A stretch of 45,183 nt of DNA from Candidatus Saccharimonadota bacterium (GTDB taxonomy: Bacteria; Patescibacteriota; Saccharimonadia; Saccharimonadales; Saccharimonadaceae). Location of the stretch: positions 1 through 45,183 of the forward strand of contig JAFWIY010000030.1 of NCBI GenBank assembly GCA_017514675.1, read 5' to 3'. Numbering within the stretch: the first letter of the stretch is position 1; every line of letters starts with the position of its first letter. The translations under genes were made by a program, and so were the position numbers. Shown one piece after another: positions 1-45,183 of this stretch. Below the pieces are notes generated by a model. That model saw only the letters and a list, made by a program, of their open reading frames with translations. It searched no databases and was not told the origin of the DNA.

Positions 1-186
1 GTATTTATTTTGTGGGGGCGGGATGCGCGGAATAAAAAAGCTTTGATTGATGCTTCGCGACACTTAATTTTGGAGTCGCCGCATCCATCGCCATTATCGG
101 CGCATAGTGGATTTTTTGGTAATCATCATTTTTCGCGTGCGAATCAATTCCTGAATGAGCACGGAATGGATGAAATTAAATGGTAG
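1..186 (+). CDS. ung: Uracil-DNA glycosylase, C-terminal part
   Basis: Open from base 1 without a start, so the 5' part lies outside the window; 61 codons remain, ending in TAG at 184-186. The translation carries the family-1 uracil-DNA glycosylase C-terminal signature: the LWG strand, then [16 protein letters not shown], which holds the HPSPLS minor-groove loop with its catalytic/intercalation region, followed by HFSRANQFL. The enzyme removes uracil from DNA in base excision repair. Its stop abuts the stop of the convergent dCMP deaminase gene, which also limits uracil incorporation through its effect on nucleotide pools. Identification is by motif and is firm. Confidence 0.93.
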
Positions 187-753
187 TTAGACTACAGTTT
201 CGGTAGAGGCCCAGGCAAGGAGTTTCTTATATTCCTCGGAGTCTTTATCGTAAGAATCCAAGATGTCTTCGGTATATGTTTTGCCGTTGGATAGATTTAG
301 GGTTTCTACATCTGGCATAGAAGCGAGCAGGCGCACGATGGCTTCATCTGATTCGTAGTTGGTCATGGATTTGGTGGGGTCGGTGGCGACAGAATTAACG
401 CGGAGTTCATTATAAACAAAACGCTTGATGCCGGCCTGGAGGCAATATTTCATACAGTTGTCGCAGGTGGCAACACGATTATAAATAGTGCAGCCTTTTA
501 GGTCTTGGCGAGCATACAAAACGGCGTTCATTTCGGAATGAATGACGAAGCGATATTTCATTGGGCGTTCGGAAATGGTGAGTTTGGACTCGTTGGCGCC
601 TTGAATAAGGCCATTATAGCCGAGCGACACCACGCGCTTGGTAGCATCCACAATTACGCAGCCCATTTTGCTGGATGGATCTTTGCTTTTAAGCGCAACC
701 GTTTCGGCGATTTTCATGAAATATTCATCCCACTCTTGTTGTTTCTTGTTCAT
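187..753 (-). CDS. Deoxycytidylate (dCMP) deaminase family protein
   Basis: 188-residue zinc-dependent deaminase of the CDA/dCMP deaminase superfamily. The zinc site is visible: His72 and Glu74 in HSEMNA, and Cys97-x-x-Cys100 in ATCDNC. The usual PCxxC has Thr in place of Pro. The N-terminal KDPSSKMGCVIVD and GYNG segments fit dCMP deaminase, which makes dUMP for thymidylate synthesis. The C-terminal ~65 residues, including an acidic stretch, extend beyond a typical ~150-residue enzyme and may be lineage-specific. The ATG is preceded by GGAGGAAG, and a TATAAT on this strand (774-779) gives a leader of about 15-20 nt. Convergent and immediately adjacent to ung. ComE-type deaminase is the alternative name. 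Confidence 0.85.
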   Translation of the reverse strand: MNKKQQEWDEYFMKIAETVALKSKDPSSKMGCVIVDATKRVVSLGYNGLIQGANESKLTISERPMKYRFVIHSEMNAVLYARQDLKGCTIYNRVATCDNCMKYCLQAGIKRFVYNELRVNSVATDPTKSMTNYESDEAIVRLLASMPDVETLNLSNGKTYTEDILDSYDKDSEEYKKLLAWASTETVV

Positions 754-773
754 ACTTCCTCCAATTTACCCCT

Positions 774-830
774 ATTATATCACGATTTTAGTGAGGGGGG
801 TTGTAATTTTTACCAGAATGTGCCTATAAT
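774..830. promoter_or_regulatory. Divergent promoters for the deaminase and cutinase-vWA genes
   Basis: On the minus strand, TATAAT (774-779) serves the deaminase. On the plus strand, TTGTAA (801-806) and TATAAT (825-830, 18-bp spacer) serve the secreted cutinase gene, followed by an AAGGAG ribosome-binding site. The plus promoter contains the 15-mer AGGGGGGTTGTAATT at 794-808, which recurs in front of the PemK-like gene at 32706-32720. Confidence 0.6.
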
Positions 831-857
831 CTCGCAACATTAAAATAAGGAGTTTTT

Positions 858-2594
858 ATGGGAAGAAAAAACCTAATATCAAATTTAAAGAAAATTCGCT
901 ATTTTGCGCTGGCGGTGCTAATGCTGCCGCTCGGAATGGCGCGCGAAGCAGTGCAGGCAGAAAGTTGCCCGAGCTTAAGAGTTGTGTTTGCGCGAGGGTC
1001 GGGCGGAGAGCATAACACGGATGCAAACTATCTAGAGTATCGCCGTACGATTGAAGAGAAGCTAAAGACTACGACGATTTCTTATGAATTTATTGACCTG
1101 GATTATCCGGCGGTGGGAGTAGGAGTGGATAATTTGAGCGTAACGATAGGGGCTTATGTAGGCGCTGGTGAATCTTATGCCTTTGGTGATAGCGTGAAAG
1201 ATGGGGTAAACAAATTGGTGCGAATGGTGAACGGTGGCGCTTGCCCAAAGACCAAATACGTGATTGGTGGATATTCGCAAGGTGCGATGGTGGTGTCTAA
1301 ATCTTTGAGGGAGATTAATGCCGACAGGGTAATTTATGCGGCGACTTTTGGCGACCCGAAATTGTATTTGCCGGAAGGCGCCGGTATTATGCCGCTAGCT
1401 TGTCTGGGGATGGGATTATCAGAGTATCGGATGTACGTGCCGTATTGTCGGGCGCATAAGGGCCTGCTTGGCGCCTATAAGCCATATAGCCCAAGCGGAT
1501 TTTCTGGTAAATTAGGGACTTGGTGCAACAAACTAGATATCTTTTGTAGCTCTGGACTTTCGATTGGCCACCATGTTGCCTATGTGTCGGATAAGCTATA
1601 TGAAGACGCTTCGCGAGTAATTTTTGATAAAATTACTAAAAGCTTTGGGGTAGAGAATAAGGTTTCTTCGCCGCATGACACGGTGATTTTGATTGATTCT
1701 ACTGGGTCTATGAGTAGTACGATAGAAAAGTACAAAGCCGAAGCCTTGAAGCTGGCGGAAAAAACCTTTGCGATTGGCGGTAGAATTGCACTGTTTGATT
1801 ATCGAGATCTGGATGATCCATACGAGCCGGTACCGAGGTGTGATTTTGATGAGTGTACTATAGAGAAAATCACGGAGATTTTAGATAGTCTTGAGTTGGA
1901 TGGTGGTGGCGATGACCCAGAATCGCTACTTTCGGCATCGTATTTTGCGATGCAAAAGTTGACTTGGCGACATGGCGCGACCAAATCGCTAGTTGCCATA
2001 ACTGATGCAAATTTCCTCCGGCCCGACCGCGATGGAATGACTTTGGAAGAAGTGGTGAAATTAAGTAAAATAATTGATCCGGTAAACTTCTACATCGTAA
2101 CCGAGCCAGAAAATCGCGAGTACTATGAGGAATTGGCGGAGAAAACTGATGGCAAGGTGGTCACTAGCGTGGATGAATTGGCGCTAACTGCGGACTATAT
2201 TATAGAGAGGTATGATAGTCTACCCAGAGTGAATGAGGCGGACGAGCCCTGGGATAGAGAAATGATTAAAGTATCAGAGATCCAATATCTCTCCGACTCA
2301 AAAGTGAAGCTAGTCCTTTCTGGCAGTTATCGGATGGCTATCATAGCGATTAATGACACGGTGATGGGAAGGACAAGTGAGAAAGAAATCGTAATTACCG
2401 ATTTGGATTTAAGTAGAGAAAATTTCGTAACTTTAACACCGATTAATAAGGATGGCCGTGGCGAATCAGTAGAAATCGGGCTAAAAATAATACCGAAAAA
2501 CGAGTCGCCAGAGAATGACACAACCGTAATAGAAGAATTGCCAATGACGCCGTTTGTCATACCGAGGTCGCCAAACACCGGGCGAGCTAAGTAG
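858..2594 (+). CDS. Secreted cutinase-like esterase fused to a von Willebrand factor A domain
   Basis: 578 residues. A signal peptide (basic KKIR, hydrophobic 15-27, probable cleavage after AVQA at about residue 34) sends it out of the cytoplasm. Residues ~37-260 are a cutinase-type alpha/beta hydrolase: nucleophile Ser140 in GGYSQGA, Asp227 in the Cys-flanked CNKLDIFC segment, and His238/239 in GHHVAY. Residues ~274-450 form a vWA domain with the MIDAS motif DSTGSM (Asp280, Ser282-equivalent, Ser284), expected to bind metal and a protein or surface ligand. The rest is beta-rich, ending in SPNTGRAK, a sortase-like PNTG string without the usual following membrane helix. A role in attachment to, or lipid/cell-wall attack on, a host cell is inferred. 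RBS AAGGAG. Overlaps the convergent next gene by 8 bp. Confidence 0.85.
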   Translation: MGRKNLISNLKKIRYFALAVLMLPLGMAREAVQAESCPSLRVVFARGSGGEHNTDANYLEYRRTIEEKLKTTTISYEFIDLDYPAVGVGVDNLSVTIGAYVGAGESYAFGDSVKDGVNKLVRMVNGGACPKTKYVIGGYSQGAMVVSKSLREINADRVIYAATFGDPKLYLPEGAGIMPLACLGMGLSEYRMYVPYCRAHKGLLGAYKPYSPSGFSGKLGTWCNKLDIFCSSGLSIGHHVAYVSDKLYEDASRVIFDKITKSFGVENKVSSPHDTVILIDSTGSMSSTIEKYKAEALKLAEKTFAIGGRIALFDYRDLDDPYEPVPRCDFDECTIEKITEILDSLELDGGGDDPESLLSASYFAMQKLTWRHGATKSLVAITDANFLRPDRDGMTLEEVVKLSKIIDPVNFYIVTEPENREYYEELAEKTDGKVVTSVDELALTADYIIERYDSLPRVNEADEPWDREMIKVSEIQYLSDSKVKLVLSGSYRMAIIAINDTVMGRTSEKEIVITDLDLSRENFVTLTPINKDGRGESVEIGLKIIPKNESPENDTTVIEELPMTPFVIPRSPNTGRAK

Positions 2595-2781
2595 AACTAA
2601 GATGCCAATGGTCGCCGTATTCGCATTTGTAAACCGATAGGCTACTTGCGCCGTGGTCATATTCGGCGACCTTGGCAGCCAGTTCAGCCTCTTCGCGTGT
2701 AGGGTAGATGATTTTATGAGCATCACCCACCCAACAACGTGGCGGTTCGTATTTGGCGTAATTTAAGTGGTTTTTGGACAT
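2587..2781 (-). CDS. Small conserved-type protein with YKCEYGDHWHL motif
   Basis: 64 residues, no recognised family. The C-terminal YKCEYGDHWHLSS resembles the end of short zinc-ribbon-like proteins that finish in CxxCGxWHLT, but only one Cys of the pair is present, so metal binding is doubtful. The central EEAELAAKVAEYDHG looks helical. It is kept as a gene because it starts with ATG just downstream of an AT-rich promoter-like stretch on the minus strand (TATAAT complement near 2788-2793, only a few bases upstream, consistent with a leaderless message) and runs tail-to-tail into the cutinase gene with an 8-bp overlap. Function unknown. Confidence 0.6.
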   Translation of the reverse strand: MSKNHLNYAKYEPPRCWVGDAHKIIYPTREEAELAAKVAEYDHGASSLSVYKCEYGDHWHLSST

Positions 2782-2812
2782 TGTTTTATTATATCACATT
2801 AAGGGGTGGAGC

Positions 2813-2841
2813 TTGATCTTTTGAGTAAAGTGTGCTATAAT
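2813..2841 (+). promoter_or_regulatory. Sigma70-type promoter with extended -10
   Basis: TTGATC (2813-2818), a 17-bp spacer and TATAAT (2836-2841) preceded by TG-C (extended -10). The expected start is near 2848. The leader of about 60 nt contains a small hairpin (GTGTC...GACAC, 2854-2870) and a purine-rich ribosome-binding site, AAAGGGGG. Confidence 0.75.
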
Positions 2842-2910
2842 TAATAGACAGGGGTGTCGTCTTTTGACACTAACTAGCAGTACCTTAAAAAAAGAAAGGG
2901 GGAACTTAAT

Positions 2911-3594
2911 ATGGGAAGAAAGTTAGAAAATAAACTAACTGTTGCCCTGACTCAAATCGAAGAGGGTTTCTACGACCCGGAAGATGTCAAGTTGATTGAA
3001 GATCACTTGATAGAGTGTTTGGCGATGTCGAATTGCGATGCAACACACATCGCGGACATCATCGATAGCGAGAAGGTTATCGAGTATTACGACGAGCTGG
3101 TGGCGCATGGTGCTAAAATCAATCCCCAGTCGCTAATGTTTGACATGGACTGCGCGACTGCTTGGAGGCACATAGATTGGCTCGCTGCTTCCGGTATACA
3201 TCCGGATATAATTGCGCGTTATTTTCAGGATGACGTGTATAATCCGGCGTATAAACCGATCGATCTCGAGGCAAAGCTACTTCAGATTGGAGCTAGCAAA
3301 CACTTGGTGTTTGATATATTTGGAGCTCATCTGAGATCACTGGTGGACACACCAGAGAGGCTCATGCATAATCTCGGTGTGCTGATCGAAAACGGCATCG
3401 ATCGATTCAGGATTATGTTCTGGATCGAGAAGTACGTTCCGAAAGAAAGCATCTTAAAGTATGCTGAGAAATGGAGCGAATTTGGCATCAATCCGGATTT
3501 TCACGAAGAGGATCTTCGTGAGGAATACGGGGTCGAGCTAGATGCTCGCGATAAAGAGCTCATGGAAGAATACTTCCATGGAGCAAGCTGCTAG
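2911..3594 (+). CDS. Hypothetical helical protein, 227 aa
   Basis: Not recognised. The protein is acidic and almost entirely helical, with repeated units of similar shape (each ~30-35 residues containing a 'W/I-x-A-x-G-I/A-x-P' turn, e.g. LAASGIHPDI, WSEFGINPDF, LIENGIDRFRI). This suggests an alpha-solenoid scaffold. No signal peptide or membrane segment. It is a monocistronic unit with its own extended -10 promoter, a ~60-nt leader, a strong ribosome-binding site and a perfect rho-independent terminator directly after the stop, so it is almost certainly expressed. It sits alone between a convergent small gene and typA, a position typical of accessory genes in a compact genome. Confidence 0.75.
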   Translation: MGRKLENKLTVALTQIEEGFYDPEDVKLIEDHLIECLAMSNCDATHIADIIDSEKVIEYYDELVAHGAKINPQSLMFDMDCATAWRHIDWLAASGIHPDIIARYFQDDVYNPAYKPIDLEAKLLQIGASKHLVFDIFGAHLRSLVDTPERLMHNLGVLIENGIDRFRIMFWIEKYVPKESILKYAEKWSEFGINPDFHEEDLREEYGVELDARDKELMEEYFHGASC

Positions 3595-3604
3595 CACCCC
3601 TCCA

Positions 3605-3628
3605 GGGAGCCAAAAGGCTCCCTTTTTT
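3605..3628 (+). terminator. Rho-independent terminator
   Basis: Seven-bp stem GGGAGCC/GGCTCCC with an AAAA loop, followed by six T, directly after the 227-aa gene. Confidence 0.9.
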
Positions 3629-3680
3629 AAAGCCTTTTTTATGCCGCTCCTGCTAACTAGACAGCACAACTAAATAATGA

Positions 3681-3686
3681 TATAAT
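3681..3686 (+). promoter_or_regulatory. -10 box of typA (leaderless arrangement)
   Basis: TATAAT ends 7 nt before the ATG at 3694 and no Shine-Dalgarno sequence precedes the start, so transcription probably begins at or next to the start codon. The -35 region is weak. Confidence 0.65.
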
Positions 3687-3693
3687 TACCCCT

Positions 3694-5622
3694 ATGATTT
3701 CAAACAAAGATTTTATTCGTAATGTGGCGATTATCGCACACGTGGACCACGGCAAAACTACGCTGGTGGATGGGCTTTTGAAGCAATCGCGGACTTTTCG
3801 CGACAACCAAGCCGAAATGCAACAGACTCTAATTATGGATTCCGGCGATCAAGAACACGAGCGCGGAATCACGATTACCGCTAAACAGACCTGCGTATAT
3901 TATAATGATTATAAGATTAATATTATTGATACGCCGGGGCACGCGGATTTTTCGGGCGAGGTGGAGCGGACTCTGAATATGGCGGATGGGGTGCTTTTGG
4001 TGGTGGATGCGCAGGAAGGCCCGATGCCGCAAACGAAGTTTGTTCTGAAAAAGGCTTTGGAATTGAATTTGAAGCCAGTAGTAATTATTAATAAAATTGA
4101 TAAACCGGCGGCGAGGATTCCGGAAGTTTTAAGCGAAATAGAAAGCTTGTTTTTGGAACTTGCGACAGATGAGTCACAACTGTTTTACCCAGTATATTAC
4201 GCGATTGCGCGCGAGGGCCGGGCTGGTAAAACTCCAGAGTTAGATAATGATTTACATGTAATTTTTGAAGCGATTGTTAATGATATTCCGGCGCCATCGG
4301 TAGAGGCGGATGCCCAGTCGGCACAGCTACTGGTAGCGGCGCTGGCGGCGGATAATTATCTTGGCAAATATTGCATTGGCAAGGTCTTTCGCGACAAGCT
4401 CAAGAAAGGACAAAGCGTAAAAATCTTGCGTGCTAATGCTGTAACATTTTCTCAAGAGACCGTGTCCCGCGAGGGTCACGACCCGAGCGAAGTGAGCGAA
4501 GCCCGTAACGACGGGCCTGAGCGAACGAGGTCGAGTGAGAAAATGTTAAGCATTAAGTCTGGCAAGATTGATCAGATTTTCTCCTATCGTGGGCTATCAA
4601 AAGAAGAAGTGCCGGAAGCGATTGCTGGTGATATTGTGGCGCTGACCGGTGTCGCGGAAGCGAATATCGGCGACACAATTGCGACCGGCGACAACCCAGA
4701 GGCTTTACCCACAATTGAGCTTGAGGCGCCAACATTATCAATTTATATTGGCCCGAATACCTCGCCACTTAAAGGCCGTGAAGGCGAATTTACGACTTCA
4801 CGCCAAATCGCCGAAAGATTAGAGAGAGAACTAGAAACTAATATCGCTCTCAAAATCCAGCCAGATGGACTGGGCTATAAGGTGTCTGGGCGTGGGGAAT
4901 TACATCTTTCGGTTTTGATCGAAACGATGCGCCGCGAAGGTTACGAACTTGAAGCCGGGCGGCCAGAAGTGGTTTACCGTGAGATTGATGGCAAAAAATG
5001 CGAGCCGATTGAAGATTTGACTATAGAAGTAGCGCCGGAGTTTGTGGGTGCAGTATCGCAAGAGCTTGGCGTGCGCCATGCGGAACTAAAAACCCAAGAA
5101 ATGACCACATCTGGTACGACACGCTTTGTTTATGAGATTTCTACCGCGGCTTTAATTGGCCTTCGTAATAATCTACTCACCGCGACTAAAGGCACCGTGA
5201 TTATGTCTAGTATTCCAAGTGGCTATCGCCCAGTGGAAGTCAAGTACAAACCAGAACGAAATGGCGCGTTGGTGGCATTTGAAGATGGCGTTTCAACTTC
5301 TTATGCGCTAGATGCGGCGCAGGCTAGAGGCGTGCTGTTTATTCCGCCACAAGTGCCGGTCTATCAGGGTATGATTGTAGGGCTCTCCAATAAAAAAGAT
5401 GATTTAGATATTAATATCTGCAAAGAAAAGCAACTTACCAATATGCGTACGCATGCATCGGATGGCGCAATTCAGCTCACGCCATATACACAATTATCAC
5501 TTGAACAATGTTTGGATTTTTTGCTTGATGATGAGCTCCTCGAGGTCACGCCTAAGACTTTACGCCTACGCAAACGCCAACTCGACCCGATTAAAAGAAA
5601 AAGAGAAAACCGCTTGACTTAA
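3694..5622 (+). CDS. typA: Ribosome-associated translational GTPase TypA/BipA
   Basis: 642 residues. G1 AHVDHGKT (15-22), the ERGITI switch I, DTPGHADF (G3) and NKID (G4) define the GTPase domain. It is followed by the beta-barrel domain II, EF-G-like domains and the TypA-specific C-terminus. TypA binds the 70S ribosome in the EF-G position and acts in ribosome assembly and stress or cold adaptation. Residues ~248-287 in domain II are encoded by a GC-rich palindromic element and have no counterpart in ordinary TypA proteins: the [12 protein letters not shown] strand should run straight into KSGKIDQIF. Probably translated from a leaderless message. Confidence 0.96.
4435..4554 (-). repeat. In-frame palindromic element, subfamily III, inside typA
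   Basis: Core 4451-4535 (GC-rich, inner stem CCCGT/ACGGG with a 4-nt loop) flanked by inverted arms, AACATTTTCTCA on the left and TGAGAAAATGTT on the right. The arms extend to about 19 bp with one gap. Arms plus core span 120 bp (40 codons) and add no stop. The encoded peptide [18 protein letters not shown] is nearly identical to the insert in obgE (43516-43622). Confidence 0.9.
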
Positions 5623-5642
5623 AGTAAATTATATGCTATAAT
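5614..5642 (+). promoter_or_regulatory. Sigma70-type promoter with extended -10
   Basis: TTGACT (5614-5619), 17-bp spacer and TGC-TATAAT (-10 at 5637-5642). The -35 overlaps the typA stop codon region. Confidence 0.8.
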
Positions 5643-5685
5643 TAAATTAGGTGTTGTTTTTATTTTTTTGAGGAGGTGTACTTTA

Positions 5686-6354
5686 ATGGAACTGGTAATA
5701 CTTATTTGTGGGGTTTTCTTACTGTCATTAGTTATGAAGCATTATTTGTTGCTCAAAGTAACGAAAAGGCTCAATGCCCTGACGCACGATTTGTATTTTC
5801 ACAAAATGCCTCTTACCGAGGTTCGTAAAAAGAGACTATTTAAAAAAATTGCGCGCATGGATGGCGACGGTCTCTGTTATGAATCGGCCGCATTGACAAT
5901 GTTAGCAATGAAAGGAGAAGAAAGCTCCAGATTAGTGATAGTTGAGGCGTTTAATCATTTAGGGAGAGGGCATTTCAAACATGGTTATGTAGAAGTAAAA
6001 ATGCATGGGATTTGGTGGGTTATAGACCACGCATGGTATATGTATCCGCGCATTAGATTTAGAGCTTGGAACAATTTCTTGCTACGCGTCAAATATATAA
6101 GAATTGTTCCGCATAGCGAGTTTTGGCAAATTCAACTGGCAAATGATTATCGCGAGGCTATGCGCAAAAAGGACACATCAGATATCTTCTGGTATCTTTC
6201 AGCGTTTCGCCATATCCATAGAACGCGAGATTGTTTCGACTTTGAAGTAATCGGGGAGAAAAGATTCAAATTACAGACAGAGATACCGGCATGCATGATC
6301 AATAATTACAACATATCGATCACCCCAGAGCTTATCAAAGAGCTCTTAACTTAA
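5686..6354 (+). CDS. Membrane-anchored transglutaminase-like (papain-fold) protein
   Basis: 222 residues from the ATG at 5686, chosen because a full AGGAGG Shine-Dalgarno (5671-5676) sits 9 nt upstream; an in-frame TTG farther upstream would lie on that site. One N-terminal hydrophobic helix (2-24) anchors it. A Cys-His-Asp set with transglutaminase-like spacing follows: Cys64 in GDGLCYESAA, His99 in KHGYVEV and Asp114 in WWVIDHAW. The HGYVEV...WWVID pattern matches the 'H-x-W-V-E-V...W-V-x-D' core of that superfamily, so cysteine protease, transferase or amidase activity is inferred from motif only. It has its own consensus promoter and terminator, hence is monocistronic. Possibly a non-catalytic binding version; substrate unknown. 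Confidence 0.7.
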   Translation: MELVILICGVFLLSLVMKHYLLLKVTKRLNALTHDLYFHKMPLTEVRKKRLFKKIARMDGDGLCYESAALTMLAMKGEESSRLVIVEAFNHLGRGHFKHGYVEVKMHGIWWVIDHAWYMYPRIRFRAWNNFLLRVKYIRIVPHSEFWQIQLANDYREAMRKKDTSDIFWYLSAFRHIHRTRDCFDFEVIGEKRFKLQTEIPACMINNYNISITPELIKELLT

Positions 6355-6370
6355 GTAAATCATCGGTCAA

Positions 6371-6402
6371 GCGGCCAACAACTATCGTTGGCTGCTTTTT
6401 CT
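6371..6402 (+). terminator. Rho-independent terminator
   Basis: Stem CGGCCAAC/GTTGGCTG followed by a T-run. Its 3' arm also contains TTGGCT (6388-6393), the -35 box of the tatD promoter. Confidence 0.85.
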
Positions 6403-6416
6403 TGGTGTGCTATACT
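6388..6416 (+). promoter_or_regulatory. tatD promoter overlapping the preceding terminator
   Basis: TTGGCT (6388-6393), 17-bp spacer, TATACT (6411-6416) with upstream TGTGC. The ATG follows 7 nt after the -10 box, indicating a leaderless tatD message. Confidence 0.7.
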
Positions 6417-6423
6417 TTAGATA

Positions 6424-7227
6424 ATGAGTAGTTTTTTAATTGATTCGCATTGTCACCTGCATGATCCGCAGTTCTTTTCTAAAGAGCAGGCGGAAGAGAT
6501 GCTTGTCAGGGCGCGAGAAAACGGAGTTGAGAAGATTATCTGTATTGGTACCGACCCACATGATTCGCTCGTGGCAAAAGAGTTTGCAGAAAAACATGAG
6601 AATGTTTACTGGACCTATGGCATACACCCCTCAGAAGCAACTAAAGGTTTGCAACTCGGGGCATTTCGGAGCGCGGCAGCGCGAGAGTTAGCGCCGGCCG
6701 CCCGTGGCGACGGGCCGGCCGGACGCGGCCCCGAGTGTAAAACTTTAGTTGCCGTGGGTGAGGTAGGTCTAGATTACCATTACGAGGGCTATAGCCGCGA
6801 GGCGCAGATTAAGCTGTTTGAAGAGATGCTGCAGCTAGCTAAAGATCGTAATTTGCCAGTCTCTTTTCATGTGCGCGAAGCGTTTGATGATTTTTTTGCC
6901 GTGGTGGCAAATTTTCCTAAGATTCGCGGCGTAGTGCATAGTTTCTCGGATAATAAAAAGAACTTAAAACGGATTCTAAACGAAACGGATTATTATGTAG
7001 GCGTAAATGGTATGGCGACTTACTCCACTTTGCCGACTCCACCACTAGAGAGAATTCTGCTCGAAACCGATGCGCCATTCTTGACTCCTAGACCATTTCG
7101 TGGTATAATTAATGAACCGGCCTATATTCCGGCGATAGCTACTTGGCTTGCCGAAAAATTAGGTCAAGATATCAGAATTATAGAGGAGGGAACCACCAAT
7201 AATGCAAGAAGACTCTTCAACATTTAA
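6424..7227 (+). CDS. tatD: TatD family metal-dependent hydrolase / 3'-5' exonuclease
   Basis: 267 residues. Metal-binding and active-site motifs of the TatD amidohydrolase barrel are in order: DSHCHLHD near the N-terminus, YGIHPSEA, VGEVGLDYHY, SFHVREA, VVHSFSD and LLETDAPFL. TatD proteins are divalent-metal nucleases involved in DNA repair and quality control. Residues ~72-110, between the GIHP strand and the VAVGEVGLDY strand, come from a palindromic element, so the enzyme tolerates an Ala/Arg/Gly/Pro-rich loop there. The message appears leaderless. The 3' end overlaps the start of a 57-aa gene by 26 bp, and three small genes follow in the same direction. Confidence 0.93.
   Translation: MSSFLIDSHCHLHDPQFFSKEQAEEMLVRARENGVEKIICIGTDPHDSLVAKEFAEKHENVYWTYGIHPSEATKGLQLGAFRSAAARELAPAARGDGPAGRGPECKTLVAVGEVGLDYHYEGYSREAQIKLFEEMLQLAKDRNLPVSFHVREAFDDFFAVVANFPKIRGVVHSFSDNKKNLKRILNETDYYVGVNGMATYSTLPTPPLERILLETDAPFLTPRPFRGIINEPAYIPAIATWLAEKLGQDIRIIEEGTTNNARRLFNI
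6637..6752 (-). repeat. In-frame palindromic element, subfamily I, inside tatD
   Basis: Core 6655-6735 (81 bp) begins CTCGGGG and ends CCCCGAG. Its reverse complement is nearly identical to the third mnmA copy (11970-12050). Flanking arms GCAACTAAAG / CTTTAGTTGC are perfect over 10 bp and extend imperfectly inward. The reading frame is preserved. Confidence 0.9.
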
Positions 7228-7375
7228 AATCCCTAGGGCTACCCTAGCGCAGGCGGAGGTTTTTGTTGCTACTTCTCGAAACACTCCAAATAGTTCTGAT
7301 TTAGACATTTATAACGAACTAAATGCTATCGCAGAGGAGTTAGAAAAATGCCGATTAGAAAATTCTTTAAGATAG
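7202..7375 (+). CDS. Small hypothetical protein, 57 aa
   Basis: Starts at ATG 7202 inside the 3' end of tatD and runs to TAG at 7373-7375, overlapping the next gene by 28 bp. A strong GAGGAGG ribosome-binding site lies about 11-12 nt upstream, within the tatD coding sequence, which supports real translation by coupling. The product (begins MQEDSSTFKIP; ends in the helical LNAIAEELEKCRLENSL) is soluble, with a disordered N-terminal half and one C-terminal amphipathic helix. No family recognised. The chained overlaps suggest it works with, or is co-produced with, the 126-aa neighbour. Confidence 0.65.
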   Translation: MQEDSSTFKIPRATLAQAEVFVATSRNTPNSSDLDIYNELNAIAEELEKCRLENSLR

Positions 7376-7728
7376 ATTCTTTGTTTGAAGTTCTAAAACC
7401 TACGCAGCCGTATTCTAATCGCCCGACCTATGACGAGTTAGTGAATGCCGAATCAGCGCTAGGTAGGACAATTTTTGGGCCCATCCCGATGGGACATCAA
7501 AGGGAATTTTTTAAACATCGGGAGAATGTTTGGGTCTGGCACGAAAACTGGACTAATCCGGTAGGTATAGCTGAGGATATTACAATTCGCTACGAAGTGC
7601 GTCCGGACGGTGTCTATAAAAAGTCTGCTGGCGCCCCATATCAAAAAATAGAAGGGGCTGAACTTGAGAATCTTCGCAAAGCTGCAAAATCATATCTGGA
7701 ACTTGTCAAAGCAAAACTCTATTGCTAA
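7348..7728 (+). CDS. Hypothetical protein, 126 aa
   Basis: Not recognised. Starts at ATG 7348 within the end of the 57-aa gene; GAGGAG lies ~10 nt upstream. The sequence has a conserved-looking core (ESALGRTIFGP, FFKHRENVWVWHENW) rich in aromatic residues, then a short beta segment (ITIRYEVRPDGVYKK) and a C-terminal helix with a terminal Cys. No signal peptide or membrane helix, so probably cytoplasmic. It is the third gene of the tatD transcription unit. Confidence 0.7.
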   Translation: MPIRKFFKIDSLFEVLKPTQPYSNRPTYDELVNAESALGRTIFGPIPMGHQREFFKHRENVWVWHENWTNPVGIAEDITIRYEVRPDGVYKKSAGAPYQKIEGAELENLRKAAKSYLELVKAKLYC

Positions 7729-7737
7729 AATGGAGGT

Positions 7738-8151
7738 ATGAAAAAGAAAATTTCCATCGCAGTATTTATTATTGGCATAATCACGCTTATTGCTGGCGTG
7801 GTTTTTTTGATTTTGAACCTAAATAGTGGGCCCAAAATTCAAGATGGCGAGTATTTGGTATCGGTGGGGGAATGGGAGGAAGTGGATGCGCCTGGTGTAA
7901 TTTGGCGGTTTAGCGAAATCGGTCAAGGTACACTCACGACCAATAATCACCTCAATGACTACGATTTTATCTGGGCACTCGAGGGCGACAAAATTAAAAT
8001 TGAAACTGATTGGCTCTACACTTTAAATAACGAATATGGCTACAGAATCAACCAAAGCGAAAATATTTTGACTTTAATCCAGGAAGACTCAACCGAGATC
8101 AATTTCCGTCCCAGAAGTAGCGTTGATACCGAGGTTGGAGAGGATAACTAA
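7738..8151 (+). CDS. Single-pass membrane protein with extracytoplasmic beta domain
   Basis: 137 residues: a short KKK cytoplasmic tail, a hydrophobic helix (~5-28), then a beta-rich outer domain of ~100 residues (EYLVSVGEWEEVDAPGVIWRF, TGTLTTNNH-like strands) that resembles a small lipocalin/YxeA-like barrel in composition only. Family not recognised. It begins 9 nt after the 126-aa gene (GGAGG upstream) and ends 63 bp inside the convergent DUF1846 gene. Last gene of the tatD unit. Confidence 0.7.
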   Translation: MKKKISIAVFIIGIITLIAGVVFLILNLNSGPKIQDGEYLVSVGEWEEVDAPGVIWRFSEIGQGTLTTNNHLNDYDFIWALEGDKIKIETDWLYTLNNEYGYRINQSENILTLIQEDSTEINFRPRSSVDTEVGEDN

Positions 8152-9552
8152 TTCTTCATCTGGGATGAGGTGAGTGGCGTGGAACTCCGCGCCATTTAGT
8201 TTGTCGATACTTTCTAGGGCAGTTTTGGCGGCTGGGTTAGTGGCGGAACAAATCGAAAGCGCAATTAAAACCTCGCCTAGCCCCAAGTGACTCGCAGCGA
8301 AATTAGAAGTCTTGTTCTTGATATCTAAGATCGGCTTTAAGATGGAAGGCGCGATAAGGTCCACTTCATCAGGAATTTTGGTAATTGTTTTGATGGCATT
8401 GATAAAAGTGCTGGAAATCGGGGAGAGATAATCGGTCTTGCGGCCTACGACATATTTTTTGCCAACCTGAAGGCAGGCGCTTGGCAAGTTGCCGGCTTTA
8501 AGGCGTTTTTCGTTGGCGTATTTGATAACCGGACGATCAGCTTCGGAAATGTCTAGCTCGTTCATGAGAAGCTTAATCCGCTCGGGTACGGTTTTGTCTA
8601 CGATGCCTTTTTTGAGATCGGTGAGGGCACGGAGATAGCGACGAATGATTTCATCCTTGGCGGCGCGATTTACAGCCTTGTCATCGGTAATACATTGGCC
8701 GATTACATTAACTCCCATGTCGGTAGGGGAATTATAGGCACTTTTGCCAGAAATGCGAGTCAAAATCTCCTTTAGGACCGGGAAAGTTTCGAGGTCTCGG
8801 TTGTAGTTAACTGCGCTTTTACCATATTTTTCTAGGTGGAAATAATCAATCATGTTTTTGTCGCCGAGGTCGGCAGTGGCAGCCTCGTAGGCGATATTGA
8901 CCGGATGCTTCAACGGTAAATCCCAGACCGGGAAAGTTTCAAACTTGGCATAGCCGGCCTTGGTGCCGTGCTTGCTCTCGTGGTAGAGCTGGGAGAGTGC
9001 GGTGGCGAGCTTGCCCGAGCCGGGGCCGGGCGCGGCTACCACCACGAGCGGCTTGGTGGTCCTAATAAATGAATTGGCGCCATAGCCTTCATCGGAAACA
9101 ATAGTATCAACATCGGTAGGATAACCTTTGGTGAAAGAGTGAAAATAGGTCTGGATTTTGTAATCTTGGAGTTTCCTGGCGAAATCTTCGGCCTTTTTCT
9201 GGCCATTAAAGAGGGTGATGACCACCGAATTGACCTCTATGCCTTTGGCGCGCAAGAATTCAATCAGGCGAATCACCTCCATTTCGTAGGTAATCATGTG
9301 GTCGGCGCGGATTTTGGCTTTCTCGATAGCATCGGCATTGATACAGAGGATAACCTCGGCTTGGTCTTTTAGTTCCTGAAGTAATTGAATTTTTAGATCG
9401 GGAAGATAGCCGGGTAGGGTGCGAGCGGCGTGCTGGTCATCTACTAGCTTGCCGCCAAACTCCAAATAGAGCTTGTCGTACATCTGAATGCGCTCGTTAA
9501 TCTTCTTTTTCTGAATTTTTAGATATTTTCTGGCATCAAAACACCTTTTCAC
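8089..9552 (-). CDS. DUF1846 family protein
   Basis: 487 residues, full length for DUF1846. It shows the family's long conserved blocks: FDARKYLKIQ near the N-terminus, YLEFGGKLVDDQHAARTLPG, VSDEGYGANSFIRTTKPLVV, APGPGSGKLATALSQLYHES and NYNRDLETFPVL. The APGPGSGK segment looks like a nucleotide or phosphate-binding loop. The biochemical role is not established; the family is soluble and widespread in Firmicutes and CPR. The start is GTG at 9552, chosen because AGGAGG lies 4 nt upstream and the preceding frame lacks a better start. Its 3' end overlaps the convergent membrane-protein gene by 63 bp. Confidence 0.92.
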   Translation of the reverse strand: MKRCFDARKYLKIQKKKINERIQMYDKLYLEFGGKLVDDQHAARTLPGYLPDLKIQLLQELKDQAEVILCINADAIEKAKIRADHMITYEMEVIRLIEFLRAKGIEVNSVVITLFNGQKKAEDFARKLQDYKIQTYFHSFTKGYPTDVDTIVSDEGYGANSFIRTTKPLVVVAAPGPGSGKLATALSQLYHESKHGTKAGYAKFETFPVWDLPLKHPVNIAYEAATADLGDKNMIDYFHLEKYGKSAVNYNRDLETFPVLKEILTRISGKSAYNSPTDMGVNVIGQCITDDKAVNRAAKDEIIRRYLRALTDLKKGIVDKTVPERIKLLMNELDISEADRPVIKYANEKRLKAGNLPSACLQVGKKYVVGRKTDYLSPISSTFINAIKTITKIPDEVDLIAPSILKPILDIKNKTSNFAASHLGLGEVLIALSICSATNPAAKTALESIDKLNGAEFHATHLIPDEELVILSNLGINATSGTEIDLG

Positions 9553-9622
9553 TAGACCTCCTTTTTGTTTATTATATCACTCGTGGGCGCAGTTTTGATT
9601 TTATTTTCTCTGGGTTTTATGT

Positions 9623-9628
9623 TATAAT
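9623..9628 (+). promoter_or_regulatory. -10 box of nifS (leaderless arrangement)
   Basis: TATAAT ends 7 nt before the ATG at 9636, with no Shine-Dalgarno sequence. The -35 is not convincing. Confidence 0.6.
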
Positions 9629-9635
9629 AATCTTT

Positions 9636-10877
9636 ATGATTTATCTTGATCATGCGGCGGCAACGCCAGTTTCTAGCAAAGTTTTCGAGGCGATGAAGCC
9701 GTATTTTTCTGATGAGTTTTTTAATCCATCTAGTCCGTATTTGCCGGCGAAAAAAGTTGCGGCCGAATACGAGGCTGCCAAGGGTGTAATTGCGCATGCG
9801 ATTGGGGCCAAAGGCTCGGATATCGTAATTACCGCTGGGGCGACCGAAGCGAATAATCTGGCGTTTACAGTACTAAACACGGAATTAATATTTTGCTCGG
9901 GGCCGCGTCGCTCGCGCCCGTCGCCACGGGGCGAGCGCGCTAACTCTGCGATGGGCGCGCTCCGAAATGCCCCGAGTCAAAACATTAATTCCGTTTTATA
10001 TCTTGTGACCGAGCATGATTCGGTTAGGAATGTTGCCAAACAATATGGTGGGCAGGAAATTAAGGTGCTAGCGAATGGGCTTGTGGATATGGCAGATTTG
10101 AAGAGCAAGATCACAGATGAAACAATGCTGATTTCGGTAAGCCTCGCGAATAATGAAATTGGCGTGATTCAGCCGCTGGCCGAAATTGGTGCGCTGGTGC
10201 GTGAGGTGCGGATGGATAGATTGAAACGCGACATCAAGACACCGATTTATCTACATTCGGATGCTTCGCAGGCGCTGAACTTGCTAGATATTAATGTAGC
10301 TAGGCTAGGCGTGGATTTCCTCACCTTGAACGCTGCGAAGGTTTACGGCCCGAAGGGCGTGGGGGCGCTATATGTTTCGCACGAAGTAAAATTGCAGCCC
10401 CTCACTACCGGAGGTGGGCAGGAGAGAGGATTGCGTTCCGGCACCGAAAATGTGCCGGGAGTGATTGGTTTTGCTACGGCTGTAGAGGAAGCCAAAAAGC
10501 ACCTTAGTAGCAACCGCAAAAAATACAGCGAATACCGGAAGATTTTACTGGATGAATTACAGGGGTATGAACTAATTAACAAAAAGCATACGCTTGACAA
10601 TTTTGTAGTTTTGTGCTATAATGGTATAGATGCAGAGAGATTAATCTTTCTTCTTGAAGAACAGGGAGTATATGTGGCAACTGGGGCGGCTTGTGCGGCT
10701 TCTAAGGGCGAAAAATCGCACGTTCTAAAAGCGATTGGGCTTTCCGATACGCAAATTGCCGGGTCGCTGAGGATTACTTTTGGTGAAACCAACACGCCAG
10801 AGCAAATTCACGAAGCCGCACGAATCATCAATGCTGCCGTTCAGTTAGAACGAGAAAGAATTGGAAATGATGACTAA
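9636..10877 (+). CDS. nifS: Cysteine desulfurase (NifS/IscS family)
   Basis: 413 residues. PLP-dependent class V aminotransferase fold: YLDHAAATP at the start, GATEANNLAF, HSDASQAL, the PLP lysine Lys235 in NAAKVYGPKG, RSGTENVPG and the catalytic Cys353 in TGAACAASKG. It takes sulfur from cysteine and, given mnmA directly downstream, supplies it for tRNA 2-thiouridine. The residue before the PLP lysine is Ala where most relatives have His (usual SAHK; here NAAK). Residues ~82-120 are encoded by a palindromic element inserted before the LVTEHDSV strand. Stop overlaps the start of mnmA. IscS is an equally acceptable name. Confidence 0.94.
   Translation: MIYLDHAAATPVSSKVFEAMKPYFSDEFFNPSSPYLPAKKVAAEYEAAKGVIAHAIGAKGSDIVITAGATEANNLAFTVLNTELIFCSGPRRSRPSPRGERANSAMGALRNAPSQNINSVLYLVTEHDSVRNVAKQYGGQEIKVLANGLVDMADLKSKITDETMLISVSLANNEIGVIQPLAEIGALVREVRMDRLKRDIKTPIYLHSDASQALNLLDINVARLGVDFLTLNAAKVYGPKGVGALYVSHEVKLQPLTTGGGQERGLRSGTENVPGVIGFATAVEEAKKHLSSNRKKYSEYRKILLDELQGYELINKKHTLDNFVVLCYNGIDAERLIFLLEEQGVYVATGAACAASKGEKSHVLKAIGLSDTQIAGSLRITFGETNTPEQIHEAARIINAAVQLERERIGNDD
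9879..9994 (+). repeat. In-frame palindromic element, subfamily I, inside nifS
   Basis: Core 9896-9976 (81 bp), CTCGGGG...CCCCGAG. Arms ACGGAATTAATATTTTG and CAAAACATTAATTCCGT are inverted repeats with one mismatch over 17 bp. Inner stem built on CCCGT-CGCC-ACGGG. Frame preserved. Confidence 0.92.
10594..10622 (+). promoter_or_regulatory. Perfect consensus promoter inside nifS, probably for mnmA
   Basis: TTGACA (10594-10599), 17-bp spacer and TATAAT (10617-10622) with TGTGC before it: both hexamers fully consensus plus extended -10. It lies ~245 bp upstream of mnmA within codons for DNFVVLCYNG. Confidence 0.75.
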
Positions 10878-12225
10878 AACAATGCCTCTCGGGGACGGGT
10901 CGCTCGCGCCCGTCGTTACGGGGCTCGCGCCCTCATCCTCGGTCGTAACCTCCGGAAGCCCCTCAAGGCATCGTTTTCAGTCATCCGCCCCTACCGTTTT
11001 CGTCGGAATGAGTGGCGGCGTGGATTCTAGTGTGGCTGCGATGTTGCTGGTTGAGCAAGGTTACGATGTAACCGGCGTGTACATGAAAAATTGGTCGCAG
11101 GATCTACCGGGCATGAAATGCCCGTGGGCGGATGATCTCGCCGATGCCAAACGCGTGGCGGTGAAGCTCGGCATTCCGTTTGAAGTGTGGGATTTTGAAA
11201 AGGAATACCGCGAGAAGGTAGTGGAATATATGCTGGCCGAGTTTAAAAAGGGCAACACGCCAAACCCGGACATTATGTGCAACCAAGAAATCAAGTTTAA
11301 ACTGTTTTTTGAAAAAGCGATGGAGCGCGGGGCGGACTTTATCGCCACTGGGCACTATGCAAGAACTGGGGTGACAGATGATTTTTGCCGAGGGGGATCC
11401 GGAGCCTGGCAAGGCGAGGACGAGCGCCAAAACCCCTGTGGCGACAGGGGTTTTGGACGCGCCCCCGAGCAAAAATTATCTGACAGGACCCCAGTTCTAG
11501 TACGCGCCGTGGATGAAAATAAAGACCAGACCTATTTTCTTTATCGCATTTCTGATGAGGCGCTGGCAAGAACACTATTTCCGATTGGTGATATGCTAAA
11601 GCCCGAAGTAAAGAAGCTGGCCGAAGAAAAAGGCCTACACAATGCCTACAAAAAGGAGTCAATGGGGGTGTGTTTTGTGGGCGAGGTAGGGATGAAAGAT
11701 TTTTTGAAGGAGTATATTGATACGAAGCCGGGCGAGATTCGCCGCGTGGAAGATGACAAGGTATTGGGCGTACACGAGGGCGCGGTGTTTTATACGATTG
11801 GCCAGCGGCATGGGTTATATCTAGATGGCGAAAAAGGCACCGTAAATGATGGTTTGCCGTATTATGTCGTAAAGAAGGATATCGCAAAGAACATTGTTTA
11901 TGTATCAAAGAACTTGAATGATGGCAATCTGTGGGTGGATGAACTGGAATTGAAAGAACTTTTATTCCGCTCGGGGCCGCGTCCGGCCGGCCCGTCGCCA
12001 CGGGCGGCCGGCGCTAATTCTCGCGCTGCCGCGCTCCGAAATGCCCCGAGCCAGAATAAAAGTTCTTCTATTCAAGTTCGCCTTCGCCACCGAGCGCCGC
12101 TAATTCCGGCTGAGTTTGATGGCAAGAAGCTGAAATTTGCAAGCAAAATCAAACGTCCAGCTAGCGGGCAATCAGCGGTGATTTACGCTGGAGAAATCTG
12201 TCTCGGTGGTGGGTTTATTGCATAA
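10867..12225 (+). CDS. mnmA: tRNA-specific 2-thiouridylase MnmA with three palindromic insertions
   Basis: About 452 residues against ~360 for typical MnmA. Core motifs are intact: the PP-loop GMSGGVDSSVAA, TPNPDIMCNQEIKF (first catalytic Cys), FIATGHYAR, NKDQTYFLYR, and ESMGVCFVGE (second Cys, persulfide relay), then the beta-barrel tRNA-binding C-terminus ending in CLGGGFIA. It thiolates U34 of tRNA Lys, Glu and Gln with sulfur from the upstream NifS. Inserts occupy residues ~1-40, ~166-211 and ~359-405. The likely starts (ATG 10867 or 10870) overlap the nifS stop and lie before the first insert. Without that insert the N-terminus would be the usual short lead into TVFVGMSGG. A bidirectional terminator follows. 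Confidence 0.94.
   Translation: MMTKTMPLGDGSLAPVVTGLAPSSSVVTSGSPSRHRFQSSAPTVFVGMSGGVDSSVAAMLLVEQGYDVTGVYMKNWSQDLPGMKCPWADDLADAKRVAVKLGIPFEVWDFEKEYREKVVEYMLAEFKKGNTPNPDIMCNQEIKFKLFFEKAMERGADFIATGHYARTGVTDDFCRGGSGAWQGEDERQNPCGDRGFGRAPEQKLSDRTPVLVRAVDENKDQTYFLYRISDEALARTLFPIGDMLKPEVKKLAEEKGLHNAYKKESMGVCFVGEVGMKDFLKEYIDTKPGEIRRVEDDKVLGVHEGAVFYTIGQRHGLYLDGEKGTVNDGLPYYVVKKDIAKNIVYVSKNLNDGNLWVDELELKELLFRSGPRPAGPSPRAAGANSRAAALRNAPSQNKSSSIQVRLRHRAPLIPAEFDGKKLKFASKIKRPASGQSAVIYAGEICLGGGFIA
10869..10985 (+). repeat. In-frame palindromic element, subfamily II, at the mnmA N-terminus
   Basis: Core ~10888-10964. Arms GATGACTAAAACAATGCCT (left) and AGGCATCGTTTTCAGTCATC (right) form an inverted repeat with one mismatch and one extra base. 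The left arm includes the overlap of the nifS stop and mnmA start. Very similar to the intergenic copy at 36467-36584. Confidence 0.9.
11363..11497 (-). repeat. In-frame palindromic element, subfamily II, inside mnmA (second)
   Basis: Core ~11387-11470 with an enlarged inner stem (CCAAAACCCCTGT / ACAGGGGTTTTGG). Arms GAACTGGGGTGACAGATGAT / ATTATCTGACAGGACCCCAG pair over about 24 bp with two mismatches and a 3-nt bulge. Sits between the GHYAR and VLVRAVDENKDQ segments. Confidence 0.88.
11941..12079 (+). repeat. In-frame palindromic element, subfamily I, inside mnmA (third)
   Basis: Core 11970-12050 (81 bp). Arms AAGAACTTTTATTC / GAATAAAAGTTCTT are perfect over 14 bp and continue outward to GAAC/GTTC imperfectly. 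Nearly identical to the tatD copy in the opposite orientation. Confidence 0.9.
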
Positions 12226-12256
12226 AAAATATGAGGACGCAGCCTCATATTTTTAT
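12224..12256. terminator. Bidirectional terminator between mnmA and the 66-aa gene
   Basis: Stem AAATATGAGG / CCTCATATTT with a 6-nt loop, A-run on the left and T-run on the right, so it can end transcription from both convergent genes. Confidence 0.85.
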
Positions 12257-12262
12257 ATTTTA

Positions 12263-12463
12263 TTACACCGTCATCATCGTGATGTCGACGGCGAGCAATG
12301 CTACGGCTAGTAAGCCCATCGTAATAATAAAGAATGGGTTGGAACGCTGCTGTTGCTTTTGCTGCTTCTTGCAACAAGAGCCACCCTTGCGGCAAGATTT
12401 AGCCTTGCGCGCTACTGGCTTTTTTGCAGTCTTGGTCGCAGTTTTCTTTTTTGCCTGTGCCAT
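12263..12463 (-). CDS. Small Lys/Cys-rich membrane protein, 66 aa
   Basis: Not recognised. The N-terminal ~42 residues are very basic with a Cys cluster (CRKGGSCCKKQQ), followed by one hydrophobic helix (~44-63) reaching the C-terminus. This is a tail-anchored or small single-pass topology with the basic part in the cytoplasm, where it could contact nucleic acid or ribosomes (inference). Support for a real gene: an AAGGAA ribosome-binding site before the ATG, a shared bidirectional terminator right after its stop, and no competing gene on the plus strand. Confidence 0.6.
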   Translation of the reverse strand: MAQAKKKTATKTAKKPVARKAKSCRKGGSCCKKQQKQQQRSNPFFIITMGLLAVALLAVDITMMTV

Positions 12464-12628
12464 AATTATTCCTTGTTTATATTAATATTGCTTATGATTA
12501 TAATATCAAATAATTCACAAAAAATCAAGACCCCAAAAGTAAACTTCGCCAACTAGGCCTGGATGTCTTGCCAATCCGCTCGTTTCGTGATATGATGGGT
12601 AAAATTATCTATTAACTAAAGGAGTAAA

Positions 12629-12796
12629 ATGCCTGAACCGAAAAAACAAAGCAGCCCGAGAAAGACTGGGCTTCGCAGGAGTCATTTGCGTCTAGAGCTT
12701 GCTCGGAGAGTAAACAAGATTTCTCCGGTCAAAGCTTTTGAAACCAAAAAGAAGACCCCGAATTTAAAAGTCAAAACTAATAAAAAATCTAAGTAA
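12629..12796 (+). CDS. rpmF: Ribosomal protein L32 (bL32), zinc-free form
   Basis: 55 residues, the usual bL32 size. The N-terminal MPEPKK, then a basic RKTGLRRSHLRL stretch, resembles the PKRRTSKSRRxxRRSH core of L32. The C-terminal half has none of the four Cys of the classical CxxC...CxxC zinc ribbon. AAAGGAG ribosome-binding site. Lies directly before nusB in a run of RNA and translation genes. Since the sequence is short and divergent, L32 is the best but not a certain assignment. Confidence 0.65.
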   Translation: MPEPKKQSSPRKTGLRRSHLRLELARRVNKISPVKAFETKKKTPNLKVKTNKKSK

Positions 12797-12810
12797 AAGA
12801 GAATTTTAAA

Positions 12811-13338
12811 ATGGCAAGTAATCGACATTTAGGTAGAGTAATCGTTTTGCAGAGTCTATACGAGTATGAACTTCGGACTCTTGCGAAAGACCCAGAAGTC
12901 GATCTGGACATTATCGTTGCGAAAAATATCGAGCCATACGAAAAAGCACTTGGTGACACCGAGTTTGTTTATAATCTTGCACACAAGGTTTCGGAAAATG
13001 TTGAAACTTTGGACAAGGCTTTACAGCCTATGGCGCCAGAGTGGCCGATTGAATCAATTGCAGCAATTGACAGAAATGTCCTTCGGATGGGACTTTATGA
13101 GCTTTCGGAATGTGGGGATTCAATTCCGCCGAAAGTTGCCATAAACGAAGCTGTGGAGCTAGCTAAAGCATTTGGTTCGGAGAATTCGTCAAAGTTTGTA
13201 AATGGCGTACTCGGGACCGCATATAAAAAGCTCGGAATTAAAGAAGAAGACAATGAACCAAAACAACAGACCGTCGCTGGAGCCGACGGCAAGAAGGTCG
13301 CTCAAGATTCCGGAAGCACTGCCGACGGAAAGAATTAA
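12811..13338 (+). CDS. nusB: Transcription antitermination factor NusB
   Basis: 175 residues. All-helical NusB fold with characteristic blocks: RVIVLQSLYEYE, the central PEWPIESIAAIDRNVLRMGLYEL, and PPKVAINEAVELAKAFGSENSSKFVNGVLG. NusB with S10 loads the antitermination complex on rRNA operons. The C-terminal ~30 residues (Gly, Asp, Lys, Gln-rich) extend past the normal end and are encoded by DNA that also codes for the start of the NUDIX gene in another frame. Starts 15 nt after rpmF. Confidence 0.93.
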   Translation: MASNRHLGRVIVLQSLYEYELRTLAKDPEVDLDIIVAKNIEPYEKALGDTEFVYNLAHKVSENVETLDKALQPMAPEWPIESIAAIDRNVLRMGLYELSECGDSIPPKVAINEAVELAKAFGSENSSKFVNGVLGTAYKKLGIKEEDNEPKQQTVAGADGKKVAQDSGSTADGKN

Positions 13339-13831
13339 AGAGTCGACGCTTGACAAGATAAAATCGGCCGTCTTTCGCAAAAAGGTGGCTATTCAGGAGA
13401 TTGTGCGCGAACCGACTTCCGGTGGGATCGTTTTTCGTTTCACTAAGGATAGAAAAGATATCGAGATTCTTTTAATTCAGGATTCCAAGGAGCGATGGAC
13501 GATTCCAAAGGGGCATATTGAGCCGGGCGAGACCGCCAAGGTGACCGCGCGGCGCGAGATTGAGGAAGAAACGGGACTAAAGAATGTATCGGTATTGTCT
13601 TGGCTGGGCAAGATTCATTTTAAGTATCGCCGGGCGGACAAGTTGGTGCTAATGACCACGCAGATTTATCTGGTGGAGGCGCTAGATGCGCACGAACGCC
13701 CAACTGCCGAAAAGTGGATGAAGGGGATACGCTGGTTCCCGTTCGCGGAGGCTCTAAACGTAATCGAATACGAAGATATAGAAAAATTAATGTTGCTCGC
13801 CAAGAAGAAAATTCGCGCGGGCGACTATTAG
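13253..13831 (+). CDS. NUDIX hydrolase
   Basis: 192 residues from ATG 13253. The complete Nudix box GHIEPGETAKVTARREIEEE-TGL (G-x5-E-x7-REUxEExGU) follows WTIPKGH, the usual strand. Members hydrolyse a nucleoside diphosphate linked to another group; the substrate cannot be told from sequence. The arrangement 'WTIPKGHIEPGE...IHFKYRR' resembles Ap4A-type or diadenosine/dNTP-cleaning enzymes (inference). The start overlaps the nusB tail by 86 bp, and an earlier in-frame ATG at 13202 would lengthen the overlap, so 13253 is preferred. rnc follows 9 nt later. Confidence 0.88.
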   Translation: MNQNNRPSLEPTARRSLKIPEALPTERIKESTLDKIKSAVFRKKVAIQEIVREPTSGGIVFRFTKDRKDIEILLIQDSKERWTIPKGHIEPGETAKVTARREIEEETGLKNVSVLSWLGKIHFKYRRADKLVLMTTQIYLVEALDAHERPTAEKWMKGIRWFPFAEALNVIEYEDIEKLMLLAKKKIRAGDY

Positions 13832-13840
13832 GAGGGCAAA

Positions 13841-14551
13841 ATGGATACAAGTGCTTATCAAGAGTTCGCTTCAAAGAAGCTGGGCTTTAAATTTAATGAT
13901 ATTTCGCTTTTAGTAACAGCGCTTACGCACCGGAGTTATGTGAATGAGCATAAATCGGCACACGAGCACAATGAGCGATTGGAGTTTCTCGGCGATGCAG
14001 TTTTGGAGCTAGTCTCTTCAGATTTTTTGTATCGGAATTATGATGAGCCGGAAGGGGTAATGACCGCGCTACGCGCAGCGCTAGTTAGGACTGAATCTAT
14101 TGGCGCGGCGGGCGCTGAGCTAGGTTATGGGCCCTTGGTTAGACTATCGAAGGGCGAAAAGCAAGGTTCGGAGCGGGCGCACGAGGTGATTTTGGCGGAT
14201 TGTTTTGAGGCAGTGATTGGGGCGATTTATCTGGACCAGGGATACGAGGCAGCGAAAGATTTTATCGCCAAGCATATTTTGGTGAAAATTGATACGATTT
14301 TAGAGGAAGGCTCGTGGCGCGACCCGAAATCGTACGTGCAGGAATTAGCGCAAAAAATAGATGGCATTACGCCGATTTATAAGACATTGAAAGAGGATGG
14401 ACCGGATCACGATAAGGTATTTACGGTGGGGCTATATGTGGGCGAGTCGCTGATAGGAGTAGGTGAGGGCCATTCCAAACAAGAGGCTCAGACTATGGCA
14501 GCGCGCGAAGGGGTGAAAAAATACCGCGCTAATCAGCCGAAGAAAAAATAG
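13841..14551 (+). CDS. rnc: Ribonuclease III
   Basis: 236 residues. The RNase III signature NERLEFLGDAVLELV, with catalytic acidic residues, and the downstream DCFEAVIGAIYLD complete the active site. A dsRNA-binding domain spans ~160-232 (DPKSYVQELAQ, HSKQEAQTMAAREGVK). It processes rRNA precursors and long double-stranded RNA. That is relevant here because this window is full of long perfect hairpins, both after genes and inside coding sequences. Ribosome-binding site AGGAGG before the ATG. Last gene of the rpmF-nusB-NUDIX-rnc unit. Confidence 0.96.
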   Translation: MDTSAYQEFASKKLGFKFNDISLLVTALTHRSYVNEHKSAHEHNERLEFLGDAVLELVSSDFLYRNYDEPEGVMTALRAALVRTESIGAAGAELGYGPLVRLSKGEKQGSERAHEVILADCFEAVIGAIYLDQGYEAAKDFIAKHILVKIDTILEEGSWRDPKSYVQELAQKIDGITPIYKTLKEDGPDHDKVFTVGLYVGESLIGVGEGHSKQEAQTMAAREGVKKYRANQPKKK

Positions 14552-14562
14552 GATTTACAGAG

Positions 14563-14590
14563 AAGTCAAGGGATAAACCTTGACTTTTTT
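14563..14590 (+). terminator. rnc terminator
   Basis: Perfect 9-bp stem AAGTCAAGG / CCTTGACTT, loop GATAAA, then T-run. The 3' arm contains the -35 box of the next promoter. Confidence 0.9.
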
Positions 14591-14608
14591 GATGTTTTGT
14601 GATATAAT
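14580..14608 (+). promoter_or_regulatory. Promoter overlapping the rnc terminator
   Basis: TTGACT (14580-14585) in the terminator stem, 17-bp spacer, TATAAT (14603-14608). The leader of ~55 nt has a small hairpin (CTAGG...CCTAG) and GAGGAGG before the start. Confidence 0.8.
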
Positions 14609-14669
14609 GGAGGTATGGGCTAGGTTTACCTAGTTTTCAAGTAGATTACCAAAAGAGGAGGTGGTATGA

Positions 14670-15254
14670 ATGTCAAAGTTAAACCGTTACTATTCGGAAG
14701 ACCGTAAAAGTATCATCGTTATTCGTGATGACCGCGAAGATATTGAGCTTTATTCAATCGAGGATTTTATCTCCACGTATGGAGAAGATGCCTTACCACC
14801 GAAGCCGGTAGAGACTCAAAAACAGGAAGCTACAGAACAGGCCTACCCCGTACTGGAGTATTTAGGTGAATTCAAGGCCTGTATTGATGCATGCGGACAG
14901 GTTTCATATTATTGGAATATGAAAAACTTTGTCGTCGCTGATGTCAATAAGGCCAAAATCGTAGCTTCTGCCTATCAACACGATCTTCGGTACTATGAAG
15001 ATCAGTTAAGGGAGTGGCTTGAAAAGGCTAGAAGGTCTTATTCGGTTCTGAAACTTCACGCCGAGAAATTCGGCTATAATATGCCGAAAGCAAAAGAGTT
15101 TCTTAACGGGCTGGCACTTTCTAAAGATAGGCGAAAAGCTTTCAAGGGTTACCTTGAAACTTATCTTAAGAAAAGAGAAGCTCCCTCCCCTGCTGAGCTG
15201 GAAGAAAAGTTTCAGCTTTTGCTGGAAAAGCGCCTGAAAAGGAAAAAGGCGTGA
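14670..15254 (+). CDS. Hypothetical protein, 194 aa
   Basis: Not recognised. The N-terminal ~40 residues look like a small beta unit (KSIIVIRDDREDIELYSIEDF), a Gln/Glu-rich linker follows, then a helical C-terminal half that becomes strongly basic (ends LEKRLKRKKA), suggesting RNA or DNA contact. No signal or membrane segment. ATG 14670 has GAGGAGG 8 nt upstream; a second ATG 4 nt earlier is out of frame. Own consensus promoter and terminator, so an independently expressed monocistronic gene between rnc and rpsP, similar in layout to the unknown genes at 2911 and 5686. Confidence 0.72.
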   Translation: MSKLNRYYSEDRKSIIVIRDDREDIELYSIEDFISTYGEDALPPKPVETQKQEATEQAYPVLEYLGEFKACIDACGQVSYYWNMKNFVVADVNKAKIVASAYQHDLRYYEDQLREWLEKARRSYSVLKLHAEKFGYNMPKAKEFLNGLALSKDRRKAFKGYLETYLKKREAPSPAELEEKFQLLLEKRLKRKKA

Positions 15255-15262
15255 ATCTACGA

Positions 15263-15297
15263 AATCCCTCGAGATACTCGGGGGATTGATTTTTTTT
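15263..15297 (+). terminator. Rho-independent terminator
   Basis: 11-bp stem AATCCCTCGAG / CTCGGGGGATT (one G-T pair), 3-nt loop, T-run. Its end holds the -35 of the rpsP promoter. Confidence 0.88.
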
Positions 15298-15314
15298 GGA
15301 AAATAGGGTAAAAT
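15286..15314 (+). promoter_or_regulatory. rpsP promoter overlapping the preceding terminator
   Basis: TTGATT (15286-15291), 17-bp spacer, TAAAAT (15309-15314). The start of rpsP is preceded by AAGGAG. Confidence 0.7.
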
Positions 15315-15342
15315 AAGAAAGTTAATAATTTAAGGAGAAAAA

Positions 15343-15714
15343 ATGCTAGCGATTCGCATGCAACGTAATGGCCGGTCACATTACCCAACGTACCGGATAG
15401 TCGTCCAAGAAGCGCAGCGCCACCCTTTGTCTGGGCGCGTTGTGGCCGAGGTCGGCAACTACAACCCTCAAACTAAGGCTCTGACTTTAGACAAAGAGGC
15501 GGTTGAAAAATATCTTAAAAATGGCGCACAGCCAAGCTCTAGAGTGGCCTTTATACTCAAGAAAAATGGTGTGAAGTTACCAAAGTGGGTGAAACTTGCA
15601 CCAGAAAAGAAGGTTGCGGCCAAGCACGCCGACAAACTTCGCAAGAATCAGCCAAAAGAAGAGGCGCCAGTAGAAGCTACTGAGGCTCCAGCCGAAGAAA
15701 AAACCGAAGAATAA
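15343..15714 (+). CDS. rpsP: Ribosomal protein S16
   Basis: 123 residues. The N-terminal ~85 residues are bS16: MLAIRMQRNGRSHYPTYRIVV, RHPLSGRVVAEVGNYNP, then the KNGAQPSSRVAFILKKNGV block. The C-terminal ~40 residues are a Lys-rich then Ala/Glu-rich tail not found in short S16 proteins, probably disordered. A component of the 30S body. Followed by a long perfect inverted repeat rather than the trmD-rplS genes that commonly accompany rpsP. Confidence 0.96.
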   Translation: MLAIRMQRNGRSHYPTYRIVVQEAQRHPLSGRVVAEVGNYNPQTKALTLDKEAVEKYLKNGAQPSSRVAFILKKNGVKLPKWVKLAPEKKVAAKHADKLRKNQPKEEAPVEATEAPAEEKTEE

Positions 15715-15740
15715 TTTTATTCGCGGTTTACTGCACGCCT

Positions 15741-15819
15741 AATTAAAAAAATAATTTCCGTCAAGACTGCGCCGAAATTACCAGTTTCGTACTCGTCTTG
15801 GGAAATTATTTTTTTAATT
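15741..15819. repeat. Nested palindrome after rpsP (19-bp perfect arms)
   Basis: AATTAAAAAAATAATTTCC (15741-15759) and its exact reverse complement at 15801-15819 enclose a 41-bp core that continues the stem (CAAGAC/GTCTTG) and carries an inner CGAAA/TTTCG hairpin. The T-rich 3' arm may let it act as a terminator. Confidence 0.85.
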
Positions 15820-15901
15820 GGGTTTGTAAAATGCTTATAAAATTATTCTTTTGTTTTTTATTATGCTATAATATCTATATAAACTAATCTAAGGAGAAAA
15901 T

Positions 15902-16309
15902 ATGGCTACTATTGACCAACAATTCGTAGAATATATCGTAAAAACTTTAGTCAACAATCCTGACAAGGTAGCAGTTGAGAGAAAAATTGATGAGAAAGGC
16001 GTGCTGTTGTCGCTCACGGTAGATCCAGAGGATGTAGGTCGCGTGATTGGTAAGCGTGGCGTAACCGCGCAAGCGATTCGCGTGCTGCTTAGAGCGCTTG
16101 GTACTAAGCAAGATGCGCGCTTTAATCTTAAAATCGTGAACACTGATGAGGGTGGCGAAGAGCGCCCAGCCAAGCCAGCCGAAAAGCCGGCCGAAGTAGA
16201 AGAGACGGCCGTAGAAGAGGTAGTTGAGGAAGAAGAGCCAGCCGAGACTTCGGAACTCGCCGAAAAGACCCGCGCTGAACTAGCCGATCTTGATGATCTA
16301 GATATTTAA
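15902..16309 (+). CDS. khpA: KH-domain RNA-binding protein KhpA
   Basis: 135 residues. Residues ~1-80 are a single type II KH domain with the GxxG loop in VIGKRGVTAQAIRVLLRA, as in KhpA (YlqC), usually encoded next to rpsP as here. KhpA partners with KhpB/Jag in binding RNAs that control cell growth and division. The C-terminal ~55 residues are an acidic, Pro/Ala/Glu-rich tail, longer than in most KhpA proteins. Promoter TATAAT at 15867-15872 with TATGC before it; AAGGAG ribosome-binding site. Confidence 0.9.
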   Translation: MATIDQQFVEYIVKTLVNNPDKVAVERKIDEKGVLLSLTVDPEDVGRVIGKRGVTAQAIRVLLRALGTKQDARFNLKIVNTDEGGEERPAKPAEKPAEVEETAVEEVVEEEEPAETSELAEKTRAELADLDDLDI

Positions 16310-16324
16310 TCATAAAAATCGTTA

Positions 16325-16355
16325 AAATGGCCTCTTTCATAAGAGGTCATTTTTT
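16325..16355 (+). terminator. khpA terminator
   Basis: Stem AAATGGCCTCTT / AAGAGGTCATTT with a short loop and T-run. Confidence 0.88.
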
Positions 16356-16368
16356 GTATAAAAAACTC

Positions 16369-16397
16369 TTGATTTTTTTGAAAGGCTTATGTATAAT
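16369..16397 (+). promoter_or_regulatory. Promoter for a short transcript upstream of rpoB
   Basis: TTGATT (16369-16374), 17-bp spacer, TATAAT (16392-16397) with TATG before it. A terminator follows about 85 bp later. Confidence 0.75.
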
Positions 16398-16403
16398 AGA
16401 TAG

Positions 16404-16496
16404 TAAGCTAACTAACTGCGAGTTCGCTTATAACACATAAATTCATCGTTGAGAGTTTTATCTATGTCTAAAAATCCGCCCTTTGGCGGTTTTTTG
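16404..16496 (+). ncRNA. Candidate small RNA or attenuated leader upstream of rpoB
   Basis: A complete promoter-transcript-terminator unit of about 90 nt. The 5' part folds (TAAGC...GCTTA enclosing AACT/AGTT) and the 3' end is the terminator CCGCC-CTTT-GGCGG plus T-run (16476-16496). A 13-codon ORF (from ATG 16464) merely runs through the terminator. No known RNA family recognised. It could be an independent small RNA or an attenuator controlling readthrough into rpoB. Confidence 0.5.
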
Positions 16497-16527
16497 GTGT
16501 TATAAAGCAGTAAATATAACTTTTTGC

Positions 16528-16556
16528 TTTACAAAAACAAATATCCGTGCTAATAT
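16528..16556 (+). promoter_or_regulatory. Proximal rpoB promoter
   Basis: TTTACA (16528-16533), 17-bp spacer, TAATAT (16551-16556) with GTGC before it. It gives a ~145-nt leader up to rpoB with a possible CAGT...ACTG-closed hairpin near 16626-16650. Apart from this, the 16310-16706 stretch holds the khpA terminator and the small RNA unit. Confidence 0.65.
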
Positions 16557-16706
16557 AAAATATAAGAAGTAGTGTGCCTAATTTTTTGTAATTCTTAAGG
16601 ATGTGGCGAATCCGGGGGAGAAAATGGGCAGTAATCTTCGGCGCTGTGGCACTGTTTTTAATGGTGCTAGAAAGATACTAATAACACTAATAATAGAAGA
16701 GGTAGA

Positions 16707-19700
16707 ATGGCAACAAACCGCAAGTCAGGTGAAAGAATCTTTTTCACCGAAGGCGATCATGCTCTTCCAATCCCGGATCTTACGGCACACCAAAAAGATT
16801 CGTGGGAAGACTTCGTCAAAAACGGACTTCGTGAGGTTTTTGCTGAGTTGAATCCAATCGATGATTACACCGGCCAAAAACTATCACTCCGTTTTAAAGA
16901 TTATTACTTTAAAGAGCCAAAGGAATCCGAGGCTCTGGCCAAATACAATTTGGCAACTTACGAGGCTCCACTCCATGTGATGGTAGAGCTAGAAAATAAA
17001 GTCACTGGCGAGAAAAAAGAACAGGACATTTATTTCGGCGATTATCCGTGGATGACCGAGCGGGCCACCTTTATTATTAACGGTACCGAGCGCGTGATTG
17101 TATCGCAGCTGATTCGTTCGGCTGGTGTATTCTTCAACGCTGAAACCATCGGCCTGAAGCGCTACTATGGTGCTAAGGTAATTCCGGGTCGTGGTGCATG
17201 GCTAGAATTTGAGACCGCAGTCAACGGCTCGATCTATGTCAAGATTGACCGCCGCCGTAAAATCCCAGTTACTACTTTCCTAAGGGCGCTAGGGCTTTCT
17301 AAGTCCGAGATCAAGTCCAAATTTGAGAAAGTGGACACTGGCGAAAAGAATTACATTGATGCGACCCTAGAAAAGGATACTACATCCAACCAAGGTGAGG
17401 CGCTTCTCGAAGTCTATCGTAGGCTTCGCCCAGGCGATTTGGCTACCGTAGAAAACGCTAAATCAATGATTGAAAGAACCTTCTTTGATCCAAAGCGTTA
17501 TGACTACTCTAATGTTGGTCGCTTTAAGATTAACCGCAGGCTGAAATTTGATACACCAAACGATCCAGAACACCGCACCCTCCAGATGGATGATGTGATT
17601 GCGATAGTTTCTGAGATTATTCGCCTGAATAACACCCAAGAGCCGGCTGACGATATCGACTCGTTGTCAAATCGCCGAGTAAAGTTGGTGGGCGAACTCG
17701 TACAGAGGCAATTCCGCCTAGGTATGCTACGTTTGCAACGCAATATCTTAGACCGGATGTCGATGGCGAACCCAGAAGAGGTGACTCCATCGCAGCTTCT
17801 AAACTCGCGTCCAGTAGTAGCAGCCGTGAAAGAATTCTTTGCTACCTCACAGCTTTCACAGCTAATGGATGAAGTAAACCCATTCTCAGAGCTAGCGCAT
17901 AAGCGCCGCCTAAGCTCGATGGGTCCTGGTGGCTTGACTCGGGAACGCGCCGGCTTTGACGTACGCGATGCGCACCCAACTCACTACGGCCGTATCTGTA
18001 CGGTAGAAACACCGGAAGGTGGTAACGTAGGTTTGGTGCTAAACTTTGCAACTTACGCGAGAATTAATGAATATGGTTTCATTGAAGCGCCTTATCTAGT
18101 AGTCAAAAACGGTAAAGTTACCGATGAAGTAGTTTACATGGATGCGGACACCGAAAACGACTGTGTAATCGCAGATGCTTCGGTGAAGCTTGACAAGAAT
18201 GGTAAATTTGAAGAAGACTGGGTGTCGGCCCGCGTGCATGGTACGCCTGCACAGGTAGAAGCCAGTCGCGTGACTCATATTGATGCTGCCCACAAAGAGA
18301 TTCTCGGCGTGTCGGCAAGCTTAATTCCATTCGTAGAGAAAAACCGTGTCGACCGTTCGCTCATGGCCTGCGCCATGCAGAAGCAGGCAGTGCCACTACT
18401 TAAAAACGATAACCCAATCGTTGGTACTGGTATTGAGCGTGAAGTCGCTAAGAACACTTCACAGCTCGTGATGGCTTCTGGTACTGGTGTAGTCAAGAAA
18501 GCTGATGGCGAATCTGTAATCGTGACTTACGACAAGGGTGGCGACACAGAATACAAATTGCAACATTTTGAAAAGACCAACGATGACCGCTGCTACAATC
18601 AGCGCTGCGTAGTGGCGCGTGGCCAAAAAGTCAAGAAGGGCGATGCGTTGATTGAGGGCGCCTCGGTCAATGATGGCGAGCTAGCGCTTGGCCGCGACCT
18701 TCTAGTAGCCTTTATGCCATGGCGTGGTTACAACATGGATGATGCGATTGTGATTTCGAGCAAATTAGTAGAGGATGATACTTTGACCTCTATTAATATC
18801 AAGGACTTTGATGTAGAAGTCCGCGAAACCAAGCTCGGTCCAGAGCAAGTCACTCGCGATATTCCAAATGTTTCAGAACACTCTCTCCGCCACCTTGGCG
18901 AAGATGGTATCGTGACCGTTGGCTCTGAAGTGAAAAACGGCGATATCCTAGTAGGCAAAATTACACCGAAGGGCGAGCAAGAGCTAAGCTCAGAAGAGCG
19001 CCTGCTTCGCGCAATCTTTGGCGAAAAGGCCAAAGATGTACGCGATACATCAGTGCGAATGAATGGTTCATCTACTGGTAAAGTCGTGGATGTCAGGGTC
19101 TATACCCGCGAACAAGGCCACGAACTAAAAGCCGGTGTAATTATGCAAATTAAAATCTTTGTAGCAGAGATGCGCAAGATTGGCGTAGGTGATAAATTAG
19201 CAGGTCGCCACGGTAACAAGGGTGTAGTATCAAGAGTTCTACCAGTAGAAGATATGCCATTTATGGCTGATGGTACACCGATTGATATCGTACTCAGTCC
19301 GATGGGCGTACCAAGCCGTATGAACCTAGGTCAGCTCTTTGAAACTCACCTCGGTATGGCAGCGAGAGCTCTTGGATATAAAGTGGCTACACCATCATTT
19401 AACGGTGTACCAGATGAAAAAATCTCTGAAGAGCTCAAGAAAGCTGGATTTACCGAAGATGGTAGAGTACAGCTTTATGATGGTCTAACCGGCGAACCGT
19501 TTAATGAAAAGACTAGCGTAGGCGTGATGCACATGCTGAAGCTTCACCATATGGTGGAAGACAAGATTCACGCGCGTTCTACTGGTCCTTACACAATGGT
19601 CACCCAGCAGCCGCTCGGCGGTAAAGCTCAGAACGGTGGTCAGCGCTTCGGGGAAATGGAGGTATGGGCACTTGAAGCTTACGGTGCTGCCACCACCTTG

Positions 19701-20087
19701 CAGGAAATGCTCACCATCAAATCTGATGATGTTTACGGTCGTGCCAAAGCTTACGAAGCAATTATTAAGCACGAACAGATTGAAGGACCGAAACTTCCAG
19801 AAGGCTTTAACGTGCTTGTGAAGGAACTTCAAGGCCTTGGCCTAAAGGTAGATCTCTTGGATCACGGTGAAGCCGCAGATGCTGGCGATGTGATCGAAAA
19901 GACCTCAAAAGAAATTGAAAAATCAAAGGATGATCAATCCATCTATGATCAACATAAGAAAGAAACCGAACCTACCATTGTAGACCTTGATGATGAAGAG
20001 GCCGCCGCAATGATGGAGGAGGAAGGAATAGAAATAACGGAGATTGATGAGGATGATGGAACCATCGATCTCGGAGAGGAGTTCTAA
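16707..20087 (+). CDS. rpoB: RNA polymerase beta subunit
   Basis: 1126 residues. The rifampicin-pocket region is recognisable (SQLSQLMDEVNPFSELAHKR followed by RRLSSMGPGGLTRERAG), as are HPTHYGRICTVETPEGGNVGL, the FMPWRGYNMDDAIVIS segment, GDKLAGRHGNKGVVS and the C-terminal GGQRFGEMEVWALEAYGAA. The C-terminal ~60 residues form an acidic tail. Inside the rifampicin region the residues corresponding to E. coli Q517 and N518 are Glu and Val. AGAGG ribosome-binding site. rpoC starts one base after the stop. No rplJL genes precede it, unlike the classical L10-beta operon. Confidence 0.98.
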   Translation: MATNRKSGERIFFTEGDHALPIPDLTAHQKDSWEDFVKNGLREVFAELNPIDDYTGQKLSLRFKDYYFKEPKESEALAKYNLATYEAPLHVMVELENKVTGEKKEQDIYFGDYPWMTERATFIINGTERVIVSQLIRSAGVFFNAETIGLKRYYGAKVIPGRGAWLEFETAVNGSIYVKIDRRRKIPVTTFLRALGLSKSEIKSKFEKVDTGEKNYIDATLEKDTTSNQGEALLEVYRRLRPGDLATVENAKSMIERTFFDPKRYDYSNVGRFKINRRLKFDTPNDPEHRTLQMDDVIAIVSEIIRLNNTQEPADDIDSLSNRRVKLVGELVQRQFRLGMLRLQRNILDRMSMANPEEVTPSQLLNSRPVVAAVKEFFATSQLSQLMDEVNPFSELAHKRRLSSMGPGGLTRERAGFDVRDAHPTHYGRICTVETPEGGNVGLVLNFATYARINEYGFIEAPYLVVKNGKVTDEVVYMDADTENDCVIADASVKLDKNGKFEEDWVSARVHGTPAQVEASRVTHIDAAHKEILGVSASLIPFVEKNRVDRSLMACAMQKQAVPLLKNDNPIVGTGIEREVAKNTSQLVMASGTGVVKKADGESVIVTYDKGGDTEYKLQHFEKTNDDRCYNQRCVVARGQKVKKGDALIEGASVNDGELALGRDLLVAFMPWRGYNMDDAIVISSKLVEDDTLTSINIKDFDVEVRETKLGPEQVTRDIPNVSEHSLRHLGEDGIVTVGSEVKNGDILVGKITPKGEQELSSEERLLRAIFGEKAKDVRDTSVRMNGSSTGKVVDVRVYTREQGHELKAGVIMQIKIFVAEMRKIGVGDKLAGRHGNKGVVSRVLPVEDMPFMADGTPIDIVLSPMGVPSRMNLGQLFETHLGMAARALGYKVATPSFNGVPDEKISEELKKAGFTEDGRVQLYDGLTGEPFNEKTSVGVMHMLKLHHMVEDKIHARSTGPYTMVTQQPLGGKAQNGGQRFGEMEVWALEAYGAATTLQEMLTIKSDDVYGRAKAYEAIIKHEQIEGPKLPEGFNVLVKELQGLGLKVDLLDHGEAADAGDVIEKTSKEIEKSKDDQSIYDQHKKETEPTIVDLDDEEAAAMMEEEGIEITEIDEDDGTIDLGEEF

Positions 20088-20088
20088 T

Positions 20089-23000
20089 ATGGCGTGGATG
20101 GATAATTTTATTAGCGCTTCTGATTTTGACTCCATTCGTTTGTCGGTCGCAAGCCGCGATGACATTCTGAACTGGAGCTATGGCGAAGTAACCAAGCCAG
20201 AAACGATTAACTATCGTACCCAAAAACCAGAGCGTGATGGTTTGTTCTGTGAACGTATCTTTGGGCCAACCAAAGACATCAATCCACACGATTCAAAACT
20301 AAAAGGCGTGAGGTCGCGTGAAGCAGCCGTAGATAAGGAAGGTAATTTAGTAACCAAATCTATCACTCGGCGTGAGCGTATGGGGCATATTGCTCTGGCT
20401 GCACCAGTGGCACACATTTGGTTTATGCGGGGCATCCCTTCAGCATTGTCGCTACTACTTGATATTACTGTAAAAAATATTGAGCGCGTAGTCTACTTTG
20501 CTACTTATTTAATCACCGATGCCAAGACCGAGGCGGTTCTAAGCACCCTTGAAAGCTTGGAAAACCAAACTAAGGCCGCGCGTGAAGCTATTAAGATTCG
20601 CTACGACAAAGAGGCTAAGGCCGAAGGTGCAAACATCAAGGCTCTAGCCGAGGCTCAAACCAAAGAGCTAGAGGAGCTAGAATCAGATTATAATTCTCGC
20701 AAATCTCTACTAGAATCTTTCCGCAAAGGCGGTGTGATTACTGAAGTAGATTACCGCAATTTACCGGAAGAATACGAAGATTTGATTACGGTAGAGATGG
20801 GCGCTACTGCTATTAAGAAGATGCTTGATGAGATTGACTTAGATAAGTTGATTGAGGAACTTCATAAAGAAGTAGCCGAAGTTAAAGGCCAAAAGGAAAA
20901 GAAAATTCAAAAGCGCCTCAAGACCCTTGAGGGTATGCAAGCAGCTGGAATTAAGCCAGAAGATTTGATTTTGACGGTGATTCCGGTAATCCCACCGGAT
21001 CTACGCCCAATGATTGCGCTTCCAGGTGGTCGCTTTGCGACTTCGGATCTAAATGATCTATATCGTAGAGTAATCAACCGTAATAATCGCTTGAAGAAGT
21101 TGATTGATCTTAATGCGCCAGAGGTTATCTGCCGCAATGAGATGCGGATGCTACAAGAAGCAGTTGATGCTCTCATAGACAACTCCGCAGCGCATGGCTC
21201 ACGTGGTGCAAACTCTACCAATGGTCGCCGCAAGCTAAAGTCACTTTCTGACCTACTTAAGGGTAAGCAAGGGCGCTTCCGCCAGAACTTACTCGGTAAG
21301 CGTGTAGACTACTCTGGTCGTTCAGTGATTGTGGTAGGCCCAGAGCTAAAGCTCAACGAATGTGGTTTGCCAAAGCAAATGGCACTAGAGCTATTTAAGC
21401 CGTTCGTGATTTCTTGGCTAATTGGCAATGAGCACGCTAATAATATCCGTGCAGCTTCAAGGCTAATTGAAGGCAAAGAAACTATTGTTTGGGATGCGCT
21501 TGATGAAGTGATTAAGGGTAAATACGTACTCCTAAACCGCGCACCATCTCTACACAGGTTGTCAGTACAAGCGTTCCAGCCAAGACTGATTGATGGTAAA
21601 GCAATCAAGCTTCATCCACTCGTAGCATCTGGCTTTAACGCCGACTACGATGGCGACCAAATGGCGGTACACTTGCCACTTTCTGAGGCAGCACAGGCTG
21701 AAGCTAGAGAACTAATGTCGGCGAGCAAAAACTTGCTAAAGCCAGCCGATGGTTCTCCGGTACTAGCGATTTATCAGGATGTGGTACTAGGTGCTTATTA
21801 TCTCACTTACGATAAGCCAGGTACTGATCAGGGTGAGCCAAAAGCCTTTTCGTCTGTGTATGAAGCTGAAATGGCTTATGATCAGGGAATTATCGCTTTG
21901 CAAACGCCAATTCGCGTATTTGCTAAGAAAGAAATTCGCAATACTACCTTGGGTCGCGTAATCTTCAACGAGATTTTGCCAAAGGATTACCCGTATGACA
22001 ACTCGGTGCAAACCAAGAAGCATTTGTCTAAGGTAATGGCTGACATCTTTGACCTTTATGGCGCAGAGGTAATGGTAAAAACCGCGGATGATCTAAAAGA
22101 TTTGGCATTTGAGTACGAAACCGTAGCTTCGATTTCTACCGCGAAGGATGATTACCCGACTTACGATGAAATTGATGATTTCATTGCTGAGGGTGATGCC
22201 AAAACGGCACTAATTCAGAAGCAATACAACGAAGGCTTGGTAACTGATGATGAGCGTTACAAGCTGACTATTGCCAACTGGCGAGATATTGACAAGAAGA
22301 TTTCTGATTTTCTTGCTGGTAAATTGTCCGAGATGGATACCGATATTGCGGTGATGGTGAACTCTGGTGCTCGTGGTAATATCTCTAACATCAAGCTTGC
22401 TTCGGCTGAGATTGGTATCATGGTGGATATTAACAACAATGAGATTGAGCTTCCGGTGAAGTCTAGCTACAAGAAGGGTCTTAACACACTTGAATCGTTT
22501 ATCGCGACCCGAGGCGCTCGCCAAGGTCAGGTGTCTACGGCTCTACGTACGGCGGACTCTGGTTATCTAACTCGCCGCTTGGTAGATGTGTCGCAAGATG
22601 TGTTTACCACCGATGAAGAGGCTGAGGATCCAGGCTTCACCGTTTATCGCAACGAAACTGAGCTTTCTGGCATTGGCTTTAGTGCTCGGATTGCCGGGCG
22701 CTATACTGCCGAGCCAGTACCAGGCTACCTGGAAGCAGATGAGTTAATCACTAAAGAAATGGCTGAGCAGATTGAAGCCGATGAAAAGGTTGAATCTGTC
22801 AAAATCCAGTCAATTCTTTCTACTACTGCAGTGGATGGTATTCCACGCAAAGCTTACGGTGTAGATATGTCTACTCGCGAGCTTGTGGCAGCAAATGAGC
22901 CAGTCGGCGTGATTGCGGCGCAGTCACTCGGTGAGCCAGGTACGCAGCTAACGCTTGATACCAAACACGGTTCTGGTGTGGCAGGTTCCGGTGCGATTGC

Positions 23001-23922
23001 CCGTGGTCTTCCTCGTGTAGAAGAGCTTCTAGAAGCTCGTACGCCAAAGGGTCAGGCTTATATTACGCCGGTTGATGGTGTGGTAGAAGTTTGGGAAGAT
23101 GGTAATCACTATGTGATCCAAATCACTCCGCAATCTGGCGCGATTGAAAGATTTGAGCTTGCTGGTAGAAAGCCGGCCGTCAAAGATGGCGAAAGTGTCA
23201 AGATTGGTACCACCCTTATTCGTAAGAGTGGCGACGATCCAGCCGTGAAAGCTACCGTAGATGGCGTAGTCCAGCTAGTAAAGGATGCGATTATTCTAGT
23301 GGCATCGGCCAGCTCGCCAATCCGGATTGAAGTTCCGGGCGAAGCGGAAGTTGTGGTAAAGTCTAACGATACTGTAACTGCCGGTGATAGGCTCACTACT
23401 GGTTCTTTGAACTTGCAGGATCTATTAAAGTACAAGGGAATTGAAGCAACCGAGCGTTACATTATGAACGATGTTCTAAATGTGTATGCGGCGCAAGGTC
23501 ATGAGATTTCACCAAAGCACCTTGAGATTTTGGTCCGCCAAATGTTCTCTAGGGTCCAAATCAACGATCCAGGCGATTCGGAGTTTGTATCTGGTGATAT
23601 TACTTCAAAGGCAGCCGTGATGCTAAGTAATAACGCGCTTGAAGCTGAAGGCAAAACCCCAGCTACATTTACCAACTTACTACTTGGTATTACTAAGGTT
23701 TCAATCTTCTCGGATTCGTTCCTCTCGGCGGCATCATTCCAAGACACTACGCGTGTACTTATCAACGCAGCCATCAATGGTCGCGTAGATAGGCTCCACG
23801 GTCTTAAGGAAAATGTCATCATTGGTCGCAAGATTCCGGTAGGAACTGGCGTAGCGCCAATTGAAGATTTTGAAGTATCTGATTCCAAAATCCCAACGGA
23901 AGAAGATTTGGAAAATCTATAA
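20089..23922 (+). CDS. rpoC: RNA polymerase beta' subunit lacking both zinc sites
   Basis: 1277 residues from ATG 20089, chosen because GGAGAGGAG precedes it and MDNFISASDFDSIRLSVASR is the normal start. Active-site loop NADYDGDQMAVH (Tyr for the usual Phe). The N-terminal zinc ribbon between GPTKD and RRERMGHI has no Cys, and the second zinc site (normally around 'CGT...CxKCYG') is also Cys-free (STTAVDGIPRKAYG). The trigger loop reads TLDTKHGSG instead of TMRTFHxGG; the catalytic His is kept, but the neighbouring Arg is Asp. No large insertion domains. Followed by a 181-bp hairpin. Confidence 0.98.
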   Translation: MAWMDNFISASDFDSIRLSVASRDDILNWSYGEVTKPETINYRTQKPERDGLFCERIFGPTKDINPHDSKLKGVRSREAAVDKEGNLVTKSITRRERMGHIALAAPVAHIWFMRGIPSALSLLLDITVKNIERVVYFATYLITDAKTEAVLSTLESLENQTKAAREAIKIRYDKEAKAEGANIKALAEAQTKELEELESDYNSRKSLLESFRKGGVITEVDYRNLPEEYEDLITVEMGATAIKKMLDEIDLDKLIEELHKEVAEVKGQKEKKIQKRLKTLEGMQAAGIKPEDLILTVIPVIPPDLRPMIALPGGRFATSDLNDLYRRVINRNNRLKKLIDLNAPEVICRNEMRMLQEAVDALIDNSAAHGSRGANSTNGRRKLKSLSDLLKGKQGRFRQNLLGKRVDYSGRSVIVVGPELKLNECGLPKQMALELFKPFVISWLIGNEHANNIRAASRLIEGKETIVWDALDEVIKGKYVLLNRAPSLHRLSVQAFQPRLIDGKAIKLHPLVASGFNADYDGDQMAVHLPLSEAAQAEARELMSASKNLLKPADGSPVLAIYQDVVLGAYYLTYDKPGTDQGEPKAFSSVYEAEMAYDQGIIALQTPIRVFAKKEIRNTTLGRVIFNEILPKDYPYDNSVQTKKHLSKVMADIFDLYGAEVMVKTADDLKDLAFEYETVASISTAKDDYPTYDEIDDFIAEGDAKTALIQKQYNEGLVTDDERYKLTIANWRDIDKKISDFLAGKLSEMDTDIAVMVNSGARGNISNIKLASAEIGIMVDINNNEIELPVKSSYKKGLNTLESFIATRGARQGQVSTALRTADSGYLTRRLVDVSQDVFTTDEEAEDPGFTVYRNETELSGIGFSARIAGRYTAEPVPGYLEADELITKEMAEQIEADEKVESVKIQSILSTTAVDGIPRKAYGVDMSTRELVAANEPVGVIAAQSLGEPGTQLTLDTKHGSGVAGSGAIARGLPRVEELLEARTPKGQAYITPVDGVVEVWEDGNHYVIQITPQSGAIERFELAGRKPAVKDGESVKIGTTLIRKSGDDPAVKATVDGVVQLVKDAIILVASASSPIRIEVPGEAEVVVKSNDTVTAGDRLTTGSLNLQDLLKYKGIEATERYIMNDVLNVYAAQGHEISPKHLEILVRQMFSRVQINDPGDSEFVSGDITSKAAVMLSNNALEAEGKTPATFTNLLLGITKVSIFSDSFLSAASFQDTTRVLINAAINGRVDRLHGLKENVIIGRKIPVGTGVAPIEDFEVSDSKIPTEEDLENL

Positions 23923-24101
23923 AACATAAAAAGTAGGGCTAAAAAGAGCTGGACTTGTTTGCTGATAATTATCGCAACATGAGGCAAGAAAAAATTCACC
24001 TAATTTGGGTGAATTTTTTCATTGTCAAGTTGCAATAATTACAGCAAACAAATCTGGTCTAAATCTCATTATGCTCTTTTTAGCCCTACTTTTTTTGTTT
24101 T
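23921..24101 (+). terminator. Very long nested hairpin after rpoC
   Basis: Outer arms of 29 bp with one mismatch (23921-23949 / 24073-24101), then a second imperfect arm pair (23950-23979 / ~24029-24057) and an inner 12-bp stem AAAAAATTCACC / GGTGAATTTTTT. The whole 181 bp between the rpoC stop and the secY promoter folds into one rod. It ends in a T-run, so it can terminate transcription, but it is far longer than needed. Confidence 0.85.
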
Positions 24102-24159
24102 TAAGGGTTCCATATTTTAGTTAAGTGTGGTATATTAATTATAGTTATAAAGAGGTATT

Positions 24160-25593
24160 ATGCATTTTTCAACAATTTTTAAATCCCTAAAGAATAAAGA
24201 CATGTTAAAACGCGTAGCGGTGATACTTGGTATTATCGTGGCGTATCGGTTACTCGCGCAGATTCCGGTGCCGATGGGTGATGCTTCTACGTTTAAAGAG
24301 GCCGTGTCAAACTTATTAGAGAAATCAGACTTTTCTAGTTTCCTTAATCTAATTTCCGGTGGCGGATTAGCATCGTTTAGTATTATACTGGTAGGTTTAT
24401 CACCATATATTACCGGTTCAATTATTATACAACTGCTTACCAAAGCTATCCCATCGCTAGAAGAACTTTCCAACGATGGCGAAGTGGGCCGGCGTAAAAT
24501 TAACCAGTGGACCAGGATGCTGACTGTACCTCTGGCGATTGTGCAATCTATTGCTTATATCTTCATTTTGTATCAGTCAACGATTTCGGCTAACGTGGCA
24601 ACTGAGTTTACGCCAACTATGGGCGACTGGGCGCTGTCGGTTACGGCGATGACTGCCGGTTCGGTGATTCTGATGTGGATGGGCGAACTAATCACTGAGC
24701 AGGGAATTGGCAATGGTATTTCCATGATGATTTTCGCATCAATTATTTCGCAGCTGCCATCCACGATGGCTTCGCTAGGCGCGGCGCTATTTGACACAAG
24801 TCAAGGCTCGCTAAGCTTGTTTGGTTGGCTAGAGCTACCAGTAAACCCAACTACTTTCTGGATCGTATTGGGCTTTGCGATTGCAATGCTAGTAGTAATC
24901 TATTTCTTGGTAAAACTAAACGAAGCGCAGCGGATTATTACGATAAATTACGCCAAGCGCGTACATGGAAATTCATCTTATGGCGGGATTAAATCAATTT
25001 TGCCGATTAAGTTGATTGCGGCAGGCGTGATTCCGGTGATTTTCGCCACGGCGTTTTTGTCTTTGCCGGCGTTAGTGGGGCAGGTGATTACTTCTATGAA
25101 TCCAGGTAACGAAGTGGGCGAAACTTTGGTGTCGGTATTTTCGGCGCCGTCGGCAAATAACTTCGCCGCTATGTATCCAAATGGTATTACTGGGCAATGG
25201 TTTGTTTATCCGGCGATGTATTTTATCCTAGTATTTATGTTTACTTATTTCTATACATCGATTATTTTCAATACCAAAGAAATTGCCGATAACTTGCAAA
25301 AGCAAGGTGGGTTTATTGAGGGCGTGAGGCCAGGTATTGCAACTTCAAAGTATCTCAGCAAGGTGGTAAACCACCTGGATCTATTTGGCGCGTTGGCACT
25401 AGGGTTAATTGCGATGTTGCCGTTTATTACGGACTATATCTTTATCGTGGTGACTGGTGCACCGATTGGCTTATCTATTTCGGGTACTGGGCTTCTAATT
25501 GTGGTGACGGTGGCGTTAGAGAATCTAAGGTCGTTAGATTCTAGAGCTCTAATGATAACATACGATGATTTCGGTGATGAACTTAAGAAATAA
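24160..25593 (+). CDS. secY: Preprotein translocase subunit SecY
   Basis: 477 residues with ten hydrophobic segments. SecY features: RVAVILGIIVAYRLLAQIPVP in TM1, the plug region, GLSPYITGSIIIQLL, the cytosolic loops with NEAQRIITINYAKRV and KQGGFIEGVRPG that contact SecA or the ribosome, and a short C-terminus. It forms the membrane pore with SecE/SecG. It is not in the L15-adk setting usual elsewhere; rpoC precedes it and a sortase overlaps its 3' end by 29 bp. A TATATT -10 and an AAAGAGG ribosome-binding site lie upstream. Confidence 0.97.
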   Translation: MHFSTIFKSLKNKDMLKRVAVILGIIVAYRLLAQIPVPMGDASTFKEAVSNLLEKSDFSSFLNLISGGGLASFSIILVGLSPYITGSIIIQLLTKAIPSLEELSNDGEVGRRKINQWTRMLTVPLAIVQSIAYIFILYQSTISANVATEFTPTMGDWALSVTAMTAGSVILMWMGELITEQGIGNGISMMIFASIISQLPSTMASLGAALFDTSQGSLSLFGWLELPVNPTTFWIVLGFAIAMLVVIYFLVKLNEAQRIITINYAKRVHGNSSYGGIKSILPIKLIAAGVIPVIFATAFLSLPALVGQVITSMNPGNEVGETLVSVFSAPSANNFAAMYPNGITGQWFVYPAMYFILVFMFTYFYTSIIFNTKEIADNLQKQGGFIEGVRPGIATSKYLSKVVNHLDLFGALALGLIAMLPFITDYIFIVVTGAPIGLSISGTGLLIVVTVALENLRSLDSRALMITYDDFGDELKK

Positions 25594-26269
25594 GGGTTGG
25601 CGCACAATTTTACCTTGGGTGGTATGGAGCATCCTAGGTATTTTGTTCTTGGTATTTCTCATCCGGGTAATGGTGTTTGAGAATAATTATTATAGTGAAA
25701 AAGAAGGTAGCGAACGCGATGTAATAGCTGCTGCCGTAGAAGAAGTTCCGGTTGAAGAATTGATTGAAGAAGTTCCGACCGAAGAGGAGGTATATGAATA
25801 TATTGTGGCGCCAGAGCGTCCGCGGTACCTTACGGTTGATAAACTCGGAATTTATAATGCGCGGATTTTGCCAATGGGCGTAAACCAGTACGGTGAGCTA
25901 GATACCCCACGCAACATTTTTGATGTGGGCTGGTACGAAGCCTCGGGCCTACCCGGTATGGGTGGCACGCTAATTATCGATGGACATAATGGTGGCCCGC
26001 ACGTACATGGTGTGTTCAAAAAACTGCCTAGCTTGGTAAATGGTGACATTATAAAAGTAGAGCGTGGCGATGGCGTGGTTTATAAATATGCAGTAGTAGA
26101 AAACAAAGAAATCCCTTTAAGCGAAGCGGATAGTTATATGGCGGTGGCAGCACGGTCGCCAGAGCCGGGTAAAGAATCCGTGACATTGATTTCTTGCACG
26201 GGAGAGTGGTCACAACAGCGCGGCACCTATCTTTCTCGCCAATTTACGCGCGCAGTACTCGCAGAATAG
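25565..26269 (+). CDS. Sortase (class D/E/F-like transpeptidase)
   Basis: 234 residues. Short basic N-terminus, one membrane helix (~14-38), a Glu/Val-rich spacer (~55-80), then the sortase beta-barrel with His141 in IIDGHNGG, Cys211 in TLISCTGEW and Arg225 (or Arg229) in YLSRQFTR. It would attach sorting-signal proteins to the cell surface or polymerise pili. Starts at 25565 or ATG 25577 inside the end of secY, so the two are probably translationally coupled and co-located at the membrane. The PNTG string in the cutinase-vWA protein is a possible but unproven substrate signal. The exact start is uncertain. Confidence 0.9.
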   Translation: MISVMNLRNKGWRTILPWVVWSILGILFLVFLIRVMVFENNYYSEKEGSERDVIAAAVEEVPVEELIEEVPTEEEVYEYIVAPERPRYLTVDKLGIYNARILPMGVNQYGELDTPRNIFDVGWYEASGLPGMGGTLIIDGHNGGPHVHGVFKKLPSLVNGDIIKVERGDGVVYKYAVVENKEIPLSEADSYMAVAARSPEPGKESVTLISCTGEWSQQRGTYLSRQFTRAVLAE

Positions 26270-26295
26270 CCAAAATCAGAATAGTCAAAATGGTA

Positions 26296-26324
26296 TTTAC
26301 AATTATGTTTTTGTGTGCTATACT
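26296..26324 (+). promoter_or_regulatory. Promoter of the infA ribosomal operon
   Basis: TTTACA (26296-26301), 17-bp spacer, TATACT (26319-26324) with TGTGC before it. The expected start is ~26331, leaving a leader of only about 7 nt before infA. Confidence 0.75.
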
Positions 26325-26337
26325 AGAATGGTAATTT

Positions 26338-26562
26338 ATGGCTAGTCAAAAGGAAGTGATTAAGCTCACAGGTAGTGTTGTTGAAGCACTGCCGAATACC
26401 CAGTTTCGGGTTGAACTCGAGAATGGTCATATTATTGTTGCCCACATGAGCGGGCGGATGCGGAAAAACTACATCCGTTTGGTTCCGGGTGACAGGGTCG
26501 AAGTTGAGTTAACCCCTTACGATCTTACAAAGGGTAGAATCAGCTTTAGGCTCAAAGATTAA
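26338..26562 (+). CDS. infA: Translation initiation factor IF-1
   Basis: 74 residues, a single OB-fold. The family string is clear: [43 protein letters not shown] and [12 protein letters not shown]-1 occupies the ribosomal A site during initiation. First gene of a nine-gene operon ending with rpsI. The nearly absent 5' leader and lack of a Shine-Dalgarno imply leaderless or near-leaderless translation. Confidence 0.97.
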
Positions 26563-26570
26563 TATTAACC

Positions 26571-26631
26571 GTTGTAAAAATTACAACAGTTTTTAGCTTT
26601 GCTCGAGCGAGCTAAAAGAGATTTTTACAAC
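26571..26631 (+). promoter_or_regulatory. Nested hairpin between infA and rpmJ
   Basis: GTTGTAAAAAT (26571-26581) can pair with ATTTTTACAAC (26621-26631), enclosing TTTTAGCT/AGCTAAAA. The left arm can alternatively pair with TACAAC at 26582-26587, giving two mutually exclusive folds just before the rpmJ ribosome-binding site, a layout suited to translational control of the ribosomal protein operon. Confidence 0.55.
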
Positions 26632-26658
26632 CTAAAAAGGAAAGGATGTTTTAACACA

Positions 26659-26775
26659 ATGAAAGTACGTGCAAGTGTTAAAAAAATCTCACCTGATGAC
26701 ATCATCGTGCGCCGGAAGGGTGTGCTAAGAGTCATCAATAAGAAAAAACCTAAGAATAAGCAAAGGCAGGGTTAA
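26659..26775 (+). CDS. rpmJ: Ribosomal protein L36, zinc-free (C-minus) form
   Basis: 38 residues, too short for most ORF scans. [10 protein letters not shown] start and the KNKQRQG end are the L36 signature, but the CxxC...C...H zinc site is replaced (SPDD in place of CEKC, no Cys anywhere). L36 stabilises the 50S domain around the peptidyl-transferase region. The ATG follows AAAGGA with normal spacing, and rpsM begins 5 nt after the stop, the conserved L36-S13 pairing. Confidence 0.93.
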
Positions 26776-26780
26776 GAAAT

Positions 26781-27167
26781 ATGGCTAGAATAGCTAGTGT
26801 TGTGATCCCTTCCGAAAAACAAGTCTGGATTGCATTGACTTATGTTTACGGAATTGGGCGCACGACCAGTAAAAAAATCCTTGCGGAGGCTAAAATCGAG
26901 CCTACCACTCGGGTGAAAGATCTCACCGAGGCTGAAGAACAGAAAATCAACGACATTATTTCAGCGAAATATCACGTTGAGGGTGATCTAAAGCGCCTCG
27001 TGAGCAACAATATCAAACGTTTAAAGGATATTAATTCCTACAAGGGTGTCCGCCACAAGGCTAAATTACCAGTCAACGGCCAACGTACTCGTACGAATGC
27101 ACGTACTCGTAAGGGTAAGGCGATCGCGGTCGGTGGTGCACAACCTAAGGCAGCGAGCAAGACTTAA
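26781..27167 (+). CDS. rpsM: Ribosomal protein S13
   Basis: 128 residues. uS13 blocks are clear: [32 protein letters not shown] (helix-two turns-helix), [20 protein letters not shown] and the arginine-rich C-terminus [14 protein letters not shown] that reaches tRNA in the P site. Position between L36 and S11 is the conserved alpha-operon order. Confidence 0.97.
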
Positions 27168-27176
27168 GGAGATAAT

Positions 27177-27617
27177 ATGGCAGAAGAAGAAATTAAGAAC
27201 ACTGTCGCTGAGACTACTGAAGTCAAAGAGGCTCCAAAGTCTAAGCAAGCGAAAAAAGGTAAAAGGATTGTTAACGCCGGTCAGGTACATATTCAATCTA
27301 CCTTCAATAATACAATCATCAGTGTCACTGACAAGACTGGCGGGGTTTTGACCGCTTCGTCGGCTGGCGCGAATGGTTTTCGTGGCTCCAAGAAAGGTAC
27401 CGCTTTTGCAGCTGGTGTAGCCGCAGAGAAGGCTCTAGAAGCAGCCAAGAAAAATCACGCGCTAAACTCCGTAGATGTGTATGTGTCTGGAATTGGCCTG
27501 GGTCGCGATGCAGCGATTCGTGCAGTTTCTACGGTTGGCATTAAGATTGACAGTATTACAGATGTAACCCCGATTGCCCACGGTGGTGTGCGGCCTAAGG
27601 GAGAAAGGAAACCGTAA
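27177..27617 (+). CDS. rpsK: Ribosomal protein S11
   Basis: 146 residues. uS11 core: GQVHIQSTFNNTIISVTDKT, SSAGANGFRGSKKGTAFAAG, VSGIGLGRDAAIRA and the C-terminal DVTPIAHGGVRPKGERKP. The N-terminal ~30 residues are a charged extension. Platform protein of the 30S subunit near the Shine-Dalgarno helix. The stop overlaps the next gene's ATG by one base. Confidence 0.97.
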   Translation: MAEEEIKNTVAETTEVKEAPKSKQAKKGKRIVNAGQVHIQSTFNNTIISVTDKTGGVLTASSAGANGFRGSKKGTAFAAGVAAEKALEAAKKNHALNSVDVYVSGIGLGRDAAIRAVSTVGIKIDSITDVTPIAHGGVRPKGERKP

Positions 27618-28234
27618 TGGCACGTGATTATTCTCCAATCGTAAAACAAAGCCGCCGCGAGGCGACAGCTCTTGCGCCAAAAGCCCACAAGGTGATGGCG
27701 AAAAAATCTGGTATTCCAGGTGAACACGGTGATGCTAGGGTGAGAGGCGGTAGCCTATACCTCACTCAGCTACGCGAAAAGCAAAAAGTACGCCGGATGT
27801 ACGGGCTACTCGAGAAGCAATTTGCTAAACTCATGAAAGAAGCTCAAAAGTCCGAAGGCCTTACTGGCGAAAAGCTCCTAGAGTTCTTGGAGCGCCGGGC
27901 AGACAACGCGGTTTATCGCGCTGGCTTTGCCTTAACTCGCCGCCAGGCCAGGCAACTAGTATCACACGGACATTTTCTATTAAACGGTCGCCGAATTGAT
28001 ATTCCATCAATTCGTTTGAACCCGGGTGATGTTTTGGAAGTCCGTCCAAAATCAGCAAAATCTGAATATTTCAAGAATCTTCCGAACATCATCGGTGCAT
28101 CTAATGCGACACCTTTGTCATGGCTCAAGGTCGACGCGAAGAAAATGAAAATTGAAGCTACTGCACTTCCAAAGCGCGAAGAAGCAGAAGCCGGTATTAA
28201 CGAACAATTAATCGTTGAGTATTACTCACGTTAA
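27617..28234 (+). CDS. rpsD: Ribosomal protein S4
   Basis: 205 residues. S4 N-terminal domain followed by the S4 RNA-binding motif (FALTRRQARQLVSHGHFLLN, then GRRIDIPSIRLNPGDVLEV) and the conserved PSIR region. No N-terminal zinc-binding cysteines (C-minus type). Early 30S assembly protein and common autoregulator of the alpha operon; the infA-rpmJ hairpin could be such a target, but this is inference. Confidence 0.96.
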   Translation: MARDYSPIVKQSRREATALAPKAHKVMAKKSGIPGEHGDARVRGGSLYLTQLREKQKVRRMYGLLEKQFAKLMKEAQKSEGLTGEKLLEFLERRADNAVYRAGFALTRRQARQLVSHGHFLLNGRRIDIPSIRLNPGDVLEVRPKSAKSEYFKNLPNIIGASNATPLSWLKVDAKKMKIEATALPKREEAEAGINEQLIVEYYSR

Positions 28235-28243
28235 GGAGAAACA

Positions 28244-29194
28244 ATGACTACAAAAAATATTCATGAAGCAAAATTGGCCGAAGTAAAAGATTTGAGCGAA
28301 ACTCAAGCAGAGTTTGTGATTAAGCCACTTTACTACGGTTACGGGAATACTCTCGGTAATTCTTTGAGGCGGGTTCTCCTTTCTAGCGTGAAAGGTGCAG
28401 CGATTACAGCCTTTTCTATTGAGGGTGCAAGCCACGAATTTACCACTGTACCTGGCGTACGCGAGGACGTAGTAGATATTATGCTAAACCTCAAGAATAT
28501 TCGCTTCAAGTGCCACACTGATGCGCCGATTGAACTCGCCCTAGAGATGAAAGGTGACAAGCAATCAGAGAAAGATGGTGACAAGAGGGTAGTAGCTGGC
28601 GATATCAAGCTTCCAGCCGAAGTTGAGATTGCCAACCCTAACCAAACTATTTGTCACATCGATGATCCGAAAACTGTACTCAAGATGCATTTCATCGTAG
28701 AAACTGGTCGCGGATATCTTACGATTGACCAAGCTAGCGAAGAGAGAGTGCATAGCAATATGATTGCAGTAGACGCGGTATTTACGCCTGTGCTACGTGT
28801 GCGCTACAAAGTAGAGAACACTCGCGTGGGTCAAGATACCAACCTTCAGCAGCTAACCATGACAGTTGACACCGATGGTACTATTACGCCACGGGACGCT
28901 TTTGAGGAAGCTGCTGCAATACTAGTAAACCAATACACAGCATTAGCCGGTGCGACCAAGGTCGAATCCACCCCTGCTCCTGGCAGCGACAACAACGACG
29001 ATGAATCTGGTCTGATGATTCCGATTGAAGAGCTAGATTTGTCGGCTAGGACTGCTAATGCGCTTCTAAACAACGATATTCGGACAATTCGTGACTTAGT
29101 CACACTTTCCGAGACCGATCTAAAGGATCTCAAAGGTTTTGGCCAGAAAGCGTTGGACGAAGTAAAAGAAAAGTTAACGGAGTTAAATATTTAA
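28244..29194 (+). CDS. rpoA: RNA polymerase alpha subunit
   Basis: 316 residues. N-terminal dimerisation domain with PLYYGYGNTLGNSLRRVLLS, GASHEFTTVPGVREDVVDI and VNMI-type contacts; acidic linker around residues 245-258 (PGSDNNDDES); C-terminal domain with LDLSARTANALLNNDIRTI and FGQKALDEVKEKL (helix-hairpin-helix) for UP-element and activator binding. A charged insertion (GDKQSEKDGDKR) sits in the N-terminal domain. Complete alpha gene in the conserved place between S4 and L17. Confidence 0.97.
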   Translation: MTTKNIHEAKLAEVKDLSETQAEFVIKPLYYGYGNTLGNSLRRVLLSSVKGAAITAFSIEGASHEFTTVPGVREDVVDIMLNLKNIRFKCHTDAPIELALEMKGDKQSEKDGDKRVVAGDIKLPAEVEIANPNQTICHIDDPKTVLKMHFIVETGRGYLTIDQASEERVHSNMIAVDAVFTPVLRVRYKVENTRVGQDTNLQQLTMTVDTDGTITPRDAFEEAAAILVNQYTALAGATKVESTPAPGSDNNDDESGLMIPIEELDLSARTANALLNNDIRTIRDLVTLSETDLKDLKGFGQKALDEVKEKLTELNI

Positions 29195-29195
29195 T

Positions 29196-29585
29196 ATGCA
29201 CCGTCACGGATATAAAGGCCGCAAGTTCGGCCGCGAAACCGACCAGAGATTGGCACTGACGCGTGGGCTGGTGTGTTCTCTGATTCGATATCAATCAATA
29301 ACAACTACTCTAGCAAGAGCAAAAGAAATTCGCCGGATGGCGGAAAAGTTGATTACCTTGGCTCGCAAGGGCGGGCTAGCTAATCGCCGAATTGTGATTG
29401 CTAGACTAAACGACCTCGAGGCGGCGACAATTTTATTTGATGAAATTGCGCCACAAATCAAGCGTGATTCTGGTTATCTCAGGATTGAACACGCTGGGTA
29501 TCGCCGCGGAGACAATTCAGAAATGGGCACGATTAGCTTTGTAGACGAATTGGTCTTTGATGCGCCAAAAAAGGAGGCTAAATAA
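29196..29585 (+). CDS. rplQ: Ribosomal protein L17
   Basis: 129 residues. bL17 features: MHRHGYKGRKFGRETDQRLA start, SLIRYQSITTTLARAKEIRR, and the KRDSGYLRIEHAGYRRGDNS block. Binds near the exit tunnel of the 50S subunit. One base separates it from rpoA, and its stop overlaps the start of rplM (TAATG), indicating coupled translation. Confidence 0.96.
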   Translation: MHRHGYKGRKFGRETDQRLALTRGLVCSLIRYQSITTTLARAKEIRRMAEKLITLARKGGLANRRIVIARLNDLEAATILFDEIAPQIKRDSGYLRIEHAGYRRGDNSEMGTISFVDELVFDAPKKEAK

Positions 29586-30010
29586 TGAAAACTTATAGTC
29601 AAAAAGGCGCTGAAGTAAAGCGCGAATGGTGGGTAATCGATGCTTCTACCATGCCGCTAGGTAAGCTCGCGGTAGTGATCGCTGATAAGCTAATGGGGAA
29701 GTCTAAGGTAACTTACACCCCACATATCGATAACGGCGACTACGTAGTAGTCATCAACGCTAAAGATTTGGTAGTGACCGGCAACAAAATGGTCGAGAAA
29801 AAATACTACCATCATAGCGGATTCCCAGGTGGAATGAGGGAGCTAAAATTGGAGGAAGTACTGGAGAAAAAACCAGAACTAGCTATCACCGAAGCTGTAA
29901 AGGGAATGTTGCCAAAAAACAAGCTAGCCGCTGATAGATTGGCTAGACTACGCGTTTTTGCGGGGAGCGAACACGCTCACGCAGCACAAAACCCAAAGGA
30001 GATTAAGTAA
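29585..30010 (+). CDS. rplM: Ribosomal protein L13
   Basis: 141 residues. uL13 blocks: WWVIDASTMPLGKLAVVIAD, YTPHIDNGDYVVVINAKDL, KYYHHSGFPGGMRE and AVKGMLPKNKLAADRLARLR with the VFAGSEHAHAAQNP end. An early 50S assembly protein. Both ends overlap neighbours by one base (TAATG at each junction). Confidence 0.97.
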   Translation: MKTYSQKGAEVKREWWVIDASTMPLGKLAVVIADKLMGKSKVTYTPHIDNGDYVVVINAKDLVVTGNKMVEKKYYHHSGFPGGMRELKLEEVLEKKPELAITEAVKGMLPKNKLAADRLARLRVFAGSEHAHAAQNPKEIK

Positions 30011-30408
30011 TGGTCACAAAGAAATATACTTATGGACTAGGTCGCCGCAAAGCCGCGACTGCTACCGCTAGGCTTTACAAAGGCAAAGGCGAAATCACGA
30101 TTAATGATAAGCCAGCGCTAGAGTATTTGTCTGGTAACAAGTCTTATTTAGCCGAGATTACCGATCCGCTAGCACTAGCTGGCAAGCAAAAGGAATACGA
30201 TATTACCATCGTAGCCAAAGGCGGTGGCTTGGCAGGACAGGTAGATGCGATAAAACTCGCGATTTCGAAGGCTCTAACTACCGAGGCCGCGGATCTTCGC
30301 CCAGTACTCAAGAAGGCTGGTATGATGAAGCGCGACCCACGCGAGAAAGAGCGCAAGAAATATGGTCTGCGTTCTGCAAGGAAGAAAGAGCAGTTTAGCA
30401 AGCGCTAA
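30010..30408 (+). CDS. rpsI: Ribosomal protein S9
   Basis: 132 residues. uS9 features: YGLGRRKAATATARLYKGKG, GGGLAGQVDAIKLAISKAL, RDPREKERKKYGLRSARKKE and the universal C-terminal SKR that touches P-site tRNA. Last gene of the infA-rpsI operon, followed by a rho-independent terminator. Confidence 0.97.
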   Translation: MVTKKYTYGLGRRKAATATARLYKGKGEITINDKPALEYLSGNKSYLAEITDPLALAGKQKEYDITIVAKGGGLAGQVDAIKLAISKALTTEAADLRPVLKKAGMMKRDPREKERKKYGLRSARKKEQFSKR

Positions 30409-30423
30409 AGCCCTAATAATAAA

Positions 30424-30454
30424 AATAAGCCCCTTAAAAAAGGGCTTATTTTTT
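30424..30454 (+). terminator. Terminator of the ribosomal operon
   Basis: Stem AATAAGCCCTT-like / AGGGCTTATT with an A-rich loop and T-run, directly after rpsI. Confidence 0.9.
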
Positions 30455-30464
30455 GATTTTGTGA

Positions 30465-30470
30465 TATAAT
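30465..30470 (+). promoter_or_regulatory. -10 box of the tRNA-Ala gene
   Basis: TATAAT ends 9 nt before the mature 5' end of the tRNA, so the primary transcript has almost no 5' leader for RNase P to remove. Confidence 0.6.
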
Positions 30471-30479
30471 ATATGTATT

Positions 30480-30555
30480 GGGGTGTTAGCTCAGCTGATA
30501 GAGCGCTACATTCGCATTGTAGAGGTCGCGGGTTTAAGTCCCGCACACTCCACCA
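30480..30555 (+). tRNA. tRNA-Ala (anticodon CGC)
   Basis: 76 nt cloverleaf with encoded CCA. Acceptor stem GGGGTGT / ACACTCC includes the G3-U70 wobble pair that is the alanine identity element, with A73. D-loop TTAGCTCAGCTGATAGAG, anticodon stem CTACA/TGTAG with loop TTCGCAT (CGC at 30513-30515, reading GCG) and the T-arm GCGGGTTTAAGTCCCGC. The cognate AlaRS gene lies 2.7 kb downstream. Confidence 0.97.
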
Positions 30556-30558
30556 CGT

Positions 30559-30581
30559 AACTCCTCCAGAGGGAGTTTTTT
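30559..30581 (+). terminator. tRNA terminator
   Basis: AACTCC / GGAGTT stem with a six-to-seven-nt loop and T-run just after the CCA end. Confidence 0.85.
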
Positions 30582-30650
30582 GTTGGGTGGTTTTTGTGGC
30601 TTTACTTTGTAAAGTCGTTATGTTAAAATTGAAGCAGAAAAAGGAGGACA

Positions 30651-32498
30651 ATGAAAAATCTAGCAAAGATGTATTATGCTTGGCCGGCAATTGGACTGAC
30701 TGGCCTGACGATGATAGCGCTTCTTGCCCTTACTATCTCGCCTTCCTCCGCCACCACCTCCTCTGCCACGGCTTCGGTAATAGTGCCAGTATCTTGTAAT
30801 CTATCTACTAATATAGATTCTGTTCATAGTGCTACTATTAATAATGGTACTTATAAAGATGATATAGGAAAGACTACGCTAAAAGTAGTATGTAATGACA
30901 ACTCTGGCTTTGCCATCTACGCTGTAGGTTATTCTAACGATACCTTTGGCAATAATAAACTAGTCGCTAATGTAGGCGGAACCCTTAGTCCTACTAATGA
31001 TATAGTTACTGGTACTACTACAAGCGGTAATACTTCCAACTGGGCGATGAAGATTACTCCCATTGCTGGTACTTATTCTCCCATCATTGGTAGTGATACA
31101 AATGGTTCATTTGCTAACTACCACATAGTACCAGACAAATACGTAAAAGTAGCTACCTTCAACTCTACTACCGATGCTACTATAGGCTCTTCTATTGAAG
31201 CTACCTACAGAGCCTATATTTCTAGTACCCAACCAGCTGGTACTTATACGGGCAAAGTAAAATACACTATGGTGCACCCTGCTAGTGAAGTACCCTTGCA
31301 ACCTAGAGATGCTACACCTAGATGTATCTCCTACTGGCCGAATGCTTCTGGCGTGGTAGATAGTATGGGCGACCAATGTAGCTTTGGCGACAATGCTACC
31401 GTAGCTGCACTCTGGGCCAGCAACTTCAAACGCCCAGGCTACGGCTTTGTGGGCTGGAGTAATAAGTTTGACTGGGTATTAAACGAAAATGATGCAAATG
31501 GTAATGGTACTGGACCAAATGAAGGTTACCATATCTACGGCCCCAACCAAAGTATCACTACGCCCGCCGATATGACTACGAAAGGCCTAAGCCTCTACGC
31601 AGTCTGGGCCAAGAGCAATGGCAATCTCCAAGGCTGGAACTATTGTAGTGCTCTAGGTACCGGCAAAGTCACTGCCCTTACGGACCAGCGCGATAACAAT
31701 ACCTACGCTATCGCTAAACTCGCGGATGGTAAATGCTGGATGATAGAAAACCTCAGGTTAGATAATACCAACTCAGATAATGCTACTGGCACTTTGGCCC
31801 AAGGCTACGGACAAAGTACTGCCTACGGCAACTTCTCCGGCCTTGCTGAACCAGAAACCACAAACTTCTCTGACTTCACCGCCGCCAACTCCCTCTACTA
31901 TTCTGGTACTCAAAGCGGCACTGCTAGTATAAATATCGGTACCAGTAACTACCCAGGCTACCGCTTCCCACGCTTTAATAACCAAAACACCACTAGCCCA
32001 GTCACTAATATGACTAACGCTAGCGGCAATACATATGGCTACGGTAACCGGTATACTTGGCCAACCGCGGTGGCAGATACTGGATATTATACCTCTGGCT
32101 CGGTAACCACCACTTCTATTTGTCCTAAAGGATGGCATCTACCACAGGGCGGCCGTAAGGGCAACATAGATAATAGTGAATATTGGAAACTGTCCCGCGC
32201 CATCATAGGTTATGATCCAGCTAACTTTGCTAATGACTACTTCTACTATACTGGTAGCACTGAAGGCGCAGATGCATCCAAAAAACTCCGAGGCTTCCCC
32301 AATAACTTTATCTACTCCGGCTACTTCAGCGGTAGTTCGGCGGTCAATCGTGGTATCCTCGGCCAATACTGGTCTAGCTCGGTGAACAATAGTGACGTCA
32401 GCTACGTTCTGTACTTCTACGGTAGCAACGTGTACCCGGGTACCAGCGGCGTTTACAGGTTCGTCGGCCTTAGCGTTCGGTGCTTGGCGGGTAGTTAG
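30651..32498 (+). CDS. Secreted surface protein with InlB-type repeat and FISUMP (Fib_succ_major) domain
   Basis: 615 residues, Ser/Thr/Asn/Tyr-rich, secreted (hydrophobic 11-30, cleavage near SSA-TT). Order: a beta-sandwich-like domain (~40-215) with one Cys pair (VPVSCNL...VVCND); a Listeria-Bacteroides/InlB-type repeat (~235-330, GYGFVGWSNKFDWV...LSLYAVWA); then a FISUMP domain (~330-615) with GKCWMIENLRL, SICPKGWHLPQGG, QYWSSS and the terminal GLSVRCLAGS. FISUMP has a C-type-lectin-like fold, and the last ~60 residues have codon use unlike the rest, resembling the variable region of diversity-generating retroelement targets. AGGAGG precedes the ATG. A host-contact or adhesion role is inferred. 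Confidence 0.85.
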   Translation: MKNLAKMYYAWPAIGLTGLTMIALLALTISPSSATTSSATASVIVPVSCNLSTNIDSVHSATINNGTYKDDIGKTTLKVVCNDNSGFAIYAVGYSNDTFGNNKLVANVGGTLSPTNDIVTGTTTSGNTSNWAMKITPIAGTYSPIIGSDTNGSFANYHIVPDKYVKVATFNSTTDATIGSSIEATYRAYISSTQPAGTYTGKVKYTMVHPASEVPLQPRDATPRCISYWPNASGVVDSMGDQCSFGDNATVAALWASNFKRPGYGFVGWSNKFDWVLNENDANGNGTGPNEGYHIYGPNQSITTPADMTTKGLSLYAVWAKSNGNLQGWNYCSALGTGKVTALTDQRDNNTYAIAKLADGKCWMIENLRLDNTNSDNATGTLAQGYGQSTAYGNFSGLAEPETTNFSDFTAANSLYYSGTQSGTASINIGTSNYPGYRFPRFNNQNTTSPVTNMTNASGNTYGYGNRYTWPTAVADTGYYTSGSVTTTSICPKGWHLPQGGRKGNIDNSEYWKLSRAIIGYDPANFANDYFYYTGSTEGADASKKLRGFPNNFIYSGYFSGSSAVNRGILGQYWSSSVNNSDVSYVLYFYGSNVYPGTSGVYRFVGLSVRCLAGS

Positions 32499-32610
32499 GT
32501 TCGTAGTTTGTTTTCTTCAAGAGCCCTGTTGAACGTGAGCGCACTTGCGTAGCAAACGCCTTGAGCAGCCCACCCTTCCTAGCCCCTCAAAGGTAATTTT
32601 CATCGCTCCC

Positions 32611-32684
32611 TTGCGCACTCCCTCCGCTGTGCTATAGTCAAAAAACCAACCCGCTTGCGCTTAATTTTAGCCGCAAGCGTTTTT
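32611..32684 (+). other. Intergenic region with promoter-like sequence and overlapping hairpins
   Basis: TTGCGC (32611-32616), 16-bp spacer, TATAGT (32633-32638) with TGTGC before it, followed by a CGCTTGCG / CGCAAGCG hairpin and T-run (32652-32684). The right arm can instead pair with TTGCGG near 32698-32703. This would yield at most a ~40-nt RNA. The rest of 32499-32770 holds a GC-richer stretch after the surface-protein stop in which I see no gene. Confidence 0.4.
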
Positions 32685-32705
32685 ACTTTCGCATTTTGCG
32701 GTTTA

Positions 32706-32763
32706 AGGGGGGTTGTAATTCCGCTTCACCTGTGCTAAAAGTCTCCTAAACTAAAATAAGGAG
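32706..32763 (+). promoter_or_regulatory. Promoter/leader of the PemK-like gene, shared block with 794-852
   Basis: AGGGGGGTTGTAATT (32706-32720) and TAAAATAAGGAG (32752-32763) are identical to 794-808 and 841-852, at nearly the same spacing. TTGTAA would be the -35, with TAAAAG after TGTGC as a weak extended -10. Confidence 0.5.
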
Positions 32764-32770
32764 AATAAAT

Positions 32771-33190
32771 ATGGATAAAACATCCAAAGACAAGCATACA
32801 CTATTAGCTGAGTGGTTTCCGCTGAAGGAAACTAAGCATGGTATCGAGTGGGATAAACTGCCAAAGATTTCCAACGGAGAAGTATGGTGGTTGGCCATTG
32901 GTGAGAATATGGGTGTAGAGATTAATGGAAAGAGCAATTATTTTTCTCGCCCGGTCTTAGTCTTTAAAAAGCTTAATCATCTTGGTTTTATGGGTATACC
33001 ATTAACTACCCAAACACATACAGGTTCTTGGTATGTGAATTTTAGATTTCAGGGTAAAGAAGTCTGTGCCGCCCTATCTCAAGCTAGGGTTTTTAGCACT
33101 ACAAGATTATACAATCGCCTGGGACAAATTGCCGAGGATGATATGGCAAAAATAAAAGATGGTTTTTATGAACTATATTTTGCCGAATAA
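32771..33190 (+). CDS. PemK/MazF-family toxin-like protein, without adjacent antitoxin
   Basis: 139 residues. The core follows the MazF/PemK SH3-like barrel: GEVWWLAIGENMGVEINGK, RPVLVFKKLNHLGFMGIPLT, TGSWY, and the ALSQARVFSTTRLYNRLGQI block that in MazF forms the RNA-binding and catalytic surface. Members are sequence-specific endoribonucleases. An N-terminal ~35-residue stretch precedes the barrel. No small antitoxin gene lies on either side, so it may be a solitary toxin-like RNase or a domesticated RNA-binding protein. AAGGAG ribosome-binding site. An inverted repeat (33193-33229, CCTAG/CTAGG core) follows. Confidence 0.75.
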   Translation: MDKTSKDKHTLLAEWFPLKETKHGIEWDKLPKISNGEVWWLAIGENMGVEINGKSNYFSRPVLVFKKLNHLGFMGIPLTTQTHTGSWYVNFRFQGKEVCAALSQARVFSTTRLYNRLGQIAEDDMAKIKDGFYELYFAE

Positions 33191-33260
33191 AAAATTTCCC
33201 CTAGCCGTTATGAGACTAGGGTGCGGGAAATCCCCGAATATAATTCCATTATAGCACAGA

Positions 33261-33289
33261 TTGCGAAAAAAGGCAAGAGAGAGTATAAT
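33261..33289 (+). promoter_or_regulatory. alaS promoter (leaderless arrangement)
   Basis: TTGCGA (33261-33266), 17-bp spacer, TATAAT (33284-33289); the ATG follows after 6 nt. Confidence 0.75.
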
Positions 33290-33295
33290 TTAGCT

Positions 33296-35176
33296 ATGGA
33301 TGCAAATGAAATAAGAAGTAAGTTTTTGGAATTTCAAGAGAAGTGTGGGCATAAGGTAATTCAGCCGGCGCCGCTAGTACTCGAGGGCGACCCGACCACG
33401 CTGTTTACCGGCTCAGGAATGCAGCCGCTTTTGCCGTATCTACTTGGCAAAGAGCACCCGGAGGGAGTGAGGCTTTGTGATTCGCAGCCGTGCCTACGCC
33501 TGCAAGACATTGATGATGTGGGTGACCCGCGGCACACTACCGTATTTGAGATGCTAGGCAACTGGTCGCTGGGAGATTATTTTAAGGAAGAGCAGATTCG
33601 GAACTTCTTTACGTTTTTGACTCGTGAAGTCGGTTTGAATCCTTCACGGATTTACGTGAGCTGTTTTATTGGCAACGAGAAATATGGTATCCCGCGCGAC
33701 ACCGAGGCGGCGGAGATTTGGCAGAAAGTGTTTGCTGAGGCCGGAATAGAGGCTGAGATCGCCGAGATTGGCTCGGCGGCCAAGGGAGATAAGCGTGGCA
33801 TTAAGCCAGGCGAGCGGATATTCTTCTACGATGATAAAGAAAACTGGTGGAGTCGCGGTGGCGGCATTGAAACTACGCCGCTAGGCGACCCGTGTGGGCC
33901 AGATAGCGAGGTGTTCTATGATTTCGGCGAGGACAAGCAGGATATTGAAAAATATGGTCTGGCGCATCCGGCTTCGGATGGGGCGCGGTTTATGGAAATC
34001 GGAAACCAAGTCTTTATGCAGTATCGCCGGCTACCTGATGGCTCGTTTGAAGAATTAGAAAAGAAAAATGTAGACTTTGGCGGCGGGCTAGAGCGGATTG
34101 CGGCGGCAGCGATTGGTTCATTTGATGTGTTTAGGATTTCTTTGATGAAGCCAATTATTGATAAGCTAGAGGAGATTTCGGGGAAGCCGTATGATAATAA
34201 TACTGATGAGATGCGGGTGATTGCCGACCATATTCGCGGCGCCTATCTTTTGGCGGCGCAGGGACTGACTCCGGCTAATAAGGCGCATGGCTACGCGATG
34301 CGGCGCTTGCTTCGCCGAGCGATTTTGCGCGCGCTGGATCTTGGGATTTCGGATAATTTCTTGCCGGAAATTATGCCGGTTGTGGCCGAAATCTACACAT
34401 CTTTGCCTGACAACATTTTGACCCATCGCGAGAGCGCGCTTGAAGTAATGCTCCGCGAGGAAAATGCGTTTAGGAAGACCTTGAACAAGGGCTTGAAAGA
34501 ATTAAATAAATTGACAAGTCGTAATTCAATAATTAATGGCAAAGATATTTTCATGCTGCAGGATACGTATGGGTTTCCGTTGGAGTTATCCGTGGAGGAG
34601 TGCTATCGGCAGGGGATTAAGTTGTCCGAAAAATACCGTGAGGAGTTTGATGCGGCTCTAGCTGAGCAGCGCGAGCGTTCGCAGACTGCCTCTAAGGGGA
34701 TGTTCAAGGGTGGTCTAGAAGATCACGGCGAGATGACCGTAAAATATCACACTGCTACACACTTGCTGCTAGCGGCCTTGCAGAAATTGGTGGCACCAGA
34801 TATTTGCCAGAAGGGGTCTAATATCACGGCGGATAGGGTGAGGTTTGATTTTAACCTAGACCACAAGATGACACCAGAAGAAATCGCCGCGGTAGAAAAG
34901 CAGGTAAACGAGTGGATTGAGGCGGATCTTCCGGTAGTGTTTGATGAATACGAGAAAGATTATGCTAAAAATACCTTAAAGGCGCATGGTGAGTTCTGGG
35001 ATAAATATCCGGATATGCTGAAAGTGTATACTATTGGTGATTTTAACAGTCCAGTGTCGCGCGAAGTGTGTGGTGGGCCACATGTGGAACATACTGGCGT
35101 GATTGGACACTTTAAGATTAAAAAAGAAGAAAGCTCCTCGGCGGGCGTGCGCAGAATTAAAGCTGTAATAGAATAA
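33296..35176 (+). CDS. alaS: Alanyl-tRNA synthetase, short form without C-Ala
   Basis: 626 residues from ATG 33296 (~870 in E. coli). The catalytic class II domain (FTGSGMQPLLPYLLG, DVGDPRHTTVFEMLGNWSLG, GGGLER), the tRNA-recognition region and the editing domain (HTATHLL and CGGPHVEHTG zinc-site motifs) are present, and the protein stops right after the editing domain. Loss of the dimerising C-Ala domain is common in CPR bacteria. It charges tRNA-Ala by its G3-U70 pair, seen in the tRNA gene upstream. A longer in-frame extension to 33221 exists, but the -10 box lies inside it, so 33296 is the better start. Confidence 0.96.
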   Translation: MDANEIRSKFLEFQEKCGHKVIQPAPLVLEGDPTTLFTGSGMQPLLPYLLGKEHPEGVRLCDSQPCLRLQDIDDVGDPRHTTVFEMLGNWSLGDYFKEEQIRNFFTFLTREVGLNPSRIYVSCFIGNEKYGIPRDTEAAEIWQKVFAEAGIEAEIAEIGSAAKGDKRGIKPGERIFFYDDKENWWSRGGGIETTPLGDPCGPDSEVFYDFGEDKQDIEKYGLAHPASDGARFMEIGNQVFMQYRRLPDGSFEELEKKNVDFGGGLERIAAAAIGSFDVFRISLMKPIIDKLEEISGKPYDNNTDEMRVIADHIRGAYLLAAQGLTPANKAHGYAMRRLLRRAILRALDLGISDNFLPEIMPVVAEIYTSLPDNILTHRESALEVMLREENAFRKTLNKGLKELNKLTSRNSIINGKDIFMLQDTYGFPLELSVEECYRQGIKLSEKYREEFDAALAEQRERSQTASKGMFKGGLEDHGEMTVKYHTATHLLLAALQKLVAPDICQKGSNITADRVRFDFNLDHKMTPEEIAAVEKQVNEWIEADLPVVFDEYEKDYAKNTLKAHGEFWDKYPDMLKVYTIGDFNSPVSREVCGGPHVEHTGVIGHFKIKKEESSSAGVRRIKAVIE

Positions 35177-35223
35177 ATAGTTTTTTTGCTTACTGAGGTG
35201 AAAATCTGAAAAATTTTATTCCA

Positions 35224-36447
35224 TCACTTCTGTAGTAACTTCGATATTTTAGCTTTTAGTTTATTCTCCTCGGGTGCGCCGGCGAGGGTATCCACACCTA
35301 CGCGGAGCAAGCCAAGCGCTGTGGCGTAAGAGTGATCTAGCTCGTGGTCATCTTTCAAAATGAGGTCTGGGAGATCATTGACATCAATGATATGAATTAC
35401 TGGGCGGCGAGAAAATGGCAAATCTTTATACCAATCCGAAATAGCCAAAGTTTCCTGAAGTGAAGAAAGGCTGGCGCCGCCACCGCAAAGTAAGATATTT
35501 TTAGGCAGGCTGCCGACATTATTAAACTCTTCTAGGGCAACCTCTACACCCGTTAGCCAAACGCTGGTGTTGCGCGAAATGGCGGTTTCTACTTTAGCCT
35601 TGATGCGATCATCTAGCTTGCCGGAATCAAAATCTAGTTTGTAATTTTCGGCGGTTTCAAAATCTACGCCGAGGGATTCAGCGATTTGGTGGGTGAAACT
35701 GCGGCCGCCAATAGAAAACATCTTGGTGCCTTCTACGCCGCCATCTTCTACTACGGCGATGTCCGTAGTGCCGCCGCCGATGTCCATTACGATGCCAGAA
35801 AAGCTAGACTCTAAATCATCGCCGAGGCAAGCGCGACAGACTGCGAATGGCTCTACGGCAACAGTAAGTAAGTCTAGGTTTAACTCGGCACAGACCTTTT
35901 CAATGGCTGCCACATGAATAAGCGGAGCAAAAGCGGTGTAGAATTGGATGACGAGATCCGAGCCCTTGAAGCCGATGGGGTTAGAAATCTTGTAACCATC
36001 GATCGTAAGTGAAACAATGGCGGAATTAATCAAGCGAACCTCAACATTGTCATTGCCGGTTTCTAGAGCGACAGTTTTACGCGCGACTTCGCCGGACTTT
36101 TGCTGAACTTTTTTGATGATTTCTCCCATTTCGGAATCAGTGATAGGTTTGTCGGGATTTTTGCGGGTATAATTTACGGTAGTGGTGCTACCTTTGATTA
36201 GCTCACCAGCAATGCCGACCACGGTTTTGTCGGCGCGCTCGCCGGCTTGCTCTTCGGCCTGAACCAAAGCCTCTTCACAGATTGAAACTACGGCCGGAAT
36301 GTCCGCTACGGCGCCGGCGTGCATGTTGCCTTCGGTCTGGCGAGATTTGCCGATGCCGAGAATTTCAAGGTCGCCCTTTTTGGTGGGCCTAGCGATAACC
36401 GCCTTTACGAATTCTGTACCGATATCTAAACCTAAAATCGTGCTCAT
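35224..36447 (-). CDS. ftsA: FtsA-like actin-fold ATPase
   Basis: 407 residues. Actin/Hsp70-type phosphate motifs: LGLDIGTEFVKAVIA at the start, VMDIGGGTTDIAVV (phosphate 2) and LLCGGGASL (adenosine). The segment VDGYKISNPIGFKG-type and VAAIEKVCAELNL match the SHS2 (1C) region of FtsA. FtsA tethers FtsZ to the membrane and links it to wall synthesis. The C-terminal amphipathic helix could be KLKAKISKLLQK. PilM, a related pilus-assembly ATPase, is the alternative, but no pil genes are near. TATAAT lies 6 nt upstream on this strand (36454-36459), so it is probably leaderless. Confidence 0.75.
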   Translation of the reverse strand: MSTILGLDIGTEFVKAVIARPTKKGDLEILGIGKSRQTEGNMHAGAVADIPAVVSICEEALVQAEEQAGERADKTVVGIAGELIKGSTTTVNYTRKNPDKPITDSEMGEIIKKVQQKSGEVARKTVALETGNDNVEVRLINSAIVSLTIDGYKISNPIGFKGSDLVIQFYTAFAPLIHVAAIEKVCAELNLDLLTVAVEPFAVCRACLGDDLESSFSGIVMDIGGGTTDIAVVEDGGVEGTKMFSIGGRSFTHQIAESLGVDFETAENYKLDFDSGKLDDRIKAKVETAISRNTSVWLTGVEVALEEFNNVGSLPKNILLCGGGASLSSLQETLAISDWYKDLPFSRRPVIHIIDVNDLPDLILKDDHELDHSYATALGLLRVGVDTLAGAPEENKLKAKISKLLQK

Positions 36448-36466
36448 GGTTTAATTATATCACATA

Positions 36467-36584
36467 AAGCAACAGAACAACACCTTTCGGGGACGGGTCG
36501 CTCGCGCCCGTCGTTACGGGGCTCGCGCCCTTAATCCTCGGTCGTAACCTCCGGACACCCCTCAAGATGTTGTTTCTGTTGCTT
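36467..36584 (+). repeat. Palindromic element, subfamily II, between rluB and ftsA
   Basis: Core ~36487-36563, almost the same as the mnmA N-terminal copy. Arms AAGCAACAGAACAACACCTT / AAGATGTTGTTTCTGTTGCTT pair over 20 bp with one mismatch and one extra base. The right arm encodes the last residues and stop of the rluB-type gene; the left arm reaches the ftsA promoter. Confidence 0.9.
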
Positions 36585-37236
36585 CACCCGAACCCAATGA
36601 ACCGAGTTCGTATTTGCCGAACTGGATGCGATGAAGGCGCTTGACTGTGTAGCCGAGTGCCGCGAAAGTGCGGCGGATTTGGCGATTGCGGCCCTCAGAT
36701 AAAAATACTAAATACGTGTCACCATCTTTGATGATTTTGAACTGAGAGATGCCGTCGCCGATTTCAACGCCGTAGTCGGTGATCATTTGTTGGTGAAGTG
36801 GCTCTAGGGGGCGGTCTAGGTCTACTTCGTAGACTTTGGTTTTGCGGAATTTGGGGTGAGTCATAGAAAAGGCAAAATCGCCATCATTAGTGAGGAGAAT
36901 GAGGCCAGAACTGTCTTTGTCCAAACGACCAACGGTCTTTAAATGATGATATTTTTTGGGTAATAAATCATATAATGTGGGTGCCGACCCTTGTGCGCGG
37001 CGCGAGCAAACATAACCGACTGGCTTATTAAACGCAATATACAAGAAATCCGTATTAAACGGGATTATCTTACCATTATAGCACACTTTGTCGTTTTTGT
37101 CAACCCTCGCGCCTAGTTCTGTCTTCTTGCCGTTGATAGTGATTTTGCCAGCGGAGATAAGCTCATCAGCTTCACGGCGAGAAACACCTAGGCGTTCGGC
37201 GAGGAATTTATTGAGCCGGAGTCCCTGGTTGTCCAT
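36562..37236 (-). CDS. rluB: RsuA/RluB-family 23S/16S rRNA pseudouridine synthase
   Basis: 224 residues. N-terminal S4 domain (LRLNKFLAERLGVSRREADE, ISAGKITINGKK) and catalytic domain with GRLDKDSSGLILLTNDG (catalytic Asp), FRKTKVYEVDLD and EGRNRQIRRTFAALGYTVKR. It isomerises a specific uridine in rRNA; RluB or RluF-like cannot be separated by eye. The start overlaps the response-regulator gene by 29 bp. The C-terminal tail GEATETTS is written by the arm of a palindromic element, so the element probably supplied a new stop. Confidence 0.88.
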   Translation of the reverse strand: MDNQGLRLNKFLAERLGVSRREADELISAGKITINGKKTELGARVDKNDKVCYNGKIIPFNTDFLYIAFNKPVGYVCSRRAQGSAPTLYDLLPKKYHHLKTVGRLDKDSSGLILLTNDGDFAFSMTHPKFRKTKVYEVDLDRPLEPLHQQMITDYGVEIGDGISQFKIIKDGDTYLVFLSEGRNRQIRRTFAALGYTVKRLHRIQFGKYELGSLGSGEATETTS

Positions 37237-37717
37237 AGTTTATGGGTTGTGGGTTAACTGGTTGAGCCGGAACGGTGGCCGGAGCTGGCTGCATAGGCGC
37301 TGGAGCTAGCTGAGTAGCGGCAGCTGGTGCAGCATCGGCGGCCGGAGCGCGGTCACCGAGTACCTCGTGAATGGTATTTACAACATCCTCAATGCCGACT
37401 TGAGATTTTACCAGATAGCGGTCGGCGCCAAGACGCTCGCCGCGCTGACGTTGATCGTCTGCCGAAAGCGCGGTCATCATTACCACCTTAATGGTGGCGG
37501 TTTCTGGCGTGGAACGCAAGATATCGAGCATATCAAAGCCAGAGATTTTCGGCATCATCACATCGGACAAGATTAAATCTGGTTTTTCGCGCACCGCGAC
37601 CGCGAGAGCCTCTTCGCCATCGCCGGCGGATACGATTTCGTAACCTTCGGCGGCAATGCGAATGCTGTAGATTTCGCGAAGCGAAGCGTCGTCTTCTACT
37701 ACCATTACTTTACTCAT
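37208..37717 (-). CDS. CheY-like response regulator with Pro/Ala-rich tail
   Basis: 169 residues. Receiver domain 1-122: acidic pair ED-D (8-10), phospho-acceptor Asp52 in ILSDVMMP, Thr in MMTALS and Lys in RYLVKSQ. No DNA-binding output domain. The remaining ~45 residues are Ala/Pro/Gln-rich and disordered, similar in composition to the tail of the partner kinase. Start overlaps the kinase stop by 4 bp. Without a DNA-binding domain it probably acts by protein contact. Confidence 0.92.
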   Translation of the reverse strand: MSKVMVVEDDASLREIYSIRIAAEGYEIVSAGDGEEALAVAVREKPDLILSDVMMPKISGFDMLDILRSTPETATIKVVMMTALSADDQRQRGERLGADRYLVKSQVGIEDVVNTIHEVLGDRAPAADAAPAAATQLAPAPMQPAPATVPAQPVNPQPINYGQPGTPAQ

Positions 37718-39084
37718 TGTTGTTCTCCGTTTAAGTTATTATTAATATTTTGGTTAACGATTTGAGGTTGCGGCGCCGGCGGTCCGGGTGGTGCAGCGGG
37801 TGGCGCGGGAGCTACTGGTGCTGGTTGGGGCGTGGGAGCTACTGGTGCTGGTTGGGGCGTGGGAGCTGGCTGCTGGGCCGCCATCATCATTTTTTGCGCT
37901 TCTAGATTGCGCACCATAATCATACGCTTTTCGTATTCTTCGGGCGTGAGGCGCGGCAGGGAAACATAGAAAGTAGAACCCTCGCCAAAGGCCGACTCGG
38001 CCCAAACTTTGCCGCCCATCGCTTCTACGCGTTGTTTGACCAGATATAAACCTAGACCGGTACCACCAATGGTGCGGGTGTCGGAATTGTCGGCGCGGTA
38101 AAATTTCTGGAAGATATGGCCAATGTCGTCTGCGGAAATACCGATGCCGGTGTCGGTAACATTAATTAGAACACGGTCGCCATCGCCACGCACATTGACA
38201 TAAACCGAACCGCCTTCTGGCGTGTATTTGATGGCGTTGCCGATGATATTATCCATAATTTCGCGCATAAAATTTAGATCAACGAAACTATATACTACCT
38301 GCTCTACATGGAGGTTGTTGCCGAATGTATTGCTATCGGCAGTACCAAAGGTAAGTTTAATCTTGGATTCTTTGGCCTCCATAGCATGGTCGCCAACCAG
38401 GGCGCGGACCACGCTAACCATCTCGGCCGGCTCGAAGTGAGGTTTGATTTTGCCGTCATCGAGCTTGGTGACATCGAGGAGGTCTTGGAAAAGCTTGCCG
38501 AGGTGCTTGGAAGCAGCCTGAGCAGCGGTAAGATAGCCACGAGCGCGCTCGTCAATAGAAGCGGTCTGAGGATTTAGTGCGAGCGAAAGATAACCATCAA
38601 TAGTAGCAACCGGGGTGCGCATTTCGTGCGAAGCAGTAGAGATGAATTCGGCTTGCTCGCCCTCTTCTTCTAGCTCTTTAGTGATGTTTCGCATCGTGAT
38701 GATGCGGTTTTGCTGCATGTCGTCTGTAATTAGAACTGAAATGGCCACAGGAATACGCTTGCCGGATTGCAAAGGTATAAGACTGGCATGGTGGGACTCT
38801 AGGGGCTGGCTAGTCTTCATGGCCTGAATGAGGGGGTTTTCGTTTTCGGCAAGCTCGCGGCCCTCTTTGGACTCCAGCTTAATAACTAAGCCATAATCAA
38901 GACCGATGGCGCTACCGGCAGAACCGCATTCGGTCATAGTAATGGCGGCTGGATTAATAAATTCAATCACGCCGGCGCGATTAGTCATAATAACACCATC
39001 ATGAATAGCCTTCAGGGCAACTTCAGCAAAGCCGCTCCTACTAGCGGCTGATTTGCTTGGATTTTTGGACTTAAAAAGACTCAT
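37714..39084 (-). CDS. Soluble PAS-domain sensor histidine kinase with proline-rich tail
   Basis: 456 residues, no membrane segment, so it senses a cytoplasmic signal. PAS domain ~17-135 (ALKAIHDGVIMTNRAGVIEF, NITKELEEE), HisKA with phospho-acceptor His153 in ASHEMRTPVATIDGYLSLAL, and HATPase_c ~225-380 with N-box DNIIGNAIKYTPEGG, G1 DTGIGI and GGTGLGLYLV. A tail (~395-456) of PAP/TPQPAPVA repeats ends Asn-rich. Partner is the overlapping response regulator. TAAAAT lies ~8 nt before the start on this strand, compatible with leaderless translation, back-to-back with the promoter of the 39133 gene. Confidence 0.93.
   Translation of the reverse strand: MSLFKSKNPSKSAASRSGFAEVALKAIHDGVIMTNRAGVIEFINPAAITMTECGSAGSAIGLDYGLVIKLESKEGRELAENENPLIQAMKTSQPLESHHASLIPLQSGKRIPVAISVLITDDMQQNRIITMRNITKELEEEGEQAEFISTASHEMRTPVATIDGYLSLALNPQTASIDERARGYLTAAQAASKHLGKLFQDLLDVTKLDDGKIKPHFEPAEMVSVVRALVGDHAMEAKESKIKLTFGTADSNTFGNNLHVEQVVYSFVDLNFMREIMDNIIGNAIKYTPEGGSVYVNVRGDGDRVLINVTDTGIGISADDIGHIFQKFYRADNSDTRTIGGTGLGLYLVKQRVEAMGGKVWAESAFGEGSTFYVSLPRLTPEEYEKRMIMVRNLEAQKMMMAAQQPAPTPQPAPVAPTPQPAPVAPAPPAAPPGPPAPQPQIVNQNINNNLNGEQQ
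37807..37860 (-). repeat. 27-bp tandem duplication in the kinase tail
   Basis: Two exact copies of a 27-bp unit (37807-37833, 37834-37860) and the start of a third encode the PTPQPAPVA repeats of the histidine-kinase tail. Confidence 0.9.
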
Positions 39085-39132
39085 CTAAATATATTTTAAC
39101 ACAAGCGTAACAAAATGTGGTATATTTTATAT

Positions 39133-40833
39133 ATGAACAAGGAAGTAATTTATATAGAACCAGAAGATGATATCACTGATATCATTACAAAAATTGAAAA
39201 ATCCAAAGAAAAAATCATAGCCCTAGTGCCGCCAAAGAAGGCTGGTGTGTTTCGCAGCGTTGTAAATATTAAGTTGATTGCAAAGTCTAGCGTTGCGGCC
39301 GAAAAGACCGTAGTAATAGTCACGACTGATCCTTCAATCACTAAATTAGCTGCTGCTACCAAAGTGCCGGTCACTAAGGATCTAAAAACCGCTCCCGCCA
39401 TCCCGAAAAAAGATGAGGAGGAGGTCGAGGTGATTCGTGAAGATGTGGTCGAAGAAGATGATGACGAAGAAGAACCTAGCGAGGACGAGGATGAGGGCGA
39501 GGATGCCGCGGAAGAGGATACTAATGATAGCGCAGAAGAAGACTCAGAAACGGAAGACGAAGAAGAGCCTGAACAGGAAGATAAAAAATCCAAGAAAAAG
39601 GATAGGAAATCAAAAAAGGCCGCCGAAAAACTGAAAAAGGCCGGCGGGAAAATTACTGGCAAGATGAAATTGCGCAAAAAGCTAATTATCTTTGGCATAA
39701 TTGGCGCTTTGTTGTTGGTCTTGGCGTTGATCTGGGCCTTTGTGATTGCGCCAGCGGCAAATGTAACCGTAGAGGTTAAGACCACACTGAATAATTTCTC
39801 AGAAAATATTAGCTTTACTTCCGTGATTACAGAAGAGAATACCGATAGCGGAAAGTTTTACCTAGAGGAAGTCAAGACCGAAAATGTGGCCGAAAAGACT
39901 TTCGAAGCAACGGGCACTAAAAATGTCGGCGAGAAGGCGACTGGCTCGGTGGTAGTCTATTCGTATTTTAGCGCGAAGGGCGTAAACCCAGTAGCGGCCG
40001 GGACGGCGTTTGAATTGGGCGACAAGGCTTTTATAGCTGATGAGGGCATTAGCCTTAGTTGGGATGGCGACCAGAAAGAGTGCGAAAACGACAATATTAT
40101 CGTGGATGGAAAAATCCAATGTCTAATTTCTGGGCGCGTTAAAGTTACGGCGGCGCACGCAGGGTCATCCTATAATATACAGGCCTCTAGTAGCGGCTGG
40201 GACACCGTGGCAAATGTTGCCGTATATTCGGACGGCGCTATGACTGGTGGCACCGACGAGACAATAACTGTCGTACAACAGTCGGATATCGATAAGGCCA
40301 AGAACGAAATCGCTACATCTTCTGAGGAAGAAGAAAAGGCTGCCCTAATGTCTAAGATTAAGCCGAATACTCTTGTAATTAGCTCTAGTTTTACAACCAC
40401 CACTTCGGATGCGGTCGCTACGCCAGCGGTTGGCGAGGAGGTAAAAGAAGGCGTAAAACCGACCATTAAAGTAACTACTGTCAGCTCCATCTTCTCAATT
40501 GACGAAACGAAGGTAAAGGAGTTCATTACTAAAAAGGCCGAGATCGCCGATGATCAAAAGATATACACTATCAAAGATCCATTTATCGATCATTTCTCAA
40601 AAGACGATAATGGCTACACTGGAAAGTTAAAGACTTCATACTCTTATGGCCCAGAAATTAGTGAAACTTCGATAGTGGAAGCCGTTAAGGGCAAGGGGAT
40701 AGGCGAAGCGACGCATAATCTAAAGGATATCAATGGCGTGTCGTCAGTAAATATTAAGCCATCATTCCCATGGGTGACATTTGTGCCAGACGATGCAAAT
40801 CGTATCACGGTGAATCTAGAAGTAAAGGAATAG
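39133..40833 (+). CDS. Single-pass membrane protein with acidic linker (baseplate-J-like CPR family)
   Basis: 566 residues from ATG 39133, chosen because TATATT (39121-39126) lies 6 nt upstream and inside the longer ORF. Order: cytoplasmic alpha/beta domain 1-88 (VIYIEPEDDITDIITKIEKS, ALVPPKKAGVFRSVVNIKLI), an Asp/Glu-rich stretch 93-150, a Lys-rich stretch 151-183, a membrane helix 184-206, then a ~360-residue beta-rich extracytoplasmic part with ATGTKNVGEKATGSVVVYSY. The N-terminal pattern is typical of CPR envelope proteins annotated as baseplate J-like. Role unknown; possibly wall or surface assembly, since cell-wall genes follow 1 nt downstream. Confidence 0.75.
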   Translation: MNKEVIYIEPEDDITDIITKIEKSKEKIIALVPPKKAGVFRSVVNIKLIAKSSVAAEKTVVIVTTDPSITKLAAATKVPVTKDLKTAPAIPKKDEEEVEVIREDVVEEDDDEEEPSEDEDEGEDAAEEDTNDSAEEDSETEDEEEPEQEDKKSKKKDRKSKKAAEKLKKAGGKITGKMKLRKKLIIFGIIGALLLVLALIWAFVIAPAANVTVEVKTTLNNFSENISFTSVITEENTDSGKFYLEEVKTENVAEKTFEATGTKNVGEKATGSVVVYSYFSAKGVNPVAAGTAFELGDKAFIADEGISLSWDGDQKECENDNIIVDGKIQCLISGRVKVTAAHAGSSYNIQASSSGWDTVANVAVYSDGAMTGGTDETITVVQQSDIDKAKNEIATSSEEEEKAALMSKIKPNTLVISSSFTTTTSDAVATPAVGEEVKEGVKPTIKVTTVSSIFSIDETKVKEFITKKAEIADDQKIYTIKDPFIDHFSKDDNGYTGKLKTSYSYGPEISETSIVEAVKGKGIGEATHNLKDINGVSSVNIKPSFPWVTFVPDDANRITVNLEVKE

Positions 40834-40834
40834 T

Positions 40835-42163
40835 ATGAAAATACTCGGGCTGGATGTAGGTGAAAAGCGAATTGGCGTAGCTAAGGTAGATTCCAGCACG
40901 CGAATCGCAGTGCCAATAGGATTTATCGATGTCGATGGTACAGAATGGGCAGAGCTGGCACGGCTAGCTAGCTTGAATAACACTACTTTCTTTGTACTAG
41001 GTCTGCCACGGAGTAACGAGGGCAACGAAACAGCGCAATCGGTATATGTCAGAAATTTTGCGAAAGCTTTAGTAGAAAAGGTGCCAGGAGCAAAGGTACG
41101 ATTTCAAGATGAGAGTTTAACTTCGGTTGTAGCCGAAGAGAGGTTAAAATCCCGCCAGAAGAATTACGAAAAAGGTGATATTGACGCGGAGGCGGCGGCG
41201 ATTATTTTGCAGGATTTTATCGAAACTTTTAGCGAAAAGTCCGTACCGGAACCAGAAGATACTAATTTAATCAAAAAAGAAGTGGATAAAGTAAAAATGA
41301 AAACTAGGAAAGTCACCAAGTGGGTGTCTGGGGTCGCTATATTGTTAGTGCTGGCCCTAATTGCGACAGGTGTAGCATTGGCAATCCGCGAGCAAAGACG
41401 CAAGGAGCGCGCGGAATATTATGCGGAAATTGAAGCCGGGATGAAGGCGGAAGTGTTTAGTTTTACGATTTTACCGGGCGAAACTATCATGGATGTAAAG
41501 AAAAAGTTACTTGAGCTGGGGTACAGCGCGGAGGAGATCGAGGCGGCTTTTAATGCGCAGTATGATTATAGTTTTTTGGCTGGTCGGCCCGAGGGGGCAT
41601 CGCTTGAAGGGTATTTGTTTGGTGAAACGCATGAGTTTTATAAGGGAGAAACGGTGGAAAATATTTTGCGAGAATATTTGGGTTTAATGGGGAAAGTTAT
41701 TGAAGAGAATAATTTAGAAGCGCGCTACGGCGAGCGAGGATTAACGCTTTTTGAAGGAATCACGCTAGCTTCGGTAGTACAAAAGGAGGCCAAAACTCCA
41801 GACCAACCGACCGTGGCACAGGTGTTTTTATCGAGAATTGCTAGCGGGATACCTTTGGGGAGCGATGTAACTGTGTCTTATGCGGTAGACTTAGTGGATC
41901 CGAATCGCGAGATTTATAATAATAACTACGATGCGCTCCGTATTGAATCTTGTTATAACACTAGGTATCATACCGGATTTCCATGTGGGCCAATTTCTAA
42001 CCCTGGGCTTTCGGCACTACTTGCCGTAGCTGAGCCAACAGATACGGAATACCTCTATTTCTTGACAGGGGATGATGGATTAATGTATTATAGTTATACA
42101 GAGTCTGAGCATAATCAGAATATTCATGCGCATTGCCAAGAACTCTGTAACACACAATTATGA
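40835..42163 (+). CDS. RuvX(YqgF)-MltG fusion: Holliday-junction resolvase-like plus endolytic transglycosylase
   Basis: 442 residues. Residues 1-135 are a complete YqgF/RuvX RNase H-fold domain: GLDVGEKRIGVA (Asp7), VLGLPRS, FQDESLTSVVAEERL, GDIDAEAAAIIL. RuvX acts in 16S rRNA 5' maturation or junction resolution. A membrane helix (164-184) follows, then an MltG domain outside: LysM-like FSFTILPGETIMDVKKKLL, catalytic Glu318 in SVVQKEAKTP, SGIPLGSDVTVSYA and YNTRYHTGFPCGPISNPG. MltG cleaves nascent glycan strands to set their length. ruvX and mltG are neighbours in many bacteria; here one frame joins them. An internal ATG at codon 155 could also give MltG alone. Starts 1 nt after the previous gene. 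Confidence 0.93.
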   Translation: MKILGLDVGEKRIGVAKVDSSTRIAVPIGFIDVDGTEWAELARLASLNNTTFFVLGLPRSNEGNETAQSVYVRNFAKALVEKVPGAKVRFQDESLTSVVAEERLKSRQKNYEKGDIDAEAAAIILQDFIETFSEKSVPEPEDTNLIKKEVDKVKMKTRKVTKWVSGVAILLVLALIATGVALAIREQRRKERAEYYAEIEAGMKAEVFSFTILPGETIMDVKKKLLELGYSAEEIEAAFNAQYDYSFLAGRPEGASLEGYLFGETHEFYKGETVENILREYLGLMGKVIEENNLEARYGERGLTLFEGITLASVVQKEAKTPDQPTVAQVFLSRIASGIPLGSDVTVSYAVDLVDPNREIYNNNYDALRIESCYNTRYHTGFPCGPISNPGLSALLAVAEPTDTEYLYFLTGDDGLMYYSYTESEHNQNIHAHCQELCNTQL

Positions 42164-43242
42164 CGAAAAGGAAACGAAAATTCAAATTTGATAAATATAG
42201 CAAGGTTTTGCCGTATGCTTTGATTAGTATAGTGACACTAGTCTTGGTTTTTGTGGGGTCGATGTATAAAAATGACGGTAGTTTAAACTTGAGCTTGGAT
42301 GTATTTGCGGCAAAGGATTATCATGTGTCGGTGGACCAGATTTCGGAGCTATACATGGTGGCGGATTTGTCGGACGCTCTGAGCCTCGCGAGCGCATCAG
42401 ACGTGGCGTCAAACTACGTAGTAGCTACTACGATGTATGATGCTGGGCAGGCCTCTAGTGGTAAGCTAGAGAAGCCTACTTTGCCAAATATTGCAGCCTC
42501 GCGCGGAGTGGTGGAATATGTGGTGACAGATGGCGATACGATGGACACTATTGCTAGCAAGTATGGCGTAACAACCGACCAAATTCGCTGGTCTAATGGA
42601 CTAAAGACCACTGATATTTCGGTAGGCGACACGCTGTATGTACCAACCAAGCCCGGTATTGTTTATACCGTAAAGGCCGATGAAACAATAGAAGAAATCG
42701 TTGATAAATATGGCTCCAGCGCAACAGAAATTATCGCTCTAAATGATCTTGAGGTGTCTGGTATCTCTGAGGGGATGAAGATTCTAATCAAGGATGGTAC
42801 CTTGCCAGAGAAGGAACGACCAGAATATGTGGCACCGAGACCAACATATACTAATTATTCCTATTCATACTCTGGTAGTTCTTATACCCGGCAGAACATT
42901 GAAGTTCTCGGACGATTCTATGGCCTGGGCGGACGCTATGTGGCGGGACAATGTACGCAGTGGGCATGGTATAACAGACAAGATCTACCAAGTAATCTAG
43001 GCAATGCAGCCACTTGGGCGTCACGTGCGGCAGCGGCGGGATACAGAGTAGATAGGACACCGTCGGCAGGTGCAATTTTCCAAACCACTGCAGGTTGGTA
43101 CGGACACGTAGGCTATGTTGAGGGGGTAAATGCCGATGGCTCTATTACTATTACTGAGATGAATTACAACTATCAATCATTTGTAGTAATTAGAGCTACT
43201 ATCCCAGCTAGTGCGGTAGGTAGTTTCTATTATATTCACTAA
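42160..43242 (+). CDS. Secreted LysM-CHAP peptidoglycan hydrolase
   Basis: 360 residues. Basic N-terminus and hydrophobic helix (~17-35) as signal or anchor; spacer; two LysM domains (119-162 and 168-211: YVVTDGDTMDTIASKYGV, YTVKADETIEEIVDKYG) for glycan binding; a Tyr/Ser-rich linker; and a CHAP domain (~246-360) with Cys265 in GQCTQWAW and His316 in GHVGYVE. CHAP enzymes are amidases or endopeptidases that cut peptide stems. Overlaps mltG by 4 bp (ATGA), so glycan-strand cleavage and stem cleavage are co-expressed, possibly for division or remodelling. Confidence 0.93.
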   Translation: MTKRKRKFKFDKYSKVLPYALISIVTLVLVFVGSMYKNDGSLNLSLDVFAAKDYHVSVDQISELYMVADLSDALSLASASDVASNYVVATTMYDAGQASSGKLEKPTLPNIAASRGVVEYVVTDGDTMDTIASKYGVTTDQIRWSNGLKTTDISVGDTLYVPTKPGIVYTVKADETIEEIVDKYGSSATEIIALNDLEVSGISEGMKILIKDGTLPEKERPEYVAPRPTYTNYSYSYSGSSYTRQNIEVLGRFYGLGGRYVAGQCTQWAWYNRQDLPSNLGNAATWASRAAAAGYRVDRTPSAGAIFQTTAGWYGHVGYVEGVNADGSITITEMNYNYQSFVVIRATIPASAVGSFYYIH

Positions 43243-43245
43243 AGA

Positions 43246-44757
<1,512 letters not shown>

Positions 44758-44788
44758 TTATGTTTTTTAAAAAAGTCCAAAAAAGGTA

Positions 44789-44817
44789 TTGACAATTGTA
44801 CGCTTATGCTTTATTAT
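44789..44817 (+). promoter_or_regulatory. Strong promoter of a noncoding RNA
   Basis: Consensus TTGACA (44789-44794), 17-bp spacer, TATTAT (44812-44817) with TATGC upstream. No good ORF follows. Confidence 0.8.
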
Positions 44818-44823
44818 AAACAT

Positions 44824-44970
44824 AAGCTGATACGCTTCACGGGGTTCCACTGGGTGATTAGTGGAGTGTGGAGACTTACATTAAAAACAAAAACAGCGGA
44901 TTAAAACAAACCAATGTGCCCCAGGGTGGGCGCGTAGCAGCGGGGAAGCGGCCGAAAGGTCGCTTTTTCT
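44824..44970 (+). ncRNA. Structured noncoding RNA of unknown family (~147 nt)
   Basis: Bounded by a strong promoter and a terminator (AGCGGCC-GAAA-GGTCGCT plus T-run, 44947-44970). GCTGATACGC near the 5' end pairs with GCGTAGCAGC near 44932-44941 (9 of 10), extended inward by CAC-GGGG / CCCC-AGG-GTG. Inside are a CCACT/AGTGG hairpin and ACATT/AATGT enclosing a long A-rich single-stranded loop. A closed rod with a large A-rich bubble recalls 6S RNA in shape only. It lacks the SRP, RNase P and tmRNA sequence signatures. Confidence 0.6.
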
Positions 44971-44985
44971 TGGTTTAATGGCATG

Positions 44986-45014
44986 AAAAAAGCCCGGGGG
45001 TTTAGGCCCGGGCT
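44986..45014 (-). terminator. GC-rich terminator reading leftward
   Basis: Stem AGCCCGGG / CCCGGGCT with an A-run on its left, i.e. a T-run on the minus strand. It could stop minus-strand transcription coming from the right, outside the window. Confidence 0.6.
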
Positions 45015-45095
45015 GGGAGGACATTAATAGGGCTAATAACAAAAATGTGTGTATGCTAATGCTTGTAAATATTACTCCTTAATTGTTTAGCAATA

Positions 45096-45124
45096 CAAAA
45101 AGAGCCACGTTAGTGGCTCTTTTC
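45096..45124. terminator. Bidirectional terminator
   Basis: Stem AGAGCCAC / GTGGCTCT with loop GTTA, A-run before and T-run after. In 45015-45095, between the two hairpins, I see no gene. Confidence 0.75.
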
Positions 45125-45162
45125 TGTTACTCTAGTATTTGAAGTAAACAGGAGTAACTAAT

Positions 45163-45183
45163 ATGAACAGTAAAAACTGTCCA
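45163..45183 (+). CDS. Start of an unknown gene (partial)
   Basis: ATG at 45163 with AGGAG 8 nt upstream opens a frame of seven codons (MNSKNCP) cut by the window end. Promoter-like TTACTC...TAGTAT lies just upstream after the bidirectional terminator. Too short to identify. Confidence 0.4.

Follow-up and report, generated by a model that had tools for sequence, protein, structure and literature searches.

Nine copies of a structured insert

The window, i.e. the whole stretch of 45,183 nucleotides analyzed here (contig JAFWIY010000030.1 of GenBank assembly GCA_017514675.1, Candidatus Saccharimonadota bacterium), comes from a genome of 632 kb and contains nine copies of a GC-rich core. These copies occur in both orientations and eight of the nine are located inside genes or at gene edges (Table 1). 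Each of them consists of a three-way-junction core of about 80 nt enclosed by copy-specific inverted arms of 14–25 bp. Gene names are backed by NCBIfam and comprise TypA, a TatD-family nuclease, a NifS-like cysteine desulfurase, MnmA, ObgE and an RsuA-type pseudouridine synthase. In all coding copies (typA, tatD, nifS, mnmA and obgE) the reading frame stays open across the insert. The core of the nifS copy folds into a three-way junction with the minus strand as the better-folding one. An earlier note on this DNA had listed inverted repeats around five cores; these repeats are real, but the arms also hold mismatches and bulges and the copies number nine rather than five. A separate repeat is found at positions 37789-37869, where a histidine kinase-like gene contains, towards its 3' end, three tandem copies of a 27-nt unit that encode a proline/alanine-rich tail.

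Table 1. Positions of the inserts and their parts in the window.
Feature	Position	Strand	Evidence and arms
typA copy, divergent core type	4442..4548	-	arms 4442-4461 / 4529-4548; I10; R1 23.3 bits
tatD copy	6637..6752	-	arms 6637-6653 / 6736-6752; I16; R1 99.3 bits
nifS copy, left arm	9876..9895	+	inverted repeat I9, 20 nt, 90% complementary; 0/20000 shuffles
nifS copy, core	9896..9977	+	covariance model R1 match 83.0 bits; fold
nifS copy, right arm	9978..9997	+	inverted repeat I9, pairs with 9876-9895
mnmA1 copy, nifS/mnmA junction	10869..10985	+	arms 10869-10886 / 10967-10985; fold; R1 70.6 bits
mnmA site 2 copy (mnmA2)	11372..11485	-	arms 11372-11395 / 11462-11485; I7; R1 82.5 bits
mnmA site 3 copy (mnmA3)	11954..12067	+	arms 11954-11967 / 12054-12067; I21, 14/14 complementary; R1 100.3 bits
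pilM-rluB intergenic copy	36467..36584	+	arms 36467-36484 / 36566-36584; fold; R1 67.1 bits; site empty in relatives
obgE copy a (antisense), divergent core type	43516..43622	+	arms 43516-43535 / 43603-43622; I11; R1 25 bits
obgE copy b (antisense)	44319..44420	+	arms 44319-44334 / 44407-44420; fold; R1 75.8 bits

Core structure and distribution

The core is described by the covariance model R1, which comprises a foot (P1), a long stem (P2) and a short stem (P3). Compensatory pairs account for the sequence changes in the P2 stem, whose loop is near-constant; an invariant G-T-C is located near the P2 foot. Among 16 copies 19 of the 31 core pairs have changed on both sides while 91% of the cells still pair, a result obtained in none of 500 shuffles. 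In L130, L048 and L140 the element at mnmA site 3 carries further inserts nested in the P2 hairpin of the core.

All comparisons were made on genome assemblies, mostly MAGs. By search with R1 the family is present in 154 of the 174 genomes of the ‘Ca. Nanosyncoccus’ group of Saccharibacteria, a figure in which divergent cores (the typA copy and obgE copy a) are under-counted since the model was built from cores of types A and B. In a sample of the order the carriers beyond the genus ‘Ca. Nanosyncoccus’ were two other genera of the same family. Relatives found with the TypA protein of the window are Saccharibacteria including ‘Candidatus Nanosyncoccus alces’, and the top matches are mostly from the ruminant gut. 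RAYT transposase and reverse transcriptase were considered as movers across the genus and rejected, because the presence of neither tracks the element.

At the gathering threshold, a search of the whole window against Rfam returned a single tRNA and left the core without a match to any RNA family or self-splicing intron, and no match appeared around the nifS-mnmA copies with E values up to 5. The exact core string had no match in viral contigs. In the literature searched on palindromic repeats in Saccharibacteria and on Nanosyncoccus no account of these elements was found.

The arms are paired and specific to each copy

In 72 elements of the genus the median number of matching positions between the left and right arms of one element is 13 of 18; with arms swapped between elements it is 8 of 18. 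Pairing amounts to about 90% in the ~17 nt next to the core and declines farther out. In a gapless arm test of the window copies, five of seven had an observed value that 0 to 26 of 20,000 shuffles reached (none for nifS). Scores were weaker for the intergenic copy (144 of 20,000) and mnmA1 (737 of 20,000) owing to a bulge in their arms; when folded, both form long stems, about 15–20 bp in length, with single bulges or mismatches.

It had been claimed that the arms are unique to each copy, and this is largely the case. Inverted arms are found at all nine copies and are unrelated even between near-identical cores: those of tatD and mnmA3 are 97% alike over 86 nt, their arms unrelated. Among 46 pairs from different sites with cores at least 93% alike the arm similarity was 0.55 and 0.61, compared with 0.51 for all different-site pairs. 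The uniqueness is not complete, however, since a P1 motif with GGGGTCCTGTC facing GCCACCCC recurs some 14–20 nt from the core at the different sites L004, L045:5257, L107, L114 and L140 and at 11361-11500 of the window, and mnmA2 and L004 have GGGGTCCTGTCAGATA in common. Constant terminal inverted repeats as in a MITE are absent, the outer arms being unrelated between copies, and so are common recombination sites as for a site-specific DNA invertase, the arms being different between copies.

Empty sites and the source of the arms

Many relatives have short empty loops at the positions of the inserts, namely LAFT-APTSK-VLYL in NifS, GHYAR-TKDGQ-LMRAV in MnmA and MRGETIKSAK in TypA (the site of window copy 4442..4548). 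Whether empty sites already hold both arms, a check proposed in the earlier note, was examined in these relatives, and no palindrome of arm length was found in the empty nifS, mnmA, typA and tatD sites of many of them.

The same note had suggested that one side of the target was copied in inverted orientation to the other side. This can be recognized at MnmA site 3, where six species (the window, L121, L048, L105, L054 and L130) have a left arm that encodes K-[DE]-x-x-x-R as in species with an empty site, and in each of them the right arm mirrors the left one. For the window copy, the site alignment shows conserved coding sequence in the left arm (11954-11967), which the right arm (12054-12067) mirrors perfectly. 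Similarly, the left arm of L046 aligns without gaps with the empty L049 and the mirror arm is extra sequence; in this pair, which does not represent a recent insertion, no direct target-site duplication was seen. At most sites, by contrast, neither arm resembles the empty site: the similarity of the arm zones is about 0.40 (better arm) and 0.29 (worse arm), and that of the outer flank 0.77, in a per-site comparison that is dominated by variable loops. At the intergenic site both arms are additional sequence when compared with the empty relative. For two extra loci the empty sites were taken from the more distant relatives G172 and G135. Judged from these alignments, copying of one flank appears demonstrated at one site family (MnmA site 3) and is not general. 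Sister pairs chosen by typA identity yielded deletions, inversions and common filled sites; a new insertion facing a near-identical empty sister was not among them.

The same loops also house a second in-frame palindromic family with EFSSTSYTGTPAEPSLRDEPVGSVRNIRVENSN-like peptides, present in L107, L142 and L106 (mnmA site 3) and in L049 and L053 (tatD).

Coevolution of the arms

Between species the arms diverge rapidly while they stay complementary. In the MnmA site-3 group 97.6% of the arm cells pair and 9 of 14 pairs have changed on both sides (0 of 500 shuffles); if the partner is slid by one to three columns, pairing falls to 43–65%. Genomes G100 and G159 are 94% identical over 1.8 kb, and at one locus the inner arms read ..AAAGTACTC.. 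in one and ..AAAACACGC.. in the other, each with a matching partner, several adjacent positions having been replaced on both sides. Thus compensatory changes, for which the earlier note had proposed to look, were found in the MnmA site-3 group and independent drift of the arms was not seen. Covariation alone is no proof of RNA selection, because homogenization of arms by template switching yields covariation too.

Inversion, exchange and loss of cores

Core and arms have been reversed in place as a unit at five of eight sites compared between sister species, a feature that the earlier note had not mentioned. These are the obgE site (L158/L160 versus L159/L157, i.e. G100 and G085 versus G159 and G161), L166/L167 (an intergenic copy), L168/L169, L173/L174 and L177 versus L279/L282, whereas orientation was kept at three sites (L175/L176; L091/L093; L178/L269/L271). 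Asymmetric bulges of the arms travel with the core on inversion, and therefore the switch points lie at or outside the outermost arm. Short-read misassembly is presumably an unlikely source of these inversions, because the whole element is shorter than about 150 nt.

The core itself can be replaced or lost. In G085 an unrelated element of about 40 nt is found inside arms that elsewhere enclose the main core, and in G160 a core is gone and a 13-bp perfect palindrome is left from the arms. Compared with G182 (97% similar), the tatD element of G160 has also lost 78 nt in frame with one arm left, which represents a deletion and not an insertion. Swapped or missing cores within the same arms mean that cores are exchangeable in persistent arms.

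Three further observations can be added. The ~40-nt element has the sequence GGACCATAAGCTTGGCCGAACGGCCTTGAGTGTGTCC and is located at L270 (G085) and L280/L281 (G100/G159), where sister species have the main element between these arms. In G185 two elements 1.4 kb apart (L165/L183 versus L182 and L171) bound a segment that is absent from the sisters G148 and G140; there one element has been retained, possibly after recombination between copies. Finally, a 7.4-kb contig of the window's own assembly (G000:C26; L007, L011) carries a second, diverged nifS with 60% identity together with further elements and is possibly a contaminant.

Proposed template switching across the folded core

We consider it rather probable that the arms are made and rewritten, and the elements flipped, by replication template switching across the folded core of a small palindromic insert. 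The insert would be mobile or formerly mobile, with the three-way-junction core (P1 foot, P2 and P3) capping a long stem of which the arms form the outer part. A nascent strand may switch between the inverted arms and copy one arm or flank into the other; if it sometimes copies through the core, the whole element would flip. Presumably the structured core promotes switching in that it brings the two arms close to each other; new core copies would arrive by a further route. Among single accounts this is the best one, as one process would cover the arms, their coevolution and the inversions. Snap-back or template-switch synthesis had already been put forward in the earlier note and gains support from the palindrome-free empty sites, the mirror arm at MnmA site 3 and the inversion about the arms in sister species.

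There is precedent for such events. Template switching homogenizes the arms of inverted repeats and inverts their spacers in coding genes of yeast (PMC8604942), in one case with growth of a 5-bp arm to 16 bp together with an inversion (PMC8604942), and both the origin and the maintenance of stems in RNA genes have been attributed to it (PMC8794818). The published spacer inversions concern spacers of 2–5 bp (PMC8604942), and the spacer of about 80 nt in our elements, though folded, counts against this account. The same applies to the scarcity of sites with one copied flank and to the absence of any fresh insertion among the sister pairs. Moreover, template switching alone explains neither the strand bias described below nor the arrival of new copies.

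With respect to this arrival we tentatively suggest, as a rather doubtful extension, that the core may spread by fold-back priming with the three-way junction as a built-in primer hairpin. The 3' end of the core, once joined to the target, would copy the adjacent flank, and the second arm would be an inverted copy of the target at each insertion; the same fold would then drive flipping. If true, this would represent a mode of transposition with neither terminal repeats nor direct duplications.

Strand bias and alternative explanations

The two strands of the element are not equivalent. For 119 of 124 copies by RNA energies, and for 120 of 124 by DNA energies, the better fold is that of the reverse complement of the model strand. 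On the model strand arm mismatches are A.C rather than G.T (149 versus 56), a skew that exceeds the composition prediction (0.140 to 0.114), and as the set of 124 elements includes orthologous sites the count by site cluster (18:5, p = 0.011) is the safer figure. The excess tracks the strand of the element even where this strand is antisense to the gene. The bias suggests a factor linked to one strand of the element itself, e.g. a single-stranded DNA or RNA form.

Such a form is central to the strongest alternative, in which the fold on the better-folding strand is the substrate of an enzyme (a single-strand transposase or a structure-specific recombinase). Selection on that strand of the element would then keep the arms paired, and inversion would reflect excision and reinsertion or enzymatic flipping. 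We regard this as rather unlikely. It would account for the preferential folding and the wobble-biased mismatches of one strand and is consistent with the strong covariation in P1, P2 and P3, with the fairly sharp end of the ~17-bp arms and with the inversion of elements as a unit, arms included. However, a Y1 transposase is encoded in only 8 of the 174 genomes and in none of the window genome's contigs, reverse transcriptase is found in 98 of 174 and is missing from several element-rich genomes such as G004 and G061, and the arms of most sites have no recognition sequence in common.

It is improbable that the arms are part of the mobile unit itself, moving along with the core and diverging thereafter. 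The string common to mnmA2 and L004 (GGGGTCCTGTCAGATA) and the P1 motif at several sites would fit, as would sites such as the intergenic one, where neither arm has a counterpart in the empty site. Nevertheless, different-site copies with cores at least 93% alike are hardly more similar in their arms than other pairs, and one of the arms at MnmA site 3 consists of target sequence.

Still less probable is selection on the host mRNA that keeps the arms paired and the insert looped out, bypassed or processed. The arms do covary, and the inserts are located in essential genes where the message would form a strong hairpin. On the other hand, frames are open through all coding copies, the orientation relative to the gene is mixed (42 versus 26) and flips, and on the coding strand G.T and A.C mismatches are balanced (59 versus 73, p = 0.26) with the excess residing on the element strand. 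Such a balance on the coding strand speaks against selection acting on the host mRNA, and the extrusion of the element from the message that the earlier note had envisaged was not borne out. Equally remote is the insertion of cores into hairpins that pre-existed in the target, also raised there: the same arms host other cores or none (the small element of G085, the core-less site of G160) and the empty L145 site contains a short pre-existing repeat (CGAACC/GGTTCG), but empty nifS, mnmA, typA and tatD sites of many relatives are not palindromic over arm length.

Comparison with known systems and significance

The elements can be compared with several known systems. In chloroplast DNA hairpin-associated small inversions are found in which the loop between short inverted repeats inverts. 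Loop inversion is a shared feature, but there single loci are concerned and here copies of one repeated element. The ends of Rickettsia palindromic elements (RPE) follow a constant consensus. Compared by description, RPE resemble our family as palindromes of about 100–150 bp inserted in frame into numerous unrelated genes of a host with reduced genome (PMC10969869), but here the arms are copy-specific, the core is a three-way junction and it flips.

Inverted repeats ascribed to template switching (PMC8604942, PMC8794818) have in common with our elements complementary arms, multi-base compensatory changes, inversion between the arms and a location in coding genes. They differ in that here one structured core is repeated across a genus, the spacer has about 80 nt instead of a few bases, the arms measure 14–25 bp and inversion occurred at most of the sister-species sites examined. 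GTAG/CGTC-tagged REPs are likewise small palindromes, some of them in coding regions, with a CGTC class that has no dedicated transposase (PMC3733652); CGTC-tagged palindromes without transposase are known in several phyla (PMC3733652). The invariant G-T-C near the P2 foot of our core can be noted as a likeness to REPs (PMC3733652). In contrast to the REP/RAYT system (PMC3733652) the three-way junction here is larger and RAYT (Y1_Tnp) is absent from nearly all carrier genomes, and the REP stems of 8–9 bp starting with A-T pairs and the CCA tail (PMC3733652) are absent as well. A GTAG or CGTC tag beside an 8–9 bp stem is not present in the core, read by eye against the published description (PMC3733652). 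The repetitive hairpin-forming elements of sponge mitochondria (PMC2800124) are also repeated hairpin inserts of unsettled mobility; there they are intergenic, here in frame within genes, and copy-specific arms are not reported in the passages compared.

Copy-specific arms and flipping set the family apart from RPE and from CGTC palindromes, and the tolerance inside proteins is alike, by description. If the reading by template switching is right, these elements would be natural recorders of this process, with at least ~25 marked hairpins in some genomes, located in frame in essential genes. Between sister species a few codons would have been rewritten and an insert of about 27 codons reversed. 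Covariation of stems, which is often taken as proof of a selected RNA, could then also come from mutation. Under the same condition, the frequency and the strand of hairpin-templated synthesis would become measurable in an ultra-small, host-dependent bacterium.
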